Source of the DNA: an uncultured Micrococcaceae bacterium | GTDB lineage: Bacteria; Actinomycetota; Actinomycetes; Actinomycetales; Micrococcaceae | Assembly: GCA_947502645.1 (NCBI GenBank) | Contig: CANNAD010000001.1 | Location: forward strand, 620,001-684,000 | Length of the DNA: 64,000 nt | Reading direction: 5' to 3' | Part shown: positions 1 to 64,000 of the stretch, piece after piece | Numbering within the stretch: position 1 is the first letter of the stretch | Layout of the letters: each line of letters begins with the position of its first letter | The notes under the pieces: model-generated | Database searches by the model: none | Told to the model about the DNA's origin: nothing | Seen by the model: the letters and a program-made list of their open reading frames with translations, nothing else | Translations under genes and position numbers: made by a program

Positions 1-231
1 CACCTGAAAGACGACATCGAAGCCAAACCCTGGATCCCGTGGATTGCAATAGTGCTCGATAGCGCCGTCCTGGTGCCATTCGTCGTCCTCAAAGCACAAT
101 CTGCCCTGTTCACGCTGGTTATTACCGCTGCAGTGGCGCTGATCATTGTCGTGACCCAATGGATCGTTGTGCGTCGCCGACAACAGAGCGACTCATCATC
201 GCAGGAGACGTCCCACCACAACTCCAATTGA
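1..231 (+). CDS. C-terminal end of a polytopic membrane protein (possibly APC-type amino-acid permease)
   Basis: The frame is open from the first base and stops with TGA at 229-231, giving the last 76 residues of a protein that begins outside the window. Two hydrophobic segments are visible, roughly residues 11-31 and 35-56, followed by a short basic and polar tail (VVRRRQQ...). The tandem C-terminal helices and charged tail suit the end of an APC-superfamily permease, but no diagnostic motif is present. The transporter assignment is only a guess. The gene converges on the coiled-coil membrane protein that follows. Confidence 0.5.
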   Translation, partial: HLKDDIEAKPWIPWIAIVLDSAVLVPFVVLKAQSALFTLVITAAVALIIVVTQWIVVRRRQQSDSSSQETSHHNSN

Positions 232-263
232 CACGTTTGACCGTTACCGCGAGCCCACGGAAG

Positions 264-1013
264 TTACTGCTTCTGCCAGCTTCCGCAGCGTAGTGTCGAG
301 AAGTCCTGCCCGACGGACAGGGTTACGGTGGGGCGACCGCCCCCGGGAATGTCGTTCGCGATGATGTCATCTCCATTCGTCCCGGACGCGTAAATTCCCC
401 AGTAGCACGTAGAACCAACGTTGTCGGTGGTGCGGTATGTTCCTGGGGCAATGTCCGTGCCAACGGTCCACTGGCCCTCGGCGATCGTATTCTCGGCCTT
501 CTTCTTCTCGGCTCCCGTCACCGCATCTTCACGCTTCTTGACAGCAGCCGCAGCGAGTTTCGCCTTTCCTTCTGCATCCTTGAGCGCTTCATCGCGCTTG
601 TCCAAGGCGGCTGTCCTGTCGTCGAGTTCCGAGGTCAGTGTGTTGTGTTCATCTTCCAGCTCCGAGTAATCGCTCTCCAGCGACGACTTCTCAGATTCAA
701 GGTCGGACTTTTCCGAGGCGAGGTCCGACATGTCAGACGACAGTGCGATGTATTCCTCGCTCGCCGTCGGATCCGGAAGGGTGGTTCCGAGCGCGACGCC
801 GGAGCCAAGCAGAACTGTGCCCGCCACTCCCATAGCAATCCAGTTTTTGCGTCCGAGGCGGAGGAACTTCTGCTGGTTGGGTGAGCCACCAGTTGGCTTC
901 CGATTTCCGGACTTCTTCGACGACGGCGGCCCTGGACGTGTGGGCGGCCCAGCGGACGCGGCTGGTGGCGCGGCCGGTGGCGGCGGTGTTTGTGGATGGT
1001 TCGGAACAGTCAT
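264..1013 (-). CDS. Membrane-anchored coiled-coil protein with C-terminal beta-rich extracellular domain
   Basis: About 249 residues. The order is a proline/alanine-rich cytosolic N-terminus (about 1-50), one transmembrane helix (about 58-76, IAMGVAGTVLLGSGVALG), a long heptad-like Glu/Ser/Lys segment predicted as coiled coil (about 86-175), and a C-terminal domain of about 70 residues beginning GQWTVGTDIAPGTYRT with two cysteines (CYWG, LRCGSW) that may pair. This C-terminal module is common on secreted or anchored actinobacterial proteins of unknown role. I prefer the ATG at 1013 to the in-frame ATG at 1028, because AAGGGG lies 6 nt before the former and nothing similar precedes the latter. 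It is probably surface exposed; function unknown. Confidence 0.8.
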   Translation of the reverse strand: MTVPNHPQTPPPPAAPPAASAGPPTRPGPPSSKKSGNRKPTGGSPNQQKFLRLGRKNWIAMGVAGTVLLGSGVALGTTLPDPTASEEYIALSSDMSDLASEKSDLESEKSSLESDYSELEDEHNTLTSELDDRTAALDKRDEALKDAEGKAKLAAAAVKKREDAVTGAEKKKAENTIAEGQWTVGTDIAPGTYRTTDNVGSTCYWGIYASGTNGDDIIANDIPGGGRPTVTLSVGQDFSTLRCGSWQKQ

Positions 1014-1185
1014 TGGTTTCCCCTTCATTCGGCACTTCTTGTGCTATCGGCACATTGGCCCCCCGTGCGGTAGGAGCGATAGCCATCCCCCCAATGCCCC
1101 CGCATGGCTTCCGCTCCTACCTGGGCCGGATCGGCGGCCCTGTTGAAAACGTACGCGGCCTACAAGCGGATGAAGCTTGTGCGTG

Positions 1186-1205
1186 CTGATAAGACGGGTT
1201 ATCAG
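1186..1205. promoter_or_regulatory. Inverted repeat upstream of the restriction-modification operon
   Basis: CTGATAA, a 6-nt spacer, then TTATCAG form a perfect 7-bp inverted repeat 79 bp before the start at 1285. It lies in the 270-nt gap that must carry the promoter of the type I locus. The first gene of that operon starts with a helix-turn-helix domain, so autoregulation is possible, but this is inference. Confidence 0.35.
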
Positions 1206-1284
1206 TAGGAAAGCGCGTACCTGAAGGCAGAACGTCGGTCCTTACCTATATGCTCCAAAGGACCGCAGACGAGGAGGCAGGGAC

Positions 1285-3300
1285 ATGGCGAATACGCGCA
1301 TTGCGCTAAGCGACGTCGCCCTTCTTGCCCGGGTTCAGCGGCCGGTGGTTTCGATGTGGCGGACTCGTAGCGCCGGCTCAACGATGCCTTTCCCAACGCC
1401 TGTAGCGCTCGACGCCGGGTGCGAGCTTTTCGACGCCGCCGCCGTCGCCCTCTGGCTGGGCGAGACTGGTCGGGGCAATAATCCGGAGGCCATGAACGAC
1501 GTCGGCGCTTTCACTTATGCGGGCGGGCTGAAGTCCACCCATGCGGCCGTCCATTTCCAGGGGCTCACCGCGTTACTGGCCCTGCGTCATCTGACGGCGC
1601 TACCCCTCGGCGAGCACGACGATGAAGGGCTGCTCGATCTCGCTGACGAACACGATCCCGATGACCTGTTTCTGTTCGCCGAGATCGAGGCTCTCGGCGA
1701 ACAGCTGCAGGAGGTGGCCGCGTATGCGGACCTGCTCGCCGAGGGAGCGTACAGTCCCCTCGCCGCGTTTGAAAAACTGATGAGCCAGCGCCTGGGTTCG
1801 GGGGCGCGGGAGCAGTCGGTCAGCACGTTGAGCCCGGTGGGGATCAAACTGGTGGCATCAGCGGCGGCCGAGCTCGCACGGGATCGGGAGGTTCCGGTGT
1901 TCGCTGACGCGACGACGGGCAGCAGCGACCTGCTCCTGGGCATCGTCGCGGAGGTTGGCGAGTTCCGCTCCCCTACATTGCTGACGTCAGCGGCGGACGA
2001 CGGCGATGCCCGGCTGGTACGCCGACGGCTTCAGATCCATGGAGTCCACTACCGGACAATGCAGGGTGGTTCGGTGTTCGACGCCGAGGCCGTCGTCGTA
2101 GGGCAGTATCCGCCGCCACGCAGCGGCCCGATGTCGGATGAGCAGATTCTTGCCGAGATTGAGGATGTCATCATGCGGCTGGGTCCGGATCAGCGCGGGG
2201 TGCTGATTGGTCCGGCGAGCGCTCTGGTGGATCGGGCGGCGTCGGAGCGGGTGGAGCTGGTGCGTTCGGGTGTGCTGCGCTCGGGGCGTCTGCGCGCGGT
2301 GGTCAGGTTGCCGCGGGGTCTGGTGAAGGGAAAGCCGCGGCAGTCGCAGGCCATCTGGGTGCTCGGTCCGGCGCCGGAGGGTGTGGCGATTGCGGATCGG
2401 TGGACCATGTCGGCCGATCTGTCCGGGCAGTCACTCACGCCCGATGTGGTGCAGGATGTGGTCGGTGATCTGGCTGCCTCGCTCATGGGGCGGAAGGCGA
2501 TTCGGGCTCACTCGTTCCGCTTTGCGCGGCTGATCCTGACTCGGGCGCTGCTGGCATCGCGTGGATCCCTGGTTACCGGGGCCCCGGATAGACGCAGCAG
2601 CACGCCTGCAGGCGAGACCGCCGTTGAAGCGGACTCCCTACTAACTGAGCTGAACGCGTCGCGGTCTGCGCAGGAGCTGAGCATCGCCGTCACGCCGGGC
2701 GCGAGCACCGACGAGAAACCGCGAACCGTCGCAGCAGTCATGGCGTCCGGCTACCTGAAGTATGTGCCCGGGAACCGGCTGCGCACCGAGGACATCCGCG
2801 ACGGCGCCTCGGGTGTCAGGATCATCGGACTTCCGGAACTTCTCGGCGAGGCCGCAACGGGGTCCCGCCGGATCGACCAACTCGACCTCGCCGGCACCTA
2901 CCCGGGCAGCCGCCTGACCGAACCGGGCGACGTCGTCTTCTGCACCAGCCCGCGAACCGCCGCCATGGTGGACGAGGAGGGGGCCGCCGTCGTCGTCTTT
3001 CCGGCTCGTGTGCTGCGGATCAGCGCCAGCGATCCGGGTGGCCTGCTCCCTGCGGTACTGGCCGCGGATGTGGAGGCGTCGCCCGACGACGTGCACTGGC
3101 GGCGCTGGCCGGTCCGGACAGTTGCCGAGGCGCAAAGGGGAAGGCTCGACGTCGTCCTGGCGGACCTGCGCGACGAAAGGACCCGCATCAAGACGAGGCT
3201 GCAGCAGCTTGAACGGCTTGAAGACGTGATGATCGATGGCGTGTCCTCGGGCGCGCTGTTGCTGGAGGATAAGCTCGACCCGACGAAAGGAACCCGGTAG
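1285..3300 (+). CDS. HTH-methylase-like companion protein of a type I restriction-modification system
   Basis: 671 residues. The N-terminus (about 5-65) looks like a MerR/excisionase-type DNA-binding domain (ALSDVALLARVQRPVVSMW). The central part has the fold order of an N6-adenine methylase, but the expected DPxxGSG motif reads FADATTGSSDLLLG and the expected NPPF/Y motif is degenerate (GQYPPPRSG). The C-terminal third (from about 480) resembles a target-recognition domain of HsdS and ends in a helical segment (LADLRDERTRIKTRLQQLE). SAM binding and catalysis are therefore doubtful. The start is supported by GAGGAGG upstream. Its stop overlaps the GTG of hsdM (TAGTG), so translation is coupled. 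A role as regulator or accessory specificity factor of the type I enzyme is inferred. Confidence 0.85.
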   Translation: MANTRIALSDVALLARVQRPVVSMWRTRSAGSTMPFPTPVALDAGCELFDAAAVALWLGETGRGNNPEAMNDVGAFTYAGGLKSTHAAVHFQGLTALLALRHLTALPLGEHDDEGLLDLADEHDPDDLFLFAEIEALGEQLQEVAAYADLLAEGAYSPLAAFEKLMSQRLGSGAREQSVSTLSPVGIKLVASAAAELARDREVPVFADATTGSSDLLLGIVAEVGEFRSPTLLTSAADDGDARLVRRRLQIHGVHYRTMQGGSVFDAEAVVVGQYPPPRSGPMSDEQILAEIEDVIMRLGPDQRGVLIGPASALVDRAASERVELVRSGVLRSGRLRAVVRLPRGLVKGKPRQSQAIWVLGPAPEGVAIADRWTMSADLSGQSLTPDVVQDVVGDLAASLMGRKAIRAHSFRFARLILTRALLASRGSLVTGAPDRRSSTPAGETAVEADSLLTELNASRSAQELSIAVTPGASTDEKPRTVAAVMASGYLKYVPGNRLRTEDIRDGASGVRIIGLPELLGEAATGSRRIDQLDLAGTYPGSRLTEPGDVVFCTSPRTAAMVDEEGAAVVVFPARVLRISASDPGGLLPAVLAADVEASPDDVHWRRWPVRTVAEAQRGRLDVVLADLRDERTRIKTRLQQLERLEDVMIDGVSSGALLLEDKLDPTKGTR

Positions 3301-4907
3301 TGCCACCGAAGAAGAAGGTCGACGCAGCGCCGTCCACCATGAAGGAACTGAAGGACACCCTGTGGAAGGCCGCGGACAAGCTGCGCGGGTCCATGGATGC
3401 GTCGCAGTACAAGGACGTGATTTTGGGGCTGGTGTTCCTGAAGTATGTCTCGGATGCGTTTGATGAGCGGCGGGAGCAGATCCGGTCCGAGCTGGAGAAG
3501 GACGGGTTCCAGGAGCACCAGATTGAGGGCTTGCTCGATGACGTCGATGAGTACACCGGCCGCGGAGTGTTCTATGTTCCTGAGGCTGCGAGGTGGGCGT
3601 ACCTGGCGGAGAACGCGAAGGGCTTGCCGGCAATAGCGGGGCAGCCTCCGAAGTCGATCGGGCAGCTGATTGATGAGGCGATGGACGCGATCATGAGCGC
3701 GAACCCCTCGCTCGCCGCGACTCTGCCACGCCTGTATAACCGGGACAACCTGGATCAGAGGCGGCTCGGGGAGCTGCTGGATCTGCTGAACTCTGCGCGT
3801 TTCACCGGTCAGGGTGCCACGAAGGCGCGCGACCTGCTCGGTGAGGTGTATGAGTATTTCCTGGAGAAGTTCGCCCGGGCCGAGGGCAAGCGGGGTGGCG
3901 AGTTCTACACGCCGGCTGGCGTCGTGCGGGTACTGGTGGAGGTGCTGGAGCCTTCACACGGAAGGGTTTACGACCCGTGCTGCGGTTCGGGCGGCATGTT
4001 TGTGCAGACGGAGAAGTTCCTGGAGTCGCACAACAAGGAGGGCTCGAACATTTCTGTCTACGGGCAGGAGCTGAACGAGCGGACGTGGCGGATGGCGAAG
4101 ATGAACCTCGCCATTCACGGGCTGAACGGGAATCTGGCGTCGCGGTGGGGTGACACGTTTGCGCGCGATCAACACCCGGACATGCAGGCCGACTTTGTGC
4201 TGGCGAACCCGCCGTTCAACATCAAGGATTGGGCGCGGTCGGAGAGCGATCCGCGGTGGAAGTTCGGTGTTCCGCCTGCCGGGAATGCGAATTATGCGTG
4301 GCTGCAGCACATCATTTCCAAGCTCGCGCCTGGCGGTAGTGCGGGTGTGGTGATGGCGAATGGTTCGATGTCCTCGAACTCTGGCGGCGAGGGCGATATC
4401 CGGGCGCAGCTGGTGGAGGCCGATCTGGTGTCGTGCATGGTTGCGCTGCCGACGCAGTTGTTCCGCTCGACCGGCATTCCGGTGTGCGTGTGGTTTTTCG
4501 CGAAGGACAAGTCTTCTGGTGCTGTGGACCGGTCCGGGCAGGTGCTGTTCATTGATGCCCGAAATCTGGGGTACATGGTGGATCGGGCGGAGCGTGCGTT
4601 GTCCGATGAGGACATCGCGAAGATCGCGGGGACTTACCATTCCTGGCGCGGTTCGCCTTCCGCTATTGCGGCTGGGTTGGAGTACGACGACGAACCGGGC
4701 TTCTGCAAGTCGGCTTCCCTTGCGGAGATCAAGGCTGCCGATTACGCGCTGACCCCTGGCCGGTACGTTGGTGCGGCTGAGGTGGAGGACGACGGCGAGC
4801 CGATCGAGGAGAAGATCGCGCGACTGAAGGCGGAGCTGTTCGCGCAGTTCGAGGAATCCGAGCGGTTGGCCGGGGTTGTGCGGGAGCAGTTGGGGAGGGT
4901 TTCGTGA
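3300..4907 (+). CDS. hsdM: Type I restriction-modification system modification subunit HsdM
   Basis: 535 residues, normal for HsdM. The N-terminal helical domain (about 12-135) is followed by GGEFYTP, SAM-binding motif I (DPCCGSGG, about 223-230) and catalytic motif IV (NPPF, about 303-306). It would methylate adenine in the recognition sequence as part of an HsdM2S methylase and, with HsdR, the restriction complex. The GTG start overlaps the preceding stop by one base, and the 3' end overlaps hsdS by four bases (GTGA), so the three genes form one coupled operon. Confidence 0.96.
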   Translation: MPPKKKVDAAPSTMKELKDTLWKAADKLRGSMDASQYKDVILGLVFLKYVSDAFDERREQIRSELEKDGFQEHQIEGLLDDVDEYTGRGVFYVPEAARWAYLAENAKGLPAIAGQPPKSIGQLIDEAMDAIMSANPSLAATLPRLYNRDNLDQRRLGELLDLLNSARFTGQGATKARDLLGEVYEYFLEKFARAEGKRGGEFYTPAGVVRVLVEVLEPSHGRVYDPCCGSGGMFVQTEKFLESHNKEGSNISVYGQELNERTWRMAKMNLAIHGLNGNLASRWGDTFARDQHPDMQADFVLANPPFNIKDWARSESDPRWKFGVPPAGNANYAWLQHIISKLAPGGSAGVVMANGSMSSNSGGEGDIRAQLVEADLVSCMVALPTQLFRSTGIPVCVWFFAKDKSSGAVDRSGQVLFIDARNLGYMVDRAERALSDEDIAKIAGTYHSWRGSPSAIAAGLEYDDEPGFCKSASLAEIKAADYALTPGRYVGAAEVEDDGEPIEEKIARLKAELFAQFEESERLAGVVREQLGRVS

Positions 4908-6067
4908 TCACCTCTTTGGGAGAGCTGGCGACTTTCAGGGGCGGCTCTGCCTTCCCTAGAGACGAACAGGGACAACGAACTGGCGCGATCCCCTTCATGA
5001 AAGTTAGTGACCTCTCACGTGGCACTGGGAAGTGGAAATGCAATGACGCCGCGAATTGGTTGAGTAAGGGCCAAATTGATTCTCTGCGGCCGACAATTGC
5101 ACCCGCTTCCGCGACGGTCTTCGCAAAGATCGGTGAGGGCCTCCGGAGTGAACGTTGTCGGCTGCTAACCGGTCCCACGGCGATTGACAACAACATGATG
5201 GCCGCAATCCCGACCGCTCGTGCTGATGCTGCCTACCTTTACTACCTACTCCATACAGTGGGACTCAGCACCTTTGCCGTCGGGTCTGCGCTTCCATATC
5301 TGAAGCAGAGCACTCTAAATCAGATACGAGTTGAGGTTCCGTCTCTTCTCGATCAACAAGCAATCGCGGAGGTACTGGGCGCGCTCGACGACAAGATCGC
5401 CGCCAACACCAAACTCGCCTCCACTGCTGACGAATGGGTACGCACTGAATACGCTCGAACTGGTTCGGCTTCCGCGGACACAATTCCGATCAGTGAGTTG
5501 GCGACGCACGTACGTCAAACCGTCAACCCGGACCAGGTTGAACCCACCGCCGCGTATGTTGGCCTGGAACATGTCCCGAGGAGATCGATGTGGCTTTCGG
5601 GCTACGGCACAGCCGAATCAGTAACCAGTGCCAAAGTTCAATTCGAGGCAGGCGACATCTTGTTCGGAAAGCTACGCCCCTACTTCCACAAGGTCGTTGC
5701 TGCGCCCCGCGACGGAATCTGTTCTACGGATATCTTGGTTCTGCGCCCTAAACACACTGAGCTATCTGGTTTCGTCTTGGCAACCTTGTCGAGCGACGAA
5801 GTGGTGCGAGAAGCGACCGCGAGCAGCGAAGGAACCAGAATGCCGCGAGCTAGCTGGAAGGACGTCTCTGCCATAGAGGTCCCGTGGCCCGGCCGCGCCG
5901 AGACTGTCGCATTTAGTGAACATGTCGAGATTTTGAGAAGTACTATCGAAACGCTGCTGAGAGAAAGCCGCACCCTAGCCGCAACACGTGACGTTCTCCT
6001 CCCCCAGCTCATGTCAGGCAAACTGCAGGTAAAGGATGCGGAGGCTGCCGTTGAATGTCTCGTGTGA
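4904..6067 (+). CDS. hsdS: Type I restriction-modification system specificity subunit HsdS
   Basis: 387 residues, with the expected two target-recognition domains (about 1-150 and 190-340). They are separated by the conserved helical spacer (LDDKIAANTKLASTADEWV, about 161-179) and followed by a second helix ending LLPQLMSGKL. It determines the bipartite DNA target of the complex. The two recognition domains have lower GC and different codon use from hsdM, as is usual for exchangeable specificity domains. The GTG start overlaps the hsdM stop. Confidence 0.95.
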   Translation: MITSLGELATFRGGSAFPRDEQGQRTGAIPFMKVSDLSRGTGKWKCNDAANWLSKGQIDSLRPTIAPASATVFAKIGEGLRSERCRLLTGPTAIDNNMMAAIPTARADAAYLYYLLHTVGLSTFAVGSALPYLKQSTLNQIRVEVPSLLDQQAIAEVLGALDDKIAANTKLASTADEWVRTEYARTGSASADTIPISELATHVRQTVNPDQVEPTAAYVGLEHVPRRSMWLSGYGTAESVTSAKVQFEAGDILFGKLRPYFHKVVAAPRDGICSTDILVLRPKHTELSGFVLATLSSDEVVREATASSEGTRMPRASWKDVSAIEVPWPGRAETVAFSEHVEILRSTIETLLRESRTLAATRDVLLPQLMSGKLQVKDAEAAVECLV

Positions 6068-6114
6068 CCGGGAGGGAAGCAAACTGATTCAGACCAAGGG
6101 GAGAGAGGCCAACC

Positions 6115-7140
6115 GTGCCATATGAGCTGGAGAACCGACTGGTAGTTGGAGTGGCTTCAAGCGCCCTCTTCGACCTCGAAGAATCAGACGCGTTCTTTCG
6201 AAAGCACGGAGAGGAGGCTTACCGGAAGTACCAGGACGAACGGATAGACAATCGACTCCACCCGGGTGTTGCGTTCCCGTTCATCCAGCGACTCCTCAGC
6301 CTGAATGACCTCCGTGACGTCAGCAACCCCCTAGTCGAAGTCATCGTCCTTTCCAAAAACGACGCTTCTACTGGACTACGCGTTCTTCGTTCGGTCAAGG
6401 GCCACAACCTTGCAATATCGCGAGCGATTTTCACTCAGGGACGAGCCCCGTACGAATACATTCAAGCTCTCAGCATGTCGTTGTTCTTGTCGGGCAACCG
6501 AGCGGATGTGGACTCTGCGATCAAGTTGGGCTACCCGGCAGGGCATGTCATGCCTTCCACCGCCGTATACGACCCAGGTGACCCTTCGCTGCGAATCGCG
6601 TTCGATTTCGATGGCGTGCTGGGAGATGACGAATCTGAACGGGTCTTCAAAGAGTCTGGGAACTTGAAGGAATACCTTGCGTACGAAACCACGCATCAAG
6701 ATCGCGCACTGATTCCGGGTCCGCTGAAGAATCTCCTTCAGGATCTTAATCTGATCCAGAAGCTCGAAGCGGACAGGCATCAGCGTGATGAGACCTACGT
6801 CTCTCGGTTGCGCATATCTCTCGTGACTGCCCGAAGTGCGCCAGCACATGAACGGGCAATACGTTCGCTCGCAGCCTGGAATGTGACCGTGAATGACGCA
6901 TTCTTCCTTGGAGGCATCGCAAAATCGAAGGTGCTGGAAGTGATGAGGCCGCACATTTTCTTCGATGATCAAACAACGCACCTAGAGCCGGCGTCCTCGC
7001 ACGTCGCGGGTGTTCACATTCCATATGGGATCGCAAACCACGCAAAAGGCGTCCCGGTGACCGCGCCCGAGGACGCAGCACCGACAACACAGCTCGTCGA
7101 CGGACAAGAGCCAACTAAAGACGCGGTAATCGAACGGTGA
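6115..7140 (+). CDS. 5'-nucleotidase (cytosolic NT5C1-like family) inside the type I locus
   Basis: 341 residues. The N-terminus (LVVGVASSALFDLEESDAF) and the segment HPGVAFPFIQRLLSLN are typical of the cytosolic 5'-nucleotidase family (Pfam 5-nucleotidase). A HAD-like aspartate motif DFDGVLGDDE is at about 164-173, and FFDDQ at about 282-286 may supply the metal-binding acid. The family dephosphorylates nucleoside monophosphates. Start GTG, with AGAGAGG about 7 nt upstream. The 47-nt gap after hsdS on the same strand suggests the same operon. Placement within a restriction locus suggests a role in nucleotide-based defence or in recycling cleaved DNA, which is inference. Confidence 0.85.
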   Translation: MPYELENRLVVGVASSALFDLEESDAFFRKHGEEAYRKYQDERIDNRLHPGVAFPFIQRLLSLNDLRDVSNPLVEVIVLSKNDASTGLRVLRSVKGHNLAISRAIFTQGRAPYEYIQALSMSLFLSGNRADVDSAIKLGYPAGHVMPSTAVYDPGDPSLRIAFDFDGVLGDDESERVFKESGNLKEYLAYETTHQDRALIPGPLKNLLQDLNLIQKLEADRHQRDETYVSRLRISLVTARSAPAHERAIRSLAAWNVTVNDAFFLGGIAKSKVLEVMRPHIFFDDQTTHLEPASSHVAGVHIPYGIANHAKGVPVTAPEDAAPTTQLVDGQEPTKDAVIER

Positions 7141-7401
7141 GACATGATTAAGCAAGCCTAACGAGAGACTCCCGCTGGCGCAGATATGAAGTCAACAATG
7201 AGGTTGAAGTAGTTCCACGACGGACGGTGTTGTTGTTCTTGCCCGAGGGACACCCCTCGCCGAGAGAGCCATCAGAGCCCCCATTACGGACAGGGTCCGG
7301 ACCCGTGGACCAACCACGAAGTTGATGCTCTCCGTCACTTTCCACCGAACCTGCCCGCATATTCCGCGCCCGCTCATTGACAACCCGAATGGAGCTTAGA
7401 G

Positions 7402-8025
7402 ATGTCACCCTACGAAGCTTGGGCTACAACTGCAGCCTGGCTAACGGCGGTGGGCACAGTCGGCCTGCTTATCGCTGCGATCGCAGGCGGCAAGATTGCG
7501 CTGAGAACCCTTCGTCAAATGGAACGAGACAGCCAGGCACAAACACGCCCGTATCTCTACGCCAGCTTGGCTCCTAGTCTTGCTGGTGGAAGCATCTATG
7601 ACCTCGTGATTGAGAACACAGGCGCCAGCACCGCGCGAAGTGTCCGGGTGTTATGCCCTGAATTTCCCAGTAAGCCTGACGATATCGCCAAAAAGCTCGG
7701 CGTGTTCCTGAATCTGGAACACACAATTCCACCCAAAGTCCGGTTGCGCAACTACTGGCGCTTGGAGTTGGCCGAGGGACACACTTGGGAAGGTGGAGGC
7801 ACCAGCCCCGTGGGTATGCCGGGGCAGGCTGCAATAACTTTGAACTACTCAGACGACTTCGGACATGATTACATTGACACTTTCCATGTCGATAAAAGAA
7901 CTATTGATTTTGCACCGACGCCGCGGAAGGGCCCTAAAGTGAGTTCTGACGTTTCGACAGATCAAAAGGATACCCACAAAATGCTTGCCGTCATTGCCGA
8001 GGCCATAGGTGAGATACGTCGCTAA
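7402..8025 (+). CDS. Single-pass membrane protein with C-terminal Ig-like region, defence-island type
   Basis: 207 residues. One hydrophobic helix (about 8-31, AWLTAVGTVGLLIAAIAGG) is followed by a basic linker (ALRTLRQMERD). A beta-rich segment with the pattern VIENTGASTARSVRV resembles small membrane proteins of unknown function often seen near phage-defence genes. No catalytic motif is visible. The gene follows the nucleotidase after a 261-nt gap with no recognisable gene. GGAG lies 8 nt before the ATG. Confidence 0.7.
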   Translation: MSPYEAWATTAAWLTAVGTVGLLIAAIAGGKIALRTLRQMERDSQAQTRPYLYASLAPSLAGGSIYDLVIENTGASTARSVRVLCPEFPSKPDDIAKKLGVFLNLEHTIPPKVRLRNYWRLELAEGHTWEGGGTSPVGMPGQAAITLNYSDDFGHDYIDTFHVDKRTIDFAPTPRKGPKVSSDVSTDQKDTHKMLAVIAEAIGEIRR

Positions 8026-8158
8026 GATCCAATCACTACGGGCAATATGACCTCCAGAGCCGGTTCAGCTGATTTCGGATGAACTATGAATGGTGGGACA
8101 ACCGTCGGAGCGACGATGCGTTTGACGTGGTCGTCTAGCCGCATTCGGCAGTTTAGAG

Positions 8159-8659
8159 CTAGAGCTGCGCATAGTTACTCGCCAATTGCAGTAGTGAATC
8201 CTGATCATTCGCTATGTCAGCAATAGCGGCCTGCTCGAGAATGATACACTGGCTCGATCCAAAAACGTCACCGACTAAACGCTGAATAGAGTCGGTCGTC
8301 GGTGCATCCTTTCCATGATGCAGTTCTCTTATTACATTCAGTTGAGACAGTACGTCTGACACACATTCGCATACGAACTCTGGACACAACATTCTACATT
8401 TTGCTAGCGGCACGAAGTCTACGGCGTCCAACACGTCCTGCGAATTCGCACGACCGGCATGTTCGTCGATTACTTTTCGGCTGAGCCGGAGCAGCCCTTC
8501 ATCGATCTCCAGATAGCACTTTAGCTTTTGATCTCTAAGCCACCGCTGATGTTCCGATACTTCTACCGTGCGAAGCTCATGCAATTTCGCGATTCCTGCA
8601 ATTACTGTGCCACCAGCACTGGAACCGATCAACGCAGCGAGAAGTACGGTCAGATCCAC
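8159..8659 (-). CDS. Small membrane-anchored hypothetical protein
   Basis: About 166 residues from a GTG at 8659. The open frame extends further upstream, but those residues are only the antisense of an hsdR remnant and are excluded. An N-terminal hydrophobic stretch (VLLAALIGSSAGGTVIAG) is followed by an amphipathic helical cytosolic part (LRDQKLKCYLEIDEGLLRLSR). This layout, an N-terminal anchor followed by a helical domain carrying a tryptophan, is common among orphan proteins in mobile regions. There is no clear ribosome site, so the start is uncertain and the message may be leaderless. Function unknown. Confidence 0.55.
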   Translation of the reverse strand: MDLTVLLAALIGSSAGGTVIAGIAKLHELRTVEVSEHQRWLRDQKLKCYLEIDEGLLRLSRKVIDEHAGRANSQDVLDAVDFVPLAKCRMLCPEFVCECVSDVLSQLNVIRELHHGKDAPTTDSIQRLVGDVFGSSQCIILEQAAIADIANDQDSLLQLASNYAQL

Positions 8660-8719
8660 GGTCAAACAATAGCAGCCTAGGCGAAACACGCACTTGAAAG
8701 TGCCCAAGCGTTCCCGCGT

Positions 8720-9031
8720 GCAGAAGGCCTGGCCGACATCGCTTCCCCCAAATCTCAGGACGCGATCACCGAGAACCACCGCATCCACCAATACCTCGTG
8801 GACGGCTACCGCCTCAGCTACATCGACCCCGACGGCACCGAACAAGACCCCATCCTGCGGCTCATCAGCACCGAACCCTCAGAGAACAACTGGCTCGCCG
8901 TCAACCAAGTCACCCTCCGGCAAGGCGACCACCACCGCCGCTTCGACGTCGTCCTCTACTGCAATGGCATGCCGGTAAGCATCTTAGAACTGAAGAAAGC
9001 CGGCAACGCCCACGCCCAGCTGCAGACCTAT
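8720..9031 (+). pseudogene. hsdR remnant A (nuclease-domain fragment)
   Basis: This 312-bp stretch is a close copy, over 90 percent identical by eye, of hsdR positions 11943-12275. It retains the PD-(D/E)xK nuclease core (RFDVV ... ILELKKAG). Relative to hsdR it lacks 21 nt exactly where hsdR has GCCCACGCC twice, so one repeat unit and the intervening bases are gone, as expected of slippage between direct repeats. It also lacks one base near 8727. Both ends are abrupt. It is a fragment of a second hsdR gene left by recombination, not a functional gene. Confidence 0.85.
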
Positions 9032-9109
9032 CAGTGCGAAAGACCACGCACTTCGCACGGTGCGGCCCGCCATTCATCCTGGACGTGCCGCCTGCGGCGA
9101 GGGACTCCC

Positions 9110-9805
9110 TTACGGTCGCGTCGCTAGGATCGCGGCAACGTCACTGTTGGCCTGGAGGTGCACCAGCGCATCAACTGAAAGTAACCGCACAACGTAGACG
9201 ATTCGACGGCGTTCGGTCTCGGAGCCGCTAAGGATGTTCTCGTGATGAGCCACGCGGTTCCGAAAGACACGCAGCGCGGCAAGCGAGGCATTGAGACGGT
9301 TCCGGTCCGTCCCAGTCGGGAACGCCTTATGCAGATATGGAACCCAGATGGTCTTTTCATGCCCATCAGCAAGGAGATAGGTCCAGAAACCGAACATGAT
9401 CTCGGCAACTGTCTTCCCCGGCAACGGCGGAGCCTGTGGCGTTGCTGCCGCGCTTAGCCTGGCTCGCTCGACATTGTCCCTCGGCGTCTTGTTCACGTCG
9501 TGCAATCGGCCCGTTCCCCGGCGTCCGCGCATCACAACCGGAAACAGCGTACGTAGCGTTGCTGGATCGGTCCAATGGGTGTCACCAGGAACCGTTGCCG
9601 CTGACAGTTGACGATCACACGCATTCCGAAGCCCGACTTCGAGGTGGCTGAGGTCATGAAGGAATGCGGCGCTCAATTTGGCGTTCCACTCGTAGAGGTC
9701 GAGAGCACGGTGACGCGCTCCTCCGGCGGCTGCTAGATAGGTGGAAAAGCGATCCGGGCTCAGCCAGTTCTCGATCCAGGCATCATCGCTCAATGTCGTT
9801 GCCAC
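9110..9805 (-). CDS. Abi-like (HEPN-type) abortive-infection protein
   Basis: About 231 residues from a GTG at 9805, chosen because GAAGG lies 8 nt upstream; the open frame begins 33 nt earlier with a TTG. The protein is mostly helical. Near the C-terminus it carries RVFRNRVAHHENIL, matching the R-x4-H motif of HEPN ribonucleases and the Abi_2 family, whose members abort phage infection by cutting RNA. The N-terminal part (LSHLEVGLRNACDRQL) also fits Abi_2. The gene sits between two hsdR fragments, so it is cargo of the remodelled defence island. RNase activity is inferred from the motif. Confidence 0.75.
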   Translation of the reverse strand: MATTLSDDAWIENWLSPDRFSTYLAAAGGARHRALDLYEWNAKLSAAFLHDLSHLEVGLRNACDRQLSAATVPGDTHWTDPATLRTLFPVVMRGRRGTGRLHDVNKTPRDNVERARLSAAATPQAPPLPGKTVAEIMFGFWTYLLADGHEKTIWVPYLHKAFPTGTDRNRLNASLAALRVFRNRVAHHENILSGSETERRRIVYVVRLLSVDALVHLQANSDVAAILATRP

Positions 9806-9882
9806 AAACCCGCCCTTCGGGGTAAGATTTACTCGCAAGCCCTTGATGACCGCTGTTCCATGTTACTCGGGCCATGAATTGG

Positions 9883-9920
9883 AAACTCCGGTATTTCGCC
9901 TCGGCGGACCCGGAGTTTTT
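9883..9920 (+). terminator. Possible rho-independent terminator
   Basis: AAACTCCGG (9883-9891) and CCGGAGTTT (9910-9918) form a 9-bp stem with an 18-nt loop, and the sequence runs into a short T tract (9915-9920). No intact gene reads into it from the left on the plus strand, so it may be a relic of the sequence that carried the neighbouring remnants. On the minus strand it would lie before the Abi-like gene. Confidence 0.4.
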
Positions 9921-10004
9921 CATTTCCTCCGCACAATCGGTTACCGTCCCACCAACTGCAGCCATAGGGACGGCCGTGAGATTAGGCGTCGACAGGTCCC
10001 AAAC

Positions 10005-10097
10005 CTGCGGCTCATCAGCACCGATCCGTCGGAGAGTAAATGGCTGGCCGTCTACCACGTCACCTTTCGGCAGGGTCATTATCACCGAGGTAATACT
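10005..10097 (+). pseudogene. hsdR remnant B (short, diverged fragment)
   Basis: About 93 bp encodes LRLISTDPSESKWLAVYHV and the following TFRQGHYHRG, which align with hsdR residues about 115-143 (LRLISTEPSENNWLAVNQV and following). Nucleotide identity is lower than for remnant A, with changes mostly at third positions, so it probably derives from a different or older hsdR allele. Its right end abuts a truncated PIN toxin gene on the opposite strand. Confidence 0.7.
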
Positions 10098-10109
10098 CCG
10101 TGGCAGGAA

Positions 10110-10172
10110 CGGCAACCGCGGAAGATTTCTGTTGCAGAGGATGTTGGCGTCAACAAAAACGTGTTGGACCAT
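10110..10172 (-). pseudogene. 5' stump of a PIN-domain toxin gene
   Basis: The minus-strand frame starts MVQHVFVDANILCNRNL, which matches the N-terminus of PIN-domain (VapC-like) toxins and includes the first acidic catalytic residue (VFVDANIL). After about 20 residues the homology stops where hsdR remnant B begins, so the other catalytic acids are lost. It lies directly downstream of the broken antitoxin gene, as in excisionase-type antitoxin/PIN toxin pairs. Confidence 0.65.
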
Positions 10173-10207
10173 ACCTTGAGACCCGACGTGTCCGCTCTAG
10201 CCAGCCT

Positions 10208-10642
10208 TCAGCCGGAGACGTCGAGCTGATCCTCAAGCTCCATCCGATCTGCCAACGCCTCATGATGAGAGTTCTCCCTCTTGGCCTTGAGTGCCAGAAC
10301 TGTCTCCTGCTTAAAACGGGTATGCGTACCAACTTTGAACGACTCAACCTGGCCATCCCGTGAGAGCTTCAGCAGTGTGGGGCGAGAGACGCCCAGGACT
10401 TCAGCGGCGTCGTTGCTCGTCAGTTAATCAGGTAAGGATTTAAGCGTAACGGCGCCGTTGACCGTCAGCGCCGGCAGAGTCCGCTCGACAATGTTGGCAA
10501 GGTCAGGCTGCAAGTGATGGACACTTCCATCTGGCGATACCGTAGCGAATCCAATAGTATCTGCGAGCGCAGACTCACTGTTACGGCGGGCTGTCGCAAG
10601 CTCCCAGCGAACCGGGCTGGGCCCATTGAGCATTTCGGTCAC
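10208..10642 (-). pseudogene. Excisionase-type (HTH) antitoxin gene interrupted by an in-frame stop
   Basis: Read as one frame of 144 codons, the product has an N-terminal segment (ERTLPALTVNGAVTLKSLPD), a TAA at 10424-10426, then in the same frame LTSNDAAEVLGVSRPTLLKL and SRDGQVESFKVGTHTRFKQE. The second half is a typical MerR/excisionase helix-turn-helix, where homologues usually read PDELT at the stop, so a GAA-to-TAA change is likely. The order N-terminal linker, helix-turn-helix, then a PIN gene is that of antitoxins paired with PIN toxins. Both partners are damaged here. Confidence 0.8.
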
Positions 10643-10917
10643 ACGCTACGCACCATGAAACCTTGTGCCAGCGCTGCTGAACGCTGACGAAGAAAATCCT
10701 CCAAGTGCGCATCGTGGAGAGGCGTGGAGGATGTGGTGCTTCGAGGCTAGCACGACGGAACTTCATATCGCCCGAGAGCAGTGTCAGAGCTGGGCTGGCA
10801 TCCAGGCAAGATTGGGCATACTTGTAGTGGTCACCTCGAATTCCGTGCGAGGGCCACTTCGCCTAGCTGGAGGACACGATGTGCTAACCAACCGCCCCCA
10901 CGAGAACGGCTGACCCG

Positions 10918-11526
10918 GTGGCACCTCGACGAGCGGTGTTTAAGGAAGGAGCTTGGCGCTCCTTGAAACCAGTAGAGAAGGGCCTGCTGCTCGGCGTGCT
11001 GGGCGGCGTAGTGCTCGCCTTGCTGACATGGCAAATAACTTGGATCGCCGGCGGCGTCTTCCTCGGCACCACGGCCGGTTACATCATCCGTCACCGGCAG
11101 CGTGGACAACACAAAACCGTTCAGGACACGAAGACCGGAGCCCCTTTGACCCGCCCAGACGCCGAGGAAAGATCGGCACGCAGGATGGGACTGTCGCACG
11201 CTGGCGTCGATGAAGAACTTGCCGCAGCAATGAGAACCGTCCGCGAGACATGGACTGACTACAGGCGGGCCCGGTCGCGCCACTCTGGTGAGCCAGTGCT
11301 ATCAGTGGACGAGCTACTCGCGGCGAAGTTCGGCCACGAGCGAGGTAAGGAACTATGGGCTGAAATCCGTGCTCTGCATGCCGAAGCGGAAAGTGTTCCT
11401 GACCCGGGTGGTCCCGTCATTGGCGAATACGCCGACGCGCTGAGGGCGTGGGCTGACACCCATCCCGAAGTCGACCCCTTCGAACTCAACTTGATCGTCG
11501 GCAGGCAAATGCGGGAGCACCGATAG
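10918..11526 (+). CDS. Two-helix membrane protein, unknown function
   Basis: 202 residues from a GTG; the ribosome site is weak. Two adjacent hydrophobic helices (about 22-55, LLLGVLGGVVLALLTWQI and WIAGGVFLGTTAGYII) are followed by a basic stretch and a soluble domain of about 140 residues rich in Glu, Arg and Ala, with no motif I recognise. The first helices look like a small hairpin anchor. The 275-nt gap before it (10643-10917) contains no gene I can support. It may be island cargo. Confidence 0.6.
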   Translation: MAPRRAVFKEGAWRSLKPVEKGLLLGVLGGVVLALLTWQITWIAGGVFLGTTAGYIIRHRQRGQHKTVQDTKTGAPLTRPDAEERSARRMGLSHAGVDEELAAAMRTVRETWTDYRRARSRHSGEPVLSVDELLAAKFGHERGKELWAEIRALHAEAESVPDPGGPVIGEYADALRAWADTHPEVDPFELNLIVGRQMREHR

Positions 11527-11583
11527 ACTCCACTGATTCAGTAGCGATTGGCGGGTCGAAAGTTGTTGCGCTAAGGGGACGGC

Positions 11584-11606
11584 TGGTGGGACAGGACGTC
11601 CCACCA
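11584..11606 (+). terminator. Strong hairpin between two genes
   Basis: TGGTGGGAC and GTCCCACCA form a perfect 9-bp GC-rich stem with a 5-nt loop, 58 nt after the preceding stop. There is no T tract, as in many actinobacterial terminators. It could end the preceding transcript or act in the hsdR leader. Confidence 0.4.
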
Positions 11607-11735
11607 AATGACACCGGCACTACTCAAACGCGAAAAGTAGGCACCGATAACCACCTTTATCACCCTCAACACCCCGCCGAACGCCAACGCGCTGGTACCG
11701 TCAGCACTGTCGTATAAGCGTGCCAGGGGGATCAA

Positions 11736-14700
11736 GTGACACTACAAACCAGCTACACGGAAGCCGACTGGGAAGGCTTCGCGCTCGATGTCCTCGCCGA
11801 GCCACTCGGCTGGGAACCGAAGCCCGGGGACCAGATAGCGCCCGGCTCCGGCGAACGTGGCAGCTGGGACGAACTCCTCATCCGCCCACGCCTCCTCAAC
11901 GCCCTCCAAAGGCTCAACCCCACCGTCCCCGCGGAATACCTACAGCAGGCCCTGGCCGACATCGCTTCTCCCAAATCCCAGGACGCGATCACCGAGAACC
12001 ACCGCATCCACCAATACGTCGTGGACGGCTACCGCCTCAGCTACATCGACCCCGACGGCACCGAACAGAACCCCACCCTGCGGCTCATCAGCACCGAACC
12101 CTCCGAAAACAACTGGCTCGCGGTCAACCAGGTCACCCTCCGGCAGGGCGACTACCACCGCCGCTTCGACGTCGTCCTCTACTGCAATGGCATGCCAGTG
12201 AGCATCCTGGAACTGAAGAAAGCCGGCAACGCCCACGCCGACGTCGCCGGCGCCCACGCCCAACTGCAGACCTACCTACGCGAGTTCCCCATGGCGTTCC
12301 GGTTCTGCGTCTTCGCGCTCGTTTCAGACGGCATCATCACCCGCTACGGCACGCCCTTCACCCCCTTCAACCACTACTCCCCCTGGAACGTGGACGACGA
12401 CGGCAACGTGGTCAAACCCGGGCAGCTCGTCGAAGGCGAACCGTCGCAACCGCTGGAAACCGCGCTGCTCGGCCTCTACGAACAACTGCGGTTCCTCCAA
12501 CTGACCACCTCGTTCACCGCCTTCGACGAGGGTTCCGACGGCCTCTCCAAGCGCATCGCCAAACCACACCAGTACTTCGCCGTCCAGAAGGCAGTGGGCA
12601 GCACCGTTCAGGCGGTGGAAAGCAACGGCAAGGCCGGCGTCGTCTGGCATACCCAGGGTTCGGGCAAATCCATGGAAATGGAGCTCTACGCCAACCTCGT
12701 CGGCCGGCATCCGCGGCTGCGCAACCCCACCATTGTGGTGATCACCGACCGCAACGAACTCGACGGCCAGCTCTACGGCACGTTCGCCAAGAGCCTGCTG
12801 CTGCCCGGCACACCGCAGCAGATCACCAAACGCTCCGAGCTTCGCAGTGAACTGAGCAACCGCACCACCGGCGGCATCTACTTCACCACGCTGCAGAAGT
12901 TCGGGCGGAGCAAGGCCGAGAAGGACGCTGGTTTCGACCACCCGCTGCTCTCGGACCGCCGGAACATCATCGTCGTCGTCGATGAAGCGCACCGCAGCCA
13001 CTACGACGACCTCGACGGCTACGCCCGCCACCTCCGCGACGCCCTGCCGCACGCCACACTCATCGCCTTCACCGGCACACCCATCTCCTTCGATGACCGC
13101 AACACGCAGGAAGTCTTCGGCGACTACATTGACGTCTACGATCTCTCCCGCGCGGTGGAGGACGGCGCCACCGTCCCCGTGTACTTCGAGCCGCGGCTGA
13201 TCCGGGTCAGCATGGCCGACGAAGTCACCCAGGAAGACCTCAACGTCGCCGCCGATGAAGCCACCCACGGCCTCGACGACACGGAACGGGCGCGCATCGA
13301 GGCGAGCGTCGCCGTCGTCAATGCTGTTTATGGCGCGCCGGAGCGCATCAAATCGCTCGCCGCGGACCTCGTAGCGCACTGGGAGACCCGGCGGGCGCAG
13401 ATGACCAAGTTCATCGAGGCGCCGGGCAAGGCCCTCATTGTCGGTGCGACGCGTGAGATCTGCGCGAACCTGTACACGGCGATTGTGGACCTGCGGCCGG
13501 ACTGGCACTCAGACTCCATCGACAAGGGTCGCATCAAGGTTGTCTACTCCGGCGATGCCACCGACGCCCCGCCCATCAGTACGCACGTCCGGCGGGACAG
13601 CGAGAACGCCGCGATCAAGGAACGGCTCAAGAACGTCGACGACGAGCTGGAACTGGTGATCGTCAAGGACATGATGCTCACCGGCTACGACTCCCCTCCC
13701 CTGCACACCCTCTACCTCGACCGCCCGCTCAAGGGCGCGCTGCTCATGCAGACCCTCGCCCGCGTCAACCGCACCTTCCGCGGCAAGCAGGACGGCCTGC
13801 TGGTGGCCTACGCTCCCCTGGCCGAGAACCTGGCCAAGGCGCTGGCCGAATACACCGACACGGACCAGACCCGCAAGCCGATGGGCAAGAACATCGACGA
13901 CGCCGTCGACCTCACCCGCTCCCTCCTCGAGGAGCTTCGCACCCTGCTGGCCGGTTACGACTGGAAAGCTGTGCTCCAACGTGGCGGGCCGAAGGCGTTC
14001 CTGAATGCCGTCACCGGTGCGGTGAATTACCTTCGCGACGCCACTTCCCCTGCAAATCAGGTAGAGGACGACGCCGAATCCCTGGCCGGGCGGTACCGTC
14101 GCCTTTCCAGTCAGCTCGCGAGGGCGTGGGCCTTGTGCGCTGGGCAACTGGAGGACCTGCGGCCGGAGATCCAGTTCTACGAGGAAGTGCGCGTATGGAT
14201 GGCGAAGTTCGACGCCGAGGAGCGGCAATCCCGCGGCGAACCGATCCCTGCAGAGATTCAGCGCCTGCTCGGTGAGCTCATTGCCACGGCGACTGCCTCG
14301 GGCGAAGTCGTGGACATTTACACGGCCGCCGGGATGCCGCGTCCGTCCCTGGATGATCTGACGCCGGAGTTCATCGCCACTGCGCAGCAAGCACGTAATC
14401 CGCAGTTGGCGATTGAGGCGTTGCGGAAGCTGCTGATGGACGAGACGGTCCGGGTGGCGCGCAACAATGTGGTGCGGCAGCGTGCTTTCGCCGAGCGGAT
14501 CACCGAGCTGATGAACAAGTACACCAACCAGCAGCTCACCTCCGCAGAAGTCATGGCCGAACTGCTGGAGATGGCGGCCGAAGTCAACGCCGAATCCAAC
14601 CGCGGATCCAAGTTCTCGCCACCGCTGAACGAGGACGAGCTGGCGTTCTACGACGCCGTGTCCCAAAACGAGTCGGCGGTGCTGGAACAGGGCGACGACG

Positions 14701-14921
14701 TCCTGGCCCGCATTGCCCGGGAGCTGGTCGAGGTCATGCGGCGGGACGTCCGGACGGACTGGACAGTGCGCGACGACGTCCGCGCCAAGCTGCGCTCCTC
14801 CATCAAACGGCTCCTGATCAAGTACGACTACCCGCCCGACAAGCAGCCCGGAGCGATCAAGCTCGTGATGGAGCAGATGGAATCGATGGCGCCGCGGTTC
14901 GCTGAGGCGCGGAACGTGTAA
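11736..14921 (+). CDS. hsdR: Type I restriction-modification system restriction subunit HsdR
   Basis: 1061 residues, normal for HsdR. The N-terminal nuclease domain carries the PD-(D/E)xK residues (D145 in RFDVV; E159 and K161 in LELKKAG). The SF2 translocase follows with Walker A TQGSGKS (about 306-312), DEAH (about 416-419) and later helicase motifs (FTGTPIS, LARVNRTFRGKQDG). It would cut DNA after ATP-driven translocation by the HsdMS complex. The GTG start has AGGGGG 5 nt upstream. It is separated from hsdMS by about 5.7 kb of cargo and remnants, but its residues match remnant A closely. The stop codon lies inside a GTGTAAAGA half-site of the Fic repeat. Confidence 0.95.
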   Translation: MTLQTSYTEADWEGFALDVLAEPLGWEPKPGDQIAPGSGERGSWDELLIRPRLLNALQRLNPTVPAEYLQQALADIASPKSQDAITENHRIHQYVVDGYRLSYIDPDGTEQNPTLRLISTEPSENNWLAVNQVTLRQGDYHRRFDVVLYCNGMPVSILELKKAGNAHADVAGAHAQLQTYLREFPMAFRFCVFALVSDGIITRYGTPFTPFNHYSPWNVDDDGNVVKPGQLVEGEPSQPLETALLGLYEQLRFLQLTTSFTAFDEGSDGLSKRIAKPHQYFAVQKAVGSTVQAVESNGKAGVVWHTQGSGKSMEMELYANLVGRHPRLRNPTIVVITDRNELDGQLYGTFAKSLLLPGTPQQITKRSELRSELSNRTTGGIYFTTLQKFGRSKAEKDAGFDHPLLSDRRNIIVVVDEAHRSHYDDLDGYARHLRDALPHATLIAFTGTPISFDDRNTQEVFGDYIDVYDLSRAVEDGATVPVYFEPRLIRVSMADEVTQEDLNVAADEATHGLDDTERARIEASVAVVNAVYGAPERIKSLAADLVAHWETRRAQMTKFIEAPGKALIVGATREICANLYTAIVDLRPDWHSDSIDKGRIKVVYSGDATDAPPISTHVRRDSENAAIKERLKNVDDELELVIVKDMMLTGYDSPPLHTLYLDRPLKGALLMQTLARVNRTFRGKQDGLLVAYAPLAENLAKALAEYTDTDQTRKPMGKNIDDAVDLTRSLLEELRTLLAGYDWKAVLQRGGPKAFLNAVTGAVNYLRDATSPANQVEDDAESLAGRYRRLSSQLARAWALCAGQLEDLRPEIQFYEEVRVWMAKFDAEERQSRGEPIPAEIQRLLGELIATATASGEVVDIYTAAGMPRPSLDDLTPEFIATAQQARNPQLAIEALRKLLMDETVRVARNNVVRQRAFAERITELMNKYTNQQLTSAEVMAELLEMAAEVNAESNRGSKFSPPLNEDELAFYDAVSQNESAVLEQGDDVLARIARELVEVMRRDVRTDWTVRDDVRAKLRSSIKRLLIKYDYPPDKQPGAIKLVMEQMESMAPRFAEARNV

Positions 14922-14978
14922 AGATTCTTGACACATCCCCTGAACGTGTAAAGAAATCGGCAAATTCTTTACACGTCA
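14916..14978. repeat. Left copy of the Fic-flanking palindromic repeat
   Basis: This 63-bp element holds an imperfect palindrome (GTGTAAAGATTCTTGACAC, 14916-14934). It is followed by a perfect 12-bp inverted repeat, ACGTGTAAAGAA (14944-14955) and TTCTTTACACGT (14965-14976), with a 9-nt spacer. A near-identical copy lies at 15947-16008, after the Fic gene. The arms are AT-rich for this genome and look like operator sites rather than a terminator. The element overlaps the hsdR stop and lies just before the Fic start. Confidence 0.85.
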
Positions 14979-14985
14979 TGAAGAA

Positions 14986-15921
14986 GTGGCTAGATTCTTT
15001 ATGATCAACACGATCCCGTTACTGGAAGCTCAAGCCAGCTCGGAGATAGAGAACATCGTCACAACCACGGATGATCTGTTCAAGTTTGCCGAGCACGAAG
15101 GCCAAGCCAATCCCGCAACGAGGGAAGCGCTCCGCTATCGACGCGCTTTGCACGAAGGCTTCACCGCAATTCAAGCCCGCTCAGTCATCACGCCGGCGAC
15201 GGCCGTACATGTCTGCAGCACGATAAAAATGCGTTCGATGAACGTACGTGCCCTGCCAGGAACGTTCATCGGCAATCCCCTGACTCATGAAGCTATATAC
15301 ACTCCGCCTAACGGCGAATCTGCCATCCGCGACAAACTAGACCGATGGGCCCAGTTCCTCAACGCCGACTCCGGTATTGATCCGCTCGTGAGAATGGCAG
15401 CTGCCCACTACCAGTTCGAGGCCATTCATCCTTTCTCAGATGGAAATGGGCGGACAGGGCGGGTCCTGAACGTTCTCAGCCTGGTGGCAGACAACGTTCT
15501 CTCACTGCCCATCCTGTACCTCTCCAACTTCATCATTACCCACAAAAATGACTACTACAGGCTGTTGCTTGCCGTCACCGCAGAAGGAGCTTGGGAGGAA
15601 TGGCTGCTCTTCATGCTCTCGGGTGTGCAGCAGACGGCCGACCTCACCCTCAAAAAGGTAGAGGATCTCCGGCTCCTTCAGACTGAATTCAAGGAACTGC
15701 TGCGCGTGCACCTCAACAGTGTCAACGCAGATTTTCTGGAAGTGCTATTTGAACAACCCTATTGTCGGACGGCGAACGTCGTGGAGAGGTGCAACGTTTC
15801 GCGCCCAACGGCCACCTCCTGGCTCAATAAACTTGTCGAAGCGGATGTGCTTTTGACAGTCAAGGAAGGACGCGAGCGTCTTTACATCAACCAACGGTTC
15901 CTTACCCTCCTCCAGAAGTGA
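14986..15921 (+). CDS. Fic family protein (class II, with C-terminal winged helix), N-terminally shortened
   Basis: 311 residues from a GTG; an ATG at 15001 is the alternative. The catalytic Fic loop HPFSDGNGRTGR is complete (about 148-159), so AMP transfer to a target protein from ATP is expected. The inhibitory helix motif S-x3-E-N is present at residues 18-23 (SSEIEN), marking a class II enzyme. Residues about 250-311 form a winged helix (CNVSRPTATSWLNKLVEADV). Related proteins usually have about 55-60 more residues before the segment LINTIPLLEAQAS; here that part is absent and a repeat lies there instead. It may be truncated but is possibly still translated. Confidence 0.85.
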   Translation: MARFFMINTIPLLEAQASSEIENIVTTTDDLFKFAEHEGQANPATREALRYRRALHEGFTAIQARSVITPATAVHVCSTIKMRSMNVRALPGTFIGNPLTHEAIYTPPNGESAIRDKLDRWAQFLNADSGIDPLVRMAAAHYQFEAIHPFSDGNGRTGRVLNVLSLVADNVLSLPILYLSNFIITHKNDYYRLLLAVTAEGAWEEWLLFMLSGVQQTADLTLKKVEDLRLLQTEFKELLRVHLNSVNADFLEVLFEQPYCRTANVVERCNVSRPTATSWLNKLVEADVLLTVKEGRERLYINQRFLTLLQK

Positions 15922-15946
15922 CGACGCCGCGTCAACCTCAGCCATG

Positions 15947-16008
15947 GTGAAAGATTCTTTACACATACCTTGAACGTGTAAAGAAATCCGCAAATTCTTT
16001 ACACGTCA
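15947..16008. repeat. Right copy of the Fic-flanking palindromic repeat
   Basis: Direct repeat of 14916-14978 with only a few differences. It again has a shorter palindrome (GTGAAAGATTCTTTACACAT) and the perfect arms ACGTGTAAAGAA (15974-15985) and TTCTTTACACGT (15995-16006) around a 9-nt spacer. It begins 26 nt after the Fic stop codon. The rest of the gap up to 16215 shows no gene I can support. Confidence 0.85.
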
Positions 16009-16215
16009 CCCGTCCGTGTGCAGCGTCAGGGTCCGCCGGTGACTCCCGCCGTTTGTGCATCGTGAAGCAGAAATGTCAGACCCAAGCCATAGCGTCGGAA
16101 CATCAACATCGAATTTGCCCTGACATGGAGGCCGCTATGACCGCACACGATGGGGTGCCCGGGCCCACCATCGAACAACTAGAAGCAGAGCTGACCGACG
16201 ACGATAGCATGAAGC

Positions 16216-17549
16216 ATGAGCCAGCAGACTTCCGCAGGACAACCGCAACCGGCGCAGGCGGGCGCAGTGCCGCCGTTGGACTCTTTGGATCGAAACCCAG
16301 GAAACAGCACGACGTCGGCCGCGCCCCGCAGACCGGACGCCTTGCGTCGTCGCCTGCCAAAAGTCGCGGATCTGGCGCCGTTGCTGAAGTTCAAAGCGCC
16401 CGCCCTGCCGACCGCACAGAACCGGTTACAGGGGGCGAACACGATCGCGGACCTGCGCGCCATCGCGAAGCGGCGAACCCCGAAGGCACCCTTCGACTAC
16501 ACCGACGGCGCCGCAGAAGACGAGATCACCCTGAACCGGGCACGCGCATCCTTCCGCGACATCGAGTTCAGGCCCGGTGTGCTGCGGGACGTGTCAGAGG
16601 TGGACCTGGCACCCAGATCCTTGGGGCGCCGTCGGCCCTCCCCTTCGGCATAGCGCCCACCGGGTTCACCCGGATGATGCAGTCCGAGGGCGAGTACGCC
16701 GGTTCGCAGGCAGCCGAGCACGCCGGCATTCCGTACACGCTGTCCACCATGGGAACGGCGTCCATCGAGGACGTTGCGAAAGCTGCGCCGAACGGGCGGA
16801 ACTGGTTCCAGCTGTACCTGTGGACCGATCGGGATCAGTCTCTGGATTTGATTGAACGCGCCGCCAGGGCAGGTTATGACACGCTCATGGTCACGGTGGA
16901 CACCGCCGTCGCCGGCGCCAGACTGCGCGATGTGCGCAACGGGATGACCATTCCGCCGGCGCTGACCGCCAAGACTGTGCTCGATGCCTCATACCGGCCC
17001 GCGTGGTGGTTCAACTTCCTCACGCACGAGCCCCTGAACTTCGCGTCACTCTCCAACTTCGCTGGCACGCCGAGCGAACTCATCAACTCCATGTTCGATC
17101 CCACCCTCACCTATGACGACCTCGACTGGCTCCGCAAGGTTTGGAAGGGCAAGCTGGTGGTGAAGGGCATCCAGACGGTCGACGACGCGAAGAAAGCCGT
17201 GGACCATGGCGCGGACGGAATTGTGATCTCCAACCACGGTGGCCGGCAGCTCGACCGGGCGCCCATCCCCCTTCATCTACTGCCCGACGTCGCCGCCGTC
17301 CTCAAGGGACGGACAGCCATCATTCTGGACACCGGGATCATGAGCGGAGGCGACGTCATCGCCGCAATGGCACTCGGAGCGGACTTCACACTGGTTGGCC
17401 GAGCCTACCTATACGGGCTGATGGCGGGAGGGCGCGCCGGCGTGGACCGCGCCATCGAGATCCTCTCCACCCAGGCGTCCCGGACCATGCAGTTACTCGG
17501 CGTCACACAGATCAATGATCTGGGGCCGGAGCATGTGCGGCTCCTGTAG
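16216..17549 (+). pseudogene. FMN-dependent alpha-hydroxy-acid dehydrogenase (LldD-like), single-base frameshift
   Basis: The first frame (16216-16653) encodes the normal N-terminus, including [19 protein letters not shown] and [15 protein letters not shown]. The rest of the enzyme, [20 protein letters not shown] through [12 protein letters not shown] and the C-terminus, is in the next frame to 17549. Inserting one G at 16608-16609, so that CTGGCACC reads CTGGGCACC, restores the continuous family sequence [16 protein letters not shown]. The family oxidises L-lactate or similar 2-hydroxy acids with FMN; the active-site histidine motif (NHGGRQLD) is intact. This is either an authentic one-base deletion or a sequencing error. 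Confidence 0.85.
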
Positions 17550-17598
17550 GTTTTGCCCATAGGAACACTGAAGTCGTGAAGTCACCCGAACCCAACCG

Positions 17599-18438
17599 TC
17601 ACTCCTCACCATGAGCAGCGTCCGGGTCCTCCGGTGACTCCCGCCGTCGTTTCTGGATGAGGTCCCTGGTGCGCAGAAGCCGCAACGATGTCACCAGCAG
17701 CAGGCCGCCCAGAATGTTGAACAGCAGCGTGTAACCGAACCAGCCGAGCCATTGCACGTAGCTGATCTCGGCACCTGCGTGGATGGCCCCGAAGATCAGC
17801 AGGGAATCCAGGATCGAGTGGAATAACTGCAGACCGGCCAGCAGGAACCCGCCGACAATGGCCGCCGCGATTTTGGCCGGCTCCGAGTCCGTCCCGTGCT
17901 GCATGCGCGTCATCAGCGTGATGGTGCTGCCGCCGAGTACGGCCAGACAAATGGTCTCCAGACTGATGGGCGCGTGGACAAAGTGCTCGGCCGATGTGGT
18001 GACCGTTTCCTTCCACTGGGGGAAGGCTTTCATTGCCACCCACATGAAGAGCCAGCCGCCCAGCAGGTTGGCCATGAGCGTCCCACCCCACAATTTGCCC
18101 AACTGCCCTACGCTTCCGGCACGGGAGGCGACGGCGGTGATGGGCACGAGGAAGTCTTCCGTGAAAAGCTCGCTTTTCGCCAGGAGCAGCGCAATGAACC
18201 CTGCACTGAACGCCAGCCCAGCCAGCAGATGGTTATGCGTCTCGTGCAGGACCGCGAGGTAGGCAACAACACCTATGCCAACTTCCACCCCGCCCAGGAA
18301 GCCCGTGGCGAACATGACGGAGAACCGCCGCTGAAGCCGCGCCCCACCCTCATCCACCAGACGGTTGAACGATTCGACCAGCTCGTCCTCAACGGGCAAC
18401 TCGGATTCACCCATCTCACGGCGGCGTTCTTCACTCAT
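17599..18438 (-). CDS. Formate/nitrite transporter family membrane protein (YfdC-like)
   Basis: 279 residues with six predicted membrane helices. The segment LAGLAFSAGFIALLLAKSEL, continuing into FTEDFLVP, is characteristic of the FNT family, particularly the YfdC branch. FNT proteins are pentameric channels for formate, nitrite or related small anions; the substrate of this branch is not established. The N-terminus is acidic and cytosolic. The ATG is preceded by AGGAAGG at 9 nt. It converges on the frameshifted dehydrogenase and diverges from the bacteriocin operon. Confidence 0.9.
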   Translation of the reverse strand: MSEERRREMGESELPVEDELVESFNRLVDEGGARLQRRFSVMFATGFLGGVEVGIGVVAYLAVLHETHNHLLAGLAFSAGFIALLLAKSELFTEDFLVPITAVASRAGSVGQLGKLWGGTLMANLLGGWLFMWVAMKAFPQWKETVTTSAEHFVHAPISLETICLAVLGGSTITLMTRMQHGTDSEPAKIAAAIVGGFLLAGLQLFHSILDSLLIFGAIHAGAEISYVQWLGWFGYTLLFNILGGLLLVTSLRLLRTRDLIQKRRRESPEDPDAAHGEE

Positions 18439-18611
18439 GCGGAATGCCTTCCTGTCGGAGCCTTCACCAGTGGGCCAGTTGGTCCGTCCAGTATGGAGCA
18501 GCCCTCATCCATCGCGCGGCCCATGCCGTCGAGATCATACAGCAAGCAGCCTGTCGGACAGAACTGCTCTCGACGCCGGTCTCAAAACAGTGTTAAGGTC
18601 ATCGTGTCAAC

Positions 18612-18621
18612 TTTTGTAAAG
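18612..18621 (+). promoter_or_regulatory. TTTTGTAAAG motif upstream of the bacteriocin precursor gene
   Basis: The 10-mer TTTTGTAAAG lies 43-52 nt before the precursor ATG. The same 10-mer occurs on the minus strand at 25612-25621, upstream of the XRE-TPR regulator gene, and in both places a TTGA follows within 5-7 nt. Shared AT-rich words in two GC-rich promoters suggest a common operator, plausibly for that regulator. Confidence 0.45.
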
Positions 18622-18663
18622 TAACTGTTGATATTCGTTGAAAACACACATGAGGAGTAAAAA

Positions 18664-18945
18664 ATGGAAGCTAGCTTCACTCGCACCTCCAGCAAGCGCA
18701 GCCTCGTGGCCGTCGGCGCCGTCAGCGCCTTCGGTCTTGCTGTCGCGTCCGTCAGCGTCATGTACATTGCGGGCATGTTCGGCCTGTCGACCGCCTTTGC
18801 CAGCCAAATCGTCAACGCCGTTGCTGTCGGAGGCTGGGCTCTGGCCGTAGTGATGGGACTGCTCTCGGGCGGTATCGCCGCTGCCGTCATCGCGACAGCC
18901 CGCTGGGCTATCACCCAGTGGGGCAAGGCCGCGGCCGTAGCCTAG
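18664..18945 (+). CDS. Putative circular (AS-48-like) bacteriocin precursor
   Basis: 93 residues. A leader-like segment (about 1-34, with R7, K11, R12 and a hydrophobic stretch) precedes a very hydrophobic core. From M38 the core reads MFGLSTAFASQIVNAVAVGG then W58, which aligns without gaps with the start of mature enterocin AS-48 (EFGIPAAVAGTVLNVVEAGG then W). The rest is helical and glycine/alanine-rich, ending WGKAAAVA. A mature part from about residue 35 would be about 59 residues with charge +2 and no acidic residues. In the known family, leader removal and N-to-C joining give a membrane-permeabilising ring. GAGGAG lies 6-7 nt before the ATG. The downstream operon matches the usual gene set. 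The exact cleavage site is unknown. Confidence 0.8.
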   Translation: MEASFTRTSSKRSLVAVGAVSAFGLAVASVSVMYIAGMFGLSTAFASQIVNAVAVGGWALAVVMGLLSGGIAAAVIATARWAITQWGKAAAVA

Positions 18946-18958
18946 GTCCCAACACTCA

Positions 18959-19537
18959 ATGAGCACAGAGTTACTCCTCAGGGACAGGCAGCGAGCAGCG
19001 CTGGTTGTTGCGTTCGGCCTGTCCCTGGGCCTCTTGATTTCAGGTTTCCTGCTCGGCTACCACGCCGTGTCGAATTCACCGGCTCCCACTGCAGACCCTG
19101 CCTCCGCGGCAGCCACTCCCTTCGGTGAGGCCTTCATCGGCGTGCTTGCCCGCAATCTACCAGCCCTCTGTCTGGCCTTTTCCGGTGCCGCTACCGCAGG
19201 GCTTTCCACGTTGGTCTCCTGGCCGTTGGTCGCCATCTATATCGGCAGCACCTGGCATCTGAGCGAGAAAGCAATTGGACGGGAACAAGTCCTTGCGGGG
19301 ACGGGACTCTACGCCCCGGTGGAATTCCTCGCGTTGACCATTGCCGCCGCAGCGGGCCTGCTGCCCGTGCTGACCGCCATCTGGGCGGCCCTTTCGAGCC
19401 GCGCAACGGTCACCCCCTTCCGGGCCTACCTTGCAGCCTTTCCGACTGCGCTCAAACTTTTAGCAATCGCCGTCGTCGTCCTGTTGGCGGCTGCCGGCGT
19501 CGAGGCCGCCGTCATGGCGGGTAAGGGAACACGATGA
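18959..19537 (+). CDS. SpoIIM/DUF95-like membrane protein of the bacteriocin operon
   Basis: 192 residues with about four or five hydrophobic segments (about 14-34, 65-95, 112-140, 158-188). The arrangement NLPALCLAFSGAATAGLSTL, a short polar loop, then LYAPVEFLALTIAAAAGL resembles SpoIIM/DUF95 proteins, which often contain a P-x-E motif at this point. A DUF95 protein is one of the constant members of circular bacteriocin clusters, where it is thought to assist maturation or export. It starts 13 nt after the precursor stop and overlaps the next gene by four bases (ATGA), so all are co-transcribed. Confidence 0.75.
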   Translation: MSTELLLRDRQRAALVVAFGLSLGLLISGFLLGYHAVSNSPAPTADPASAAATPFGEAFIGVLARNLPALCLAFSGAATAGLSTLVSWPLVAIYIGSTWHLSEKAIGREQVLAGTGLYAPVEFLALTIAAAAGLLPVLTAIWAALSSRATVTPFRAYLAAFPTALKLLAIAVVVLLAAAGVEAAVMAGKGTR

Positions 19538-20100
19538 CTGCTGCACTTACTGCTGATGCAGGTACCGAAACGGACAAGCCCCCGAAGAGCACTTCGGCCA
19601 TCGTCTGGATGACAGCATTCGTGATGCTGCTTGCGCTGCTGCTGCTGCGCTCCAGTCAGCTCTACGACGAAGTAGCCAGTCAGGTCCTGATGACCGAAGA
19701 AGCACAAGCTCTCGACGACCCGGCTATGGGCACCTTGGCCACAAGCATCGGATTTTACCTTGGGCTCACCATCAGCATGCTCGCCACGGCACTGTACTTC
19801 TCATTGGCCTCGGTCATCGAGACTCGAATGTTCCCGCGCCTGGTGCGCTCAGCCGGCCGTGTGCGTCTGGGGTTCCTTGGAGCAACTGCGGTAACGGTAA
19901 CCGTACCGGTGCAGCTCGTGTCCTGGCTGTTGGCTCAGGAATCTCCGAAGGACCAGTGGCTTTTCTACGCTTTCATACTGGCAGCCGGGCTGACAATCCC
20001 CCTCCTTTTCCGCAAGCAATGGCAGAGTCTAGGGAGTAGAAAAGTTCGGATCATCTTTGGCACTTCACTGCTGATCGCATCAGTGTCGGTCCTGCTCTAA
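19534..20100 (+). CDS. Membrane protein of the bacteriocin operon, unknown function
   Basis: 188 residues with four or five predicted helices (about 22-40, 66-92, 110-135, 142-160, 168-188). There is a cytosolic N-terminus with several acidic residues and a polar loop (SQLYDEVASQVLMTEEAQAL) that may be extracellular. I recognise no family. It is translationally coupled to the SpoIIM-like gene (ATGA overlap). By position and topology it could be a maturation, export or self-immunity component. Confidence 0.7.
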   Translation: MTAALTADAGTETDKPPKSTSAIVWMTAFVMLLALLLLRSSQLYDEVASQVLMTEEAQALDDPAMGTLATSIGFYLGLTISMLATALYFSLASVIETRMFPRLVRSAGRVRLGFLGATAVTVTVPVQLVSWLLAQESPKDQWLFYAFILAAGLTIPLLFRKQWQSLGSRKVRIIFGTSLLIASVSVLL

Positions 20101-20125
20101 CCTCGACGCCCCAGGAGGCTAACCC

Positions 20126-20494
20126 ATGAATCAGACCTACTCTGCGATACGGCGGATAGCGCCGCCCATCCTGATGGTGCTGCAGCTGCTGTGCGGGATC
20201 ATGATTCTGCTCTCCGGTGACGCTGCGATCCCGTGGCTGGCGTATGGCGCCGTTGGGTTGGGCCTGGTGGTGATGGCGGCTGCATGGTCCATCAAGGCCT
20301 CCAAGCCCCGGGTCGACGGCATCCTGTTCCTCGTATCGGCACTGGCCGGCGGTTTGCTCCTGGGCAGTTGGCAAGCCGGGTTCCCTGCGACCCTGCCCGT
20401 CTGGCTCTGGTGCATTGCCTCCGTACTGTTGGCCACGGTGGGCATTGTGCTCGACGCCGACAGCAAACAGTCCCGGTCCCAGAACAGGTTCTGA
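20126..20494 (+). CDS. Small four-helix membrane protein, candidate immunity or accessory protein
   Basis: 122 residues with four hydrophobic helices (about 14-30, 36-56, 65-85, 90-108) and a polar tail (DADSKQSRSQNRF). A perfect AGGAGG lies 7 nt before the ATG. The stop overlaps the next start (TGATG). Circular bacteriocin operons usually include a small hydrophobic immunity protein, and this is a reasonable candidate, though no sequence motif proves it. Confidence 0.7.
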   Translation: MNQTYSAIRRIAPPILMVLQLLCGIMILLSGDAAIPWLAYGAVGLGLVVMAAAWSIKASKPRVDGILFLVSALAGGLLLGSWQAGFPATLPVWLWCIASVLLATVGIVLDADSKQSRSQNRF

Positions 20495-22026
20495 TGTCCA
20501 CGCTCAAGGCGATGTCCGGCTTCTCCGCGGTGGAACAGTTGACTCACATGGGCTGGTCATTGTCCGTCCGCACATACTGGGCATTGGCCGCGGGAGCCGC
20601 GGGGGTGACAGTGTTGGCGGCATTCGCGGCAGGCCTGCTGCTCTTCCGCTGGTTTCAATACATCGTCCCGGCCGCACTCGCCAGCGTGGCCCCATCGACG
20701 CAGGTGCTATCCGCCGCAGCAGGGCTGGGATGCTGGATCATCGTGGCGTATCTGGGAGCCACCTCCCTGATCAGGGAGGCGTTGACTCGCCGTCGCCTGC
20801 TGATCCGGTACAACCCCAACGCTGCGTTGTTGCGGGCACTCGATATCCCGCTGAGTGATGTGTTTCTGGTCAAGTGCCTGCCCAGAACGCTTTTCAGCGG
20901 GATCCTGGCCCTGGCTATCTCCGCATCTTTCATCGTCGCCTGGCATAAGCATCTGGTCCATCTCCCGGAATTACAAGCAGCCCTTTTAGTGTTGCCGCTG
21001 TGCACCACGGCAGCCGTTATCTGGTCCAGTTCCCACTTCGCACGAACCGATCTGCGGCACTCCCGCGGCCAGCTCGCGGCGATGCTGGCAGTTGCCGCTG
21101 CGGCGCTCGGTGCCAGCTGGTTGCTGGGAGAGTGGACCATGGTGCTGCTCGGCGCCACCCCGCAGGTCTTCGACCCGCTCTTGCTGGGCTCTGTCATAGG
21201 GTGGGTCACTCTTGCACTGCTGGTCCCGGCCGCAGTGGTTCTGTTGTACCTGACCGCAAGGAACGTGCGGTATCTGCAGCGGGACTCTGCCCGTCCTGCT
21301 CCAGCACCCAACCTCCGGCCGGGCAGAAAGCTGGCTGCAGCGATGTTCGGAGCTGGTCCGGCGTGGTGGCTGTTGTACACCCTGTTCCGCGGGATCGCCC
21401 GCCATGGAGCCGCTGGCCTGGTGACCCGCATCGCCGGGATCTGCACCATCATCGCAGCAGCAGTTATAGGTTTCAGCGCCGGAGGCCCGGGCTTCGGGTT
21501 CCTGCCGGACAACGTTGCCGTGACCAGACTCGCCGCGATCGCGGTGTTCCTGCTCTCCATGACCGTCTATGAAGTGACAGACCGCGCTATCGGCCCATCC
21601 GGGTGGATGCCACAATTCCGCTGGTGCTTCGAGGCCGGAGTGAACCAGAAACACATCGCATCCATAGCCGTCGTTGCCACCGCTGCAGTAACTGCGGCCG
21701 CTGTTGTACCCCTGGCGCTCGGCGCACTCGCACTCACCGGTGGCGGCGCAGCACTGATCCTCATTCCCATGGCCGCAGCTGCAGCGGGCGCAACCGGGGC
21801 CTCACTCACATCGAGCCCCCGGAGGCAGGCCGACGGCACGGTGGAGTCTTCCCTGGTGACAGCCATAGTCTCCGTACTACTCTCGTTGCCCGTCCTCGCG
21901 CTGCTGGTACTGCCCGGCAGCTTCAATTCACTATTCGCCGTTGCCTACACCACCCTGTTGATCGGAGTTGGAATCCTATGCCTCAGCCGTCGCGTCAAAT
22001 ACCTGCCCTCGAGTTCCTGGACGTAA
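20494..22026 (+). CDS. Large polytopic membrane protein of the bacteriocin operon (maturation/export candidate)
   Basis: 510 residues from the ATG at 20494, which overlaps the preceding stop; the frame is open further upstream, but that would bury it in the previous gene. About twelve membrane helices are visible, with few charged loops (one is LLRALDIPLSDVFLVKCLPR). Size and topology match the large multi-spanning protein found in every described circular bacteriocin cluster, whose loss abolishes production in studied cases. Alternatively it is an ABC-2-like permease served by the ATPases downstream. No peptidase motif is evident. Confidence 0.75.
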   Translation: MSTLKAMSGFSAVEQLTHMGWSLSVRTYWALAAGAAGVTVLAAFAAGLLLFRWFQYIVPAALASVAPSTQVLSAAAGLGCWIIVAYLGATSLIREALTRRRLLIRYNPNAALLRALDIPLSDVFLVKCLPRTLFSGILALAISASFIVAWHKHLVHLPELQAALLVLPLCTTAAVIWSSSHFARTDLRHSRGQLAAMLAVAAAALGASWLLGEWTMVLLGATPQVFDPLLLGSVIGWVTLALLVPAAVVLLYLTARNVRYLQRDSARPAPAPNLRPGRKLAAAMFGAGPAWWLLYTLFRGIARHGAAGLVTRIAGICTIIAAAVIGFSAGGPGFGFLPDNVAVTRLAAIAVFLLSMTVYEVTDRAIGPSGWMPQFRWCFEAGVNQKHIASIAVVATAAVTAAAVVPLALGALALTGGGAALILIPMAAAAAGATGASLTSSPRRQADGTVESSLVTAIVSVLLSLPVLALLVLPGSFNSLFAVAYTTLLIGVGILCLSRRVKYLPSSSWT

Positions 22027-22640
22027 CAGCCGGCTACCGCGAAGGCTCTCCTGTGCTGCACAACACCAGCCTGGCTCTCACCGGGCCCGGCTTGTTCCAC
22101 CTCGCGGGCCGAAACGGGACCGGTAAATCAACCTTCACGGAACTAGCGAGCGGTTATCTGAGACCCTGGCAAGGCCAAGTCATGGTGGCCGGTGTTCCCG
22201 CAGACGATCCGGCATCCCGATCTACCCGCCGAATATGCCGCTCCGATGTTGCATTATTCGGTCATATGACAGTGCGCGACCACCTGGCGTTTACGTGTAT
22301 GGCACGCTCGGAAAGCCTTGACGATCTCCTGCCCCGGGCCGAGCGGTTGGGCCTGGAACCCTACCTGGATCTGAATGCCGGGATGCTTTCAACCGGCAAC
22401 GCACGCAAGCTCTGGTACCTGGTGTGCACCACCGGCGCGTTCACGCTTGCCATCCTGGACGAGCCGTTCAACGGCGTCGATCAGGAAAGCAGCGATGCCA
22501 TGTGTGACGAGCTCTCCTGCATTGCAGCCTCCGGAACAGTGGTTCTGGTGGCGCACACACTGCCGGAGGCACTAACCGTCAGCCGAACGCTGCGCATGGA
22601 AGAACTGTCCGGCGTGAACATCCTGGGCAGTCTGCAATGA
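21978..22640 (+). CDS. ABC transporter ATP-binding protein, degenerate signature
   Basis: 220 residues. Walker A is GRNGTGKST, Walker B and catalytic Glu are FTLAILDEPFNG, and a switch histidine is seen in VLVAHT. The signature reads MLSTGNARKL instead of LSGGQ, and the Q-loop glutamine is not evident, so it may work only in a pair. The ATG lies inside the last 49 nt of the preceding gene with GGAG upstream, showing tight coupling. It most likely energises the large membrane protein or a neighbouring permease for export or immunity. Confidence 0.85.
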   Translation: MPQPSRQIPALEFLDVTAGYREGSPVLHNTSLALTGPGLFHLAGRNGTGKSTFTELASGYLRPWQGQVMVAGVPADDPASRSTRRICRSDVALFGHMTVRDHLAFTCMARSESLDDLLPRAERLGLEPYLDLNAGMLSTGNARKLWYLVCTTGAFTLAILDEPFNGVDQESSDAMCDELSCIAASGTVVLVAHTLPEALTVSRTLRMEELSGVNILGSLQ

Positions 22641-23554
22641 TCGTCACGGAAGGCCTGGGCAAAACTATTGACGGCCGCAAAATTGTTGATGATGTGTCCT
22701 TCGAACTGCATCCTGGCGAGGTGGTGGGACTGGTTGGGCCCAATGGTGCCGGCAAGAGCACCACCATGAAGCTGATGGTCAATGCAGTCCGCGGTCAGGG
22801 CCGCACTCTTTTCGACGGCGTGGCTTACGCGGACATGATCAGCCCGTGGCAGCAGGTGGGCGTCCTCCTTGACCCGAACATGTTCTACCCTGGCCGCTCT
22901 GCCCGAAAGCATCTGCTGATGCTGGCCCGGGGAAGCGGACTTCCGGATAGCTCGGTGGAGCGGACGTTGGCCCTCACTGGTTTGTCCGGACGCCGCAGCA
23001 ACACCCCGGCTTCGTACTCACTGGGAATGCGGCAGCGCTTGGGTTTGTCCTCGGCACTGCTGGGTGATCCATCCGTGCTGGTCCTCGACGAACCAGCAAA
23101 CGGGCTTGATGTGGAGGGCGTGACCTGGCTCCGCCAGCTGCTACGGACCTTTGCCGAGGACGGCCGCACTGTGTTGCTCTCTTCCCATCTGCTGGCGGAA
23201 TTGGAGCAGGTCGCTGACCGGGTGCTTTTCATGGCCGGCGGCCGGCTGGTCGCCGATACCAGGCTTTCGGATCTGGCCGGCAGTTCCGACCGAACCTATT
23301 CTGTCGTCCGGTGCGACCGTCCGGAGGCCCTGGCGACCGCGTTGCGCCTCGAGGGTGCCACCGTCGAAGATCAGGGACCCCAGCAATTGTCGGTCCGCGG
23401 CATGCCACTGAAACGCATAGGGGAAATAGCCTCCGCCGAAACCTGCACCTTGTACGAACTTTCCGCGCACACCATGTCGTTGGAAGAGCATTTCGTGGAC
23501 CTGGTCGGCCCCGGCCACCGTTCAGCAACAACTGCCCTGGAGGAGATCTTGTGA
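22637..23554 (+). CDS. ABC transporter ATP-binding protein
   Basis: 305 residues with a complete nucleotide-binding domain: Walker A GPNGAGKST, signature YSLGMRQRLG, Walker B VLVLDEPANGLD, and H-loop SSHLL. The C-terminal extension of about 90 residues is typical of antibiotic and bacteriocin exporters of the CcmA/BcrA type. It starts on the four-base overlap ATGA with the previous ATPase and overlaps the permease gene that follows, so the two should pair. Role: probable export of, or protection against, the cyclic peptide. Confidence 0.9.
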   Translation: MIVTEGLGKTIDGRKIVDDVSFELHPGEVVGLVGPNGAGKSTTMKLMVNAVRGQGRTLFDGVAYADMISPWQQVGVLLDPNMFYPGRSARKHLLMLARGSGLPDSSVERTLALTGLSGRRSNTPASYSLGMRQRLGLSSALLGDPSVLVLDEPANGLDVEGVTWLRQLLRTFAEDGRTVLLSSHLLAELEQVADRVLFMAGGRLVADTRLSDLAGSSDRTYSVVRCDRPEALATALRLEGATVEDQGPQQLSVRGMPLKRIGEIASAETCTLYELSAHTMSLEEHFVDLVGPGHRSATTALEEIL

Positions 23555-24339
23555 AGTCCGCGCTTGCCTACGAATGGGTCCGATTCAGCAGCACCCGTTC
23601 GGTCTGGATCCTCGGAGCCCTGGCCATAGCGGGTTCAGCAGCTTTTGCATGGGCCATGTCAGCCATGATGGCGGCGACAACGCAACTGGGCTCCCCAGCG
23701 GACATCGCCGACGCCGCCACGATTGCAGCCACCCGCGCCCCATTGGCCCCGGCCGTCGCCGGCGTCCTGGGGGTTATGGCATTCGGTCAGGAAACGCGGC
23801 ACCGCACACTGCTCCTGGCAACTCTGGTGGTCCCCCGCCGGCAGGTACTCTACGGAGCCAAAGCTCTGGTGACAGCAGCGGCCGCGGCCATTCTCTGTGC
23901 GCTCTGCCTCGGAGCGGCCCTGGCTGCCGCCTACGCGTCACTGGCAGGCACAGGAACTGCTGCGGCCCGGCCGGATGCCTTGGCGCTGACCGGTTACCTG
24001 GGCCAGACCTTGGGCTGGGCGCTGTTGGGACTTGGCATCGGCGCAGTGTTGCCCCAGTTAGCTGGCATTCTGACACTATTGCTGGGATCGGCCCTCGTGG
24101 AACCCCTGATAGCCAGATTTGCGGGCGGGATGAGCATTCCGGGAGTAGGCTCGGCGGCCGATCTGCTACCTTTTGCCGCCGGCGCGTCACTGGTGACCGC
24201 CAACGAATCGGAGTTGTCCGTGAGTATCCTCGCCGAAAGCGGGGAGCTGGCACCGGCTCTGGGCGTCGCCGTCTTTTCCGTGTATGTTGCGGTGGCCATG
24301 GCGGCGGGGCTGGCCCGTTTCCGGCAGCAAGACCTTTAG
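23551..24339 (+). CDS. ABC-2 type transporter permease
   Basis: 262 residues from the GTG at 23551 that overlaps the ATPase stop; AGGAG lies 9 nt upstream. It has six predicted helices, a cytosolic N-terminus (KSALAYEWVRFSSTRSVW) and the loop FGQETRHRTLLLATLVVPRR, a hallmark of ABC-2 permeases of the BcrB type. It would form the membrane part for the adjacent ATPase. The last gene of the operon, it overlaps the convergent regulator gene by four bases. Confidence 0.88.
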   Translation: MKSALAYEWVRFSSTRSVWILGALAIAGSAAFAWAMSAMMAATTQLGSPADIADAATIAATRAPLAPAVAGVLGVMAFGQETRHRTLLLATLVVPRRQVLYGAKALVTAAAAAILCALCLGAALAAAYASLAGTGTAAARPDALALTGYLGQTLGWALLGLGIGAVLPQLAGILTLLLGSALVEPLIARFAGGMSIPGVGSAADLLPFAAGASLVTANESELSVSILAESGELAPALGVAVFSVYVAVAMAAGLARFRQQDL

Positions 24340-25565
24340 CTGCTACCCTCACCCAACTCGAGATGTTTGGTGAGAGCTTCCGACGCGCGATCGGAAAGCC
24401 CTGCCTCGGAAAATAACTTTGCCGCCGTCAGGTAGCACGTGCCCGCTTGAGTCGGGTTCCCTGAAGCCTGCTGGGCTTCACCGCGCATCAGGGCGACGTC
24501 GCCTGCAACGTTGAGCGCCAGCCCGTCCCGTCCGCCCAGGTCATCCAGCAGGGGGAGGACCTGCTCTGCTTCGCCTCGGACCGTGTGCCAGCGGGCGCGG
24601 ATCAGCATCAGGTCGGTCCGGATCTCCTGGGAGTCCAACAGCTTGCCAACCATTTCAGCGCGTGCCATGAGGTTGCCGGTTGCCTCGTCAGCGATTCCGT
24701 TCCGTAGCCGGATAGAGGCCGTGGCCCGGATGAACCGCGCCCACAACTCCAGGTCCACCGCCGGGTCAAGGAGCTGTTCCGACAACTGGTGCAGTTCCAC
24801 CCCAGTGGCTGCCTCCCCCTGGGCGAAGGCCACATTGCCGATCGTCCACGCTATTTGCCCGCGCATCTGGGCTGACAGCTCATCCATGGCCACGACGCCG
24901 CGCAACTGCTGTGCATACCGCCAGGCCACGTTGGTGTCCCCATGCTCGGCCAGCGCTGCAATACGCGCCATCTGGGCTTCCAGAGCATCCATAGACGTTT
25001 CCGCCAGCGACTCAGCGAGCTTCACCGCGGCCTCTGCCAACTGGACGGCATCGGCCAGGTCGCCACTGACCCTACTGAGTACCGAAAGGAAGGTTTTCGA
25101 TTTGACGGCCAACTGATCCGACTGGACAGCCATTGCATGGCCGTCCAGTTCCATCACCTGGTCGCGTGCTTTTTCATAGTCACCCTGGTGGTAGGACATG
25201 TCGGCTGCGAGGAAGGACATGTTCCACCAGACGGAGGGATTGGAATGGGCCGCGGCCTCGGCTGCATGCCGGGCCGCCGTATGCGCCAAAGGAAAATCGC
25301 GTTCCTGCCATGCTTGATAAGCGTCCAGGCAGAGGCCGCTGAGGGCCGCTTCGTCGTCGGCGCTGCTCAGCCACGATTCAAGCACGGCGACGTCCAGTCC
25401 CAGCACAGGCGCCAGGTCTTTCAGGACAGAGCGCGTGGGGGCGCGCCGACCGTTCTCGATCAGCGACACATAGCTCGCAGAGTACTTCGTGCCCCCCAAC
25501 TCCGTTTGCGTCAGGCCTAGCCGCTGCCGCGCTTCTCGCAGCTGGGCGCCGAATCGAGCTTCCAT
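24336..25565 (-). CDS. XRE-family regulator with C-terminal TPR-like repeats (RRNPP-like)
   Basis: 409 residues from the ATG at 25565, which has AGAAGGA 4-5 nt upstream; the open frame reaches back to a TTG at 25607. Residues about 4-60 form an XRE helix-turn-helix (LREARQRLGLTQTELGG, YVSLIENGRRAPTRSVL). The remaining 340 residues are a series of alpha-helical pairs rich in Ala, Leu and Glu, as in TPR-type peptide-sensing regulators (PlcR, Rgg, NprR). The gene faces the bacteriocin operon tail to tail, and a small ORF diverges from it. It probably controls that operon, perhaps in response to a peptide. Activator or repressor is not decided by the sequence. Confidence 0.85.
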   Translation of the reverse strand: MEARFGAQLREARQRLGLTQTELGGTKYSASYVSLIENGRRAPTRSVLKDLAPVLGLDVAVLESWLSSADDEAALSGLCLDAYQAWQERDFPLAHTAARHAAEAAAHSNPSVWWNMSFLAADMSYHQGDYEKARDQVMELDGHAMAVQSDQLAVKSKTFLSVLSRVSGDLADAVQLAEAAVKLAESLAETSMDALEAQMARIAALAEHGDTNVAWRYAQQLRGVVAMDELSAQMRGQIAWTIGNVAFAQGEAATGVELHQLSEQLLDPAVDLELWARFIRATASIRLRNGIADEATGNLMARAEMVGKLLDSQEIRTDLMLIRARWHTVRGEAEQVLPLLDDLGGRDGLALNVAGDVALMRGEAQQASGNPTQAGTCYLTAAKLFSEAGLSDRASEALTKHLELGEGSS

Positions 25566-25611
25566 ATGTTCCTTCTCCCACCCCCAGGAATTGACTAGAT
25601 CTGTCAAATGT

Positions 25612-25621
25612 CTTTACAAAA
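25612..25621 (-). promoter_or_regulatory. TTTTGTAAAG motif upstream of the XRE-TPR regulator
   Basis: Minus-strand copy of the 10-mer found at 18612-18621. Reading towards the regulator gene, it is followed 5 nt later by TTGACA, a consensus -35 hexamer, so a protein bound here could control the regulator's own promoter as well as the divergent small ORF. Confidence 0.45.
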
Positions 25622-25689
25622 TTCCACAAGTGCGATTGTATCGTGTCTGTTCACATATCAGTCTCTACACACTACTCAAGGGGCCCGTA

Positions 25690-25848
25690 ATGCTCTCATC
25701 ACTCGCACTCATCGTTTTCATCGGATTCTGCCCGACAGCCAACGAACTCCCGGCCACTGATACCCCAACCCTCACTATTTGCACCGACCACCCTGGCAAC
25801 ATCTTCGATCTGAACCAGAACGACTGGCCCATTTCATACCCCCGATAA
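25690..25848 (+). CDS. Small ORF, candidate signalling peptide precursor
   Basis: 52 residues. AAGGGG lies 6 nt before the ATG. The N-terminus (LSSLALIVFIGFC) is hydrophobic, and the rest is polar with two cysteines (C14, C31) and the tail DLNQNDWPISYPR. It is transcribed away from the XRE-TPR regulator, the arrangement of Rgg/SHP and related peptide-regulator pairs. Such precursors are 20-60 residues long, and the C-terminal part gives the signal. Against this, no positive charge precedes the hydrophobic stretch from this ATG; a GTG further upstream would add arginines. It may also be non-coding. Confidence 0.45.
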   Translation: MLSSLALIVFIGFCPTANELPATDTPTLTICTDHPGNIFDLNQNDWPISYPR

Positions 25849-25894
25849 ACCACCAGCTAGACAGAAGCCGGTCGAGAAGGGTTCGCGCTCGAGG

Positions 25895-28000
25895 TCACCG
25901 CTGCGGCGTTGGCGCACCCAGTGCCCTCACCAACCGGTCGAAGCGCGCGTTCGTGGCCAGATCCTCCACCAGCACAGCCTGCCCGTCGGCGTCGGCCAGG
26001 GGAACACGCCAGTTCGGGTACTCGTCGCTGGTGCCCGGCTGATTCTGGGTCCGCCGCTCTCCCACGGCGTCCGCAAGCGAGATGCCGAGCAGCACGGATG
26101 GCGTATGAGCAATGAAGGAGTGCAACTGCTCAACAGCCTCTTGCACACCACCGGAATCAGCACCAGGCTCAACAGAAGCAGCAACACGAGACCGCACCAT
26201 GGACAACACGCCCTCCTGCGCCTCCCCGTCGGCCCGACGCTCTTCCTCCACCGGCCGGCTCAGCAGCCCAAGCGACTCGCGCAGGTCCACGTGCTCCCCC
26301 GTCAGATAACCAGCGCTGGGCGGCAGATCGTGCGTGGTGACGGTGGTGAGGCATGCCTGCCGGTACTGTTCGGGCGGGCGCGGGCTGTCGCCGTCGTACT
26401 CAAACCACAGAATGGACGTACCCAGCACGCCTCTCGCGGCCAGGGTTTCCTGCACCACCGGTTCAAATAATCCCAGGTCCTCGCCGATCACCACGGCACC
26501 GGCACGCTCAGCTTCCAACGCGAGGATGCCGATCAGCGCGTCGTGGTCGTAGTAGACGTACGTGCCCTCGGCCGGGCTGGCGCCGTCGGGAATCCACCAG
26601 AGGCGGAACAAACCCAGAATGTGGTCAACCCGGATGCCGCCGGCGTGCCGCAGGATGGTGCGGAGCATGTCGCCGAAGGCCCCATAACCGGACTCCGCGA
26701 GACGTTCCGGGTGCCACGGCGGCTGGCCCCAATCCTGCCCCTGCTGGCTGAACATATCCGGCGGTGCGCCCACTCGCACACCCGAAGCCAGGACATCCTG
26801 CAGCATCCACGCGTCCGCGCCGTCCCGGGAAACTCCAACCGCGAGGTCGTGCACCACCCCGATATCCATCCCGGCGCCGCGCGCCGCGCCCTGGACCGAG
26901 GCGAGCTGCTCGTCGCAGAGCCACTGCAGCCACTCATGGAACTCGATCCGCTGCGCCAGTTCCTCCAGCCGTTTGGATGGAACGTCCGACGGCGAGTCCG
27001 GCCACTGCTTCTCATCCGCCTCGGCGAGCGCGCACCAGAGGGCAAAGTCCCGCAGGCCCGGGCCCTGTTCCTGGCGGAACCGCCGGAAATCTGCCTCGCG
27101 CTCGGGTCCGCGCTCCAGCTGAGCCAGGTCCTCGAGCACGTGCAGCTTCGCGGCGTAGCTGGTATCCCTGTCGATGAACTCCGCGTTGTGATTTGCGCTG
27201 TCGAAGCCGCGTGCAGTTTCGCGTATGGCGTCCTGGGTTTCCGGCGGGAGCTGCCCGAACTCCGGCACGTCCTCCACCCGCAGGTAGAGGGGGTTGAAGA
27301 ACCGCCGCGAGGATGGCAGGTACGGCGAAGGCTCCACTGGCGGCGCGGGCTGCGCTGCGTGCAACGGGTTGATCAGCACAAAATCGGCGCCCTTGTCAGC
27401 CGATACCTCGGCGAGCGCCGCCAGATCTGCCAGATCCCCGACGCCCCAGGACTTTTCGGATCGGATCGAGTACAGCTGCGCCATCAGCCCCCACCGCTGC
27501 TGTCCCGTCAGCCGGTCCCCTGTGGTGAGCCGCTGGGGTGTGACGATGAGCGCGCACACCGCCTGACCGCCGTCGTGCGTGGCTTCCAGCCGGTGCCACC
27601 CGAGGGGAAGCTGCGGCAGCTCAACGTTCAGCCGGTCGACGGTGACGCCGCCGACTTCCCGCGTCTGGGTAGCCGGCGGAACAGTCAGCTCGTGCCGCGT
27701 TCCATACTCGGCGATGACGGCGAGCTCCACTTGTGTGCCCGTAGGAACGTGGACGGACACGGCTGAGTCCTCATCCACGCGCACGACGACGGCGGGCGGC
27801 AGCACCCGACGCCATGTCTCAGTGGCCACCCGGTCCAGTGACGCCCGGATCTGGTCCGCGGTGGAACAGGGAACACCCAGCGCGGTCAGGATTTTCGTGA
27901 GCGTTTCCGCGCTGACGTCCTGCGTCTTCCCGTCCCAACCGGTGACGGTGGTGCTGACGCGATGGGCTTCGGCGAGCTGTTGCAGCGTTCCTTCTGGCAT
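25895..28000 (-). CDS. malQ: 4-alpha-glucanotransferase (amylomaltase)
   Basis: 701 residues, the usual length for actinobacterial MalQ with an N-terminal extension of about 160 residues. The catalytic domain contains GVGDLADL, the substrate loop EPSPYLPSSRRFFNPLYL, the nucleophile Asp in RVDHILGLFRLWWIP, the acid/base Glu in GEDLG, and the third carboxylate in TTHDLPP. It transfers alpha-1,4-glucan chains, making glucose from short maltodextrins in the cytoplasm. It has no maltose genes beside it here. GGGTG lies just before the ATG. Confidence 0.95.
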   Translation of the reverse strand: MPEGTLQQLAEAHRVSTTVTGWDGKTQDVSAETLTKILTALGVPCSTADQIRASLDRVATETWRRVLPPAVVVRVDEDSAVSVHVPTGTQVELAVIAEYGTRHELTVPPATQTREVGGVTVDRLNVELPQLPLGWHRLEATHDGGQAVCALIVTPQRLTTGDRLTGQQRWGLMAQLYSIRSEKSWGVGDLADLAALAEVSADKGADFVLINPLHAAQPAPPVEPSPYLPSSRRFFNPLYLRVEDVPEFGQLPPETQDAIRETARGFDSANHNAEFIDRDTSYAAKLHVLEDLAQLERGPEREADFRRFRQEQGPGLRDFALWCALAEADEKQWPDSPSDVPSKRLEELAQRIEFHEWLQWLCDEQLASVQGAARGAGMDIGVVHDLAVGVSRDGADAWMLQDVLASGVRVGAPPDMFSQQGQDWGQPPWHPERLAESGYGAFGDMLRTILRHAGGIRVDHILGLFRLWWIPDGASPAEGTYVYYDHDALIGILALEAERAGAVVIGEDLGLFEPVVQETLAARGVLGTSILWFEYDGDSPRPPEQYRQACLTTVTTHDLPPSAGYLTGEHVDLRESLGLLSRPVEEERRADGEAQEGVLSMVRSRVAASVEPGADSGGVQEAVEQLHSFIAHTPSVLLGISLADAVGERRTQNQPGTSDEYPNWRVPLADADGQAVLVEDLATNARFDRLVRALGAPTPQR

Positions 28001-28038
28001 GGCACCCAGCGTAGTGGGCCGTCGCGCCGAGCGTCCTG

Positions 28039-29082
28039 CTATTTGCTCTTCAGCAGCCGTTCGACGCGTGGTTTGACCTCGGTGGCCAGCAGGGTGAGTG
28101 ATTCGAGGAAGTGTTCGTGGGGCAGGCCGCCGATGTCCATTTGCAGGAAGTGCCGCATATGTCCCATGTGCCCGTGGAGGTCCACGATGCGTTCGGCCAC
28201 CTCGTCGGGATCTCCCACATAGTAGGCGCCGGGGAAGTCGGCCTGGGCCAGGAACTGGCGCTTGTCAGGTGCCGGCCAGCCGCGGAGCTTACCCATTTCG
28301 ATGTTGAGGTTGTGCCAACCCGGGTAGAACCTATCCAGCGCTTCCTTCTTGGTGGGCGCTATCAGGCCGAGGGCGGCTACGGAAACCTTGATGTCCTCGC
28401 CCGTGTGTCCGGCCTGGGCTGCGGAGGCCCGGTAGAGCTGCGCAAGCGGGGCGAACCGTGCCGGGGCGCCGCCGATGATGCCGTACGAGACGGGCAGCCC
28501 AAGCTTTCCGGCACGCACAGACGACGGCGCACTGCCGCCGGTCGCCACCCAGATCGGAATGCTTCCGTTGACGGGCCGCGGAACAACAGCGAGGTCGTCA
28601 ATGGCAGGACGGACAGTCCCGGACCAGCGGACGCTTTCGGTTTCGCTGTTGTTGATCCTCATCAGGAGGTCCAGCTTTTCCTCGTACAGCCTGTCGTAGT
28701 CCGCCAGGTCATATCCGAAGAGCGGGAACGTTTCCACCGAGGACCCGCGGCCGGCGGTGATTTCCACGCGCCCGCCGCCGGAGACGGCGTCGGCAATGGC
28801 GAACTGCTGGAACACGCGGACGGGGTCGTCGGTGCTGATGATGCTCGCGCCGCTGCCGAGCTTGATCTGCTTCGTCGCAGCGGCCGCGGCGGCGATCACA
28901 GTTCCCGGCGAGGAGGCAGGCATATCCAGGGTGTGATGTTCGCCTACACCGAAGTAGTCGAGCCCGTTCTCATCGGCCAGGACGATGGCGTCATGAAGGT
29001 TCCGGATCGATTCCGCCGTGGGACGAAGGCTACCGTCGGGATTGCGGGGTGTGTCGCCGAAGCTGTAGGCGCCCAGTTCCAT
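28039..29082 (-). CDS. LLM class flavin-dependent oxidoreductase
   Basis: 347 residues from the ATG at 29082, which has AGGAG 7-8 nt upstream; the frame extends further back without a ribosome site. It is a luciferase-like TIM-barrel protein with LDYFGVGEHH, KLGSGASIISTDDPVRVFQQ, GRVEITAGRGS and a C-terminal GDPDEVAERI typical of the family. Such enzymes use reduced FMN (or F420) to oxidise or reduce small organic molecules; the substrate is unknown. It follows the NAD(P)-binding reductase gene by 28 nt and belongs to the same unit, downstream of the MarR operator. Confidence 0.9.
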   Translation of the reverse strand: MELGAYSFGDTPRNPDGSLRPTAESIRNLHDAIVLADENGLDYFGVGEHHTLDMPASSPGTVIAAAAAATKQIKLGSGASIISTDDPVRVFQQFAIADAVSGGGRVEITAGRGSSVETFPLFGYDLADYDRLYEEKLDLLMRINNSETESVRWSGTVRPAIDDLAVVPRPVNGSIPIWVATGGSAPSSVRAGKLGLPVSYGIIGGAPARFAPLAQLYRASAAQAGHTGEDIKVSVAALGLIAPTKKEALDRFYPGWHNLNIEMGKLRGWPAPDKRQFLAQADFPGAYYVGDPDEVAERIVDLHGHMGHMRHFLQMDIGGLPHEHFLESLTLLATEVKPRVERLLKSK

Positions 29083-29110
29083 GGTGTTTCTCCTGTTGCA
29101 GTGGTGTGGT

Positions 29111-29785
29111 TCAGACGCCAGCCAGTTCACATTCGGCGGCCATGATGGCGCCCAGCCTCTCTGCGGTGTGGCTGCCGTTGAAGATGTCCGTGCCCGGCTG
29201 GAAAGCTCGCCCGGCCGCGAGTGGGCCCGCGTCTACCGGGTCATAACCCAGACGATTGATGAAGCTGGCCACGGTGGCCTTCGCGCCGTCGTCGTCGCCG
29301 GCCAAAGCCAGCGCGCGCCGTTCACTGGAACCAGGGCTCCGGCCGTCGGCCTCGAGGTCGTGGTACCCAATATGGTTGAGCGTCTTCACGACTCTTGAGT
29401 CAGGCAAATGGGCCTGAATGATTTCGCTGGTTGTGCGGTTGTCGTTGTCGAAGTCCTCAATCTCGCCGTCGATGGGAACCCAATGGTTCATCGCGTCAAT
29501 GACGGTCTTGCCAGCCAGAAGTTCCGGGTCGAGGGTGAGGTACTTGTGCATTGGCACTGCCAGGACAACGACGTCGGCTTCCGCAGCTTCTGCCGCCGTG
29601 ACGGCGAGCGCCCCGGGGGTGACGATTTCCACGAGGAGTGCAATATCTTCGACCGGCTTGGCGGTGGCGATCCTGACCTCGTAGCCAGCCTTGAGCGCTT
29701 GACGGGCGACGGCGGTCCCCACCCTGCCCGCGCCAAGGATCCCGATGGTCTGGGCCCCTGCAGACCGCTGCTGTGGAACACTCAC
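29111..29785 (-). CDS. NAD(P)-binding reductase of the NADPH:F420 oxidoreductase type
   Basis: About 224 residues from the GTG at 29785, with GGAAGGA 8 nt upstream. The N-terminal Rossmann motif is IGILGAGRVGTAVARQALKA, followed by VVVLAVPMHKY and a second half typical of the F420_oxidored family. It probably passes electrons between NADPH and a flavin or deazaflavin, perhaps for the LLM enzyme encoded next to it. It is divergent from a MarR gene across a palindromic operator. Confidence 0.85.
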   Translation of the reverse strand: MSVPQQRSAGAQTIGILGAGRVGTAVARQALKAGYEVRIATAKPVEDIALLVEIVTPGALAVTAAEAAEADVVVLAVPMHKYLTLDPELLAGKTVIDAMNHWVPIDGEIEDFDNDNRTTSEIIQAHLPDSRVVKTLNHIGYHDLEADGRSPGSSERRALALAGDDDGAKATVASFINRLGYDPVDAGPLAAGRAFQPGTDIFNGSHTAERLGAIMAAECELAGV

Positions 29786-29800
29786 TGTGCTCGTCCTTCC

Positions 29801-29819
29801 GACAACAATATATGTTGTC
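29801..29819. promoter_or_regulatory. MarR-type operator palindrome
   Basis: GACAACA and TGTTGTC form a perfect inverted repeat around ATATA in the divergent promoter between the reductase and marR genes, 16 nt before the reductase start. MarR proteins bind such 16-20-bp palindromes, so autoregulation and control of the reductase/LLM genes are likely. Confidence 0.7.
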
Positions 29820-29880
29820 TGACAGACTATATGTGCCACCGATTATCTGCAAAACGTCGCATCGAGGGTATGATTTGCCT

Positions 29881-30384
29881 ATGATCACCAGCACACAATC
29901 CCTCCAGGAGACCGCAGCCACCAGCGTTCCGGGCGACCTGGGATGGCACCTGGCCATGGTGCTGCGTGGCTACCAGACCCGTTTCGAAGCAGCGGTTGCC
30001 CAGATGCCCGCTGGCGTCCGCGGCTTTCAGGTGCTCTCCGCCGTTGTGCACAGGGAACCACCTAATCAGCAGGCCCTCGCCTCGCACCTCGCCATCGACC
30101 GCACAGTGCTGACCTACCTGATTGACACGCTCGAAGGTGCCGGCGTTGTCGAACGAATTCCCGATCCAACGGATCGCAGGGCCCGGAAGATCGTCGCCAC
30201 CGCAGCCGGACGGGAAGTCCTGGCCGCCCATGAAAATCGGGTTGCGGCAGCAGAGGCGGATCTCCTGGCCGGCATGGAAGAGGACGACGCCCGGAACCTT
30301 GGCGTCCTCATCGGCCAGCTCGCCAGGAACGTCCACCGCGCCCAACCCGGGGCGAACCCCTGCGAAGCCATGGACAACCTGTAG
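29881..30384 (+). CDS. MarR family transcriptional regulator
   Basis: 167 residues. The winged-helix core includes NQQALASHLAIDRTVLTYLI and the wing VERIPDPTDRRARKIV, with dimerisation helices at both ends. It is transcribed away from the reductase and LLM oxidoreductase genes with a perfect palindrome between them, so it most likely represses them until a small aromatic or oxidant binds. The ATG at 29881 is chosen because it immediately precedes the family homology. Confidence 0.92.
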   Translation: MITSTQSLQETAATSVPGDLGWHLAMVLRGYQTRFEAAVAQMPAGVRGFQVLSAVVHREPPNQQALASHLAIDRTVLTYLIDTLEGAGVVERIPDPTDRRARKIVATAAGREVLAAHENRVAAAEADLLAGMEEDDARNLGVLIGQLARNVHRAQPGANPCEAMDNL

Positions 30385-30410
30385 GTCATGAACTCCGATC
30401 CCCAAATCGC

Positions 30411-31580
30411 TCAGTCGCCTTTCACGTTCACGATCTGCCGTAACGTATGCCGTATCTCCACGAGGTCCGCGGCGTCCTCCATGACCACGTCGATAGGTTT
30501 ATACGCGCCGGGTATTTCGTCGATGAAGGCAGCAGTGTCCCGGTATTCGATGCCCTTCATGGCGGCCCGCAACTCGTCTAGCGAGAATTTCTTGCGTGCA
30601 GCGTTCCGGCTGAACCCGCGGCCAGCACCGTGCGGTGCAGAGTTCGACGACGGCTTGAACCCTTTCCCCACCACCACGTACGACGCCGTCCCCATGGACC
30701 CCGGAATCAGCCCCGGCCTACCCACGGACGCTTCAATGGCCCCCTTACGCGATAGCCAGACCTTCCTCCCGTAATGGGTTTCCGGCGTCGTGTAGTTGTG
30801 ATGGCAGTTGATTCGCTCCTGCTCCACAACCTCCCTGCCCAACCACCGATTGAAGCAATGCACCACGCGGTCCATCATTTCCTCACGGTTGAGTAGTGCA
30901 AAGTGCTGCGCCCACATCAGCTCCCTGATATACCGGTCAAATTCTGCGGTGCCTTCCTCAAGATAGGCGAGGTCCCGGTCCGGCACGGAAATGTTGTGGT
31001 CGCGACAGTATTCCTGGGCAGCCTTGATGTGGCGTTGGGCGATCTTGTTCCCCACGCCCCGGCTCCCGGAATGCAGGAACAGCCAGATGCGGTCGGTCTC
31101 GTCCAGGCTGACCTCAATGAAATGGTTTCCACTTCCGAGGGTGCCCAACTGCAGCTCCCAATTCTTGACGTACGACGCCGGATCGAACCCGGCGTCGTCG
31201 GCCTCCTGGCGGAGCTGGTCAAGGCGAGGCGCCGCCGTCGCCTGTACCGTCTTGTTGTTGTTCCCGGCGGAAAGAGGAATGGCTCGTTCGATTGATGTGC
31301 GTAGCGGGCGGAGGTCCCGGCCCTCAATGTCCTACAGGGAAAACTGGGTTCGCACGGCGATCATCCCGCAGCCGATATCCACGCCGACGGCAGCGGGAAT
31401 GATGGCTCGTTCGGTAGGGAGTACGGATCCGACGGCGCAACCCTTGCCCAAGTGGGCGTCCGGCATGGAGGCGAGATGCGGGTAGATGAAAGGCATCGCG
31501 GCGGTGCGTGTGTTCTGCTCCAGCGTCTGCTCGTCAATGATGGACGCGAAGTTGATGTATCTGTCAGTGACGTGCTCCAC
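30411..31580 (-). pseudogene. rtcB: RNA 3'-phosphate ligase RtcB, interrupted by an in-frame amber codon
   Basis: From the GTG at 31580 (GAGAGGTG upstream) to 30411 there are 389 codons in one frame, the usual length of the shorter bacterial RtcB form. Metal-binding and catalytic motifs are all present: MPDAHLGKGCAVG, GVDIGCG, GSGNHFIEV, HSGSRG, INCHHN and the guanylylated-histidine motif PHGAGRGFSR. Codon 83, at 31332-31334, is TAG, between AVRTQFSL and DIEGRDLRPL, in the same frame. The enzyme joins RNA 3'-phosphate or 2',3'-cyclic phosphate to 5'-OH ends. Unless the stop is suppressed or is a sequencing error, only an 82-residue fragment and possibly a downstream restart would be made. Confidence 0.88.
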
Positions 31581-31725
31581 GGGTTCACCTCTCAGGTCTG
31601 GTCCGGCGTCGTGCTTCACCCCATCATGACGTGCTCCCTTCACCTCAGCCAGCCCCAATGATAAATTGGAAGCTTGCTTACCTATTGATGAGCAAGGGAG
31701 CATCGAGTAACAGGAGGGCACGATC

Positions 31726-31980
31726 ATGGCAGAACGTGGAAGCACCACCAACGGACCAGCACTCGACGACGAGCTGAAGCACGAGTCCCAGGGTCTTGAG
31801 CAGGGCAACCGCCCCACCCGCGCTGAGGATTGGCGCGAGGCGGAGACCGTTGAGGACAACCTGGACGACACACCGGACCCCGTGCGTGAAGGCATTGGCT
31901 CGGTCACAGACACCAGCGACAAGAAGGACGTCGAGGCCTCGGACGTCACCTCTGAGGGCGGGCCCAGAAACCAGAGCTAG
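31726..31980 (+). CDS. Small acidic hydrophilic protein
   Basis: 84 residues, very rich in Asp, Glu, Thr and Ser, with no hydrophobic segment (MAERGSTTNGPALDDELKHE at the start, GGPRNQS at the end). It is preceded by a strong AGGAGGG 6-7 nt before the ATG, so it is probably translated. Composition suggests an intrinsically disordered, heat-stable protein, possibly stress-related. It overlaps the end of the convergent hydrolase gene by four bases. Confidence 0.7.
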   Translation: MAERGSTTNGPALDDELKHESQGLEQGNRPTRAEDWREAETVEDNLDDTPDPVREGIGSVTDTSDKKDVEASDVTSEGGPRNQS

Positions 31981-32570
31981 TCCCCCTCAGCCACCTGTTC
32001 CAGCACCTCGGCGGTGGTGACGACGTCGGCAAACCCGCCGCCGTGCAGGTTCACCGCCGTCGCGTGCATGAGTTCGTCCGCCGTTGCAGTGAGAGTATCG
32101 CCGTCGGGCGTGATCGGCCCCTCCATGTCGAAAGTGCGGGTGGCGTCCAGCGGGAAGATGACCTCGTAGCCCAGGTTTCCGCCCATGCGCGATGTGGTTT
32201 CCACGCACATGTTCGTCTGGATTCCGCAGACCACGATCTGGTGGATGCCCTGTTCGGTCAGCCACGAGTCAAGGTCCGGGGAACCAATGAATGACGAGTT
32301 CACGCTCTTGGTGACCAGAAGATCGGCGTGCGCCTCGGCGACGAAAGGTTTCAGCGCGTTCCCGTCGGCACTCGGATGCAATGGCGAACCGGCGTCGTGA
32401 CTGTCGTGGCGCACGACGACGATCGGCCGCCGCTCCGACTCCCACGCCATGATGAGACTGGCAATGTTTCCCTCACACGCCGGGTTATTGGACTTACCCC
32501 AGTAGGGGTCATCAAAGGCGAGCTGGACGTCGATGACTACGAGGGCCGCGTTGGGGTGAAGTGTCTTCAT
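31977..32570 (-). CDS. Isochorismatase-like cysteine hydrolase
   Basis: About 197 residues from the ATG at 32570. Family motifs are ALVVIDVQLAF (catalytic Asp), LLVTKSVNSSFIGS (Lys) and IVVCGIQTNMCVETTSR with the nucleophilic Cys preceding VETT. Members hydrolyse amides or isochorismate; the substrate is unknown. It lies 12 nt after the aminotransferase gene on the same strand and is probably co-transcribed. Confidence 0.9.
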   Translation of the reverse strand: MKTLHPNAALVVIDVQLAFDDPYWGKSNNPACEGNIASLIMAWESERRPIVVVRHDSHDAGSPLHPSADGNALKPFVAEAHADLLVTKSVNSSFIGSPDLDSWLTEQGIHQIVVCGIQTNMCVETTSRMGGNLGYEVIFPLDATRTFDMEGPITPDGDTLTATADELMHATAVNLHGGGFADVVTTAEVLEQVAEGD

Positions 32571-32582
32571 GGAACAACTCAA

Positions 32583-33749
32583 TCAGGCCGGTGGGACAAA
32601 ACTGGAATCCGCAACAATACAGGCCACATCGCGGAACACGGCCGGTGCTGTTGTTGCATGTACGGAGAACCGAATCCGGTCGTGGCCGTGGAGCGTTGCA
32701 GAGATCCCTCCCTCAGCAAGTGACCGATGAGCTTGAGCGGCCTTACCGTCAGGGACACCGGCGACGACGATTCCCCCGCGGTCGCGACGGTCGCGCGGCG
32801 ACAACACCTCTACCCCTGTGTCATCGAGGCAGCCGATCAGCGCGTCGACACCAGAGGCGATCTGCGCATCAATCCGGGCGACAGACGCGCTCTCGATAAG
32901 TTCAAGTGCTGACGCGAACGCCCCTGCAGCGAACGGTGACAGATTCGACATGGAGAAGCGGTCAGCACCGGGTCGAAGGTCATGCTCCATACCGTCATAC
33001 GCATGGGCGTCCATGACACCGGTCCAACCGCCAAGTACGGGCCGGATTCGTTCAAGCCCGGCGTCCGAGAACGCCATACCGCCCGCACCCCATCCCGCAC
33101 GAACCCACTTCTGACCGCCCGCAACCAGTACGTCCGCAGGTGACCAGTCCACATCAACCGCCCCGAAGGCCTGGATGCCATCGACGATCAGCAGCCTGTC
33201 CGCGCCGATCACTTCCCTTATGCCGGGCAAGTCCGCCCGAAGACCAGTACGGAAGTCGACAGCGCTGACGGTCACCGCAACGGTCTCGGAGTTCATCGAT
33301 TCGGCCACAAGATCCGGCGTCACATGCACTCCCGGCCCGCCCATAAGCTGCGCGTTCACCCGCCCAATGTCATGGGCACGCAACCAGGGGTAAAGATTCG
33401 CGGGAAACTCGCCCGAACTGATGAGCACCGCCCCACGCTCAATGCCGAATGCCGCCTGAAACAGTCCCAGAGACGTGTTCGGAACAAGCCCCACGTTTTC
33501 AGGCGGGAAGCCGCTGAGTCTCGCAAAGGCCTCGCGCGCCCGCAACGATTGCGCGTCCAACACGCCGCCTGCTTCAACGCTTCCGGACATCGCGGTCTCC
33601 ATCAAACTGGCGCTGGTTTCCGCGGCAACGCGCGACGGCGGCCCGAACCTCGCGAAGTTCAGGTACCCCCGGTCCTCGCCAAAGGCCTCAAGGTACGACG
33701 TCGGCAACGCACCGTCGCCGGGCGCGGGTGGAGTGGATGCGGCAGTCAT
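32583..33749 (-). CDS. Class V aminotransferase (PLP-dependent)
   Basis: 388 residues. The PLP lysine lies in VLVAGGQKWVRAGWG, the cofactor-binding aspartate in LLIVDGIQAFGAVDVDW, and the phosphate-binding region in VPNTSLGLFQAAF. The fold is that of cysteine desulfurase/kynureninase-like enzymes, but the cysteine loop of NifS/SufS is not seen, so it may act on an amino acid or as a selenocysteine-lyase-like protein. It is followed closely by the isochorismatase-like gene. Confidence 0.88.
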   Translation of the reverse strand: MTAASTPPAPGDGALPTSYLEAFGEDRGYLNFARFGPPSRVAAETSASLMETAMSGSVEAGGVLDAQSLRAREAFARLSGFPPENVGLVPNTSLGLFQAAFGIERGAVLISSGEFPANLYPWLRAHDIGRVNAQLMGGPGVHVTPDLVAESMNSETVAVTVSAVDFRTGLRADLPGIREVIGADRLLIVDGIQAFGAVDVDWSPADVLVAGGQKWVRAGWGAGGMAFSDAGLERIRPVLGGWTGVMDAHAYDGMEHDLRPGADRFSMSNLSPFAAGAFASALELIESASVARIDAQIASGVDALIGCLDDTGVEVLSPRDRRDRGGIVVAGVPDGKAAQAHRSLAEGGISATLHGHDRIRFSVHATTAPAVFRDVACIVADSSFVPPA

Positions 33750-33783
33750 CGGAAAGTCCTCACAAAAAGCACGCTACACCCAC

Positions 33784-34605
33784 TCAGATGAACCGCAACA
33801 CCGCCTGGACCGGTGTGTGGTCGGAGGGCCAGCCGCCGTCGTACGTTGTGGTGTTAATGCCCACCCGCCCCACTGAAACGCCCGGGCTGGCCAGCACCCA
33901 GTCAATGCGTTTCCGCCCCGGTTTCGGCGCCCGGTAGTGCGGAAAAGTGCCCCACTCGGGGGTGGTACGCGAGCGCGCCGTCTCCCATGTGTCCAGGAGC
34001 ACCCCTCCCCTGGTGAGTGCCAGATACGGTTTGGTGCCGACGTCGGTATTGAAGTCACCGAATACGACGACGGGCGTGCGGCGGGTCGCCGCGAGGTTGC
34101 GGACCATGTTCGCGGACTGGAGGCGGGATCCGCGGGACAGGTGGTCCCAGTGCGTGTTCATGGCACGGAAGGTGGTATCGGTGGCAGTGTCGCGGAAGGT
34201 TGCGCTGACCAGGATGCGCGGGACCATGTTGCCCCAGGACGAGGAGCCGGAAGTGTGCGGGGTGTCCGAGAGCGCGAACTGTTCCCAGTCCAGCAGTTCA
34301 AGCCGTCCGGCGTCGTAGAAGAGGGGGCAGCTTTCACCCGTGCCGTCCGCTTTGCGACCTCTGCCGACGTAATCGTAATTGCGTCCGAGACCGGCCCGGA
34401 CGGCATCGTACTGTTCCGGCATGGCCTCCTGAATGCCGACGATGGAAGGCCGTTCGGCCGCCAGCAAACGGCGGACGAGCGGTTCACGATAGGACCACCG
34501 GTCAGGGCTGCGGGGCGTCAGATTCCGGACGGGACGGCGGATGTTGAACGTCATCACGTGAAGTCCGGGGGCAGGAACCGAGCCGATCATCGACGAAACT
34601 GTCAT
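33784..34605 (-). CDS. Endonuclease/exonuclease/phosphatase family protein
   Basis: 273 residues with all signature segments: VMTFNIRRP (Asn), IVGIQEAMPEQ (metal Glu), MNTHWDH (His), VVFGDFNTDVG (Asp and Asn) and SDHTPVQA (Asp, His) at the C-terminus. Proteins of this superfamily cleave phosphodiesters in nucleic acids, sphingomyelin or phosphoinositides; this small cytosolic-type member has no obvious signal peptide. It diverges from the DUF2891 gene. Confidence 0.9.
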   Translation of the reverse strand: MTVSSMIGSVPAPGLHVMTFNIRRPVRNLTPRSPDRWSYREPLVRRLLAAERPSIVGIQEAMPEQYDAVRAGLGRNYDYVGRGRKADGTGESCPLFYDAGRLELLDWEQFALSDTPHTSGSSSWGNMVPRILVSATFRDTATDTTFRAMNTHWDHLSRGSRLQSANMVRNLAATRRTPVVVFGDFNTDVGTKPYLALTRGGVLLDTWETARSRTTPEWGTFPHYRAPKPGRKRIDWVLASPGVSVGRVGINTTTYDGGWPSDHTPVQAVLRFI

Positions 34606-34652
34606 GGCAACAGCCTATGGTCGTTAACAACGTTCACGAGAGGCAATTTTCA

Positions 34653-35696
34653 ATGAGCAACGCTTTGCAGGCTTTTACCGCAGCTGACTGTGCGTCCGTG
34701 GTGCTGGATAACCTCAGCCGGTCCTACCCCTATGCGGCCCATCATGTTCAGTTATCTCCGGATGACAATCCGTCGCCACAATCACTGCATCCCGCCTTTT
34801 TCACGTCGTTCGACTGGCACTCCTGCGTCCACATGCACTGGCTGGGCGTGAGTGTGTTGGAAACAGCGGACGACGACGGCGGCCTGGGCGCCGCTGCCTC
34901 CGGCGTCTTGCGGGAGGCGTTGGCTGCGAACCTCACGGCGGACAAGCTCGACGTCGAAGCGGCCTACCTGCTGGATAACCCGTCGTGGGAGCGGCCGTAC
35001 GGCTGGGCATGGCTGATGCGGTTGGCTGCCACGTGTTCCGTGTCCGAGGATGAGCAGATTCGTGGTTGGTCGGAGGCCCTGGAGAGCTGCGTGGACGCAG
35101 TGGCTGAGCTGACGGTGAAGTGGGTGGAGAAAACCGAGTATCCAGTCCGGCACGGGTTGCATTCCAACTCGGCGTTCGGGGTCGCGTACCTGTTGGACGC
35201 ATTCCGGGTTCTGGGACGTGATGACGCCGCGGCAGCATGCGAAAAGGCTGCGCGGCGTTGGTTCGGGTCAGACATGGACTGGCCGGGTCAGTGGGAGCTC
35301 AGCGGGCAGGACTTCCTCTCCGCAGGGCTCACCGAAGCGGATCTGATGCGCAGGGTCCTTGACCCGGACGAGTTCGCGCAGTGGTTCAACGCATTTCTTC
35401 CGGTGCTGGAGCCGGGTTCGCGCATTCTGCAGCCGGTCTCTGTTGCTGATGAGACCGACGGACACATGACGCACCTGCACGGCCTGAATCTGACGCGTTC
35501 GGGGCAGCTCGCCCGGATCGTGACAACGCTGGGGGACGGTGGCGCGCCGTCGTCGGCTGTTCTCGAGTCAGCCATGGACCGGCTGGCCGCCGCTGGACTC
35601 ACCGGGTTGCAGAGCGAGGACTTCATGTCTTCGCACTGGCTGGCGAGTTTCGCGTGGGATGCCCGGCAGTCCATGGCTGCTCTACACAGTCAGTAG
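34653..35696 (+). CDS. DUF2891 family protein
   Basis: 347 residues from the ATG at 34653 with GAGAGG upstream. The N-terminus contains HPAFFTSFDWHSCVHMHW, the characteristic start of DUF2891 proteins, and the repeated WxxR/GLHSNSAFG pattern suggests an (alpha/alpha)-barrel like that of glycoside-processing enzymes. Function is not known. Its end overlaps the convergent membrane protease gene by 7 nt. Confidence 0.85.
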   Translation: MSNALQAFTAADCASVVLDNLSRSYPYAAHHVQLSPDDNPSPQSLHPAFFTSFDWHSCVHMHWLGVSVLETADDDGGLGAAASGVLREALAANLTADKLDVEAAYLLDNPSWERPYGWAWLMRLAATCSVSEDEQIRGWSEALESCVDAVAELTVKWVEKTEYPVRHGLHSNSAFGVAYLLDAFRVLGRDDAAAACEKAARRWFGSDMDWPGQWELSGQDFLSAGLTEADLMRRVLDPDEFAQWFNAFLPVLEPGSRILQPVSVADETDGHMTHLHGLNLTRSGQLARIVTTLGDGGAPSSAVLESAMDRLAAAGLTGLQSEDFMSSHWLASFAWDARQSMAALHSQ

Positions 35697-36484
35697 AGGA
35701 ATATGGCGAACCATTCGCGGTTGTGGGCGTGCAGCAGGACCAGGAACAGGACGAAGTCGAACAATAGGTGCACGCTCACGATGTAACTGAGCGACTTGGT
35801 TTTGGAGAAAATCCAGGCCTGGATCAGCGCGAACGGGAAAATGATGAGTGGCCCCCACGCGTGAAACCCCAGTTCCCAGAGGAAGGACGTAAACAGGACC
35901 GCTTGCAGGAGGTTGGCTTGCCAGTCCGGCAGGTGGCGGCGCAACAGGGTGAACGCGGTGCAGATGAAGAACAGTTCGTCCCAGATGCCAAGAACGTTCG
36001 TGCCAAGGAATAGTCGCGCAATCGATCCGGGATCCGACGCCGCCGGCCAGTTCTCGTAGACACCCGTCGGGATCATATATACGGGTAGGAGCAGGTACCC
36101 GATAACGACGACGGACACCAGGTACCAGCGTTCCGTCCGGTTCCATTTCTGCCCGGTGAGGATGGGGAAGCGGATCGCGTGGTCCTTGAACACGAAGCGG
36201 GAGAGCGCGTAGGGAACGCCGACGGCCAGGATCATCGCTGCACCCATGATGGTCATGTGGCTGAAGCTGATATCTGTGGTGATGGGTACGGCGCTGATGA
36301 TGAGCAAGCCCACTGCGAGCAGTAGCAGGTCCCGGAAGAGGGAGTTGTCCCGAAACGTTTTGCCCGTGAAGTAGGACATCGCTAACGCAGCGGCCAGCAC
36401 CAGGTATCCGATGAGTCTTTGTTCGAGCGCGAAGATGAGGAATCCGGATACGGAGACGAGAGCCGCTGAAATGAGTGGGATCAC
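35690..36484 (-). CDS. CPBP-family intramembrane metalloprotease-like protein
   Basis: 264 residues with about eight hydrophobic helices. The segment WDELFFICTAF stands where CPBP (Abi/CAAX) proteases have EExxxR, with Asp in place of the first Glu, followed by FTSFLWELGFHAWG and VSVHLLFD, which supply the expected histidines. The altered first motif makes activity uncertain. It starts with GTG 3 nt after the flavin reductase stop and is probably co-transcribed with it. Confidence 0.75.
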   Translation of the reverse strand: MIPLISAALVSVSGFLIFALEQRLIGYLVLAAALAMSYFTGKTFRDNSLFRDLLLLAVGLLIISAVPITTDISFSHMTIMGAAMILAVGVPYALSRFVFKDHAIRFPILTGQKWNRTERWYLVSVVVIGYLLLPVYMIPTGVYENWPAASDPGSIARLFLGTNVLGIWDELFFICTAFTLLRRHLPDWQANLLQAVLFTSFLWELGFHAWGPLIIFPFALIQAWIFSKTKSLSYIVSVHLLFDFVLFLVLLHAHNREWFAIFLY

Positions 36485-36487
36485 TAG

Positions 36488-37048
36488 TTATACCGTTCCG
36501 CGTCGGAGCCGGCCGTATTCGCCAGCGAAGTGGATGAGGGGGTCATCAGCTGCTGCGCCTGGTATGTCGCGCCCCATGGAGAGGACTTCCCCAACGATCA
36601 ACAGGTGTGTGGCGGCTTCGTGGACTGCAATGGTTTTCAGTTCGAACCAGGCGAGCGCACCGGACATCAGGGCCGCGCCTGTTGCTGGGCCACGGGTGAA
36701 GGGCACCTGGCTGAGCAGGCCCTCGACCGGGTTGCCGGGGCTGGCGAGCCAGTTCGCTGTCCCCTGTTGTTCCGCTGTCAGGAGGCTCAACGCCCAGGTT
36801 CCGGAGCCGGTTACTGCCTCGCAGATCCGGGATTGCTCGTAGAGGCTGACCAGCATTGTTGGCGGGTCGTAGGAGACGGGCAGGACCCCGCTGACCGTCG
36901 CCGCATTATCGCGGCGTCGGTGAACGGTGGAGACGACGCCGACGCCGGAGGCCATATCCGCTGACAGGGTCCGGAACGCGTTGATATCGGCGTGCGTGGG
37001 CTCGTCCGCGGTGAGGGTATGCGCGTGCAGCGGTCCGTCGAGTTCCAT
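36488..37048 (-). CDS. Flavin reductase family protein
   Basis: 186 residues from the ATG at 37048; the frame is open further upstream without a good ribosome site. It has the FMN-binding split-barrel pattern: FRTLSADMASGVGVVSTVHR, AATVSGVLPVSYDPPTMLVS, and ATHLLIVGEVLSM near the C-terminus. It would reduce flavin with NAD(P)H, often serving a two-component monooxygenase, none of which is adjacent. The gene lies upstream of the CPBP-like gene. Confidence 0.88.
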   Translation of the reverse strand: MELDGPLHAHTLTADEPTHADINAFRTLSADMASGVGVVSTVHRRRDNAATVSGVLPVSYDPPTMLVSLYEQSRICEAVTGSGTWALSLLTAEQQGTANWLASPGNPVEGLLSQVPFTRGPATGAALMSGALAWFELKTIAVHEAATHLLIVGEVLSMGRDIPGAAADDPLIHFAGEYGRLRRGTV

Positions 37049-37261
37049 CACACCATCATGACACTTCGCCTTACCCTCCGACGCGAAGATTTCCGCTGGA
37101 GTGCCGTCAGGAAATCGGCAGCGCACTTTTAGCGAGCAACAATTGACGCCTCAGGCGCCGTCGGATCTTTCGGAGCTGGAGTCGGCATCGCCGGAATCCT
37201 TACATTTATCGATTGCTTGTACTCTATCCCCCACTAGCTGCCGAAGTGCGATGCTTGGATT

Positions 37262-37567
37262 ATGACGGCTAGTGCGGGCTATGAAGAGTACGCAGCGAAG
37301 ATGCGCCGCCATCTTTCCTATGGGGTTGATCTGGAGGTTGACGCGCGATTCGTCGACATGCTCATACCGCGCCGTGCCCATATCCTCGATGGTCACGGGT
37401 ACTTCCAGCCAAGCTCGCGGTGGTCCACGCCACCAGGATGCGGCAGCGGGAGAGAGCGGCTTGTCCCTGAAGCAACGCTTCTCCGATTGGCACATGGGCG
37501 AGTACACCGAACGGTCACCGTGGTCCGTCAGCGTATTCACGGCTGTAGGAGAAAGGGCCGCCTTCAC
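37262..37567 (+). pseudogene. Internally deleted SAM-dependent methyltransferase
   Basis: The first frame reads MTASAGYEEYAAKMRRHLSY and LIPRRAHILDGHG, matching the N-terminus of small class I methyltransferases up to the point where the SAM motif (LDxGCGTG) should continue. After a short scrambled stretch, another frame shows LSLKQRFSDWHMGEYTERSP, then WSVSVF, the C-terminal end of the same family. About 300-450 bp of the core are missing, so the enzyme cannot bind SAM. Confidence 0.65.
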
Positions 37568-37660
37568 TGCACCGGATGGGATATTCGTCCTTGCATGATC
37601 TCGTTTTGGGTCGCTTGCATTCGTAAAGTAGATGCCAGCCCTGCCAGCGAGGAGGCAATG

Positions 37661-38047
37661 ATGCCGAAGTATCTGATCGCGTTCAATGACGAGTGGGTTC
37701 CCGCCCACACCCCGGTCGAGCTACGGGCCAAAAGTGAGGCGTCGCATGCCGTGCTCGAGGAGATGGAGGCGGCCGGCGTCTTCATCTTTGGGGATGGCGG
37801 TCTCGATGCCTCCACTGTGATCGGCAGCGTTGTCAGCAGTGACGGCGAGCCGGTCTTCACCAGTGGCCCGCATGCGGAGACGAAGGAGCATCTCGGCGGG
37901 TTCACTATTGTGGACGTGCCCGACGACGACGCGGCCAAATACTGGGCGGGCCGCCTTGCTGTCGCACTGGATTGGCCGCAGGAAGTACACCGGTTTCCCT
38001 CCGGCGTCGCAGAGATCATCGACCGTCAATCTCAGGAACGTGACTGA
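37661..38047 (+). CDS. YCII-related domain protein
   Basis: 128 residues from the second of two adjacent ATGs, chosen because GGAGG lies 5 nt before it. The open frame continues upstream into the methyltransferase remnant but is not one gene. The sequence (PKYLIAFNDEW, FTSGPHAETKEHLGGFTIVD, DDDAAKYWAGRLA) fits the YCII/DGPF family of small alpha-beta proteins of unknown function, often beside ECF sigma factors. No sigma factor is near. Confidence 0.85.
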   Translation: MPKYLIAFNDEWVPAHTPVELRAKSEASHAVLEEMEAAGVFIFGDGGLDASTVIGSVVSSDGEPVFTSGPHAETKEHLGGFTIVDVPDDDAAKYWAGRLAVALDWPQEVHRFPSGVAEIIDRQSQERD

Positions 38048-38066
38048 TACGCCAGATGCTTGCGAC

Positions 38067-38942
38067 TCATGCCACGCTGACGTCGATCCGGTTGTTCCAC
38101 GGGTCGTCGAAGCCGAGGATTTTGCCGTCGTCGCGCGTTGTCACGCCGTAGTGGTGCAGGCGTTCGCCGAGGGCGCCGAGATCATCGGTAGTGGGGACTT
38201 CGATGCGCACCAGGCCCAGACCGAGCGTCTGCTGCCTCTGGCCAGCACCGGCACTCTTCCACGTGTTCATGGCGAGGTGATGGTGGTAGCCGCCTGCGCT
38301 GACAAACAGGGCCTGTGGGCCGAACTCGCTGGTGGTCTCGAAGCCGAGGCGGTTGACGTAGAACTCGCGGGCAGTGCCGACGTCGCCCACGCTCAGGTGA
38401 ACGTGACCGACGGTCGCTGGTCGCAGTGATGCCTGGGCGGTGACTTGCTCGTTCAGGTGCTCGCGGAGGAATTCGTTGGGGTCCAGGAAGAGGCTGGCCA
38501 TTTCCACGCGGCCGTGCGTCCAGCTCCATTGGGTGCGGTCGCGGTCCCAGTAAAGTTCGATGCCGTTGCCTTCGGGGTCGTCGAAGTAGAACGCTTTGCT
38601 GACGAGGTGGTCGGCGCTGCCGGTGAAGCTGTTGGGGTGGTTTGAGGCTACGGAGAAGACGGCGGCGGCGAGGTCCGCTTCGGTTTCGAAGAGGATCGCG
38701 GTGTGGAACAGGCCTGCATCCTTGGGCCCGGCGTGTTTGAGTTCGGGGGCGCGCTCAAGGATGACGAGCGGTGTTGAGCCGCGGCCGAGGATGGCAGATG
38801 CGCTGTCCTGAGCGAGCACATTCAGCGTCACCGAATCCCGGTAGTACGCGGTCATGCCGTCCAGATCGGCGACGCGAAGTGTCACTGCGCCCATCATGGT
38901 GTTGGCTGCCATCAGGTCGGCACTGCTCTTGGTGGTTTCCAT
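38067..38942 (-). CDS. VOC-family dioxygenase/glyoxalase-like protein (two-domain)
   Basis: 291 residues with two VOC modules (about 15-135 and 168-290). Each module starts with a metal-binding His (GAVTLRVADLDGM has Leu-Arg instead, GHVHLSVGDVGTAREFYV has His) and ends with an acidic residue (NGIELYWDR). The layout resembles CatE-type catechol 2,3-dioxygenases of firmicutes that detoxify quinol compounds. It diverges from a MarR gene across a large inverted repeat, as in quinone-responsive systems, so it is probably repressed by that regulator. Confidence 0.88.
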   Translation of the reverse strand: METTKSSADLMAANTMMGAVTLRVADLDGMTAYYRDSVTLNVLAQDSASAILGRGSTPLVILERAPELKHAGPKDAGLFHTAILFETEADLAAAVFSVASNHPNSFTGSADHLVSKAFYFDDPEGNGIELYWDRDRTQWSWTHGRVEMASLFLDPNEFLREHLNEQVTAQASLRPATVGHVHLSVGDVGTAREFYVNRLGFETTSEFGPQALFVSAGGYHHHLAMNTWKSAGAGQRQQTLGLGLVRIEVPTTDDLGALGERLHHYGVTTRDDGKILGFDDPWNNRIDVSVA

Positions 38943-38960
38943 ACCATCCTCCTTGGTTCG

Positions 38961-39002
38961 TTGTATCTACAACTAATATAACAGACTTTGTTGTAGATAC
39001 AA
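38961..39002. promoter_or_regulatory. Large inverted repeat between the VOC and marR genes
   Basis: TTGTATCTACAAC (38961-38973) and GTTGTAGATACAA (38990-39002) are perfect 13-bp inverted arms 16 nt apart. Each arm is itself almost a palindrome (TTGTA-TC-TACAA), so two MarR dimers could bind side by side in the divergent promoter region. The left arm is 18 nt before the VOC start and the right arm is 20 nt before marR. Confidence 0.85.
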
Positions 39003-39022
39003 GTAATGAATAGACTGTTGCC

Positions 39023-39532
39023 ATGACTGATTGGCTGAACGACGACGAACGGCTCGCCTGGGTGACCTTCGCAGCGGTACTTGAATTGCTACCCAAGGAG
39101 CTCGACGGGCAACTCACGCGCGATGAAAACCTCAGTCACTTCGACTACTTCTGCCTCGCGATGCTCTCCGAAGCACCCGAGCGCACACTGCGCATGACCA
39201 GCCTCGCCTCCATGACCAACGCCACGCTGCCGCGGCTGTCCCGCGTGGTCAGCAGATTGGAGGCCAGCGGCTTTATTGAGCGGAAAGCGTGCGACGACGA
39301 CGGCCGGGCCACCAACGCCATCCTCACCGACGCGGGCCATGCCAAGGTGGTGCACGCTGCGCCCGGACATGTTGAGAACGTTCGCCGCTACGTGTTCGAC
39401 ACGTTGGAACCCGAGCACGTGGACCAGCTTCTCGACATCTCCCGCAGACTCCTGTCGCGACTGGACCCGGACGGCAAGATGATGGCGACGGCGCGGAGTT
39501 CCGCTGCTGACGCGTCTCAACGGACACGTTGA
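39023..39532 (+). CDS. MarR family transcriptional regulator
   Basis: 169 residues. The winged helix covers LRMTSLASMTNATLPRLSRV and SRLEASGFIERKACDDDGRA, with the dimer helices at both ends. It is transcribed divergently from the VOC gene and followed one base later by the flavin monooxygenase gene. Both neighbours would be its likely targets through the inverted repeat at 38961-39002. Confidence 0.92.
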   Translation: MTDWLNDDERLAWVTFAAVLELLPKELDGQLTRDENLSHFDYFCLAMLSEAPERTLRMTSLASMTNATLPRLSRVVSRLEASGFIERKACDDDGRATNAILTDAGHAKVVHAAPGHVENVRRYVFDTLEPEHVDQLLDISRRLLSRLDPDGKMMATARSSAADASQRTR

Positions 39533-39533
39533 C

Positions 39534-40673
39534 ATGCGCGTAGCAGTGGTGGGTGCGGGGATCGGTGGACTGGTAACTGCCTCCGGGCTACAGGCGGACG
39601 GACACGAGGTCACGGTTTATGAGCAGCGGGCTGAACCGGGCGCGGTGGGTGCGGGGCTGACCCTCTTTGGGAATGCCTTGGGTGCTCTTGACGCGATTGG
39701 CCTCGGTGACTGCGTGCGGCAGATCAGCAGTGATGCGATCGGGCGGCTTCGTTCAGGGCAACGCCGGCCATCAGGCCAGTGGCTGGTCTCGTTGCCCTCA
39801 TCCATGCCCGTCACGGTGCGAAGCCTTCATCGGTCCGATCTTCACCGAGCGCTCCTGGAACTACTGGCGAAAAACACTCTGCGGCTCGGCGTCACTGCTA
39901 CCGTTTCGCCTGACGGCGTTCCGGGCATCGAGGTCGACGGCGACATGGAGACGTTCGATCTCGTTGTCGCTGCTGATGGATTGCGTAGCGATGCCCGCCG
40001 GTTGTGGGACCTTGACCGGGGCGTGCGGTATGCGGGTTTCACCGCGTGGCGCGGGGTCACCGCTTCACGTGGACACCTGGCGGATGAGGCTGGCGAGACG
40101 TGGGGTTTGGGCGCCCGATTCGGGATAGTTCCTCTGCCTGATGAACGGGTGTACTGGTTCGCGACGCTCTCCACACCTGCTGGCGTAACGTTCGACGACG
40201 ACCGCGGGATTCTCAGGGAAACGTTCGGCTCCTGGCATCGACCGATCCCGGAGATCATCGAAGCCACACCGAACGATGACATTCTGCAGCACGACATCCA
40301 TGACCTCGCCGAGCTGCCGCCGTCGTTTGTTACCCGTCGGGGAGTTCTCCTTGGCGATGCCGCCCACGCCATGACTCCGGACCTCGGGCAGGGTGCTGGG
40401 CAGGCGATTGAGGATGCGGCGACGCTGATCCTTTTGCTACGTCAGGTACACGACAACTCCTCGGCTCTCGACCTGGACGCCGCCCTCAGCCGATACGACC
40501 AGCTTCGCCGCACGCGCACACGGACCCTATGGCGCCGCTCGCGTCTCGCGGGTCAGCTCGGGCAAATCAGCAACCCACTCCACGCCCACCTTCGCAACGC
40601 AGCACTCACAGCCATGCCCGCTGCCCTGATGGCCCACTCGATGAAAAACGTCCAGCGCTGGGCCTCGCCGTAA
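39534..40673 (+). CDS. FAD-dependent monooxygenase (aromatic hydroxylase type)
   Basis: 379 residues. The FAD motif VAVVGAGIGGLVTASGL starts at residue 3, the DG motif is VVAADGLRSDARR, and the second FAD motif is GDAAHAMTPDLGQGAGQAIE, the signature of PHBH-type hydroxylases. It would hydroxylate an aromatic compound with NAD(P)H and oxygen. It follows the MarR gene by one base, which suggests that the same inducer controls it and the VOC dioxygenase. Confidence 0.92.
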   Translation: MRVAVVGAGIGGLVTASGLQADGHEVTVYEQRAEPGAVGAGLTLFGNALGALDAIGLGDCVRQISSDAIGRLRSGQRRPSGQWLVSLPSSMPVTVRSLHRSDLHRALLELLAKNTLRLGVTATVSPDGVPGIEVDGDMETFDLVVAADGLRSDARRLWDLDRGVRYAGFTAWRGVTASRGHLADEAGETWGLGARFGIVPLPDERVYWFATLSTPAGVTFDDDRGILRETFGSWHRPIPEIIEATPNDDILQHDIHDLAELPPSFVTRRGVLLGDAAHAMTPDLGQGAGQAIEDAATLILLLRQVHDNSSALDLDAALSRYDQLRRTRTRTLWRRSRLAGQLGQISNPLHAHLRNAALTAMPAALMAHSMKNVQRWASP

Positions 40674-40712
40674 CCGTTGAAGCCATTCCTGCCCGGCGTG
40701 TACCTTGGGTTC

Positions 40713-41090
40713 ATGAGTTGCAGACTGTCCGAACTTGTCCTCAACTGCCACGATCCCGAGACGCTTTCCCGCTTCTGGTGTGAGGTGCTCGGTTATGTCG
40801 TGTTGGACCGCGACGGCGGCGCGATCGAGATCGGTCCTGCATCGGGCTTCGGAGGTGCAGTGCCGACCATCATGTTCATCCCCGTGTCAGACGAGAAGCA
40901 CGAGCCCCTCCGACTGCACTTTGACGTGAACCCGGTGGACCGCGACCAGGATGCCGAGTTGGAGCGCCTGCTGTCGCTGGGTGCCCGCCCGGCCGACGTC
41001 GGACAGTCCCCTGATGATTCCTGGCATGTTCTCGCCGACCCGGAAGGCAACGAATTCTGCCTCCTCAAGAACCAGCTGCGAGAGATCTGA
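40713..41090 (+). CDS. VOC family protein
   Basis: 125 residues from the ATG at 40713; the frame extends 12 codons back without a ribosome site. It contains the single-module VOC pattern (LSELVLNCHDPETLSRFWCE, GAIEIGP, WHVLADPEGNEFCLL). Members bind metals and act on, or sequester, small molecules such as antibiotics or methylglyoxal. No clear partner is adjacent; the monooxygenase lies 39 nt upstream. Confidence 0.88.
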   Translation: MSCRLSELVLNCHDPETLSRFWCEVLGYVVLDRDGGAIEIGPASGFGGAVPTIMFIPVSDEKHEPLRLHFDVNPVDRDQDAELERLLSLGARPADVGQSPDDSWHVLADPEGNEFCLLKNQLREI

Positions 41091-41157
41091 CCCTCTTCTT
41101 CCTATCGACGTGAACTCCTTCGAGGGGAGGCAGAGCCGGTAGCGCCGCGGGCTCTGC

Positions 41158-41847
41158 TTACGGAACAGCGCGACGTAGCGTCAGGTACGACCCGCCACCG
41201 AGCACCAGGCAGAACAGCGCGGCCCACCCGGAAACGGTCAGCGGCGTCTGCGCCACGAACCACTGCCCCACTGCTGGCCACCATCCTTGCCAGGTGGTCA
41301 AGCCAGCCAGGCCGATCAGGACCACTGCAATGGCGATCCATGAAATCAGCATCCCCGTGGCTTGCCAGCGCCTGTAGATGGTGGCAAACCAGAAGCCGAT
41401 CATGAAGAGCGCCACCATGGTGATGAAATAGAACAGGATCTGCACCACGGGATTGCTGCCGGCAAGCCAGTCCAACGCATACAGCTGTCCGTTCAGTCCC
41501 CAGCCATTGGTGGCTACTTCCACCAGGCCCAGCAGGTAGTAAAGCACGCTGATGGCCAATGCCACCACCGCGAAAAGTCCTACAGTGCCGATGTAAAAGG
41601 TCCGCCGGCTGACGCTCATCGCCTGGGAGAACGGGAACGTAAGCGTCAGCGACTGAACGCCCAATGCCAGGAAATACCACATCACGGCCTGTACAGCACC
41701 GGAATAAACCGTTACTCCGGTGGCCGGGATCATCGCCCAAATAGCCAGGGTGATCAGGAACGCTGCAACCATGATCACGGCGGGGATACCCAGGAAGGTC
41801 CACTTGTTGATCAGTTGCATGCGTGCAACGTTGACGGCGCTGTTCAT
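41158..41847 (-). CDS. ABC transporter permease of a YtrA-type operon
   Basis: 229 residues with about six hydrophobic helices and few polar loops (SQAMSVSRRTFYIG). It overlaps the ATPase gene by four bases and ends the operon GntR-ATPase-permease. Operons of this kind in Gram-positive bacteria respond to cell-wall antibiotics. The exported substrate is unknown. Confidence 0.85.
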   Translation of the reverse strand: MNSAVNVARMQLINKWTFLGIPAVIMVAAFLITLAIWAMIPATGVTVYSGAVQAVMWYFLALGVQSLTLTFPFSQAMSVSRRTFYIGTVGLFAVVALAISVLYYLLGLVEVATNGWGLNGQLYALDWLAGSNPVVQILFYFITMVALFMIGFWFATIYRRWQATGMLISWIAIAVVLIGLAGLTTWQGWWPAVGQWFVAQTPLTVSGWAALFCLVLGGGSYLTLRRAVP

Positions 41848-42770
41848 TTAAGGGCCCCCACTTCGGCGTCATTCTCGGCGGCAGTATCCGTAGCTGCCAT
41901 GGTCTTGCGCACCACAAGCTGCTGGAGCGATACCGGAGCCAGATCCAGGCCCAGTTCGGCAGCTTCGGCACGTTCCACTTCACTGAGCCGACCCTGAACC
42001 GTCACCGAGGCCAACGATCCCAGCGACTCACGGTGCAGCACCTCGCGTCCCGCCACAAAGGACTGGATGCTTGTGGCGTTGCCCGCCACGGTGAAGGCAG
42101 TACCGCGGATCGAGTCGGCGTCGTCGTCCATGATGATCCGGCCGCCATCCATGAGGACCACGTGCTCCAGCAGGTTGGCTACCTCATCGATCAGATGCGA
42201 GGAAAGGATGATGGTGCGGGGATTCTCGGCGAAGTCCTCGACCAGCCGGTCGTAGAAAATCTGCCGGGCCACGGCGTCGAGACCCAGATATGGTTCGTCG
42301 AAGAACGTGATGTCCGCGCGGGACGCCAGCCCGATAATCACACCGACAGCGGAGAGCTGGCCGCGCGAGAGTTTCTTGATCCGTCGCTTGGGCGGAAGCT
42401 GGAAATCTTCAACCAGCCGCTCGGCGAAAGCCTGGTCCCAGTTCTTGAAGAACAGTGCCGCAGACTTGAATGCCTGCTTGGCACTGAAGTCATCCGGGTA
42501 CTTCTGTGATTCGCGGATGAAGCAGATGCGGGACAGGACGTCGTCATTTTCATAGGCCCGCTGGCCGAAGATCAGCGCTTCGCCACTGCTCTGGAAGCCC
42601 TGCCCCGTCAGTACGGACATCAGTGTGGTCTTGCCGGCTCCGTTGCGGCCCAGCAGACCATAGATGCGGTCGCCCTCAAGGCGCAGGCTGACATTGTCCA
42701 GTGCTTTGGCGTCGCGGTATGTCTTGGTCACCTGCCTCAGTTCGACGGCGGGTGTGATCTGACTGTTCAT
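41844..42770 (-). CDS. ABC transporter ATP-binding protein of a YtrA-type operon
   Basis: 308 residues: Walker A GRNGAGKTT, signature LSRGQLSAVG, Walker B ADITFFDEPYLGLD, H-loop SSHLI. The C-terminal extension of about 100 residues is as in YtrB/YxlF-type ATPases. It overlaps both the GntR gene and the permease gene (ATGA), so translation is coupled. Confidence 0.92.
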   Translation of the reverse strand: MNSQITPAVELRQVTKTYRDAKALDNVSLRLEGDRIYGLLGRNGAGKTTLMSVLTGQGFQSSGEALIFGQRAYENDDVLSRICFIRESQKYPDDFSAKQAFKSAALFFKNWDQAFAERLVEDFQLPPKRRIKKLSRGQLSAVGVIIGLASRADITFFDEPYLGLDAVARQIFYDRLVEDFAENPRTIILSSHLIDEVANLLEHVVLMDGGRIIMDDDADSIRGTAFTVAGNATSIQSFVAGREVLHRESLGSLASVTVQGRLSEVERAEAAELGLDLAPVSLQQLVVRKTMAATDTAAENDAEVGALK

Positions 42771-43156
42771 GGGGACACGCTTCCTTCTGTCACGTCACTG
42801 GTGGTCTCGGTGCGGTGGAGCATTTCGGTCAGCTGGTCGGCGCTGATGCCCAGTTTTCGTGCTTCCCGGGTCATGGGCTGGACGTACTCCTGATAGAAGT
42901 CCTCACGTCGCTGGGCCAACAACTGGGAACGGGCACCGGCGGCCACGAACATCCCGATCCCTCTCTTTTTGTACAGAATCCCGTCATCCACGAGCCGGTT
43001 GACTCCCTTGGCCGCGGTTGCGGGGTTGATCCGGTAGAAGCCGGCGAACTCATTGGTGGATGGCACTTGGCTTTCCTCTTCGAGGACCCCGCCCACGATG
43101 TCGTTCTCGATGAGTTCCGCTATCTGTAGGAAGATCGGCCTTGAGTCATCCAGCAC
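42767..43156 (-). CDS. GntR family regulator, YtrA subfamily
   Basis: 129 residues with a short C-terminus, as in the YtrA group. The winged helix reads PIFLQIAELIENDIV, QVPSTNEFAGFYRINPATAA and GVNRLVDDGILYKKRGIGMF. It is the first gene of the ABC operon and would repress it until a cell-envelope stress signal is present. A 24-bp palindrome lies 29 nt upstream of its start. Confidence 0.93.
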   Translation of the reverse strand: MLDDSRPIFLQIAELIENDIVGGVLEEESQVPSTNEFAGFYRINPATAAKGVNRLVDDGILYKKRGIGMFVAAGARSQLLAQRREDFYQEYVQPMTREARKLGISADQLTEMLHRTETTSDVTEGSVSP

Positions 43157-43184
43157 AGCCGCTTCCTTTCAACTCGCCTTACTT

Positions 43185-43208
43185 GGTTAGTTACTGCAGT
43201 AACTAACC
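43185..43208. promoter_or_regulatory. Perfect 24-bp palindrome, GntR-YtrA operator
   Basis: The left half GGTTAGTTACTG (43185-43196) is mirrored exactly by the right half (43197-43208). YtrA-type regulators bind palindromes with spaced GTT..AAC halves at their own promoters, which fits this element immediately upstream of the gntR start. Confidence 0.85.
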
Positions 43209-43229
43209 ATATAGGCGTTTGAGGCCCTG

Positions 43230-43928
43230 TCAAGGCACAAGCCGCTCCTGCCGCGCGATAATCGCGGCCTGAGTTCTGGAGGTGCAACCCAACTTCCCAA
43301 GCACGCGCGACACGTGGGTCTTGGTGGTTGCAGCAGATATGTGCAGCCGGCCTGAGATCTGCCGATTGGATAGCCCTTCCGCGAGCAACGCCAACACCTC
43401 GACTTCTCGCTCCGTCAGCTCTTCCCGTCGCCCGGACGCAGTCGGCGACGCACGCCGGGCCACTCCTGTGCCGCTGCCTGACGGCGGGCCACCAAAGCGA
43501 TCCAGTGCCACGTAGGCGTCCAGCACCCGACGCGTCACCTCCGGCGCCATCACCGCGTCACCGGCAGCAACGCTGCGCACAGCATCAACAAGCGCACCCG
43601 GCTCAACCGTCTTCAACAGAAACCCCGCTGCCCCCGCACGAAGGGCCTCAAAAACGTAGTCGTCCACGTCAAATGTGGTCAGGATCAGCACCTGCGCCAC
43701 CGAGTCCCCCACCACGGAACGGGTTGCCGCTATCCCGTCCATCCCCGGCATCCGCACATCCATGAGAACGACGTCGGGGCGTAGGGAGGCCGCCTGCCGC
43801 ACCGCCGTCGCGCCGTCATTCGCCTCGCCAACAACCTCAATGCCCGCCGAGGACTCCAGGATGTAACGCAATCCGGCACGAATGGCCGCATGATCATCGG
43901 CTATCAGAACCCGCACGGCGTCCGTCAC
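43230..43928 (-). CDS. Two-component response regulator, NarL/LuxR type
   Basis: 232 residues from the GTG at 43928, which overlaps the histidine kinase stop. The receiver domain has ADDHAAIRAG, the phospho-Asp in VVLMDVRMPGMDG and Lys in FLLKTV. The output domain contains LTEREVEVLALLAEGLSNRQ and AATTKTHVSRVLGKLG. It would be phosphorylated by the adjacent kinase and probably controls the divergent GAP-family gene. A conserved inverted repeat is present in that promoter. Confidence 0.94.
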   Translation of the reverse strand: MTDAVRVLIADDHAAIRAGLRYILESSAGIEVVGEANDGATAVRQAASLRPDVVLMDVRMPGMDGIAATRSVVGDSVAQVLILTTFDVDDYVFEALRAGAAGFLLKTVEPGALVDAVRSVAAGDAVMAPEVTRRVLDAYVALDRFGGPPSGSGTGVARRASPTASGRREELTEREVEVLALLAEGLSNRQISGRLHISAATTKTHVSRVLGKLGCTSRTQAAIIARQERLVP

Positions 43929-45106
43929 TCCCCCACCCCCACGGGCGATTGCACCGGCAACACAGCCGTCACTGTCCACGAATCATCCTCCGCTGACACC
44001 TTCACCGTCCCGCCGATCGCCAGAGCACGTTCCTCCATGGTGCCCATCCCCATTCCAAGACCGGGCGGCGATGCCCCATTTCGATACTCCGACAACGTGT
44101 TGCGCACGGTGAGAATGACCTCGCCGTCGTCGTCCCTGATCGCCACGACCACAGCGCTACCCCTGGCATGCTTCGCGGCATTGGTGAGCGCTTCCTGAAC
44201 AATGCGGTAACCCACCAACTCGACGGCGGCCCCGGCATCATCCCTCTGACGCTGGTCCTTCAAGGTGACCGCCAGACCATTGGCCCGGGCTGCACTGAGC
44301 AGCGGGTCCAGGTGGGACAGCCGCGGCAGCGCGCCGGCGTCGGGCCCTACCTCCTCCGGCGAGCGCAGCAGGGCGATCATGGTTTGCATCTCCGTCATTG
44401 ATTCGAGGGCGGACCGGCGTACCTGTTCCAGTGCCGTCCGGTCTTTGATCGGATCCGCTTCCGTGGCCAGAGCACCGCCGGAGTGGAGTGCGATGGCGGA
44501 GAGGTGGGAGGCGACGACGTCGTGCAGGTCCCGGGCCAGGGCGTCGCGTTCTGCCCGCACGGCCCGCTGTTGGTTGACCTGCGCTAGAGATTCGACGGCG
44601 TCGGCCCGGGCTGCGGCGACGTCGGCAAGTTCGCTTTTGCGGCGCACGTCCATGGCCCACCACTGCGGGCAGAGGTACAGCGCCGCCTGCTGGAGTCCGA
44701 TCAAGGTCACCATCCGTAGATCCGCGGAACCGGTGAACGCGTACGCCATGGGAACAACCGTCAGCAGAGCGCCACCTGTCCACAGGGCGACCCGGATTTT
44801 CGGTCGCGCGAGGAGCGAAGCGGTGTAGAGGAGATCAAAGAACACGAGAATCATGGCGACGCTGCCGCCAAGAGCGGCGTCGACCATCAGGAGCGCGACG
44901 CCTACGCCCAGCGTCAGCAAGGGAGCTGCCCGCTTGAACGCGAGCGCCACGCATCCCACCGCGAGCGGCAGGAGGAACCACCACCGGGAAGGATCCAACC
45001 CGGGTTGGAGGGTGGGCTCACTCCATAGGCCGGTCAGGCCAATACCGATCAGGACAACACCGGCGCCACAGGTGAGTGCAGCTGTGCGTAGGTCGCGGTT
45101 CTTCAC
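43925..45106 (-). CDS. Sensor histidine kinase, HisKA_3 type (copy 1, intact)
   Basis: 393 residues. It has about five or six N-terminal membrane helices (to about 145), a coiled linker, the phosphoacceptor box RDLHDVVASHLSAIALHSGG, and a C-terminal ATPase domain (VQEALTNAAKHARG, GLGMGMGTMEERALA). It overlaps the response regulator gene. A second, truncated copy lies at 50532-51155 with most of the N-terminal residues identical. Confidence 0.94.
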   Translation of the reverse strand: MKNRDLRTAALTCGAGVVLIGIGLTGLWSEPTLQPGLDPSRWWFLLPLAVGCVALAFKRAAPLLTLGVGVALLMVDAALGGSVAMILVFFDLLYTASLLARPKIRVALWTGGALLTVVPMAYAFTGSADLRMVTLIGLQQAALYLCPQWWAMDVRRKSELADVAAARADAVESLAQVNQQRAVRAERDALARDLHDVVASHLSAIALHSGGALATEADPIKDRTALEQVRRSALESMTEMQTMIALLRSPEEVGPDAGALPRLSHLDPLLSAARANGLAVTLKDQRQRDDAGAAVELVGYRIVQEALTNAAKHARGSAVVVAIRDDDGEVILTVRNTLSEYRNGASPPGLGMGMGTMEERALAIGGTVKVSAEDDSWTVTAVLPVQSPVGVGE

Positions 45107-45137
45107 GTCATGATTCCATCACAGTGGTGGGACAAAC

Positions 45138-45180
45138 GACGTCGGCCAAAGGATGTATGTGCGGTTGCAGAATCATCCCT
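45138..45180. promoter_or_regulatory. Response-regulator operator candidate, copy 1
   Basis: GACGTCGG at 45138-45145 and AAAGGATG at 45148-45155 are followed by CATCCCT (45174-45180), an imperfect inverted repeat in the divergent kinase/GAP promoter. A better-preserved version lies at 51186-51240 in the duplicated module. Confidence 0.5.
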
Positions 45181-45224
45181 TCCGGTGACGGCCTGAACCT
45201 CTGCGCCCGCATAGCGTCGTGGTT

Positions 45225-45946
45225 ATGACACTCGCACTCGCTGGCATCCTGGTTGCACTCGCTCTGATCGATTCCACCAGTTTCGGTACTCTCCTCATAC
45301 CACTGTGGCTCATGCTCGCTCCGGGACGTGTGAAAGTGGCGCGGATTCTGGTGTTCCTGGGTACAGTCGCGGTGTTCTATTGGGCGTTGGGAGTGGCCGC
45401 TCTTTTCGGTGCGGAAGCGGCCATCGAGCAGTTCGGTGACTACCTGACCTCCCGGCCTGCGCTGACGGTCCTGCTGGTCATTGGCGTCGGCCTGATCGGG
45501 TGGAGTTTTCAGTTGGAGTCGAAGGCCAAGCGGGAGAAGAAGGAGGGCAAGCCGCCGTCGGGCCGGTTCATGAAATGGCGGCGAATGCGGTGGGCGGCGA
45601 CGACGTCGGAAAGCCGGGCGGGTCGTTCGCACTGGTGGGGCTCGCGTTGACGGCTACCACTCTGGAGGTGGCAACAATGCTCCCTTATCTGGCCGCGGTG
45701 GGCTTGCTGACGACGTCGGCAGTCACCTGGCCTGCATCAGGAGCGGTGTTGGCGGGGTGCTGCCTGGTGATGATTCTGCCGGCATTACTGCTGTTGTTCC
45801 TGCGGTTGGTTGCGGCACGCTGGGCGGATCCGCTGCTCACGAAGCTCGATGTCTGGCTATCGCGCAACTCGACCAACACGCTGTCGTGGATACTGGGCAT
45901 CATGGGCGTGCTGCTGGTGGTGAATACCGCCGGCGAGGTGCTCTGA
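45225..45946 (+). pseudogene. GAP family membrane protein (copy 1), frameshifted
   Basis: The first frame (from 45225) gives MTLALAGILVALALIDSTSF and the first half of the protein, through GKPPSGRFMKWR. The rest, from NAVGGDDVGKPGGSFALVGL to the end at 45946, lies in another frame. One base is missing around 45578-45582 compared with copy 2 (51273-51992), which is intact and about 75-80 percent identical in protein. GAP (Sap-like) proteins are six-helix membrane proteins linked to lipid export in actinobacteria. The divergent kinase is intact. Confidence 0.85.
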
Positions 45947-46047
45947 GCTCTTGCACAAAAAAAGTCATCCCTAAGACGGTCTAAATGTCCGACCCGCAGA
46001 GTAGCGTAGCTTCTGCTCCAGCCCACCGCGCTCAAAAGGACAACTGC

Positions 46048-47781
46048 ATGCTTCTGCGCCTCATCGTGGAATATTCGAAACCGTACCGCCCATGGATCAT
46101 CGGCGTGCTGGCCTTCCAACTCGCCACCACCATCGCCACTCTCTACTTGCCGAGCCTGAACGCCCGCATCATTGACGAGGGTGTGACTGAGGGGGACACC
46201 GCTTTCATCTGGGACATCGGTGTCCTGATGCTTGGTGTCGCGTTCGCGCAGGTCCTCACCGCAGTGGCGGCGGTCTACTTCGGTGCGCGCACGGCGATGG
46301 CCGTTGGCCGTGACATTCGCCGTGGCGTTTTTCATTCCGTCGCTGGTTTCTCCTCACGCGAAGTCAACCAGTTCGGTGCTCCCACCCTGATCACCCGCGG
46401 AACCAACGACGTCCAGCAGGTGCAGATGCTGCTGCTGATGGGCCTGAACTTCATGGTCTCAGCACCCATCATGTGTGTGGGCGGCATTATTATGGCGCTG
46501 CGCGAAGACGTTGGGCTCTCATGGCTCGTGTGGGTCTCGGTCCCGGCGCTGATTGTCATTGTGGGTATCCTCATCCGCTTCCTCATGCCGCTGTTCCGGC
46601 TCATGCAGGACCGCATCGACGCCATCAACGGGGTGCTGCGCGAGCAGATCATCGGCATCCGTGTGGTGCGCGCCTTCGTCCGCGAGCCCTACGAAACAGA
46701 ACGGTTCCGTACCGCCAACGAGCGCCTTACCGACGTCGGCGTGAAAGTTGGCCAGCTTTTCGTCCTCATGTTCCCGCTGATCGGCATGATCCTGCACCTG
46801 GCGACGGCCGCCGTCCTGTGGTTCGGCGGGCAACGCGTGGCAGCCGGTGAAATGGAAGTCGGCTCACTCACCGCTTTCCTGCAATACCTGCTGCAAATCC
46901 TCGGGGCCGTCATGATGGGCACTTTTATGGCCATGATGATCCCACGAGCAGCCGTGTGTGCGGAGCGGATCGTGGAAGTGCTCAACGTGCAGCCCTCACT
47001 GCGGGACCCGGAAACGCCCGACGCCGGCGCCCCCCTGAACGGCGTCGTCGAGTTCCGAGGCGTGTCCTTCGGTTACCCCGGCGCGGAAGAACCAGTGCTC
47101 AAGAACCTGAATTTCGTGGCCGAGCCGGGCAAGACCACGGCGATTATCGGCTCCACCGGCGCAGGGAAATCCACCCTGCTCAATCTCATACCGAGACTGT
47201 ACGACGCCGATTCGGGCCAGGTCCTCATTGACGGCGTCCCAGTATCCGGTCTCACCCGGGAACAGCTCTCCGAGCGGGTGGCCACCGTGCCGCAGCGCCC
47301 GTACCTCTTCTCTGGCACCGTAGCCACCAACCTGCGCTTCGGTTCCACGGACGCCACCGACGAAGAGCTCTGGGATGCACTGCGTATCGCTCAGGCAGAC
47401 GACTTCGTTCAGGAAAAAGAGGGCCAGCTGGATTCGACAATCGCCCAGGGCGGCACCAACGTTTCGGGCGGGCAGCGCCAACGGCTCTGTATTGCCCGGG
47501 CACTCGCAGCCAAGCCGAAGATCTACCTGTTCGACGACTCCTTCTCGGCACTGGATGTCACCACGGACTCCCGGCTGCGTGCAGCCTTGCATGATGTGAC
47601 CCGGGACGCCACCGTGATTATCGTTGCCCAGCGGGTTTCGACCATTACGGAAGCGGACCAGATTCTGGTGATCGACGACGGCGAGATCGTCGACCGCGGC
47701 ACCCACGAGGAGTTGCTGGAGTACTCCGAGACGTATCAGGAAATTGTGAAATCCCAGATCAGCGTGGAGGAGGTGGCCTAG
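46048..47781 (+). CDS. ABC transporter, fused membrane/ATPase subunit (degenerate-site partner)
   Basis: 577 residues from the ATG at 46048 with AAAGGA 8 nt upstream; an ATG at 45985 is the alternative. The N-terminal six-helix domain (about 1-310) is followed by an ATPase domain with Walker A GSTGAGKST, signature VSGGQRQRL and Walker B IYLFDDSFSALD, where the catalytic Glu is Asp. That is typical of one half of a heterodimeric exporter. It is followed directly by its partner at 47782. Confidence 0.9.
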   Translation: MLLRLIVEYSKPYRPWIIGVLAFQLATTIATLYLPSLNARIIDEGVTEGDTAFIWDIGVLMLGVAFAQVLTAVAAVYFGARTAMAVGRDIRRGVFHSVAGFSSREVNQFGAPTLITRGTNDVQQVQMLLLMGLNFMVSAPIMCVGGIIMALREDVGLSWLVWVSVPALIVIVGILIRFLMPLFRLMQDRIDAINGVLREQIIGIRVVRAFVREPYETERFRTANERLTDVGVKVGQLFVLMFPLIGMILHLATAAVLWFGGQRVAAGEMEVGSLTAFLQYLLQILGAVMMGTFMAMMIPRAAVCAERIVEVLNVQPSLRDPETPDAGAPLNGVVEFRGVSFGYPGAEEPVLKNLNFVAEPGKTTAIIGSTGAGKSTLLNLIPRLYDADSGQVLIDGVPVSGLTREQLSERVATVPQRPYLFSGTVATNLRFGSTDATDEELWDALRIAQADDFVQEKEGQLDSTIAQGGTNVSGGQRQRLCIARALAAKPKIYLFDDSFSALDVTTDSRLRAALHDVTRDATVIIVAQRVSTITEADQILVIDDGEIVDRGTHEELLEYSETYQEIVKSQISVEEVA

Positions 47782-49860
47782 ATGTCAGAGGACAAGAAAC
47801 CACGCCGCATCTGGCGGGCACCCGGCAAAGCAGCAGATGCAGTACCTGAGGAGGCCGCCGCGCAAGCCGCGACCCCGGTAGCCGTGGAAACGGCAGTCGA
47901 AGACGAGTTCACGGACATGAGCATGGATGACGGTTTCGGCGGTCAACAGTCCGTGCGCAAAGCGAAGCACTTCTGGCCCTCGGCCAAACGGCTCATTGGC
48001 CTGCTCGCACCTGAGAAGGCGGGCATCGCCGTCGTCCTGCTGTTCGTGGCCGCGGGAGTATTACTCACCGTCATCGCGCCAAAAATTCTTGGGCGAGCGA
48101 TGGACGTCATTTTCTCCGGTGTCATCGGTTCCCAGCTGCCTGCGGGCGCCACCAAGGAACAGGTGGTTCAGGGGCTCGAGGCTCAGGGGCAGGACAACCT
48201 CGCAGCCATGGTCGAGCGAATGAACGTGGTCCCCGGTCAGGGCATCGATTTTCAGGAACTCGGCGTCATCATTGTCATTGTTCTGGCCATGTACTTTGTG
48301 GCGAATGTGTTCATCTGGGCACAGGGGTTCCTGCTCAACAAGCTCGTCATGCGCGTGGTCTACAAGTTGCGCAAGGACGTGGAGGACAAACTCAACCGGT
48401 TGCCGCTGAACTACTTTGACACCCGGCAGCGCGGGGACCTCCTCTCCCGTGCAACCAACGACGTCGACAACATTCAGACGGCGCTGCAGCAGGCATTTGC
48501 ACAGCTGATCCAGTCGGTGCTGACCGTCCTGGGCATCATCATCATGATGTTCATCGTGTCCTGGCAGTTGGCACTGATTGCTCTCATTGCCCTGCCGTTG
48601 TCCGGGATCGCCGCAGGGATCATTGGCAGTAGAGCCCAGGGGTTGTTCGCCTCCCAATGGAAGGCCACCGGGTCACTGAACGGGCAGATCGAGGAATCGT
48701 TCTCCGGCCACGACCTGATGAAAGTTTTTGGCCGTGAAGACGAATCGGTGGAGCGCTTTGATGAGCGCAACGAGGAACTCTACAAGGCATCCTTTGGTGC
48801 ACAGTTTGTTTCCGGAACCATCTTCCCGGTCATGCAGTTCATCTCCTACCTGGCCTATGTGGGCATCGCTGTGGTGGGAGGGCTGCGCGTCGCGTCGGGC
48901 CAGATGAGCCTGGGAGATGCGACGGCGTTCATCCAGTACTCACGCGAGTTCACCCAGCCGCTGGGTCAGATCGCGGGTATGGCAAATCAGCTCCAGTCCG
49001 GCGTCGCCTCCGCGGAGCGCACCTTTGAGCTCCTTGACGCTGACGAGCAGGATCCCGAAACACCAACATCCCATCTGGCCGCACGCACTGAAGGTCACGT
49101 CGAGTTCAAGGACGTCTCGTTCTCCTACGATCCCGCCAAACCGCTGATCGAGAACCTTTCCTTCGAAGCCCACCCCGGTCACACCGTGGCGATTGTGGGG
49201 CCAACGGGTGCCGGCAAGACCACCCTGGTGAACCTGGTGATGCGCTTCTACGAGCTCGACGGCGGCTCCATCACCCTTGACGGTGTAGATATCACCGCGC
49301 TCTCGCGCGGTGAGCTGCGCTCCAAGGTGGGCATGGTGCTGCAGGATGCCTGGTTGTTCAACGGCTCGATCATGGACAACATCCGTTACGGCCGGTTGGA
49401 CGCTACCGATGAGGAAGTGTTTGAGGCTGCGCGGGCAACGTTTGTGGATCGGTTCGTGAAGGCGCTCCCGGACGGGTATGAGACGGTGATCGACGATGAA
49501 GGCACGAACGTCTCCAGTGGTGAGAAGCAGCTGATCACGATCGCTCGGGCGTTCCTGGCCAACCCGTCACTGCTGATCCTGGACGAGGCGACGTCGTCCG
49601 TGGACACACGGACGGAGGCCCTGGTGCAGCACGCGATGGCGGCGCTGCGTACCGAGCGCACCAGCTTCGTGATCGCCCACCGTCTGTCCACGATTCGCGA
49701 CGCCGACACCATCCTGGTCATGGAGTCAGGGCGCATTGTGGAGCAGGGCAGCCACGAGCTGCTGCTCGAGGCACGCGGCGCGTACTACCGGTTGTACATG
49801 TCCCAGTTCGCTGGGCCCGCTGAAGACCCTGATGTTGAGGTGGCCGCAGTTTCGGTGTGA
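47782..49860 (+). CDS. ABC transporter, fused membrane/ATPase subunit (consensus-site partner)
   Basis: 692 residues, longer than its partner by an N-terminal cytosolic extension of about 70 residues and an extra periplasmic-side loop (GATKEQVVQGLEAQGQDNL). The ATPase domain is canonical: GPTGAGKTT, VSSGEKQL, LLILDEATSSVDTR and the H-loop IAHRLST. Together with the previous gene it forms a heterodimeric multidrug-type exporter. It starts on the base after the partner's stop codon. Confidence 0.93.
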   Translation: MSEDKKPRRIWRAPGKAADAVPEEAAAQAATPVAVETAVEDEFTDMSMDDGFGGQQSVRKAKHFWPSAKRLIGLLAPEKAGIAVVLLFVAAGVLLTVIAPKILGRAMDVIFSGVIGSQLPAGATKEQVVQGLEAQGQDNLAAMVERMNVVPGQGIDFQELGVIIVIVLAMYFVANVFIWAQGFLLNKLVMRVVYKLRKDVEDKLNRLPLNYFDTRQRGDLLSRATNDVDNIQTALQQAFAQLIQSVLTVLGIIIMMFIVSWQLALIALIALPLSGIAAGIIGSRAQGLFASQWKATGSLNGQIEESFSGHDLMKVFGREDESVERFDERNEELYKASFGAQFVSGTIFPVMQFISYLAYVGIAVVGGLRVASGQMSLGDATAFIQYSREFTQPLGQIAGMANQLQSGVASAERTFELLDADEQDPETPTSHLAARTEGHVEFKDVSFSYDPAKPLIENLSFEAHPGHTVAIVGPTGAGKTTLVNLVMRFYELDGGSITLDGVDITALSRGELRSKVGMVLQDAWLFNGSIMDNIRYGRLDATDEEVFEAARATFVDRFVKALPDGYETVIDDEGTNVSSGEKQLITIARAFLANPSLLILDEATSSVDTRTEALVQHAMAALRTERTSFVIAHRLSTIRDADTILVMESGRIVEQGSHELLLEARGAYYRLYMSQFAGPAEDPDVEVAAVSV

Positions 49861-49900
49861 GCCTGGTTGGTGTCGGACATCGCGGCGCCTCTGGGGCTAT

Positions 49901-49916
49901 ATCGATAGTTATCAAT
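49901..49916. promoter_or_regulatory. ArsR-type operator
   Basis: ATCGATA and TATCAAT, two bases apart, form an imperfect inverted repeat 19 nt before the arsR start. This AT-rich ATxGATA-type element is typical of ArsR/SmtB operators, which are usually autoregulated. Confidence 0.6.
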
Positions 49917-49934
49917 TTATGGCACAATATCGTC

Positions 49935-50285
49935 ATGGAAACCATGCAGGTACCCGAGACGAGCATCGATGCACTGTGCTGTGAGTCAGGTGGCAGCCCG
50001 GCGCTCGGGGGCGCTGAGGCTCACGCTATCGCGCGCGCGTTGAAGGCGCTCTCGGATCCCAACCGCCTGAGGTTGCTCTCCATTGTCAAAGCTGGCGACG
50101 GCGGTGGGGCCTGTGTCTGTGACTTGACCGAGCCACTGGGCCTGGGGCAGCCCACCGTCTCGCATCACCTGAAGATCCTGGTCGACGCCGGCCTCCTTCG
50201 TCGCGAGAAGCGTGGCACCTGGGCGTATTACTCGCTGGTTCCCGGGGCGCTGGAAGCCGCCTCGCAGAGCATCCTCGCCCTGTAG
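49935..50285 (+). CDS. ArsR family metalloregulator
   Basis: 116 residues from the ATG at 49935. The winged helix contains ARALKALSDPNRLRLLSIVK, CVCDLTEPLGLGQPTVSHHL and RREKRGTWAYYSLVP. The CVC pair is where ArsR proteins bind arsenite, and a further CC pair (DALCCESGG) lies near the N-terminus. It probably represses the gene that followed it, of which only a truncated MFS transporter remains. Confidence 0.92.
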   Translation: METMQVPETSIDALCCESGGSPALGGAEAHAIARALKALSDPNRLRLLSIVKAGDGGGACVCDLTEPLGLGQPTVSHHLKILVDAGLLRREKRGTWAYYSLVPGALEAASQSILAL

Positions 50286-50287
50286 AG

Positions 50288-50560
50288 GTGGGCTCTCCCG
50301 TCGGTATCCGTTTCCTGCCCCGAAGCGGCCGGAGGGAAGAGAGGTTGCCTGCACCCAGGCCAGGCCGCGAGCCCGCCGCTGGGCGGGGCGTTGTCATTGC
50401 TGGTCTCGGGTTGGGGCAGATCCTGGCGTGGGGGTCGACTTTCTATCTGCTCGCTCCCCTGGCCGGCCCCATTGCCGCTGACACCGGCTGGTCGCAAACC
50501 TGGGTAGTCAGTGGCCTATCCGTGGCGTTGCTCACCGCAGCGCTGGCCTCACCCGCGAGG
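50288..50560 (+). pseudogene. 5' fragment of an MFS transporter gene
   Basis: From the GTG at 50288 the frame encodes a basic segment, then VVIAGLGLGQILAWGSTFYL and SGLSVALLTAALASP, the first two helices of an MFS transporter. At about 50560 the homology stops and the sequence becomes part of a duplicated histidine kinase gene on the other strand. It follows arsR, so it is probably the former arsenic- or metal-efflux target. Confidence 0.75.
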
Positions 50561-51155
50561 CGACGACGTCGTGCAGGTCCCTCGCCATGGCGTCGCGTTC
50601 GGTCCGCACGGCCCGTTGTTGGTTCGCTTCGGCGAGGCGCTCGACGGCGTTGGCCCGGACATTGGAAGCATCCGCGAGGTCACTCTTGCGCCGCACGTCT
50701 GTGGCCCACCACTGCGGGCAGAGGTACAGCGCTGCCTGCTGCAGTCCAATAAGGGCGATCATGCGTAGGTCCACAGTGCCGGTCAACGCATATGCCATGG
50801 GTACAACAGTCAGCAGTGCGCCGCCGATCCAGAGCATTTTGCGGACCCTGGGCGTGGACAGCAGCGAGGCGGTGTAGAGGAGGTCAAAGAATACGAGAAA
50901 GATGGCGATGCTGCCGCCCAGGACAGTGTCGATACCTAGGAGGACGACGCCGATTCCCAGGGTGGTCAGCGGCGCCTTCCGCTTGAAGACAAGGGCCGCG
51001 CATCCCGCAGCGAATGGCAGGAGGAGCCACCAGCGGGAAGGGTTGGCCACAGGCCGGAGACTGTTGTCGCCCCATAGACCGGTCAGACCGATCCCGATCA
51101 GGAGCACTCCCGCCGCGAAGGTGAGGGCAGCGGTGCGTATGTCTCGGTTCTTCAC
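50532..51155 (-). pseudogene. Sensor histidine kinase, copy 2, truncated at the H box
   Basis: The first 190 or so residues (MKNRDIRTAALTFAAGVLLI and onwards, ending AMARDLHDVVAS) match the intact kinase at 43925-45106 very closely. The match ends right after the phosphoacceptor box, at the junction with the MFS fragment. The ATPase domain and the paired response regulator are missing, so it cannot signal by itself. The promoter and the divergent GAP gene (51273) are retained. Confidence 0.88.
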
Positions 51156-51185
51156 GTCCTGATTCCATCACACCGGGACGACAAC

Positions 51186-51240
51186 GACGTCGGTCAAAGG
51201 ATGTAGACCTGCTTCAAATATCATCCCTTTCGCCGACGTC
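51186..51240. promoter_or_regulatory. Response-regulator operator candidate, copy 2
   Basis: GACGTCGG (51186-51193) and AAAGGATG (51196-51203) are mirrored by CATCCCTTT (51222-51230) and CCGACGTC (51233-51240), with only one extra C in the right half. The element lies in the divergent kinase/GAP promoter and is shared in part with copy 1 (45138-45180). Confidence 0.6.
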
Positions 51241-51272
51241 GGGCATATAGGTGGCCACATACTGTCATCTGT

Positions 51273-51992
51273 ATGACACTCGCACTTGCCGGCACCCTTG
51301 TTGTTCTGGCCCTGATCGATTCCACCAGCTTCGGCACCCTCATGATTCCGTTGTGGCTCATGCTCGCTCCTGGGCGGATGCGGCCTGGCCGTGTTCTGGT
51401 GTTTCTGGGCACGGTTGCCGCGTTCTATTGGATGGTGGGGGTGGCGATTCTGTTCGGGGCGGAAGCCGCCATCGAGCAGTTCGGTGATGTCTTCACTTCG
51501 CGGCCCGCGTTGACGGTCCTGCTGGTCATCGGCGTTGGCCTGATCGCATGGAGTTTTCAGCTGGAGTCCAGGGCCAAGCGGGAGAAGAAGGAGGGCAGGC
51601 CGCCGTCTGGCCGTTTTCTGAAGTGGCGGGCACGCGCAGTGGGCGACGACGACGGGCGGTCCGGCGGATCGATCGCCCTGGTAGGGCTCGCGCTGACGGC
51701 GGCGACTGTCGAGGTGGCAACCATGCTCCCCTACCTGGCAGCGGTGGGTTTGCTGACGACGTCGGCGGTTACCTGGCCGACGTCGGGAGGTGTGTTGGCC
51801 GCGTACTGCGTGGTGATGATCCTGCCGGCGCTGTTGCTGATGCTCCTGCGGCTGGTGGCGGCACGCTGGGTGAATCCGTTGCTGACGAAGCTGGACGCAT
51901 GGCTGGCCCGGAATGCGACCAACACGCTGTCGTGGGTAGTGGGCATCATGGGCGTGCTGCTGGTGGTAAACACCGCGGGTGAGGTGCTCTGA
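51273..51992 (+). CDS. GAP family membrane protein (copy 2, intact)
   Basis: 239 residues with six predicted helices. The start MTLALAGTLVVLALIDSTSF, the loop ESRAKREKKEGRPPSGRF and the end LLVVNTAGEVL are typical of the GAP (Sap-like, sulfolipid-addressing) family of actinobacteria, which is linked to moving lipids across the envelope. It is the functional version of the frameshifted gene at 45225-45946. The kinase beside it is truncated, so control by the two-component system of copy 1 in trans is plausible. Confidence 0.9.
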   Translation: MTLALAGTLVVLALIDSTSFGTLMIPLWLMLAPGRMRPGRVLVFLGTVAAFYWMVGVAILFGAEAAIEQFGDVFTSRPALTVLLVIGVGLIAWSFQLESRAKREKKEGRPPSGRFLKWRARAVGDDDGRSGGSIALVGLALTAATVEVATMLPYLAAVGLLTTSAVTWPTSGGVLAAYCVVMILPALLLMLLRLVAARWVNPLLTKLDAWLARNATNTLSWVVGIMGVLLVVNTAGEVL

Positions 51993-52067
51993 TCGGTGCG
52001 GCTACTTCCGCCTGTTAAACTTCCGGGGCAGCTCGTGTGGATACGGCGGCCGATGGTGGCGCTGCAG

Positions 52068-52472
52068 TTACGCCAGCCAATTTTCGACCAGCAGCCCGGG
52101 TACTCGATCAAATTCACGGCGGTTATTGGTGACAACCACTAGTCCTCGAGAACGGGCATGGCCAGCAATCATCGCGTCATATGGGCCTATGGGTGTTCCT
52201 GCGCGCTTCAATTGTGCACGGATCTGCCCTGTGTGCTGGGCTGCAGCCGCATCGAAGTCCAGCACCTCAAGCCGTGCAGCGAGACCCTCCACTACATGGA
52301 GGTTCGCTTCAACGGCATTCGAAGCCTCCGCGCCGAAGGTGAGTTCCGACAAGACGACGGTGGAGAGACCCATCCGTCCGGCGTGCTCGTTGAATTGCAG
52401 GTGCAGACCGTCCGGCTTGTACCGCATCGCGTGAATTAACGTATCCGTGTCCAGCAAGTACTTGAGCTTCAT
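52068..52472 (-). CDS. vapC: VapC-type PIN-domain ribonuclease toxin
   Basis: 134 residues. The three acidic clusters of the PIN domain are seen: KYLLDTDTLIHAM, LSTVVLSELTFGAE and GPYDAMIAGHARSRGLVVVT, followed by NNRREFDRVPGL. VapC toxins cut tRNA or rRNA when not bound by VapB. It overlaps vapB by four bases (ATGA), the usual arrangement. Confidence 0.94.
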   Translation of the reverse strand: MKLKYLLDTDTLIHAMRYKPDGLHLQFNEHAGRMGLSTVVLSELTFGAEASNAVEANLHVVEGLAARLEVLDFDAAAAQHTGQIRAQLKRAGTPIGPYDAMIAGHARSRGLVVVTNNRREFDRVPGLLVENWLA

Positions 52473-52696
52473 AGCGCCGTACGAGTCTGGTTCTCCGGCT
52501 GCTCCCGGTCGGGGAAAGTCTCATCGACCGGAGCGGCTGCGAACCAGGAGTCCCACACCATGTCCACGGGCGAGAGGATCCTTGTGTTTCCTTCCTGAAT
52601 TACTTCAACGTCGGTGACGTTTTCCGGCCACTCGAGAGCCTTCGGTATTCGTACCGCCTGGGATCGGTTATTTCTGAAGACTTTGGCTGTAGTCAT
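52469..52696 (-). CDS. vapB: VapB-type antitoxin (AbrB/SpoVT fold)
   Basis: 75 residues. The swapped-hairpin motif AKVFRNNRSQAVRIPKAL is at the N-terminus; the C-terminal half, which would wrap the toxin, contains DSWFAAAPVDETFPDREQPE. It neutralises VapC and represses the operon. A 23-bp palindrome lies 11 nt upstream of its start codon. Confidence 0.93.
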   Translation of the reverse strand: MTTAKVFRNNRSQAVRIPKALEWPENVTDVEVIQEGNTRILSPVDMVWDSWFAAAPVDETFPDREQPENQTRTAL

Positions 52697-52707
52697 TGGA
52701 GCCTCCT

Positions 52708-52730
52708 TGGATATACTCGGAGTATATCCA
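52708..52730. promoter_or_regulatory. VapBC operator palindrome
   Basis: TGGATATACTC and GAGTATATCCA are perfect 11-bp arms around a central G, 11 nt upstream of the vapB start. The half-site GGATATAC is what VapB-type hairpin proteins typically bind for autoregulation. Confidence 0.8.
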
Positions 52731-52963
52731 GGGGTTATGGGGATATCCAGCCCTCAACAGGGAACCAGCGGCCGGATGTGGAACGACCACGGCCAAGAAT
52801 TTCGTCATCCATGACGCGCTCCTTTAATCGGTTCCACCACGCTCAGCTTGCCACCGGTTAAACCCGTAACCAATGGTAAGGGCGGCGGTTGCCACTGGTT
52901 ATGAGCGGCCCCGCTCTACGTCCACGGTTGAAGTAGAGCCATACGGGCTAAATCCTTCAGGAG

Positions 52964-53404
52964 CTATTTTCGCCCGTTGAACTCCTTTGGCAGTTCGTTC
53001 AGGAAGATGTCCGCAGTCAGGTCGCCTAACCCTTTGAAACCCAGTAGCCGCTTTCGTAGATCGTCCATGCTTTCCGCGTCCTTGACCATGTGGCTCACCG
53101 ACCCGTATTCCTCGACGACACGTCGCATCGACTCGTGTAGTTGATCCGCGGTGACGTAGTCATACCGGGCGTAGTGCGCGTCGTCGAGCAGTTTCCTCAA
53201 CGGTTCACGCTGAATGTCCTCGAACCGTCCGGGACTGGTGAGGTGTCCTTTTCGAATCAGCGACTGGTAGGCGTCGGCGGCAATTTCCTGCTGGATCGGT
53301 CGGGCAAACAGCAGACATGCAAGGAACCAGCGGTAGAGCTGTTGCGGCTTACCGTCGGCCAGGTCGATGCCGAGGTCCTCGGGCGTCGTGTTCTTGCGGG
53401 TCAT
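52964..53404 (-). CDS. Helix-hairpin-helix protein, endonuclease III-like
   Basis: 146 residues. The N-terminal half is helical (RWFLACLLFARPIQQEIAAD). Near the C-terminus the segment LLGFKGLGDLTADIFLNELP is a helix-hairpin-helix like that of HhH-GPD DNA glycosylases, including the aspartate at the usual catalytic position. It lacks the iron-sulfur cysteines and is shorter than EndoIII. It may bind or repair DNA; assignment to a specific enzyme is not possible. Confidence 0.7.
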   Translation of the reverse strand: MTRKNTTPEDLGIDLADGKPQQLYRWFLACLLFARPIQQEIAADAYQSLIRKGHLTSPGRFEDIQREPLRKLLDDAHYARYDYVTADQLHESMRRVVEEYGSVSHMVKDAESMDDLRKRLLGFKGLGDLTADIFLNELPKEFNGRK

Positions 53405-53549
53405 GCTCCAACCGTAGGTGCGGTTTGGTGGAGCGGCAATTACTTTCCCAGCTCTGCCGACGCCTCCAGAAAGCCTTTTCCCTCCAACTCCGCTTATGCT
53501 GTTCTACGACGATGACGGGGATTCATCGGTACGGGCACCTGGGGGAATA

Positions 53550-54563
53550 ATGACGCGCCGCGATACGGATACGCCTGACGGCCGAGTGCCCAACGAAATT
53601 CCACGCGTTATCGATGGCGGCCGAACTGGTCCCCGGCGTGCACGTAGTGGCCGCGTACCGCAATGGGCCGTCGATGAATACCTGGGGCACAATCAGGAAC
53701 AGCACTCGTGGCGCTCCCCCTCTGCTACCCCTCCGAAGCGGCGCAAAGGCAAAGCCTCGAGAGTCAAAAAGGTACGACGTCGGCTCCCGCGCCGGTTCGC
53801 CGTCGGCCTTGGCATTGCACTGGTGGCTGCACTTTATGTAGCGCCGTGGGCACTTCACCGCATACTACCGCCGGTCGCATACTCCGCAAGTGCGGCCGCG
53901 CCGCCCGCGGGGGTTGAAGCCTCCGATAAGCCGTTGGGAACGCCGCCACAGGTCGTTGCCTCTGACATGTACCGGTTACAGCAGGCGCCCGACGCCGAGC
54001 AGTCGCTCATGGCCTTCGACCCGTGCCGCCCTATTCACTTTGCAGTGAGTGGACAGTCTCGTTTGCCCGGCGCCGCTTCAGCTATCAAGGAGGCGGTCGC
54101 TGAGATTTCCTCTGCCACTGGCCTTCAATTCATTGATGACGGCGAAACGGCCGAGAAGCCAAGCGACCGGCGACTCTCTTACCAGCCTGATACCTATGGG
54201 AAGCGATGGGCGCCGGTACTGATCGCGTGGTCGAGTCCGGGGGAGGAACCTGACCTGGCGGGTGACGTTGCGGGTCTCGGTGGTGGGCAGCCTCGCAAGT
54301 CTTCGAGTAGTCCGTGGGTTTACGTGACCGGTCAGGTCCAGCTGGATACCCCGCAGGTGGCGGAGATGATGCTGCGCCCGAACGGAGCCGACATCACTCG
54401 TGGGCTGGTTATGCACGAACTTGCCCATGTTCTGGGACTCGATCATGTCAACGACCCAACCCAGCTGATGTATAGCGAGGCGAATTTAGCCGCACCCTTG
54501 GGCGACGGCGACCGAGCCGGTCTCGCTCGCGTGGGTCAGGGTGAGTGCGTGAAGGGCTTGTGA
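53550..54563 (+). CDS. Membrane-anchored zinc metalloprotease-like protein (matrixin type)
   Basis: About 337 residues from the ATG at 53550; the frame continues upstream. A basic cytosolic segment (about 1-85) with the cluster RRKGKASRVKKVRRRLPRR precedes one membrane helix (about 86-105, FAVGLGIALVAALYVAPWAL) and an external domain. The zinc motif HELAHVLGLDHVNDPTQLMY matches HExxHxxGxxH with the following Met turn. The family cleaves proteins in the cell wall or outside. Start uncertain. Confidence 0.8.
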   Translation: MTRRDTDTPDGRVPNEIPRVIDGGRTGPRRARSGRVPQWAVDEYLGHNQEQHSWRSPSATPPKRRKGKASRVKKVRRRLPRRFAVGLGIALVAALYVAPWALHRILPPVAYSASAAAPPAGVEASDKPLGTPPQVVASDMYRLQQAPDAEQSLMAFDPCRPIHFAVSGQSRLPGAASAIKEAVAEISSATGLQFIDDGETAEKPSDRRLSYQPDTYGKRWAPVLIAWSSPGEEPDLAGDVAGLGGGQPRKSSSSPWVYVTGQVQLDTPQVAEMMLRPNGADITRGLVMHELAHVLGLDHVNDPTQLMYSEANLAAPLGDGDRAGLARVGQGECVKGL

Positions 54564-54576
54564 CCTCGGCGCGGTG

Positions 54577-55044
54577 CTAGCTACCGGATGCGTTCTTCAA
54601 CCCGGAAATTTCAATCTCGAAAGCCAGTTGACCGCGTTGGACTAGGGGCACTAACAGTGGCGCCTGATACACGCGCAGCGTGACGTCCGCGATGTTCTGA
54701 CGGACGTAAGGCAACATGTGCATAATTGCGACATTGTTAACGAACTCGGTCACTGCCACAGAAGACTGAGGCCCGAAAAAGAACCCGGGGTTGGAATACT
54801 CGGCATATACCCCGCAGTTAATGTCTCCAAAAGGAGTAGCTATTTCAGTGGTGAACCGGATCCGAAAGCCCTGCCCATCGCTACGGCAGTCAGCATCCAG
54901 CTTGTAGACAGGATCGATCTCGATTCCGCCAATGTCCATCGGGGTGTCAAGTTTTCGCTCCGCGGAAAGCTTGAACACTTCTATACTCGTCAGCGAAGCA
55001 TTCTCGACTAGCTGCTCCACGGACGTAATCACGCTTTCAGACAT
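54577..55044 (-). CDS. SecB-like chaperone
   Basis: 155 residues. The pattern IEVFKLSAERKL, IRFTTEIATPFGDINCGVYA, VTEFVNNVAIMHMLPYVRQN and VYQAPLLVPLVQRGQLAFEI follows the SecB fold, four strands and a long helix, including the LPYVRQNIADVTLR region. SecB-like proteins of actinobacteria such as Rv1957 keep antitoxins or exported proteins unfolded. No toxin-antitoxin partner is next to it here; VapBC is 2 kb away. It converges on the metalloprotease gene. Confidence 0.7.
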   Translation of the reverse strand: MSESVITSVEQLVENASLTSIEVFKLSAERKLDTPMDIGGIEIDPVYKLDADCRSDGQGFRIRFTTEIATPFGDINCGVYAEYSNPGFFFGPQSSVAVTEFVNNVAIMHMLPYVRQNIADVTLRVYQAPLLVPLVQRGQLAFEIEISGLKNASGS

Positions 55045-55287
55045 CCACGTGTGCTTTCGCTTTCATGGCTCCGCCGGGCCACTCCCAGTCCAAGGCACGC
55101 CCGACGGCCCAATTAAGGGGCTGGTGAATTGAACTGCGGTCGTCACTTCGTGACACCTGTGGGACAGGGATGCAACACTGATCCACAACACGGTGCTCAA
55201 GAGAAGACTGAACGGCGAGCGCATACCGCCGTATCGTGCTGAGAGTGGGATTGGCATCGTAACGTTCAAATGCCGCGACCGCAGGCT

Positions 55288-56919
55288 TCAGGAGAGCACA
55301 AGGCGAGGAGATGCCTCCAGCAGTCGCTGGGTGTAAGGGTGTTCTGGAGCTGTGAAGATCTGTTCCGATCCGCCCTGTTCAACGATCCGTCCACGCTGCA
55401 TCACGGCAACGTGGTCGCTCATATGCCGAACAACCCCCAGATCGTGGGAAATGAACAGGTAGCTGAGGCCCAATTCGCGTTGCAGCTCGTCGAGGAGGTC
55501 CAGCACCTGCGCCTGGATGGATACGTCGAGAGACGATGCCGGCTCATCACACATGACAATCCTCGGCTCCGGGGCCAGAGCACGGGCGATCGCCACCCGC
55601 TGCCGTTGACCGCCCGAGAGGTTTCGGGGTCCCCGAGAAGCAACAGCGCCAGGCAGGCCCACCATGTCCAGCAGCCGCCGAACATCATCGCGGTGCGCGC
55701 CAGCCCGGACAGTTTTCCCGCCGCTGACTGCGTCAACAAGAATTTGTTCTACCGTCATTCGCGGATCAAAGGAGCTGAGCGGATCCTGATAGACCGCACC
55801 TATCAACGGGCGGCGTCCTCGTCGCTCCTTCTCGCTGATACCGCTCCACGGTTCGCCGAACAGCCGCACGTCGCCGTCGTCGGGATCAGTCAGGCCAAGC
55901 GCCATCCGCGCCACCGTCGTCTTGCCCGACCCCGACTCGCCCACCAGTCCCAGTGTGGAACCGGCCGCAAGGGTGAAGGAAACATTGTCGACGGCGGTAA
56001 AGAGACCGTTGCTGGTGGGGAACGTTTTCGTCAGGTTGTTCGCTTCCAGCACTGGCCCAGAATCCGGCCGTGTGAGCGGCTTCGGAAGGACAGCACGGTC
56101 TCGGACATGCAGCTTTTCCGCGGATAGGCGCGTGCCCCGCGGATGCCCGGACGGAACCGCCTTCAGTAGCTGCTTGGTGTACTCGTGCTGCGGATCGCCG
56201 AGTACGGCCGCCGTGGGCCCCTGCTCGACGATGCGCCCGCCGCTCATGACCGCCACGTGCTGGGCGATTCGGCTGACAACCGCCAGATCGTGGCTGATCA
56301 GCAAGAGACCAGTGCCGGCATCCCGAAGCGATTCCAGGAGCTCAAGGACCTGCGCCTGCACGGTCGCGTCCAGGGCCGTTGTGGGCTCATCGGCGATGAT
56401 GAGCGCAGGGTTGAGTGCCACGGCCGAGGCGATCAGGGCCCGCTGCCGCAGTCCGCCCGACAGTTCTCCAGACCGCTGACCTGCGCGCAGGGCGGGATCA
56501 TCCATCCCGACGTCGTTCAGCAGCTTGAGAACGCGCGCCTGACGGTCAGACCGGCTCAGCTTGGTCCGCAGGCGAAGGGCATCGTCGATTTCGCGTCCTA
56601 CAGTGCGCAACGGGTCCAGTGAGACCAGTGCGTCCTGCTGCACAAAGCCGATCTCCTGCCCGCGGACACTGCGCCATTGGCGCGGACTCAGGTCTTTGAG
56701 GCTCGCGCCAGACAAGTTCATGGCACCAGCGCTGACTTCCGCGGTGTCTCCGGCCAGACCCATCAACGCACGGGCAGTGACGCTCTTACCGGAACCTGAT
56801 TCGCCCACCAGGGCCAGGCACTGCCCGGCTTCGACCGAGAAGGAGACACCCTTGACCACGGGGCCAGCACCGAATCCCACGGTGAGGTCATCGACCTGCA
56901 GCAGTACGTCCGCCCGCAT
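55288..56919 (-). CDS. ABC transporter ATPase, fused double domain (dipeptide/oligopeptide type)
   Basis: 543 residues from the ATG at 56919, which overlaps the permease stop (TGATG). It is two complete ATPases in tandem: GESGSGKSV, ELSGGLRQRA, LIIADEPTTALD in the first half and GESGSGKTT, LSGGQRQRVA, IVMCDEPASSLD in the second. It represents fused DppD and DppF of peptide or nickel importers. It is the last gene of a four-gene transport operon. Confidence 0.94.
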   Translation of the reverse strand: MRADVLLQVDDLTVGFGAGPVVKGVSFSVEAGQCLALVGESGSGKSVTARALMGLAGDTAEVSAGAMNLSGASLKDLSPRQWRSVRGQEIGFVQQDALVSLDPLRTVGREIDDALRLRTKLSRSDRQARVLKLLNDVGMDDPALRAGQRSGELSGGLRQRALIASAVALNPALIIADEPTTALDATVQAQVLELLESLRDAGTGLLLISHDLAVVSRIAQHVAVMSGGRIVEQGPTAAVLGDPQHEYTKQLLKAVPSGHPRGTRLSAEKLHVRDRAVLPKPLTRPDSGPVLEANNLTKTFPTSNGLFTAVDNVSFTLAAGSTLGLVGESGSGKTTVARMALGLTDPDDGDVRLFGEPWSGISEKERRGRRPLIGAVYQDPLSSFDPRMTVEQILVDAVSGGKTVRAGAHRDDVRRLLDMVGLPGAVASRGPRNLSGGQRQRVAIARALAPEPRIVMCDEPASSLDVSIQAQVLDLLDELQRELGLSYLFISHDLGVVRHMSDHVAVMQRGRIVEQGGSEQIFTAPEHPYTQRLLEASPRLVLS

Positions 56920-57773
56920 CAGCGCACCATCCTTCGCTGCAGCCCACGGCCCAGAACAGTGCTGGCCGCCGCGGTGAACACAATGAACAGGCCGGGGAAG
57001 AACGTCATCCACCAAGCGGTGGTGAGATACGTGCGGCCGGCCGCGAGCATCGCGCCCCATTCAGCCGCAGGCGGCGGCTCGCCCAGTCCCAGGAAGCTCA
57101 ACGACGAAGCCCACACCACAGCCTGGCCGAGCCCGAGCGTGGCGATCACAAACACCGGCGATAACGCATTCGGGAGCAGATGGCGCCGCACTATCTGCCA
57201 GCGCGTACGGCCGAGGACAACAGCAGCTTCGACCATGCCTGAGCCGCGGACCTGGATGATCTGACCGCGAATAATGCGCGCGTACCCCGGCGCGGTTGAG
57301 AGCCCGACGGCGACCGTCGAGGTGACCACGCCCGGCCCGGCTATGGCGATGAACACCAGCGCCAGCAGCAGGCCGGGGAGGGCAAAGAGGACTTCCAGCA
57401 GTCGGCCAACACCGAAGTCCAGGGCTTTGCCACCCAACCCCGCCAGAGAGCCCAGAACCAGCGCCAATCCAATGCCGATCGCCGTCGCCACGGCCCCGAT
57501 CAGCAGTGAGGGGCGGGCACCGAAGATCACTCGGGAGTAGATGTCCCGGCCCGACTCATCGGTCCCGAACCAATGCTCCAGCGACGGCCCCTGGAACCCA
57601 TCCGCCGGGTTGATAGCCAGCGGGTCAAAGGGTGCCAGCGCTGCGGGAAAGGCCACGGCAGCCACGAGGAAAAGTACGACGGCGCCCGCCAACATCTCCG
57701 GGACCGTCACCTTCCGGTGCGCTTGGGAGGTCCGGCCAGGGATCCGACGTCGGACTTTGCTCATCATGCTCAT
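56919..57773 (-). CDS. ABC transporter permease, DppC-like
   Basis: 284 residues with about six helices. The N-terminal hydrophilic segment and the motif HWFGTDESGRDIYSRVIFGA are characteristic of DppC/OppC. The EAA loop is in GRTRWQIVRRHLLPNALSPV. It pairs with the DppB-like permease, with which its start overlaps. Confidence 0.92.
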   Translation of the reverse strand: MSMMSKVRRRIPGRTSQAHRKVTVPEMLAGAVVLFLVAAVAFPAALAPFDPLAINPADGFQGPSLEHWFGTDESGRDIYSRVIFGARPSLLIGAVATAIGIGLALVLGSLAGLGGKALDFGVGRLLEVLFALPGLLLALVFIAIAGPGVVTSTVAVGLSTAPGYARIIRGQIIQVRGSGMVEAAVVLGRTRWQIVRRHLLPNALSPVFVIATLGLGQAVVWASSLSFLGLGEPPPAAEWGAMLAAGRTYLTTAWWMTFFPGLFIVFTAAASTVLGRGLQRRMVR

Positions 57774-58747
57774 GAAGCGCGCACCCGGGGGTCTGCAACC
57801 CGCTCGGCAACATCGCTCAGGGCCATCACCAGCACGTAGGCCAGCGCCGAGACCAGAGCCACACCGGTGACCAGCGGGATGTCACGCAGGGTCACTGCGC
57901 TCAGCAGCGTCCGTCCGAGGCCGGGCCGGGCGAAGATGGTTTCAACAACGACGGCGCCGCTGATCAGGGAGCCGAAAGCCCAGCCTGAGAGCGCGATACC
58001 TGGAATGGCGGCGTGGCGCAGCGAATGCCGGAAGAGCACGCCGCCTTCGGTCTCGCTCCGTGCCCGCGCAGACAGCGCGAAGGGTGAGGTGGTGGCGTTG
58101 AGCATGGATTCTCGCATGACCTGCCCCAGGAACCCGGCCAATGGCAGGGCCAGCGTCACCACGGGAAGAATGAGGCCTTCAGCCGAACCCGTATTCACGG
58201 GCGGCAGCCAACCCAAATTGATGCTGAAGAGCAGAATCAACACACTTGCCAACCAGAAATGCGGCACGGCAGCGCCAACAATTTCCAGCCCGGAGGAAAC
58301 GATGGATGCGCCGCGACCGGCGAGCGTGGACCACGTGGCGAGACCGAGCGCGACAACCCACGCCAATATCAGCGAGAGCACGGCCAGAGTCAGTGTTGCC
58401 GGGAGCTGCTCGCCGAGCAGGGATGCTACCGGCAGCCGCAGTGAGTAGGAGTTGCCGAGGTCGCCCTGGACCAGCCGTGCCAGCTGCCCGAAATACTGTG
58501 CAACCAACGGTTGGTCGAGCCCGTAGTCCGCGCGCACCTGGGCCAGCGCGGCGGCCGACGCCTGTGAGCCGGGTCCACCAAGGATTGCCTCAGCAGGGTC
58601 TCCGGGGATCATCCGGATTCCGAAGAAAATCAGGGTTGTGACTGCCCATAAAACAAAGACAGCGCCCAAAAACTTCGACAGGAACCAGCGGGCAGCTGCT
58701 GCCAGCCGCCCGCTGGTTCCTGACGAACGTGTCACCGATTGAGCCAC
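57770..58747 (-). CDS. ABC transporter permease, DppB-like
   Basis: 325 residues with about six helices. The N-terminal part contains IFFGIRMIPGDPAEAILGGP, typical of DppB/OppB, and the EAA-like loop is in LFRHSLRHAAIPGIALSG. The GTG start overlaps the substrate-binding protein stop by 16 nt. Confidence 0.92.
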   Translation of the reverse strand: MAQSVTRSSGTSGRLAAAARWFLSKFLGAVFVLWAVTTLIFFGIRMIPGDPAEAILGGPGSQASAAALAQVRADYGLDQPLVAQYFGQLARLVQGDLGNSYSLRLPVASLLGEQLPATLTLAVLSLILAWVVALGLATWSTLAGRGASIVSSGLEIVGAAVPHFWLASVLILLFSINLGWLPPVNTGSAEGLILPVVTLALPLAGFLGQVMRESMLNATTSPFALSARARSETEGGVLFRHSLRHAAIPGIALSGWAFGSLISGAVVVETIFARPGLGRTLLSAVTLRDIPLVTGVALVSALAYVLVMALSDVAERVADPRVRAS

Positions 58748-60396
58748 ACGTCATAGAAGGTAGGTGTGGACACGGTGGGCAGGGCACGGAGCCCCTCAAC
58801 ACTTGAGCGGTACAGGAAGTGATTCTGCTGGTCATAGAGCGGCAGAACGTAGTAGCCCTCGAGGATCAGTTTCTGCGCATCCTCATAGAGAGCAGCACGC
58901 TGATCTGGGTCCGTTTCCTGGCTTGCCTGCGTCAGCAACTTGTCCAGTTCGGCATTGTCTACCTGACTGAGGTTCGCGAAGTAACCGCTGGGAGCAGGAA
59001 CAATGCCGTCCGAGTGGTAGAGAATGCGCAACACATCCGGGCCAACCTTGGTGTAGGGGGCACTGACCAGGTCATAGTTGTTCTCCGCCAGAGCTCCGTA
59101 CCAACTGGACAGATCCAGGAGGTTGAGGTCGATCTTGAAGCCTACTTCCTTGGCCGTTGCCTGGATCTGCTCGAACAGGGACACCTCAGCCGGAATCGAC
59201 TGGTTGGTGCTGACCGGGAATTCAAGGCTCAACTGCTGCCCGTCCTTGACCCGGTAGCCCTTGGAATCGCGCTTGTCCCAGCCAGCCTCATCGAGAAGTC
59301 TGTTGGCTTCTTCCGGGTCATAAGTGAACAGCTCAGGATCCGCGTAGCCCAGCTCTTCGACGCTGGACAGTGCGGAATGGGACCGCTCAGCGGCGTCGAA
59401 GAAGAGGCTGGAAATGCCGGCGTCCACGTTGGCCGAGTGAATGAACGCTTCACGGACCAGCGGATCATTGAAGGGTGCCTTGCTGGAATTGAGCTCAATC
59501 CGGTTCGACGCTCCGGGGCGCGGGGCGTCCAGGTGCTCAATGTCCTCATTCTTCTCGGCAGAGGCAATGGTGTCTGGCTGCGCATTGTCGATGACGTCAA
59601 CCTCGCCGGACTGCAGCGCAGCGTAGCGCGACGCGGAATCCGGGATGAACCGCCACGTGATCGACTCCAGGTAGGCCGGGCCCTCGTGAGCGGCGTCGGC
59701 CGGCGGGGAGTTGTAGTCCTCGTTGCGAACCAGGGTGATCGAGTTCTGCTTGACCCACTCGTCCACGATGAACGGCCCGGTACCGACCGGCGCTTCACAG
59801 TTCTCTTCCTTCGGCCGTTCCAGCGCCGCGGGAGATTCGATAGCCAGCCAGGGCTGTGAGAGTGACTCGAGCAGCGCACTGTCAGGCTGGCTCAGATTGA
59901 GCCGAATCGTGTCTTCGCTGACAATTTCAGTGCTCTTGACCTTCGCCAGAGCCAGGAAGCCAGTGGACGACGCCGTCTCCGGGTCCTTGAGGTGCTCAAT
60001 GTTCGCCTTGACCGCCTCCGCGTTAAGCGGGGTGCCGTCGGTGAACTTCACGTCGTCGCGCACCGTGATCGTCCAGCTCAGACCGTCCTCGGCCTCTTCC
60101 CAGGAAGTGGCGAGCCAGGGGATGATCTCGCCGTCGCTGTTGAGTGAGACCAGCGGTTCGAGGTACTGCGTGGAGACTAGTGCCTGAGGATAGTTTCCAC
60201 CCACATGCGGATCGAGACACGTGGGTTCAGCATCCCCCGACGCGTATACGAGTTCGCCGCCAGACACCGGCGTCTGACCGGATTGGCCATCTTGGGGCTC
60301 TGCCGAACTGCAGCCAGCGAGCAACAGCGCGGCAACGGAAACCGCGCCTACCGCCGTCGAGAACCGTGCAGAGGAAGACTTGAAGTGAGTGGACAT
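58732..60396 (-). CDS. Lipoprotein substrate-binding protein of the SBP5 family
   Basis: 554 residues from the ATG at 60396; the frame extends upstream with a second in-frame ATG. The signal peptide ends in the lipobox LLLAGCSS, so the protein is anchored at the outer face. The family pattern EPTCLDPHVGGNYPQALVST and DVKFTDGTPLNAEAVKANIE is that of peptide, nickel or opine binding proteins. It is the first gene of the transport operon and supplies the substrate to the DppBC-like permeases. Confidence 0.93.
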   Translation of the reverse strand: MSTHFKSSSARFSTAVGAVSVAALLLAGCSSAEPQDGQSGQTPVSGGELVYASGDAEPTCLDPHVGGNYPQALVSTQYLEPLVSLNSDGEIIPWLATSWEEAEDGLSWTITVRDDVKFTDGTPLNAEAVKANIEHLKDPETASSTGFLALAKVKSTEIVSEDTIRLNLSQPDSALLESLSQPWLAIESPAALERPKEENCEAPVGTGPFIVDEWVKQNSITLVRNEDYNSPPADAAHEGPAYLESITWRFIPDSASRYAALQSGEVDVIDNAQPDTIASAEKNEDIEHLDAPRPGASNRIELNSSKAPFNDPLVREAFIHSANVDAGISSLFFDAAERSHSALSSVEELGYADPELFTYDPEEANRLLDEAGWDKRDSKGYRVKDGQQLSLEFPVSTNQSIPAEVSLFEQIQATAKEVGFKIDLNLLDLSSWYGALAENNYDLVSAPYTKVGPDVLRILYHSDGIVPAPSGYFANLSQVDNAELDKLLTQASQETDPDQRAALYEDAQKLILEGYYVLPLYDQQNHFLYRSSVEGLRALPTVSTPTFYDVWLNR

Positions 60397-60702
60397 AGCT
60401 CGTCTCGTCATTCTGAAAACTACGGGAAAACAGGCAGGCACGGTCATCGGGCCTGCTGCGGGCGGAACGGCCCTTCCTTACATCCAAACTCTAGAAGCCT
60501 TCGTCCGCTTGTCCAAGTTCGATGACTTTTCCGGCCCTGGAAACTCCCGTCCGGCCATCCCCGGCATGTGAACGACGCGTTTTCTACGGGTGAACATATG
60601 TTGAACCGTTTGCGATAGGGTACTACGCTTCTAGAACCCGGAAACGGGTCGATTGTCAAGGGTGTTGGGCGAGTTGCAGACATCTGGATTACGAGGGGGA
60701 CC
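60397..60702. promoter_or_regulatory. Divergent promoter region, transporter operon and OpgB-like gene
   Basis: 306 nt without a gene. On the plus strand TTGAAC (60601-60606), 17 nt, then TACGCT (60624-60629) is a plausible housekeeping promoter for the gene at 60703, which also has GAGGGGG 5 nt before its ATG. No clear element for the minus-strand operon was recognised. Confidence 0.4.
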
Positions 60703-62250
60703 ATGTCTGACCGAACACTAAAAGTAACCCGCGGGGCCGCCGTCGTCATGGCGCGCGTCCTGATCTATGCGCTGATCTGGGTAGGGCTTGCGCTGCTCAT
60801 CGCCGCCATCGGCATCCGCGTTTTCTGGGGTGAAATCAGTGTAGGTCAGATGCTCCTGAACCTCGTGTCGGTGGAAACCGACGGGGGCGGGGGCACGATT
60901 GTCTGGCTCGGAGTCCTGGGAATCGGCGTCGTACCGCTGCTGATCACCGTCGGAATTGCTCTCTGGCAGTCCTACCGCCGCCGGAACAAGCGCCGAAACG
61001 GAAGTTCAACGTCCCGTCGCGCCCAATTAACCATGCGCGCCATTTCCACCGGGCTCGTGGCCGCGGTGGTCGTTGGAGGGACAACCGCTTTCGCCACCAC
61101 AGTCGGCATCGGCGACTACATCAAAGCGGGCAACTCGAAGTACAACATCGGCAACTACTATGTAGAGCCGACCATCACCGACGCCAAGAACAAACGCAAC
61201 CTGGTTGTCATCTACCTGGAATCCGGTGAGGCCACGCTCGCAGATGACGAGCTCTTTGAAAAGAACGCCTTCGCACCCCTTGAAGAAGCCACGAAAGCAT
61301 CAGAGGGCTGGCAGAGTATCGAAGACTTCCAGCAGTACGAAGGTGGCGGCTGGACCATGGCCGGGCTCACCTCCACGCAGTGCGGCATCCCGCTGAAGGG
61401 CGTGGGCGCAGTTGGCACCGGTTCCCTCAACGGGCTGGGCGGCGACGTCACCACCTACCTCGCAGGCACCACTTGCCTCGGCGACATCCTGGAGGAGAAC
61501 GGATACAACAACGTATTCATGGGTGGAGCCAACGCCGCCTTTGCCGCCAAGGATGTCTTCCTGACAACGCACGGCTACTCTGCGGTGCGGGACCTGGACG
61601 ACTGGCGTGCGGCCGGTGAAGCGGAAAATCACTTCCGCAGCGACTGGGGGCTGAGCGACGGCCGGCTCCTGTCCCACGCAGAAAACCAGATCGACGAACT
61701 TCACGCCGAAGCCCAGAAGACCGGCCAACCGTTCAACCTGTCCATCCTGACGTTGGACACCCACGAACCAGTTCATGTGTACGACTACTGCGACGTCGAT
61801 ACGAAAAACGAAGTCACAGCAGTGTTCGCCTGTTCCATGACAAAAGTGGCCGGCTTCGTGAACTACATGAAAGACAAGGGCTACCTCGAAGACACCGCAG
61901 TGGTGATCATGGGTGACCACCTCAAGCACATGAGTGCGGGCGACGCGTTCCACGAACAGCTGGATAACCACAACAACCGGACCATCTTCAACCGGGTCTG
62001 GGTGCCGGGCGAGGAAAAGACAATGCGCCCCGGCGTGGACCAGCTCAACATGTACGCGACGATCCTCGAAGCCGCGGGACTGACGCTGAAAGATCATAAA
62101 GCGGGACTCGGCATTTCCGCTTTCACCCCTAATGTTCCAAAGGACTCAGCTCAGGCCATGGAACCGGATGTTTACGCCGATCTACTCAACTCACGCTCCG
62201 CAAAGTTCTACGCGGAGGCCTGGGCCGGCGAGGATGCTGTAGCGGAATAG
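60703..62250 (+). CDS. Phosphoglycerol transferase / LTA synthase-family sulfatase-fold protein (OpgB-like)
   Basis: 515 residues. About three membrane helices lie in the first 135 residues (about 16-40, 66-88, 113-133). The extracellular sulfatase-like domain has the metal-binding Glu in VVIYLESGEA, the nucleophilic Thr in GGWTMAGLTSTQCG, and Asp/His in MGDHLKHM. Enzymes of this type move phosphoglycerol from phosphatidylglycerol to membrane-derived oligosaccharides or teichoic acids. The precise acceptor is unknown. It is transcribed divergently from the peptide transporter. Confidence 0.88.
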   Translation: MSDRTLKVTRGAAVVMARVLIYALIWVGLALLIAAIGIRVFWGEISVGQMLLNLVSVETDGGGGTIVWLGVLGIGVVPLLITVGIALWQSYRRRNKRRNGSSTSRRAQLTMRAISTGLVAAVVVGGTTAFATTVGIGDYIKAGNSKYNIGNYYVEPTITDAKNKRNLVVIYLESGEATLADDELFEKNAFAPLEEATKASEGWQSIEDFQQYEGGGWTMAGLTSTQCGIPLKGVGAVGTGSLNGLGGDVTTYLAGTTCLGDILEENGYNNVFMGGANAAFAAKDVFLTTHGYSAVRDLDDWRAAGEAENHFRSDWGLSDGRLLSHAENQIDELHAEAQKTGQPFNLSILTLDTHEPVHVYDYCDVDTKNEVTAVFACSMTKVAGFVNYMKDKGYLEDTAVVIMGDHLKHMSAGDAFHEQLDNHNNRTIFNRVWVPGEEKTMRPGVDQLNMYATILEAAGLTLKDHKAGLGISAFTPNVPKDSAQAMEPDVYADLLNSRSAKFYAEAWAGEDAVAE

Positions 62251-62267
62251 TGCAGGCACCCATGAGT

Positions 62268-62488
62268 CAGAATCTCGAACCCTGACCGGCGATCTGGAAT
62301 GGGAGAACTCCCGGCTCATGGACCAGCCGCTCGAGGACTTCGTGCGCACCCTCAAAGCGGGCGACGGCGGTGAGATCAGCGTTTTCGCCAGTATCTCCCT
62401 CGTGAGACAACTGCTTTTTGAACTGCAGGATTCGCAGTCAACCAGCCGGGGAAATGTGATTGTGCGCTACGGTCTACGCAACAGCTGA
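62268..62488 (+). pseudogene. Fragment of a dihydrofolate-reductase-like (RibD C-terminal) gene
   Basis: One frame reads SESRTLTGDLEWENSRLMDQ, then EDFVRTLKAGDGGEISVFAS and SLVRQLLFE, before unrelated residues and a stop. This matches the middle of small RibD_C/DHFR-like proteins (WxNSxLL ... GGDIxVxGSxxLVQxLL). Both the N-terminal NADPH-binding start and the C-terminal third are missing, and there is no start codon, so it is a relic. Confidence 0.65.
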
Positions 62489-62547
62489 ATCACCAAAAGT
62501 GACTCGTAGGCACGTACTCAGGCAACGCGCATCATCGGAGGAGACTC

Positions 62548-63570
62548 ATGACAAATCTGGACGTGGACCCCGAAGAGATCGTCTGTGAGGCAGATTCCCG
62601 AGTGGACGCCGAGTTGCTCACGCCGCGCGATGTGCCGCTCGGCGGACAGCGTGCCATGACCGTGCGCCGGACCATGCCGCAGCGTCAGCGCAGCTTGATC
62701 GGCGCGTGGTGTTTTCTGGATCATTACGGGCCGGACCGCGTTTCCTCCTCCGGCGGGATGAGGGTTGCCCGCCATCCGCACACCGGCCTCGCTACGGTGA
62801 GCCTGTTGTTCACCGGGGTTATCAGCCACCGTGATTCTGTCGGGACTGAAGCTCTGGTGCGCCCCGGCGAGGTGAACCTCATGATCGGCGGCCGCGGTAT
62901 CTCCCATCAGGAATTCTCCACACCTGAGACCACGTACCTCCACGGCGTGCAGCTCTGGTACGCCCTGCCGGACGCCACCCGAAACATGGCCCCGGCGTTC
63001 GAGCACTATGAGCCGCCCGTTGTTACCCGTGACGGTGCCTCCATGCGGGTTTACATCGGATCGCTGGCGGGCTCCCACTCTCCCGTGGAGACGTATACGC
63101 CGCCGTTGCTGGCCGCGGAAATCAACCTCGCCGCGGGCGCGCAGCTGGAACTGGACCTGGATCCGGGCTTTGAGTACGGCGTCCTTCTGGACACCGGGGA
63201 CCTCTCGCTCAACGGGTCTGACGTCCCGCTGCACCATCTGGCTTACCTGCCAACCGGCCAGCGGTCTCTTGTTCTGTCATCCGGGGCTGAGAGCGCGCGG
63301 CTCATCCTCATCGGCGGCGAACCGTTGAACGAGCAGATCGTGATGTGGTGGAACTTCATCGGCCGCAGCCACGAAGATATCGTTGCCTACCGTGAGGCCT
63401 GGCAGGCGGAGATCGGCGAGTCCTCCACGGCTGAGCCAACTAACGGAGCGTACGACGACGGCGCCCCCTGGCCACGTTTCGGCCCCTACCCGGAAGGTCA
63501 GCCGGATCCGCTTCCGGCGCCGGCGATGCCCACTGTTCAGCTCCGGCCGCGCGGAGGAAGCGGCCGCTAG
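62548..63570 (+). CDS. Pirin family protein
   Basis: 340 residues. The pirin N-terminal cupin contains ARHPHTGLATVSLLFTGVIS and the metal-binding residues of GGRGISHQEFS, and the second cupin is in the C-terminal half, with the typical tail NEQIVMWWNFIGRSHEDIVA. Pirins bind iron or nickel and include quercetinases and redox sensors; the role here is unknown. The stop codon lies inside a small palindrome (63567-63583) shared with the convergent ATPase stop. Confidence 0.92.
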   Translation: MTNLDVDPEEIVCEADSRVDAELLTPRDVPLGGQRAMTVRRTMPQRQRSLIGAWCFLDHYGPDRVSSSGGMRVARHPHTGLATVSLLFTGVISHRDSVGTEALVRPGEVNLMIGGRGISHQEFSTPETTYLHGVQLWYALPDATRNMAPAFEHYEPPVVTRDGASMRVYIGSLAGSHSPVETYTPPLLAAEINLAAGAQLELDLDPGFEYGVLLDTGDLSLNGSDVPLHHLAYLPTGQRSLVLSSGAESARLILIGGEPLNEQIVMWWNFIGRSHEDIVAYREAWQAEIGESSTAEPTNGAYDDGAPWPRFGPYPEGQPDPLPAPAMPTVQLRPRGGSGR

Positions 63571-63579
63571 ACCTGCAGT

Positions 63580-64000
63580 CTAGAACGGGTGGAGCAGCCG
63601 CTGCACAAACTGCTTGGTGCGCTCCTTCACAGGATCACGCAGGACGACGTCGGGACTCCCCTGCTCCACCACCACGCCCTGATCCATGAACACCACCTGA
63701 TCCGCGACCTCGCGGGCAAATGCGAGTTCGTGCGTGACGATCACCATGGTCCAGTGTTCGTCAGCGAGTTCCTTGATGACGGTGAGAACTTCGCCTACGA
63801 GTTCGGGGTCCAGGGCCGACGTCGGCTCGTCAAACAGCAGCACGTCCGGGCGCAGCGCAAGCGCACGCACAATCCCGACGCGCTGCTGCTGCCCGCCGGA
63901 CAACTCCACCGGGTACTGATCCTTCTTCTCCGTCAGACCCACTCGTTCGAGCAGGCTTTCGGCCGCCTCAACCGCGTCAGCACGACGTCGGCGCTGCACC
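63580..64000 (-). CDS. Amino-acid ABC transporter ATP-binding protein (GlnQ-like), 5' end beyond the window
   Basis: The C-terminal 139 residues are present; the start is beyond 64000, so Walker A is not seen. The signature ELSGGQQQRVGIVRALALRP, Walker B LLFDEPTSALDPE and H-loop VTHELAFAREVAD are those of polar amino-acid ATPases of the GlnQ/HisP group. The C-terminal tail (RTKQFVQRLLHPF) is also as in that group. It would energise uptake with permeases located outside the window. Confidence 0.92.
   Translation of the reverse strand, partial: VQRRRRADAVEAAESLLERVGLTEKKDQYPVELSGGQQQRVGIVRALALRPDVLLFDEPTSALDPELVGEVLTVIKELADEHWTMVIVTHELAFAREVADQVVFMDQGVVVEQGSPDVVLRDPVKERTKQFVQRLLHPF

Follow-up and report, generated by a model that had tools for sequence, protein, structure and literature searches.

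The window, a stretch of 64,000 nucleotides from a 2.67 Mb genome, contains a gene for an HTH+TPR regulator and a divergent 52-codon ORF next to a circular-bacteriocin operon. We consider it likely that this pair belongs to an RRNPP-like peptide signalling family of Micrococcaceae-type actinobacteria and a neighbouring family, and works by the whole mechanism proposed below. At the gene level, the pair is conserved, the core of the small product is under selection in relatives, the regulator has an HTH+TPR architecture, and a promoter word is shared. Judged from the sequences, the widespread gene-level system is real and represents RRNPP-type signalling in a variant form and in a different phylum; the window pair very probably belongs to it. 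Because the pairing of regulator and small gene recurs across the family, bacteria of the Arthrobacter family probably perceive one another through short peptides, a mode described to date from Firmicutes only.

Quorum sensing with short linear peptides and cytoplasmic TPR receptors is regarded as a trait of Firmicutes. A large-scale survey of RRNPP systems analysed Firmicutes and virus genomes and described actinobacterial signals as small molecules (PMC10075063), a paper on RRNPPA evolution leaves actinobacteria unmentioned (PMC9765709), and the accessible part of a 2016 review on actinobacterial quorum sensing describes no such system (PMC4748050). Open-access papers, preprints excluded, provided no precedent for RRNPP in Actinomycetota or Streptomyces, nor for the GNWPDPM motif. 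The original prediction held that a peptide-quorum system guarding a bacteriocin operon in an actinobacterium would be new; this stands for RRNPP-type signalling in the open-access literature, while an AS-48-like circular bacteriocin cluster has already been reported in Arthrobacter sp. APC 3897 (PMC10456417) and the guarding role is suggested by the promoter comparison given below.

The regulator and its divergent small ORF

The regulator, a candidate for both peptide receptor and transcription factor, is encoded at 24336..25565 on the minus strand (409 aa, from ATG 25565 to the stop at 24336), with an alternative TTG start at 25607 also in the open frame. Residues 4–64 match HTH_31 (E 5.7e-14), the XRE-type N-terminal HTH characteristic of RRNPP transcription factors, and weak matches to TPR models are located C-terminal to it. 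The AlphaFold2 model, obtained with 37 related sequences as input (mean pLDDT 86), predicts a helical HTH followed by a long series of paired helices. PlcR-PapR, NprR, and Rap were among the top matches of this model in Foldseek and VIA-align comparisons, so that the model and its fold matches indicate a C-terminal TPR-type helical repeat domain as in RRNPP receptors; eukaryotic TPR proteins and MalT scored equal or better in the fold searches. The match of a family sequence profile to PlcR was confined to positions 4–57, corresponding to the HTH. The modelled architecture of the regulator is thus RRNPP-like, with the sequence relation to PlcR seen in the HTH alone. The XRE regulator with an N-terminal HTH and TPR-like helices, assigned in the original prediction to the PlcR/Rgg/NprR type, is borne out by the domain matches and the helical model, the fold being compatible with PlcR, NprR, and Rap.

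Relatives of the regulator across the family are 38%–40% identical to it, and the closest one reached 40% at best even when 395 genomes of the family and 395 of the class were searched. With the window regulator as a single query, genome_contigs gave no match, and an alignment was required instead. In the regulator tree it joins the L041 clade (support 98/91) on a long branch for which the tool advises caution. Phage and viral contigs contained no relative of the regulator. On plasmids, there was no nucleotide-level relative of the locus, and the regulator matched only weakly HTH proteins of Streptomyces, judged from the annotation table alone, and of Dermacoccus, where the ORFs inspected include no obvious peptide.

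The divergent ORF (25690..25848, plus strand; ATG 25690, stop 25846–25848) encodes a candidate signal-peptide precursor of 52 aa, MLSSLALIVFIGFCPTANELPATDTPTLTICTDHPGNIFDLNQNDWPISYPR. A Shine-Dalgarno-like AAGGGG is located 6 nt upstream of the ATG (25678..25683, plus strand). The codons at 25819..25845 (plus strand) specify NDWPISYPR at the C-terminus; this stretch is predicted to be the mature pheromone region and contains a single copy of a W-P core like those in GNWPDPM, GDWPLGG, and other peptides beside related regulators. The N-terminus is hydrophobic, with no basic residue ahead of the hydrophobic stretch, an atypical leader. The original description of the ORF, its ribosome-binding site, and its hydrophobic N-terminus was accurate, and so was the weakness it conceded, the missing positive charge. 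The only HTH member with a precursor in the nearest clade, L041, likewise lacks a basic leader; its peptide is IGDWPLGG, which NDWPIS of the window resembles, so that DWP(L/I)(G/S) is common to the two.

The intergenic DNA contains the palindrome TTGACTAGATCTGTCAA (25591..25607, without strand), a candidate operator that includes the -35-like TTGACT of the small ORF; the -10-like hexamer TTTACA (25613..25618, plus strand) was recognized by comparing intergenic sequences by eye. The arrangement TTGAC-N17/18-TTTAC is common to the related intergenic regions and was read as the peptide promoter. An element TTTTGTAAAG is located at 25612..25621 on the minus strand, and its family form TTGTAAA[AG] is present in 94 of 160 related intergenic regions. 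A regulon search based on the palindrome was unproductive, returning the local site, which is the sole intergenic copy in the genome, and two copies within genes.

W-P precursors beside related regulators

Proteins related to the regulator at E 1e-20 or better are encoded in 138 of 295 sampled family genomes. The DNA upstream of related regulators contains divergent small ORFs; most of them encode a Sec-type leader, and a short core that ends in W-P is repeated in their products. Such an ORF with a [GNDSE]-x-W-P core occupies the same place as the window ORF at 122 of 160 related regulators, and the divergent precursor is present at all 80 named Arthrobacter, Pseudarthrobacter, and Paenarthrobacter loci of genome_contigs. 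The latter precursors have one to five copies of GNWPDP(M/A/V), one of which is nearly always the very C-terminus, and are mostly about 125–145 nt from the regulator start. The core varies with the receptor clade, and other genera have GNWPN, GNWPD(S/G/A), GDWPLGG, GIWPNS, GEWPH, GDWPH, VWIWPD, and GNWPDRF, the last in up to eight copies per precursor. Within the family, 15 genera have precursors with convincing cores, and those of a second family of the same order contain VGGSWPT repeats.

The precursors differ in design. Long ones with 5–8 tandem GNWP repeats, mostly TPAVGNWPDRF, resemble yeast alpha-factor (L085, L089, L090), while some are just 21 residues long; very short leaderless examples, such as MKILQAPNPASAGTRVGDWPD and MSLFKTPFHPAPKPCVGDWPD, are located beside related receptors (L096, L102, L225). 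In the other family of the order, VGGSWPT repeats or SDTWPA are present at the precursor C-terminus (L215, L216, L217). At three Arthrobacter-type loci (L033, L040, L070) the pair adjoins purC/purD-like genes, and two of them (L033, L040) additionally have two large ABC-transporter-like genes upstream of the pair; these three neighbourhoods contain no bacteriocin gene and no modifying or immunity gene beside the precursor. No Pfam or NCBIfam family matched the precursors, a HAT match on their tandem repeats was dismissed as spurious, and a search for plasmid-borne precursors gave weak hits only.

The small ORF is missing from two regulator subclades, most of one g25 subclade and the MFS-linked g31 subclade. 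No convincing W-P precursor was observed near L075, L081, L083, L084, L091–L095, L097–L099, and most g25 loci; regulators of this kind may be orphans or may use different signals.

In 76 close precursor pairs, pN/pS was 0.20 overall. Inside the core, pN was 0.0031 and pS 0.384, compared with 0.0785 and 0.247 outside it; the relatives have thus preserved the amino-acid sequence of the core, and their W-P repeats are under extreme purifying selection. These figures describe the precursors of relatives and not the window ORF, whose own relatives are too distant (regulators at most 40% identical). Of the checks proposed with the original prediction, selection on the small ORFs of relatives came out in its favour, with the core of their precursors nearly unchanged, and conservation next to orthologous regulators was confirmed, apart from the two subclades mentioned. 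An adjacent small secreted propeptide conserved with its receptor, as expected of RRNPP systems, is thus present (122/160 and 80/80 loci; pN/pS about 0.2).

A second receptor class is TPR-only, with no HTH and about 345 residues, and has the same kind of divergent peptide. The genome studied here encodes such a paralogue on C2 (L111, G000:C2:591695-604657, regulator at 5965–6999), whose precursor contains GNWPNVGNWPN; the counterpart in a congener (L110) has GSWPNGVGSWPN. The same gltX-like gene adjoins the TPR-only paralogue in both species. From its gene content, the L111/L110 pair is a putative second signalling channel. Both receptor classes, with the different cores GNWPDPM and GWWPN, are found in one Arthrobacter-group genome (G062).

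The bacteriocin operon and alternative readings

The putative target operon starts with a gene for a 93-aa circular bacteriocin precursor of the AS-48/uberolysin type (18664..18945; PF09221 27.3 bits, cut-off 23.6; TIGR03651 28.7, slightly below the cut-off of 30.7). It is followed by genes for a SpoIIM/DUF95-like membrane protein (18959..19537; PF01944 9e-5, 22.9 bits, under the cut-off of 26.9), three membrane proteins (19534–20100, 20126–20494, and 20497–22026), an ABC ATPase (22637–23554; PF00005), and, as the last gene, an ABC permease (23551–24339; PF12730), all on the plus strand. A PF09221 precursor together with a DUF95-like protein and ABC genes is the composition of uberolysin/circularin-type operons. 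The 3' end of the regulator gene overlaps the permease stop at 24336–24339, tail to tail, so that regulator and operon are neighbours but not divergent.

The bacteriocin promoter contains TTTTGTAAAG at 18612..18621 (plus strand), 42 nt upstream of the start codon. The genome has three copies of this element, of which one is located in the bacteriocin promoter and another between the peptide and regulator genes. The third (L212, G000:C1:195701-195710) was observed in the 5' part of an acyltransferase frame, the true start of which may be downstream. The shorter TTGTAAAR occurs twice in the window, both times in these two promoters, against 0.64 copies expected anywhere in the window, and the composite TTGTAAAR-TTGA, a pattern framed after both sites were seen, only at the same two promoters against 0.05 expected. 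When the promoter pair was shuffled, a common 10-mer appeared in 133 of 5000 trials and TTGTAAAR in the bacteriocin promoter in 132 of 5000, corresponding to p about 0.03. At 17 other bacteriocin loci of the family, the sequence covered (at most about 15 kb) contained no such regulator, and TTGTAAA was absent upstream. Two of the 17 have the full operon: L257 and L264 (G725 and G755) contain complete orthologous circular-bacteriocin operons, including the three membrane proteins in the same order, with the bacteriocin 72%–73% identical and the regulator absent. Viral contigs contained no bacteriocin relative. This distribution suggests that the regulator and the cis element were brought together at this locus and that the regulator controls the bacteriocin operon, a control to which we give about even odds. 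Of the claim that the pair guards the operon, the adjacency and the common element TTTTGTAAAG stand, while the link is suggestive and is not conserved at the 17 loci.

Alternatively, the pair could be a genuine peptide-receptor system that controls only itself or distant genes, its adjacency to the operon being accidental. This is possible, although we doubt it. It would agree with the absence of the regulator from the 17 related bacteriocin loci, with its position at purC/purD in three Arthrobacter-type loci with no bacteriocin neighbour, and with its convergent orientation to the operon; on the other hand, in the window TTTTGTAAAG and TTGTAAAR-TTGA are confined to these two promoters, and TTGTAAA is found in none of the 17 unlinked bacteriocin promoters.

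It is unlikely that the family system is real but that the precursor gene in the window has decayed or fallen out of use, leaving its regulator an orphan. The single core copy, the leader without basic residues, the long regulator branch, and the orphan regulators known in two subclades would agree with such decay, but the ORF is intact, follows a Shine-Dalgarno-like site at the conserved distance from the regulator, and encodes a hydrophobic N-terminus and a core close to the C-terminal end, and the nearest peptide-bearing clade member, L041, also has no basic leader. Since secreted repeats can be toxins or adhesins, the precursors might instead be antimicrobial or structural peptides whose production is controlled by a TPR regulator sensing something else. 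A core of just 4–7 residues, variable copy numbers and linkers, precursors of only 21 residues, a core that changes with the receptor clade, and the lack of a modifying or immunity gene beside the precursor at L033, L040, and L070 make this quite improbable.

The strict criteria required a divergent ATG at a distance of 60–200 nt, preceded by a Shine-Dalgarno-like site, and a product with both a hydrophobic N-terminus and a [GNDSE]xWP core. They select 102 of 160 related loci and 9 of 25,358 background segments in relatives, and in the window the small ORF and none of the 6,062 remaining segments; since the criteria were defined after the family was seen, these figures quantify and do not predict. 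The 160 loci, being related, do not count as independent cases. Under a loose rule, a divergent xWP ORF is found at 122 of 160 regulators, while elsewhere around them it occurs in 10 of 160 cases upstream on the same strand and in 13–18 of 160 downstream. That an ordinary XRE regulator stands beside a meaningless ORF by chance was rejected as highly improbable on both controls: although the loose rule finds an xWP ORF in 44 of 539 random segments (about 8%), the strict counts and the conservation and selection in relatives oppose it.

Proposed mechanism and comparison with known systems

In the favoured reading, a peptide signalling pair of RRNPP type, the small ORF would be translated into a precursor that is exported, by analogy with RRNPP systems, and NDWPISYPR or a fragment of it would be released from the C-terminus outside the cell. 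The peptide could then be re-imported, again as in RRNPP systems, by an oligopeptide ABC importer. The genome encodes six SBP_bac_5 oligopeptide-binding proteins; one of them, a possible importer component, is located in the window at 59017..60129 on the minus strand (G000:C1:679017-680129). Inside the cell, the peptide would bind the TPR groove of the regulator and alter its contact with DNA at the shared intergenic region, making the peptide self-regulating. DNA binding at the bacteriocin promoter would probably be altered as well, with the sign of regulation presumably such that cells would produce the circular bacteriocin at high density or with kin near.

More broadly, actinobacteria may own a large family of W-P pheromones with intracellular receptors, comprising 1–8 tandem copies, receptors with and without HTH, and several channels per genome, one of them recruited here for a quorum-sensed circular bacteriocin; we see an equal chance of this being right or wrong. 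Arthrobacter and its relatives are common in soil. If true, a widespread Arthrobacter counterpart would permit direct tests with cheap synthetic peptides, provide new orthogonal signalling parts, and raise the question of whether its kinship with RRNPP is by descent or convergence.

Rgg-SHP and ComR-XIP of Streptococcus also combine an HTH+TPR receptor with a short precursor encoded next to it and in some cases control bacteriocin-type genes, but the peptide motif, the phylum, and the precursor design are different here. PlcR-PapR and NprR-NprX, the RRNPP systems of the Bacillus cereus group, are alike in the HTH+TPR regulator, the small adjoining secreted precursor, and the fold; their signal is the C-terminal end of the precursor, as is predicted here from where the core lies and how well it is conserved. 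Unlike them, the pair described here has an actinobacterial host, a divergent precursor, a W-P core that is often tandem in the family, and a TPR part with no detectable sequence relation to theirs. With AS-48/uberolysin-type operons, the window shares the bacteriocin, the DUF95-like protein, and the ABC genes, whereas a linked peptide-receptor pair is found only in the window and at none of the 17 other family bacteriocin loci. Rap-Phr of Bacillus has a TPR-only receptor with an adjoining peptide gene, like the second class here, and some Phr precursors likewise contain the pheromone in tandem copies (PMC11343458), but the peptide sequences here are unrelated and the gene order is divergent. 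The HTH+TPR and TPR-only classes thereby parallel the PlcR and Rap branches of RRNPP.
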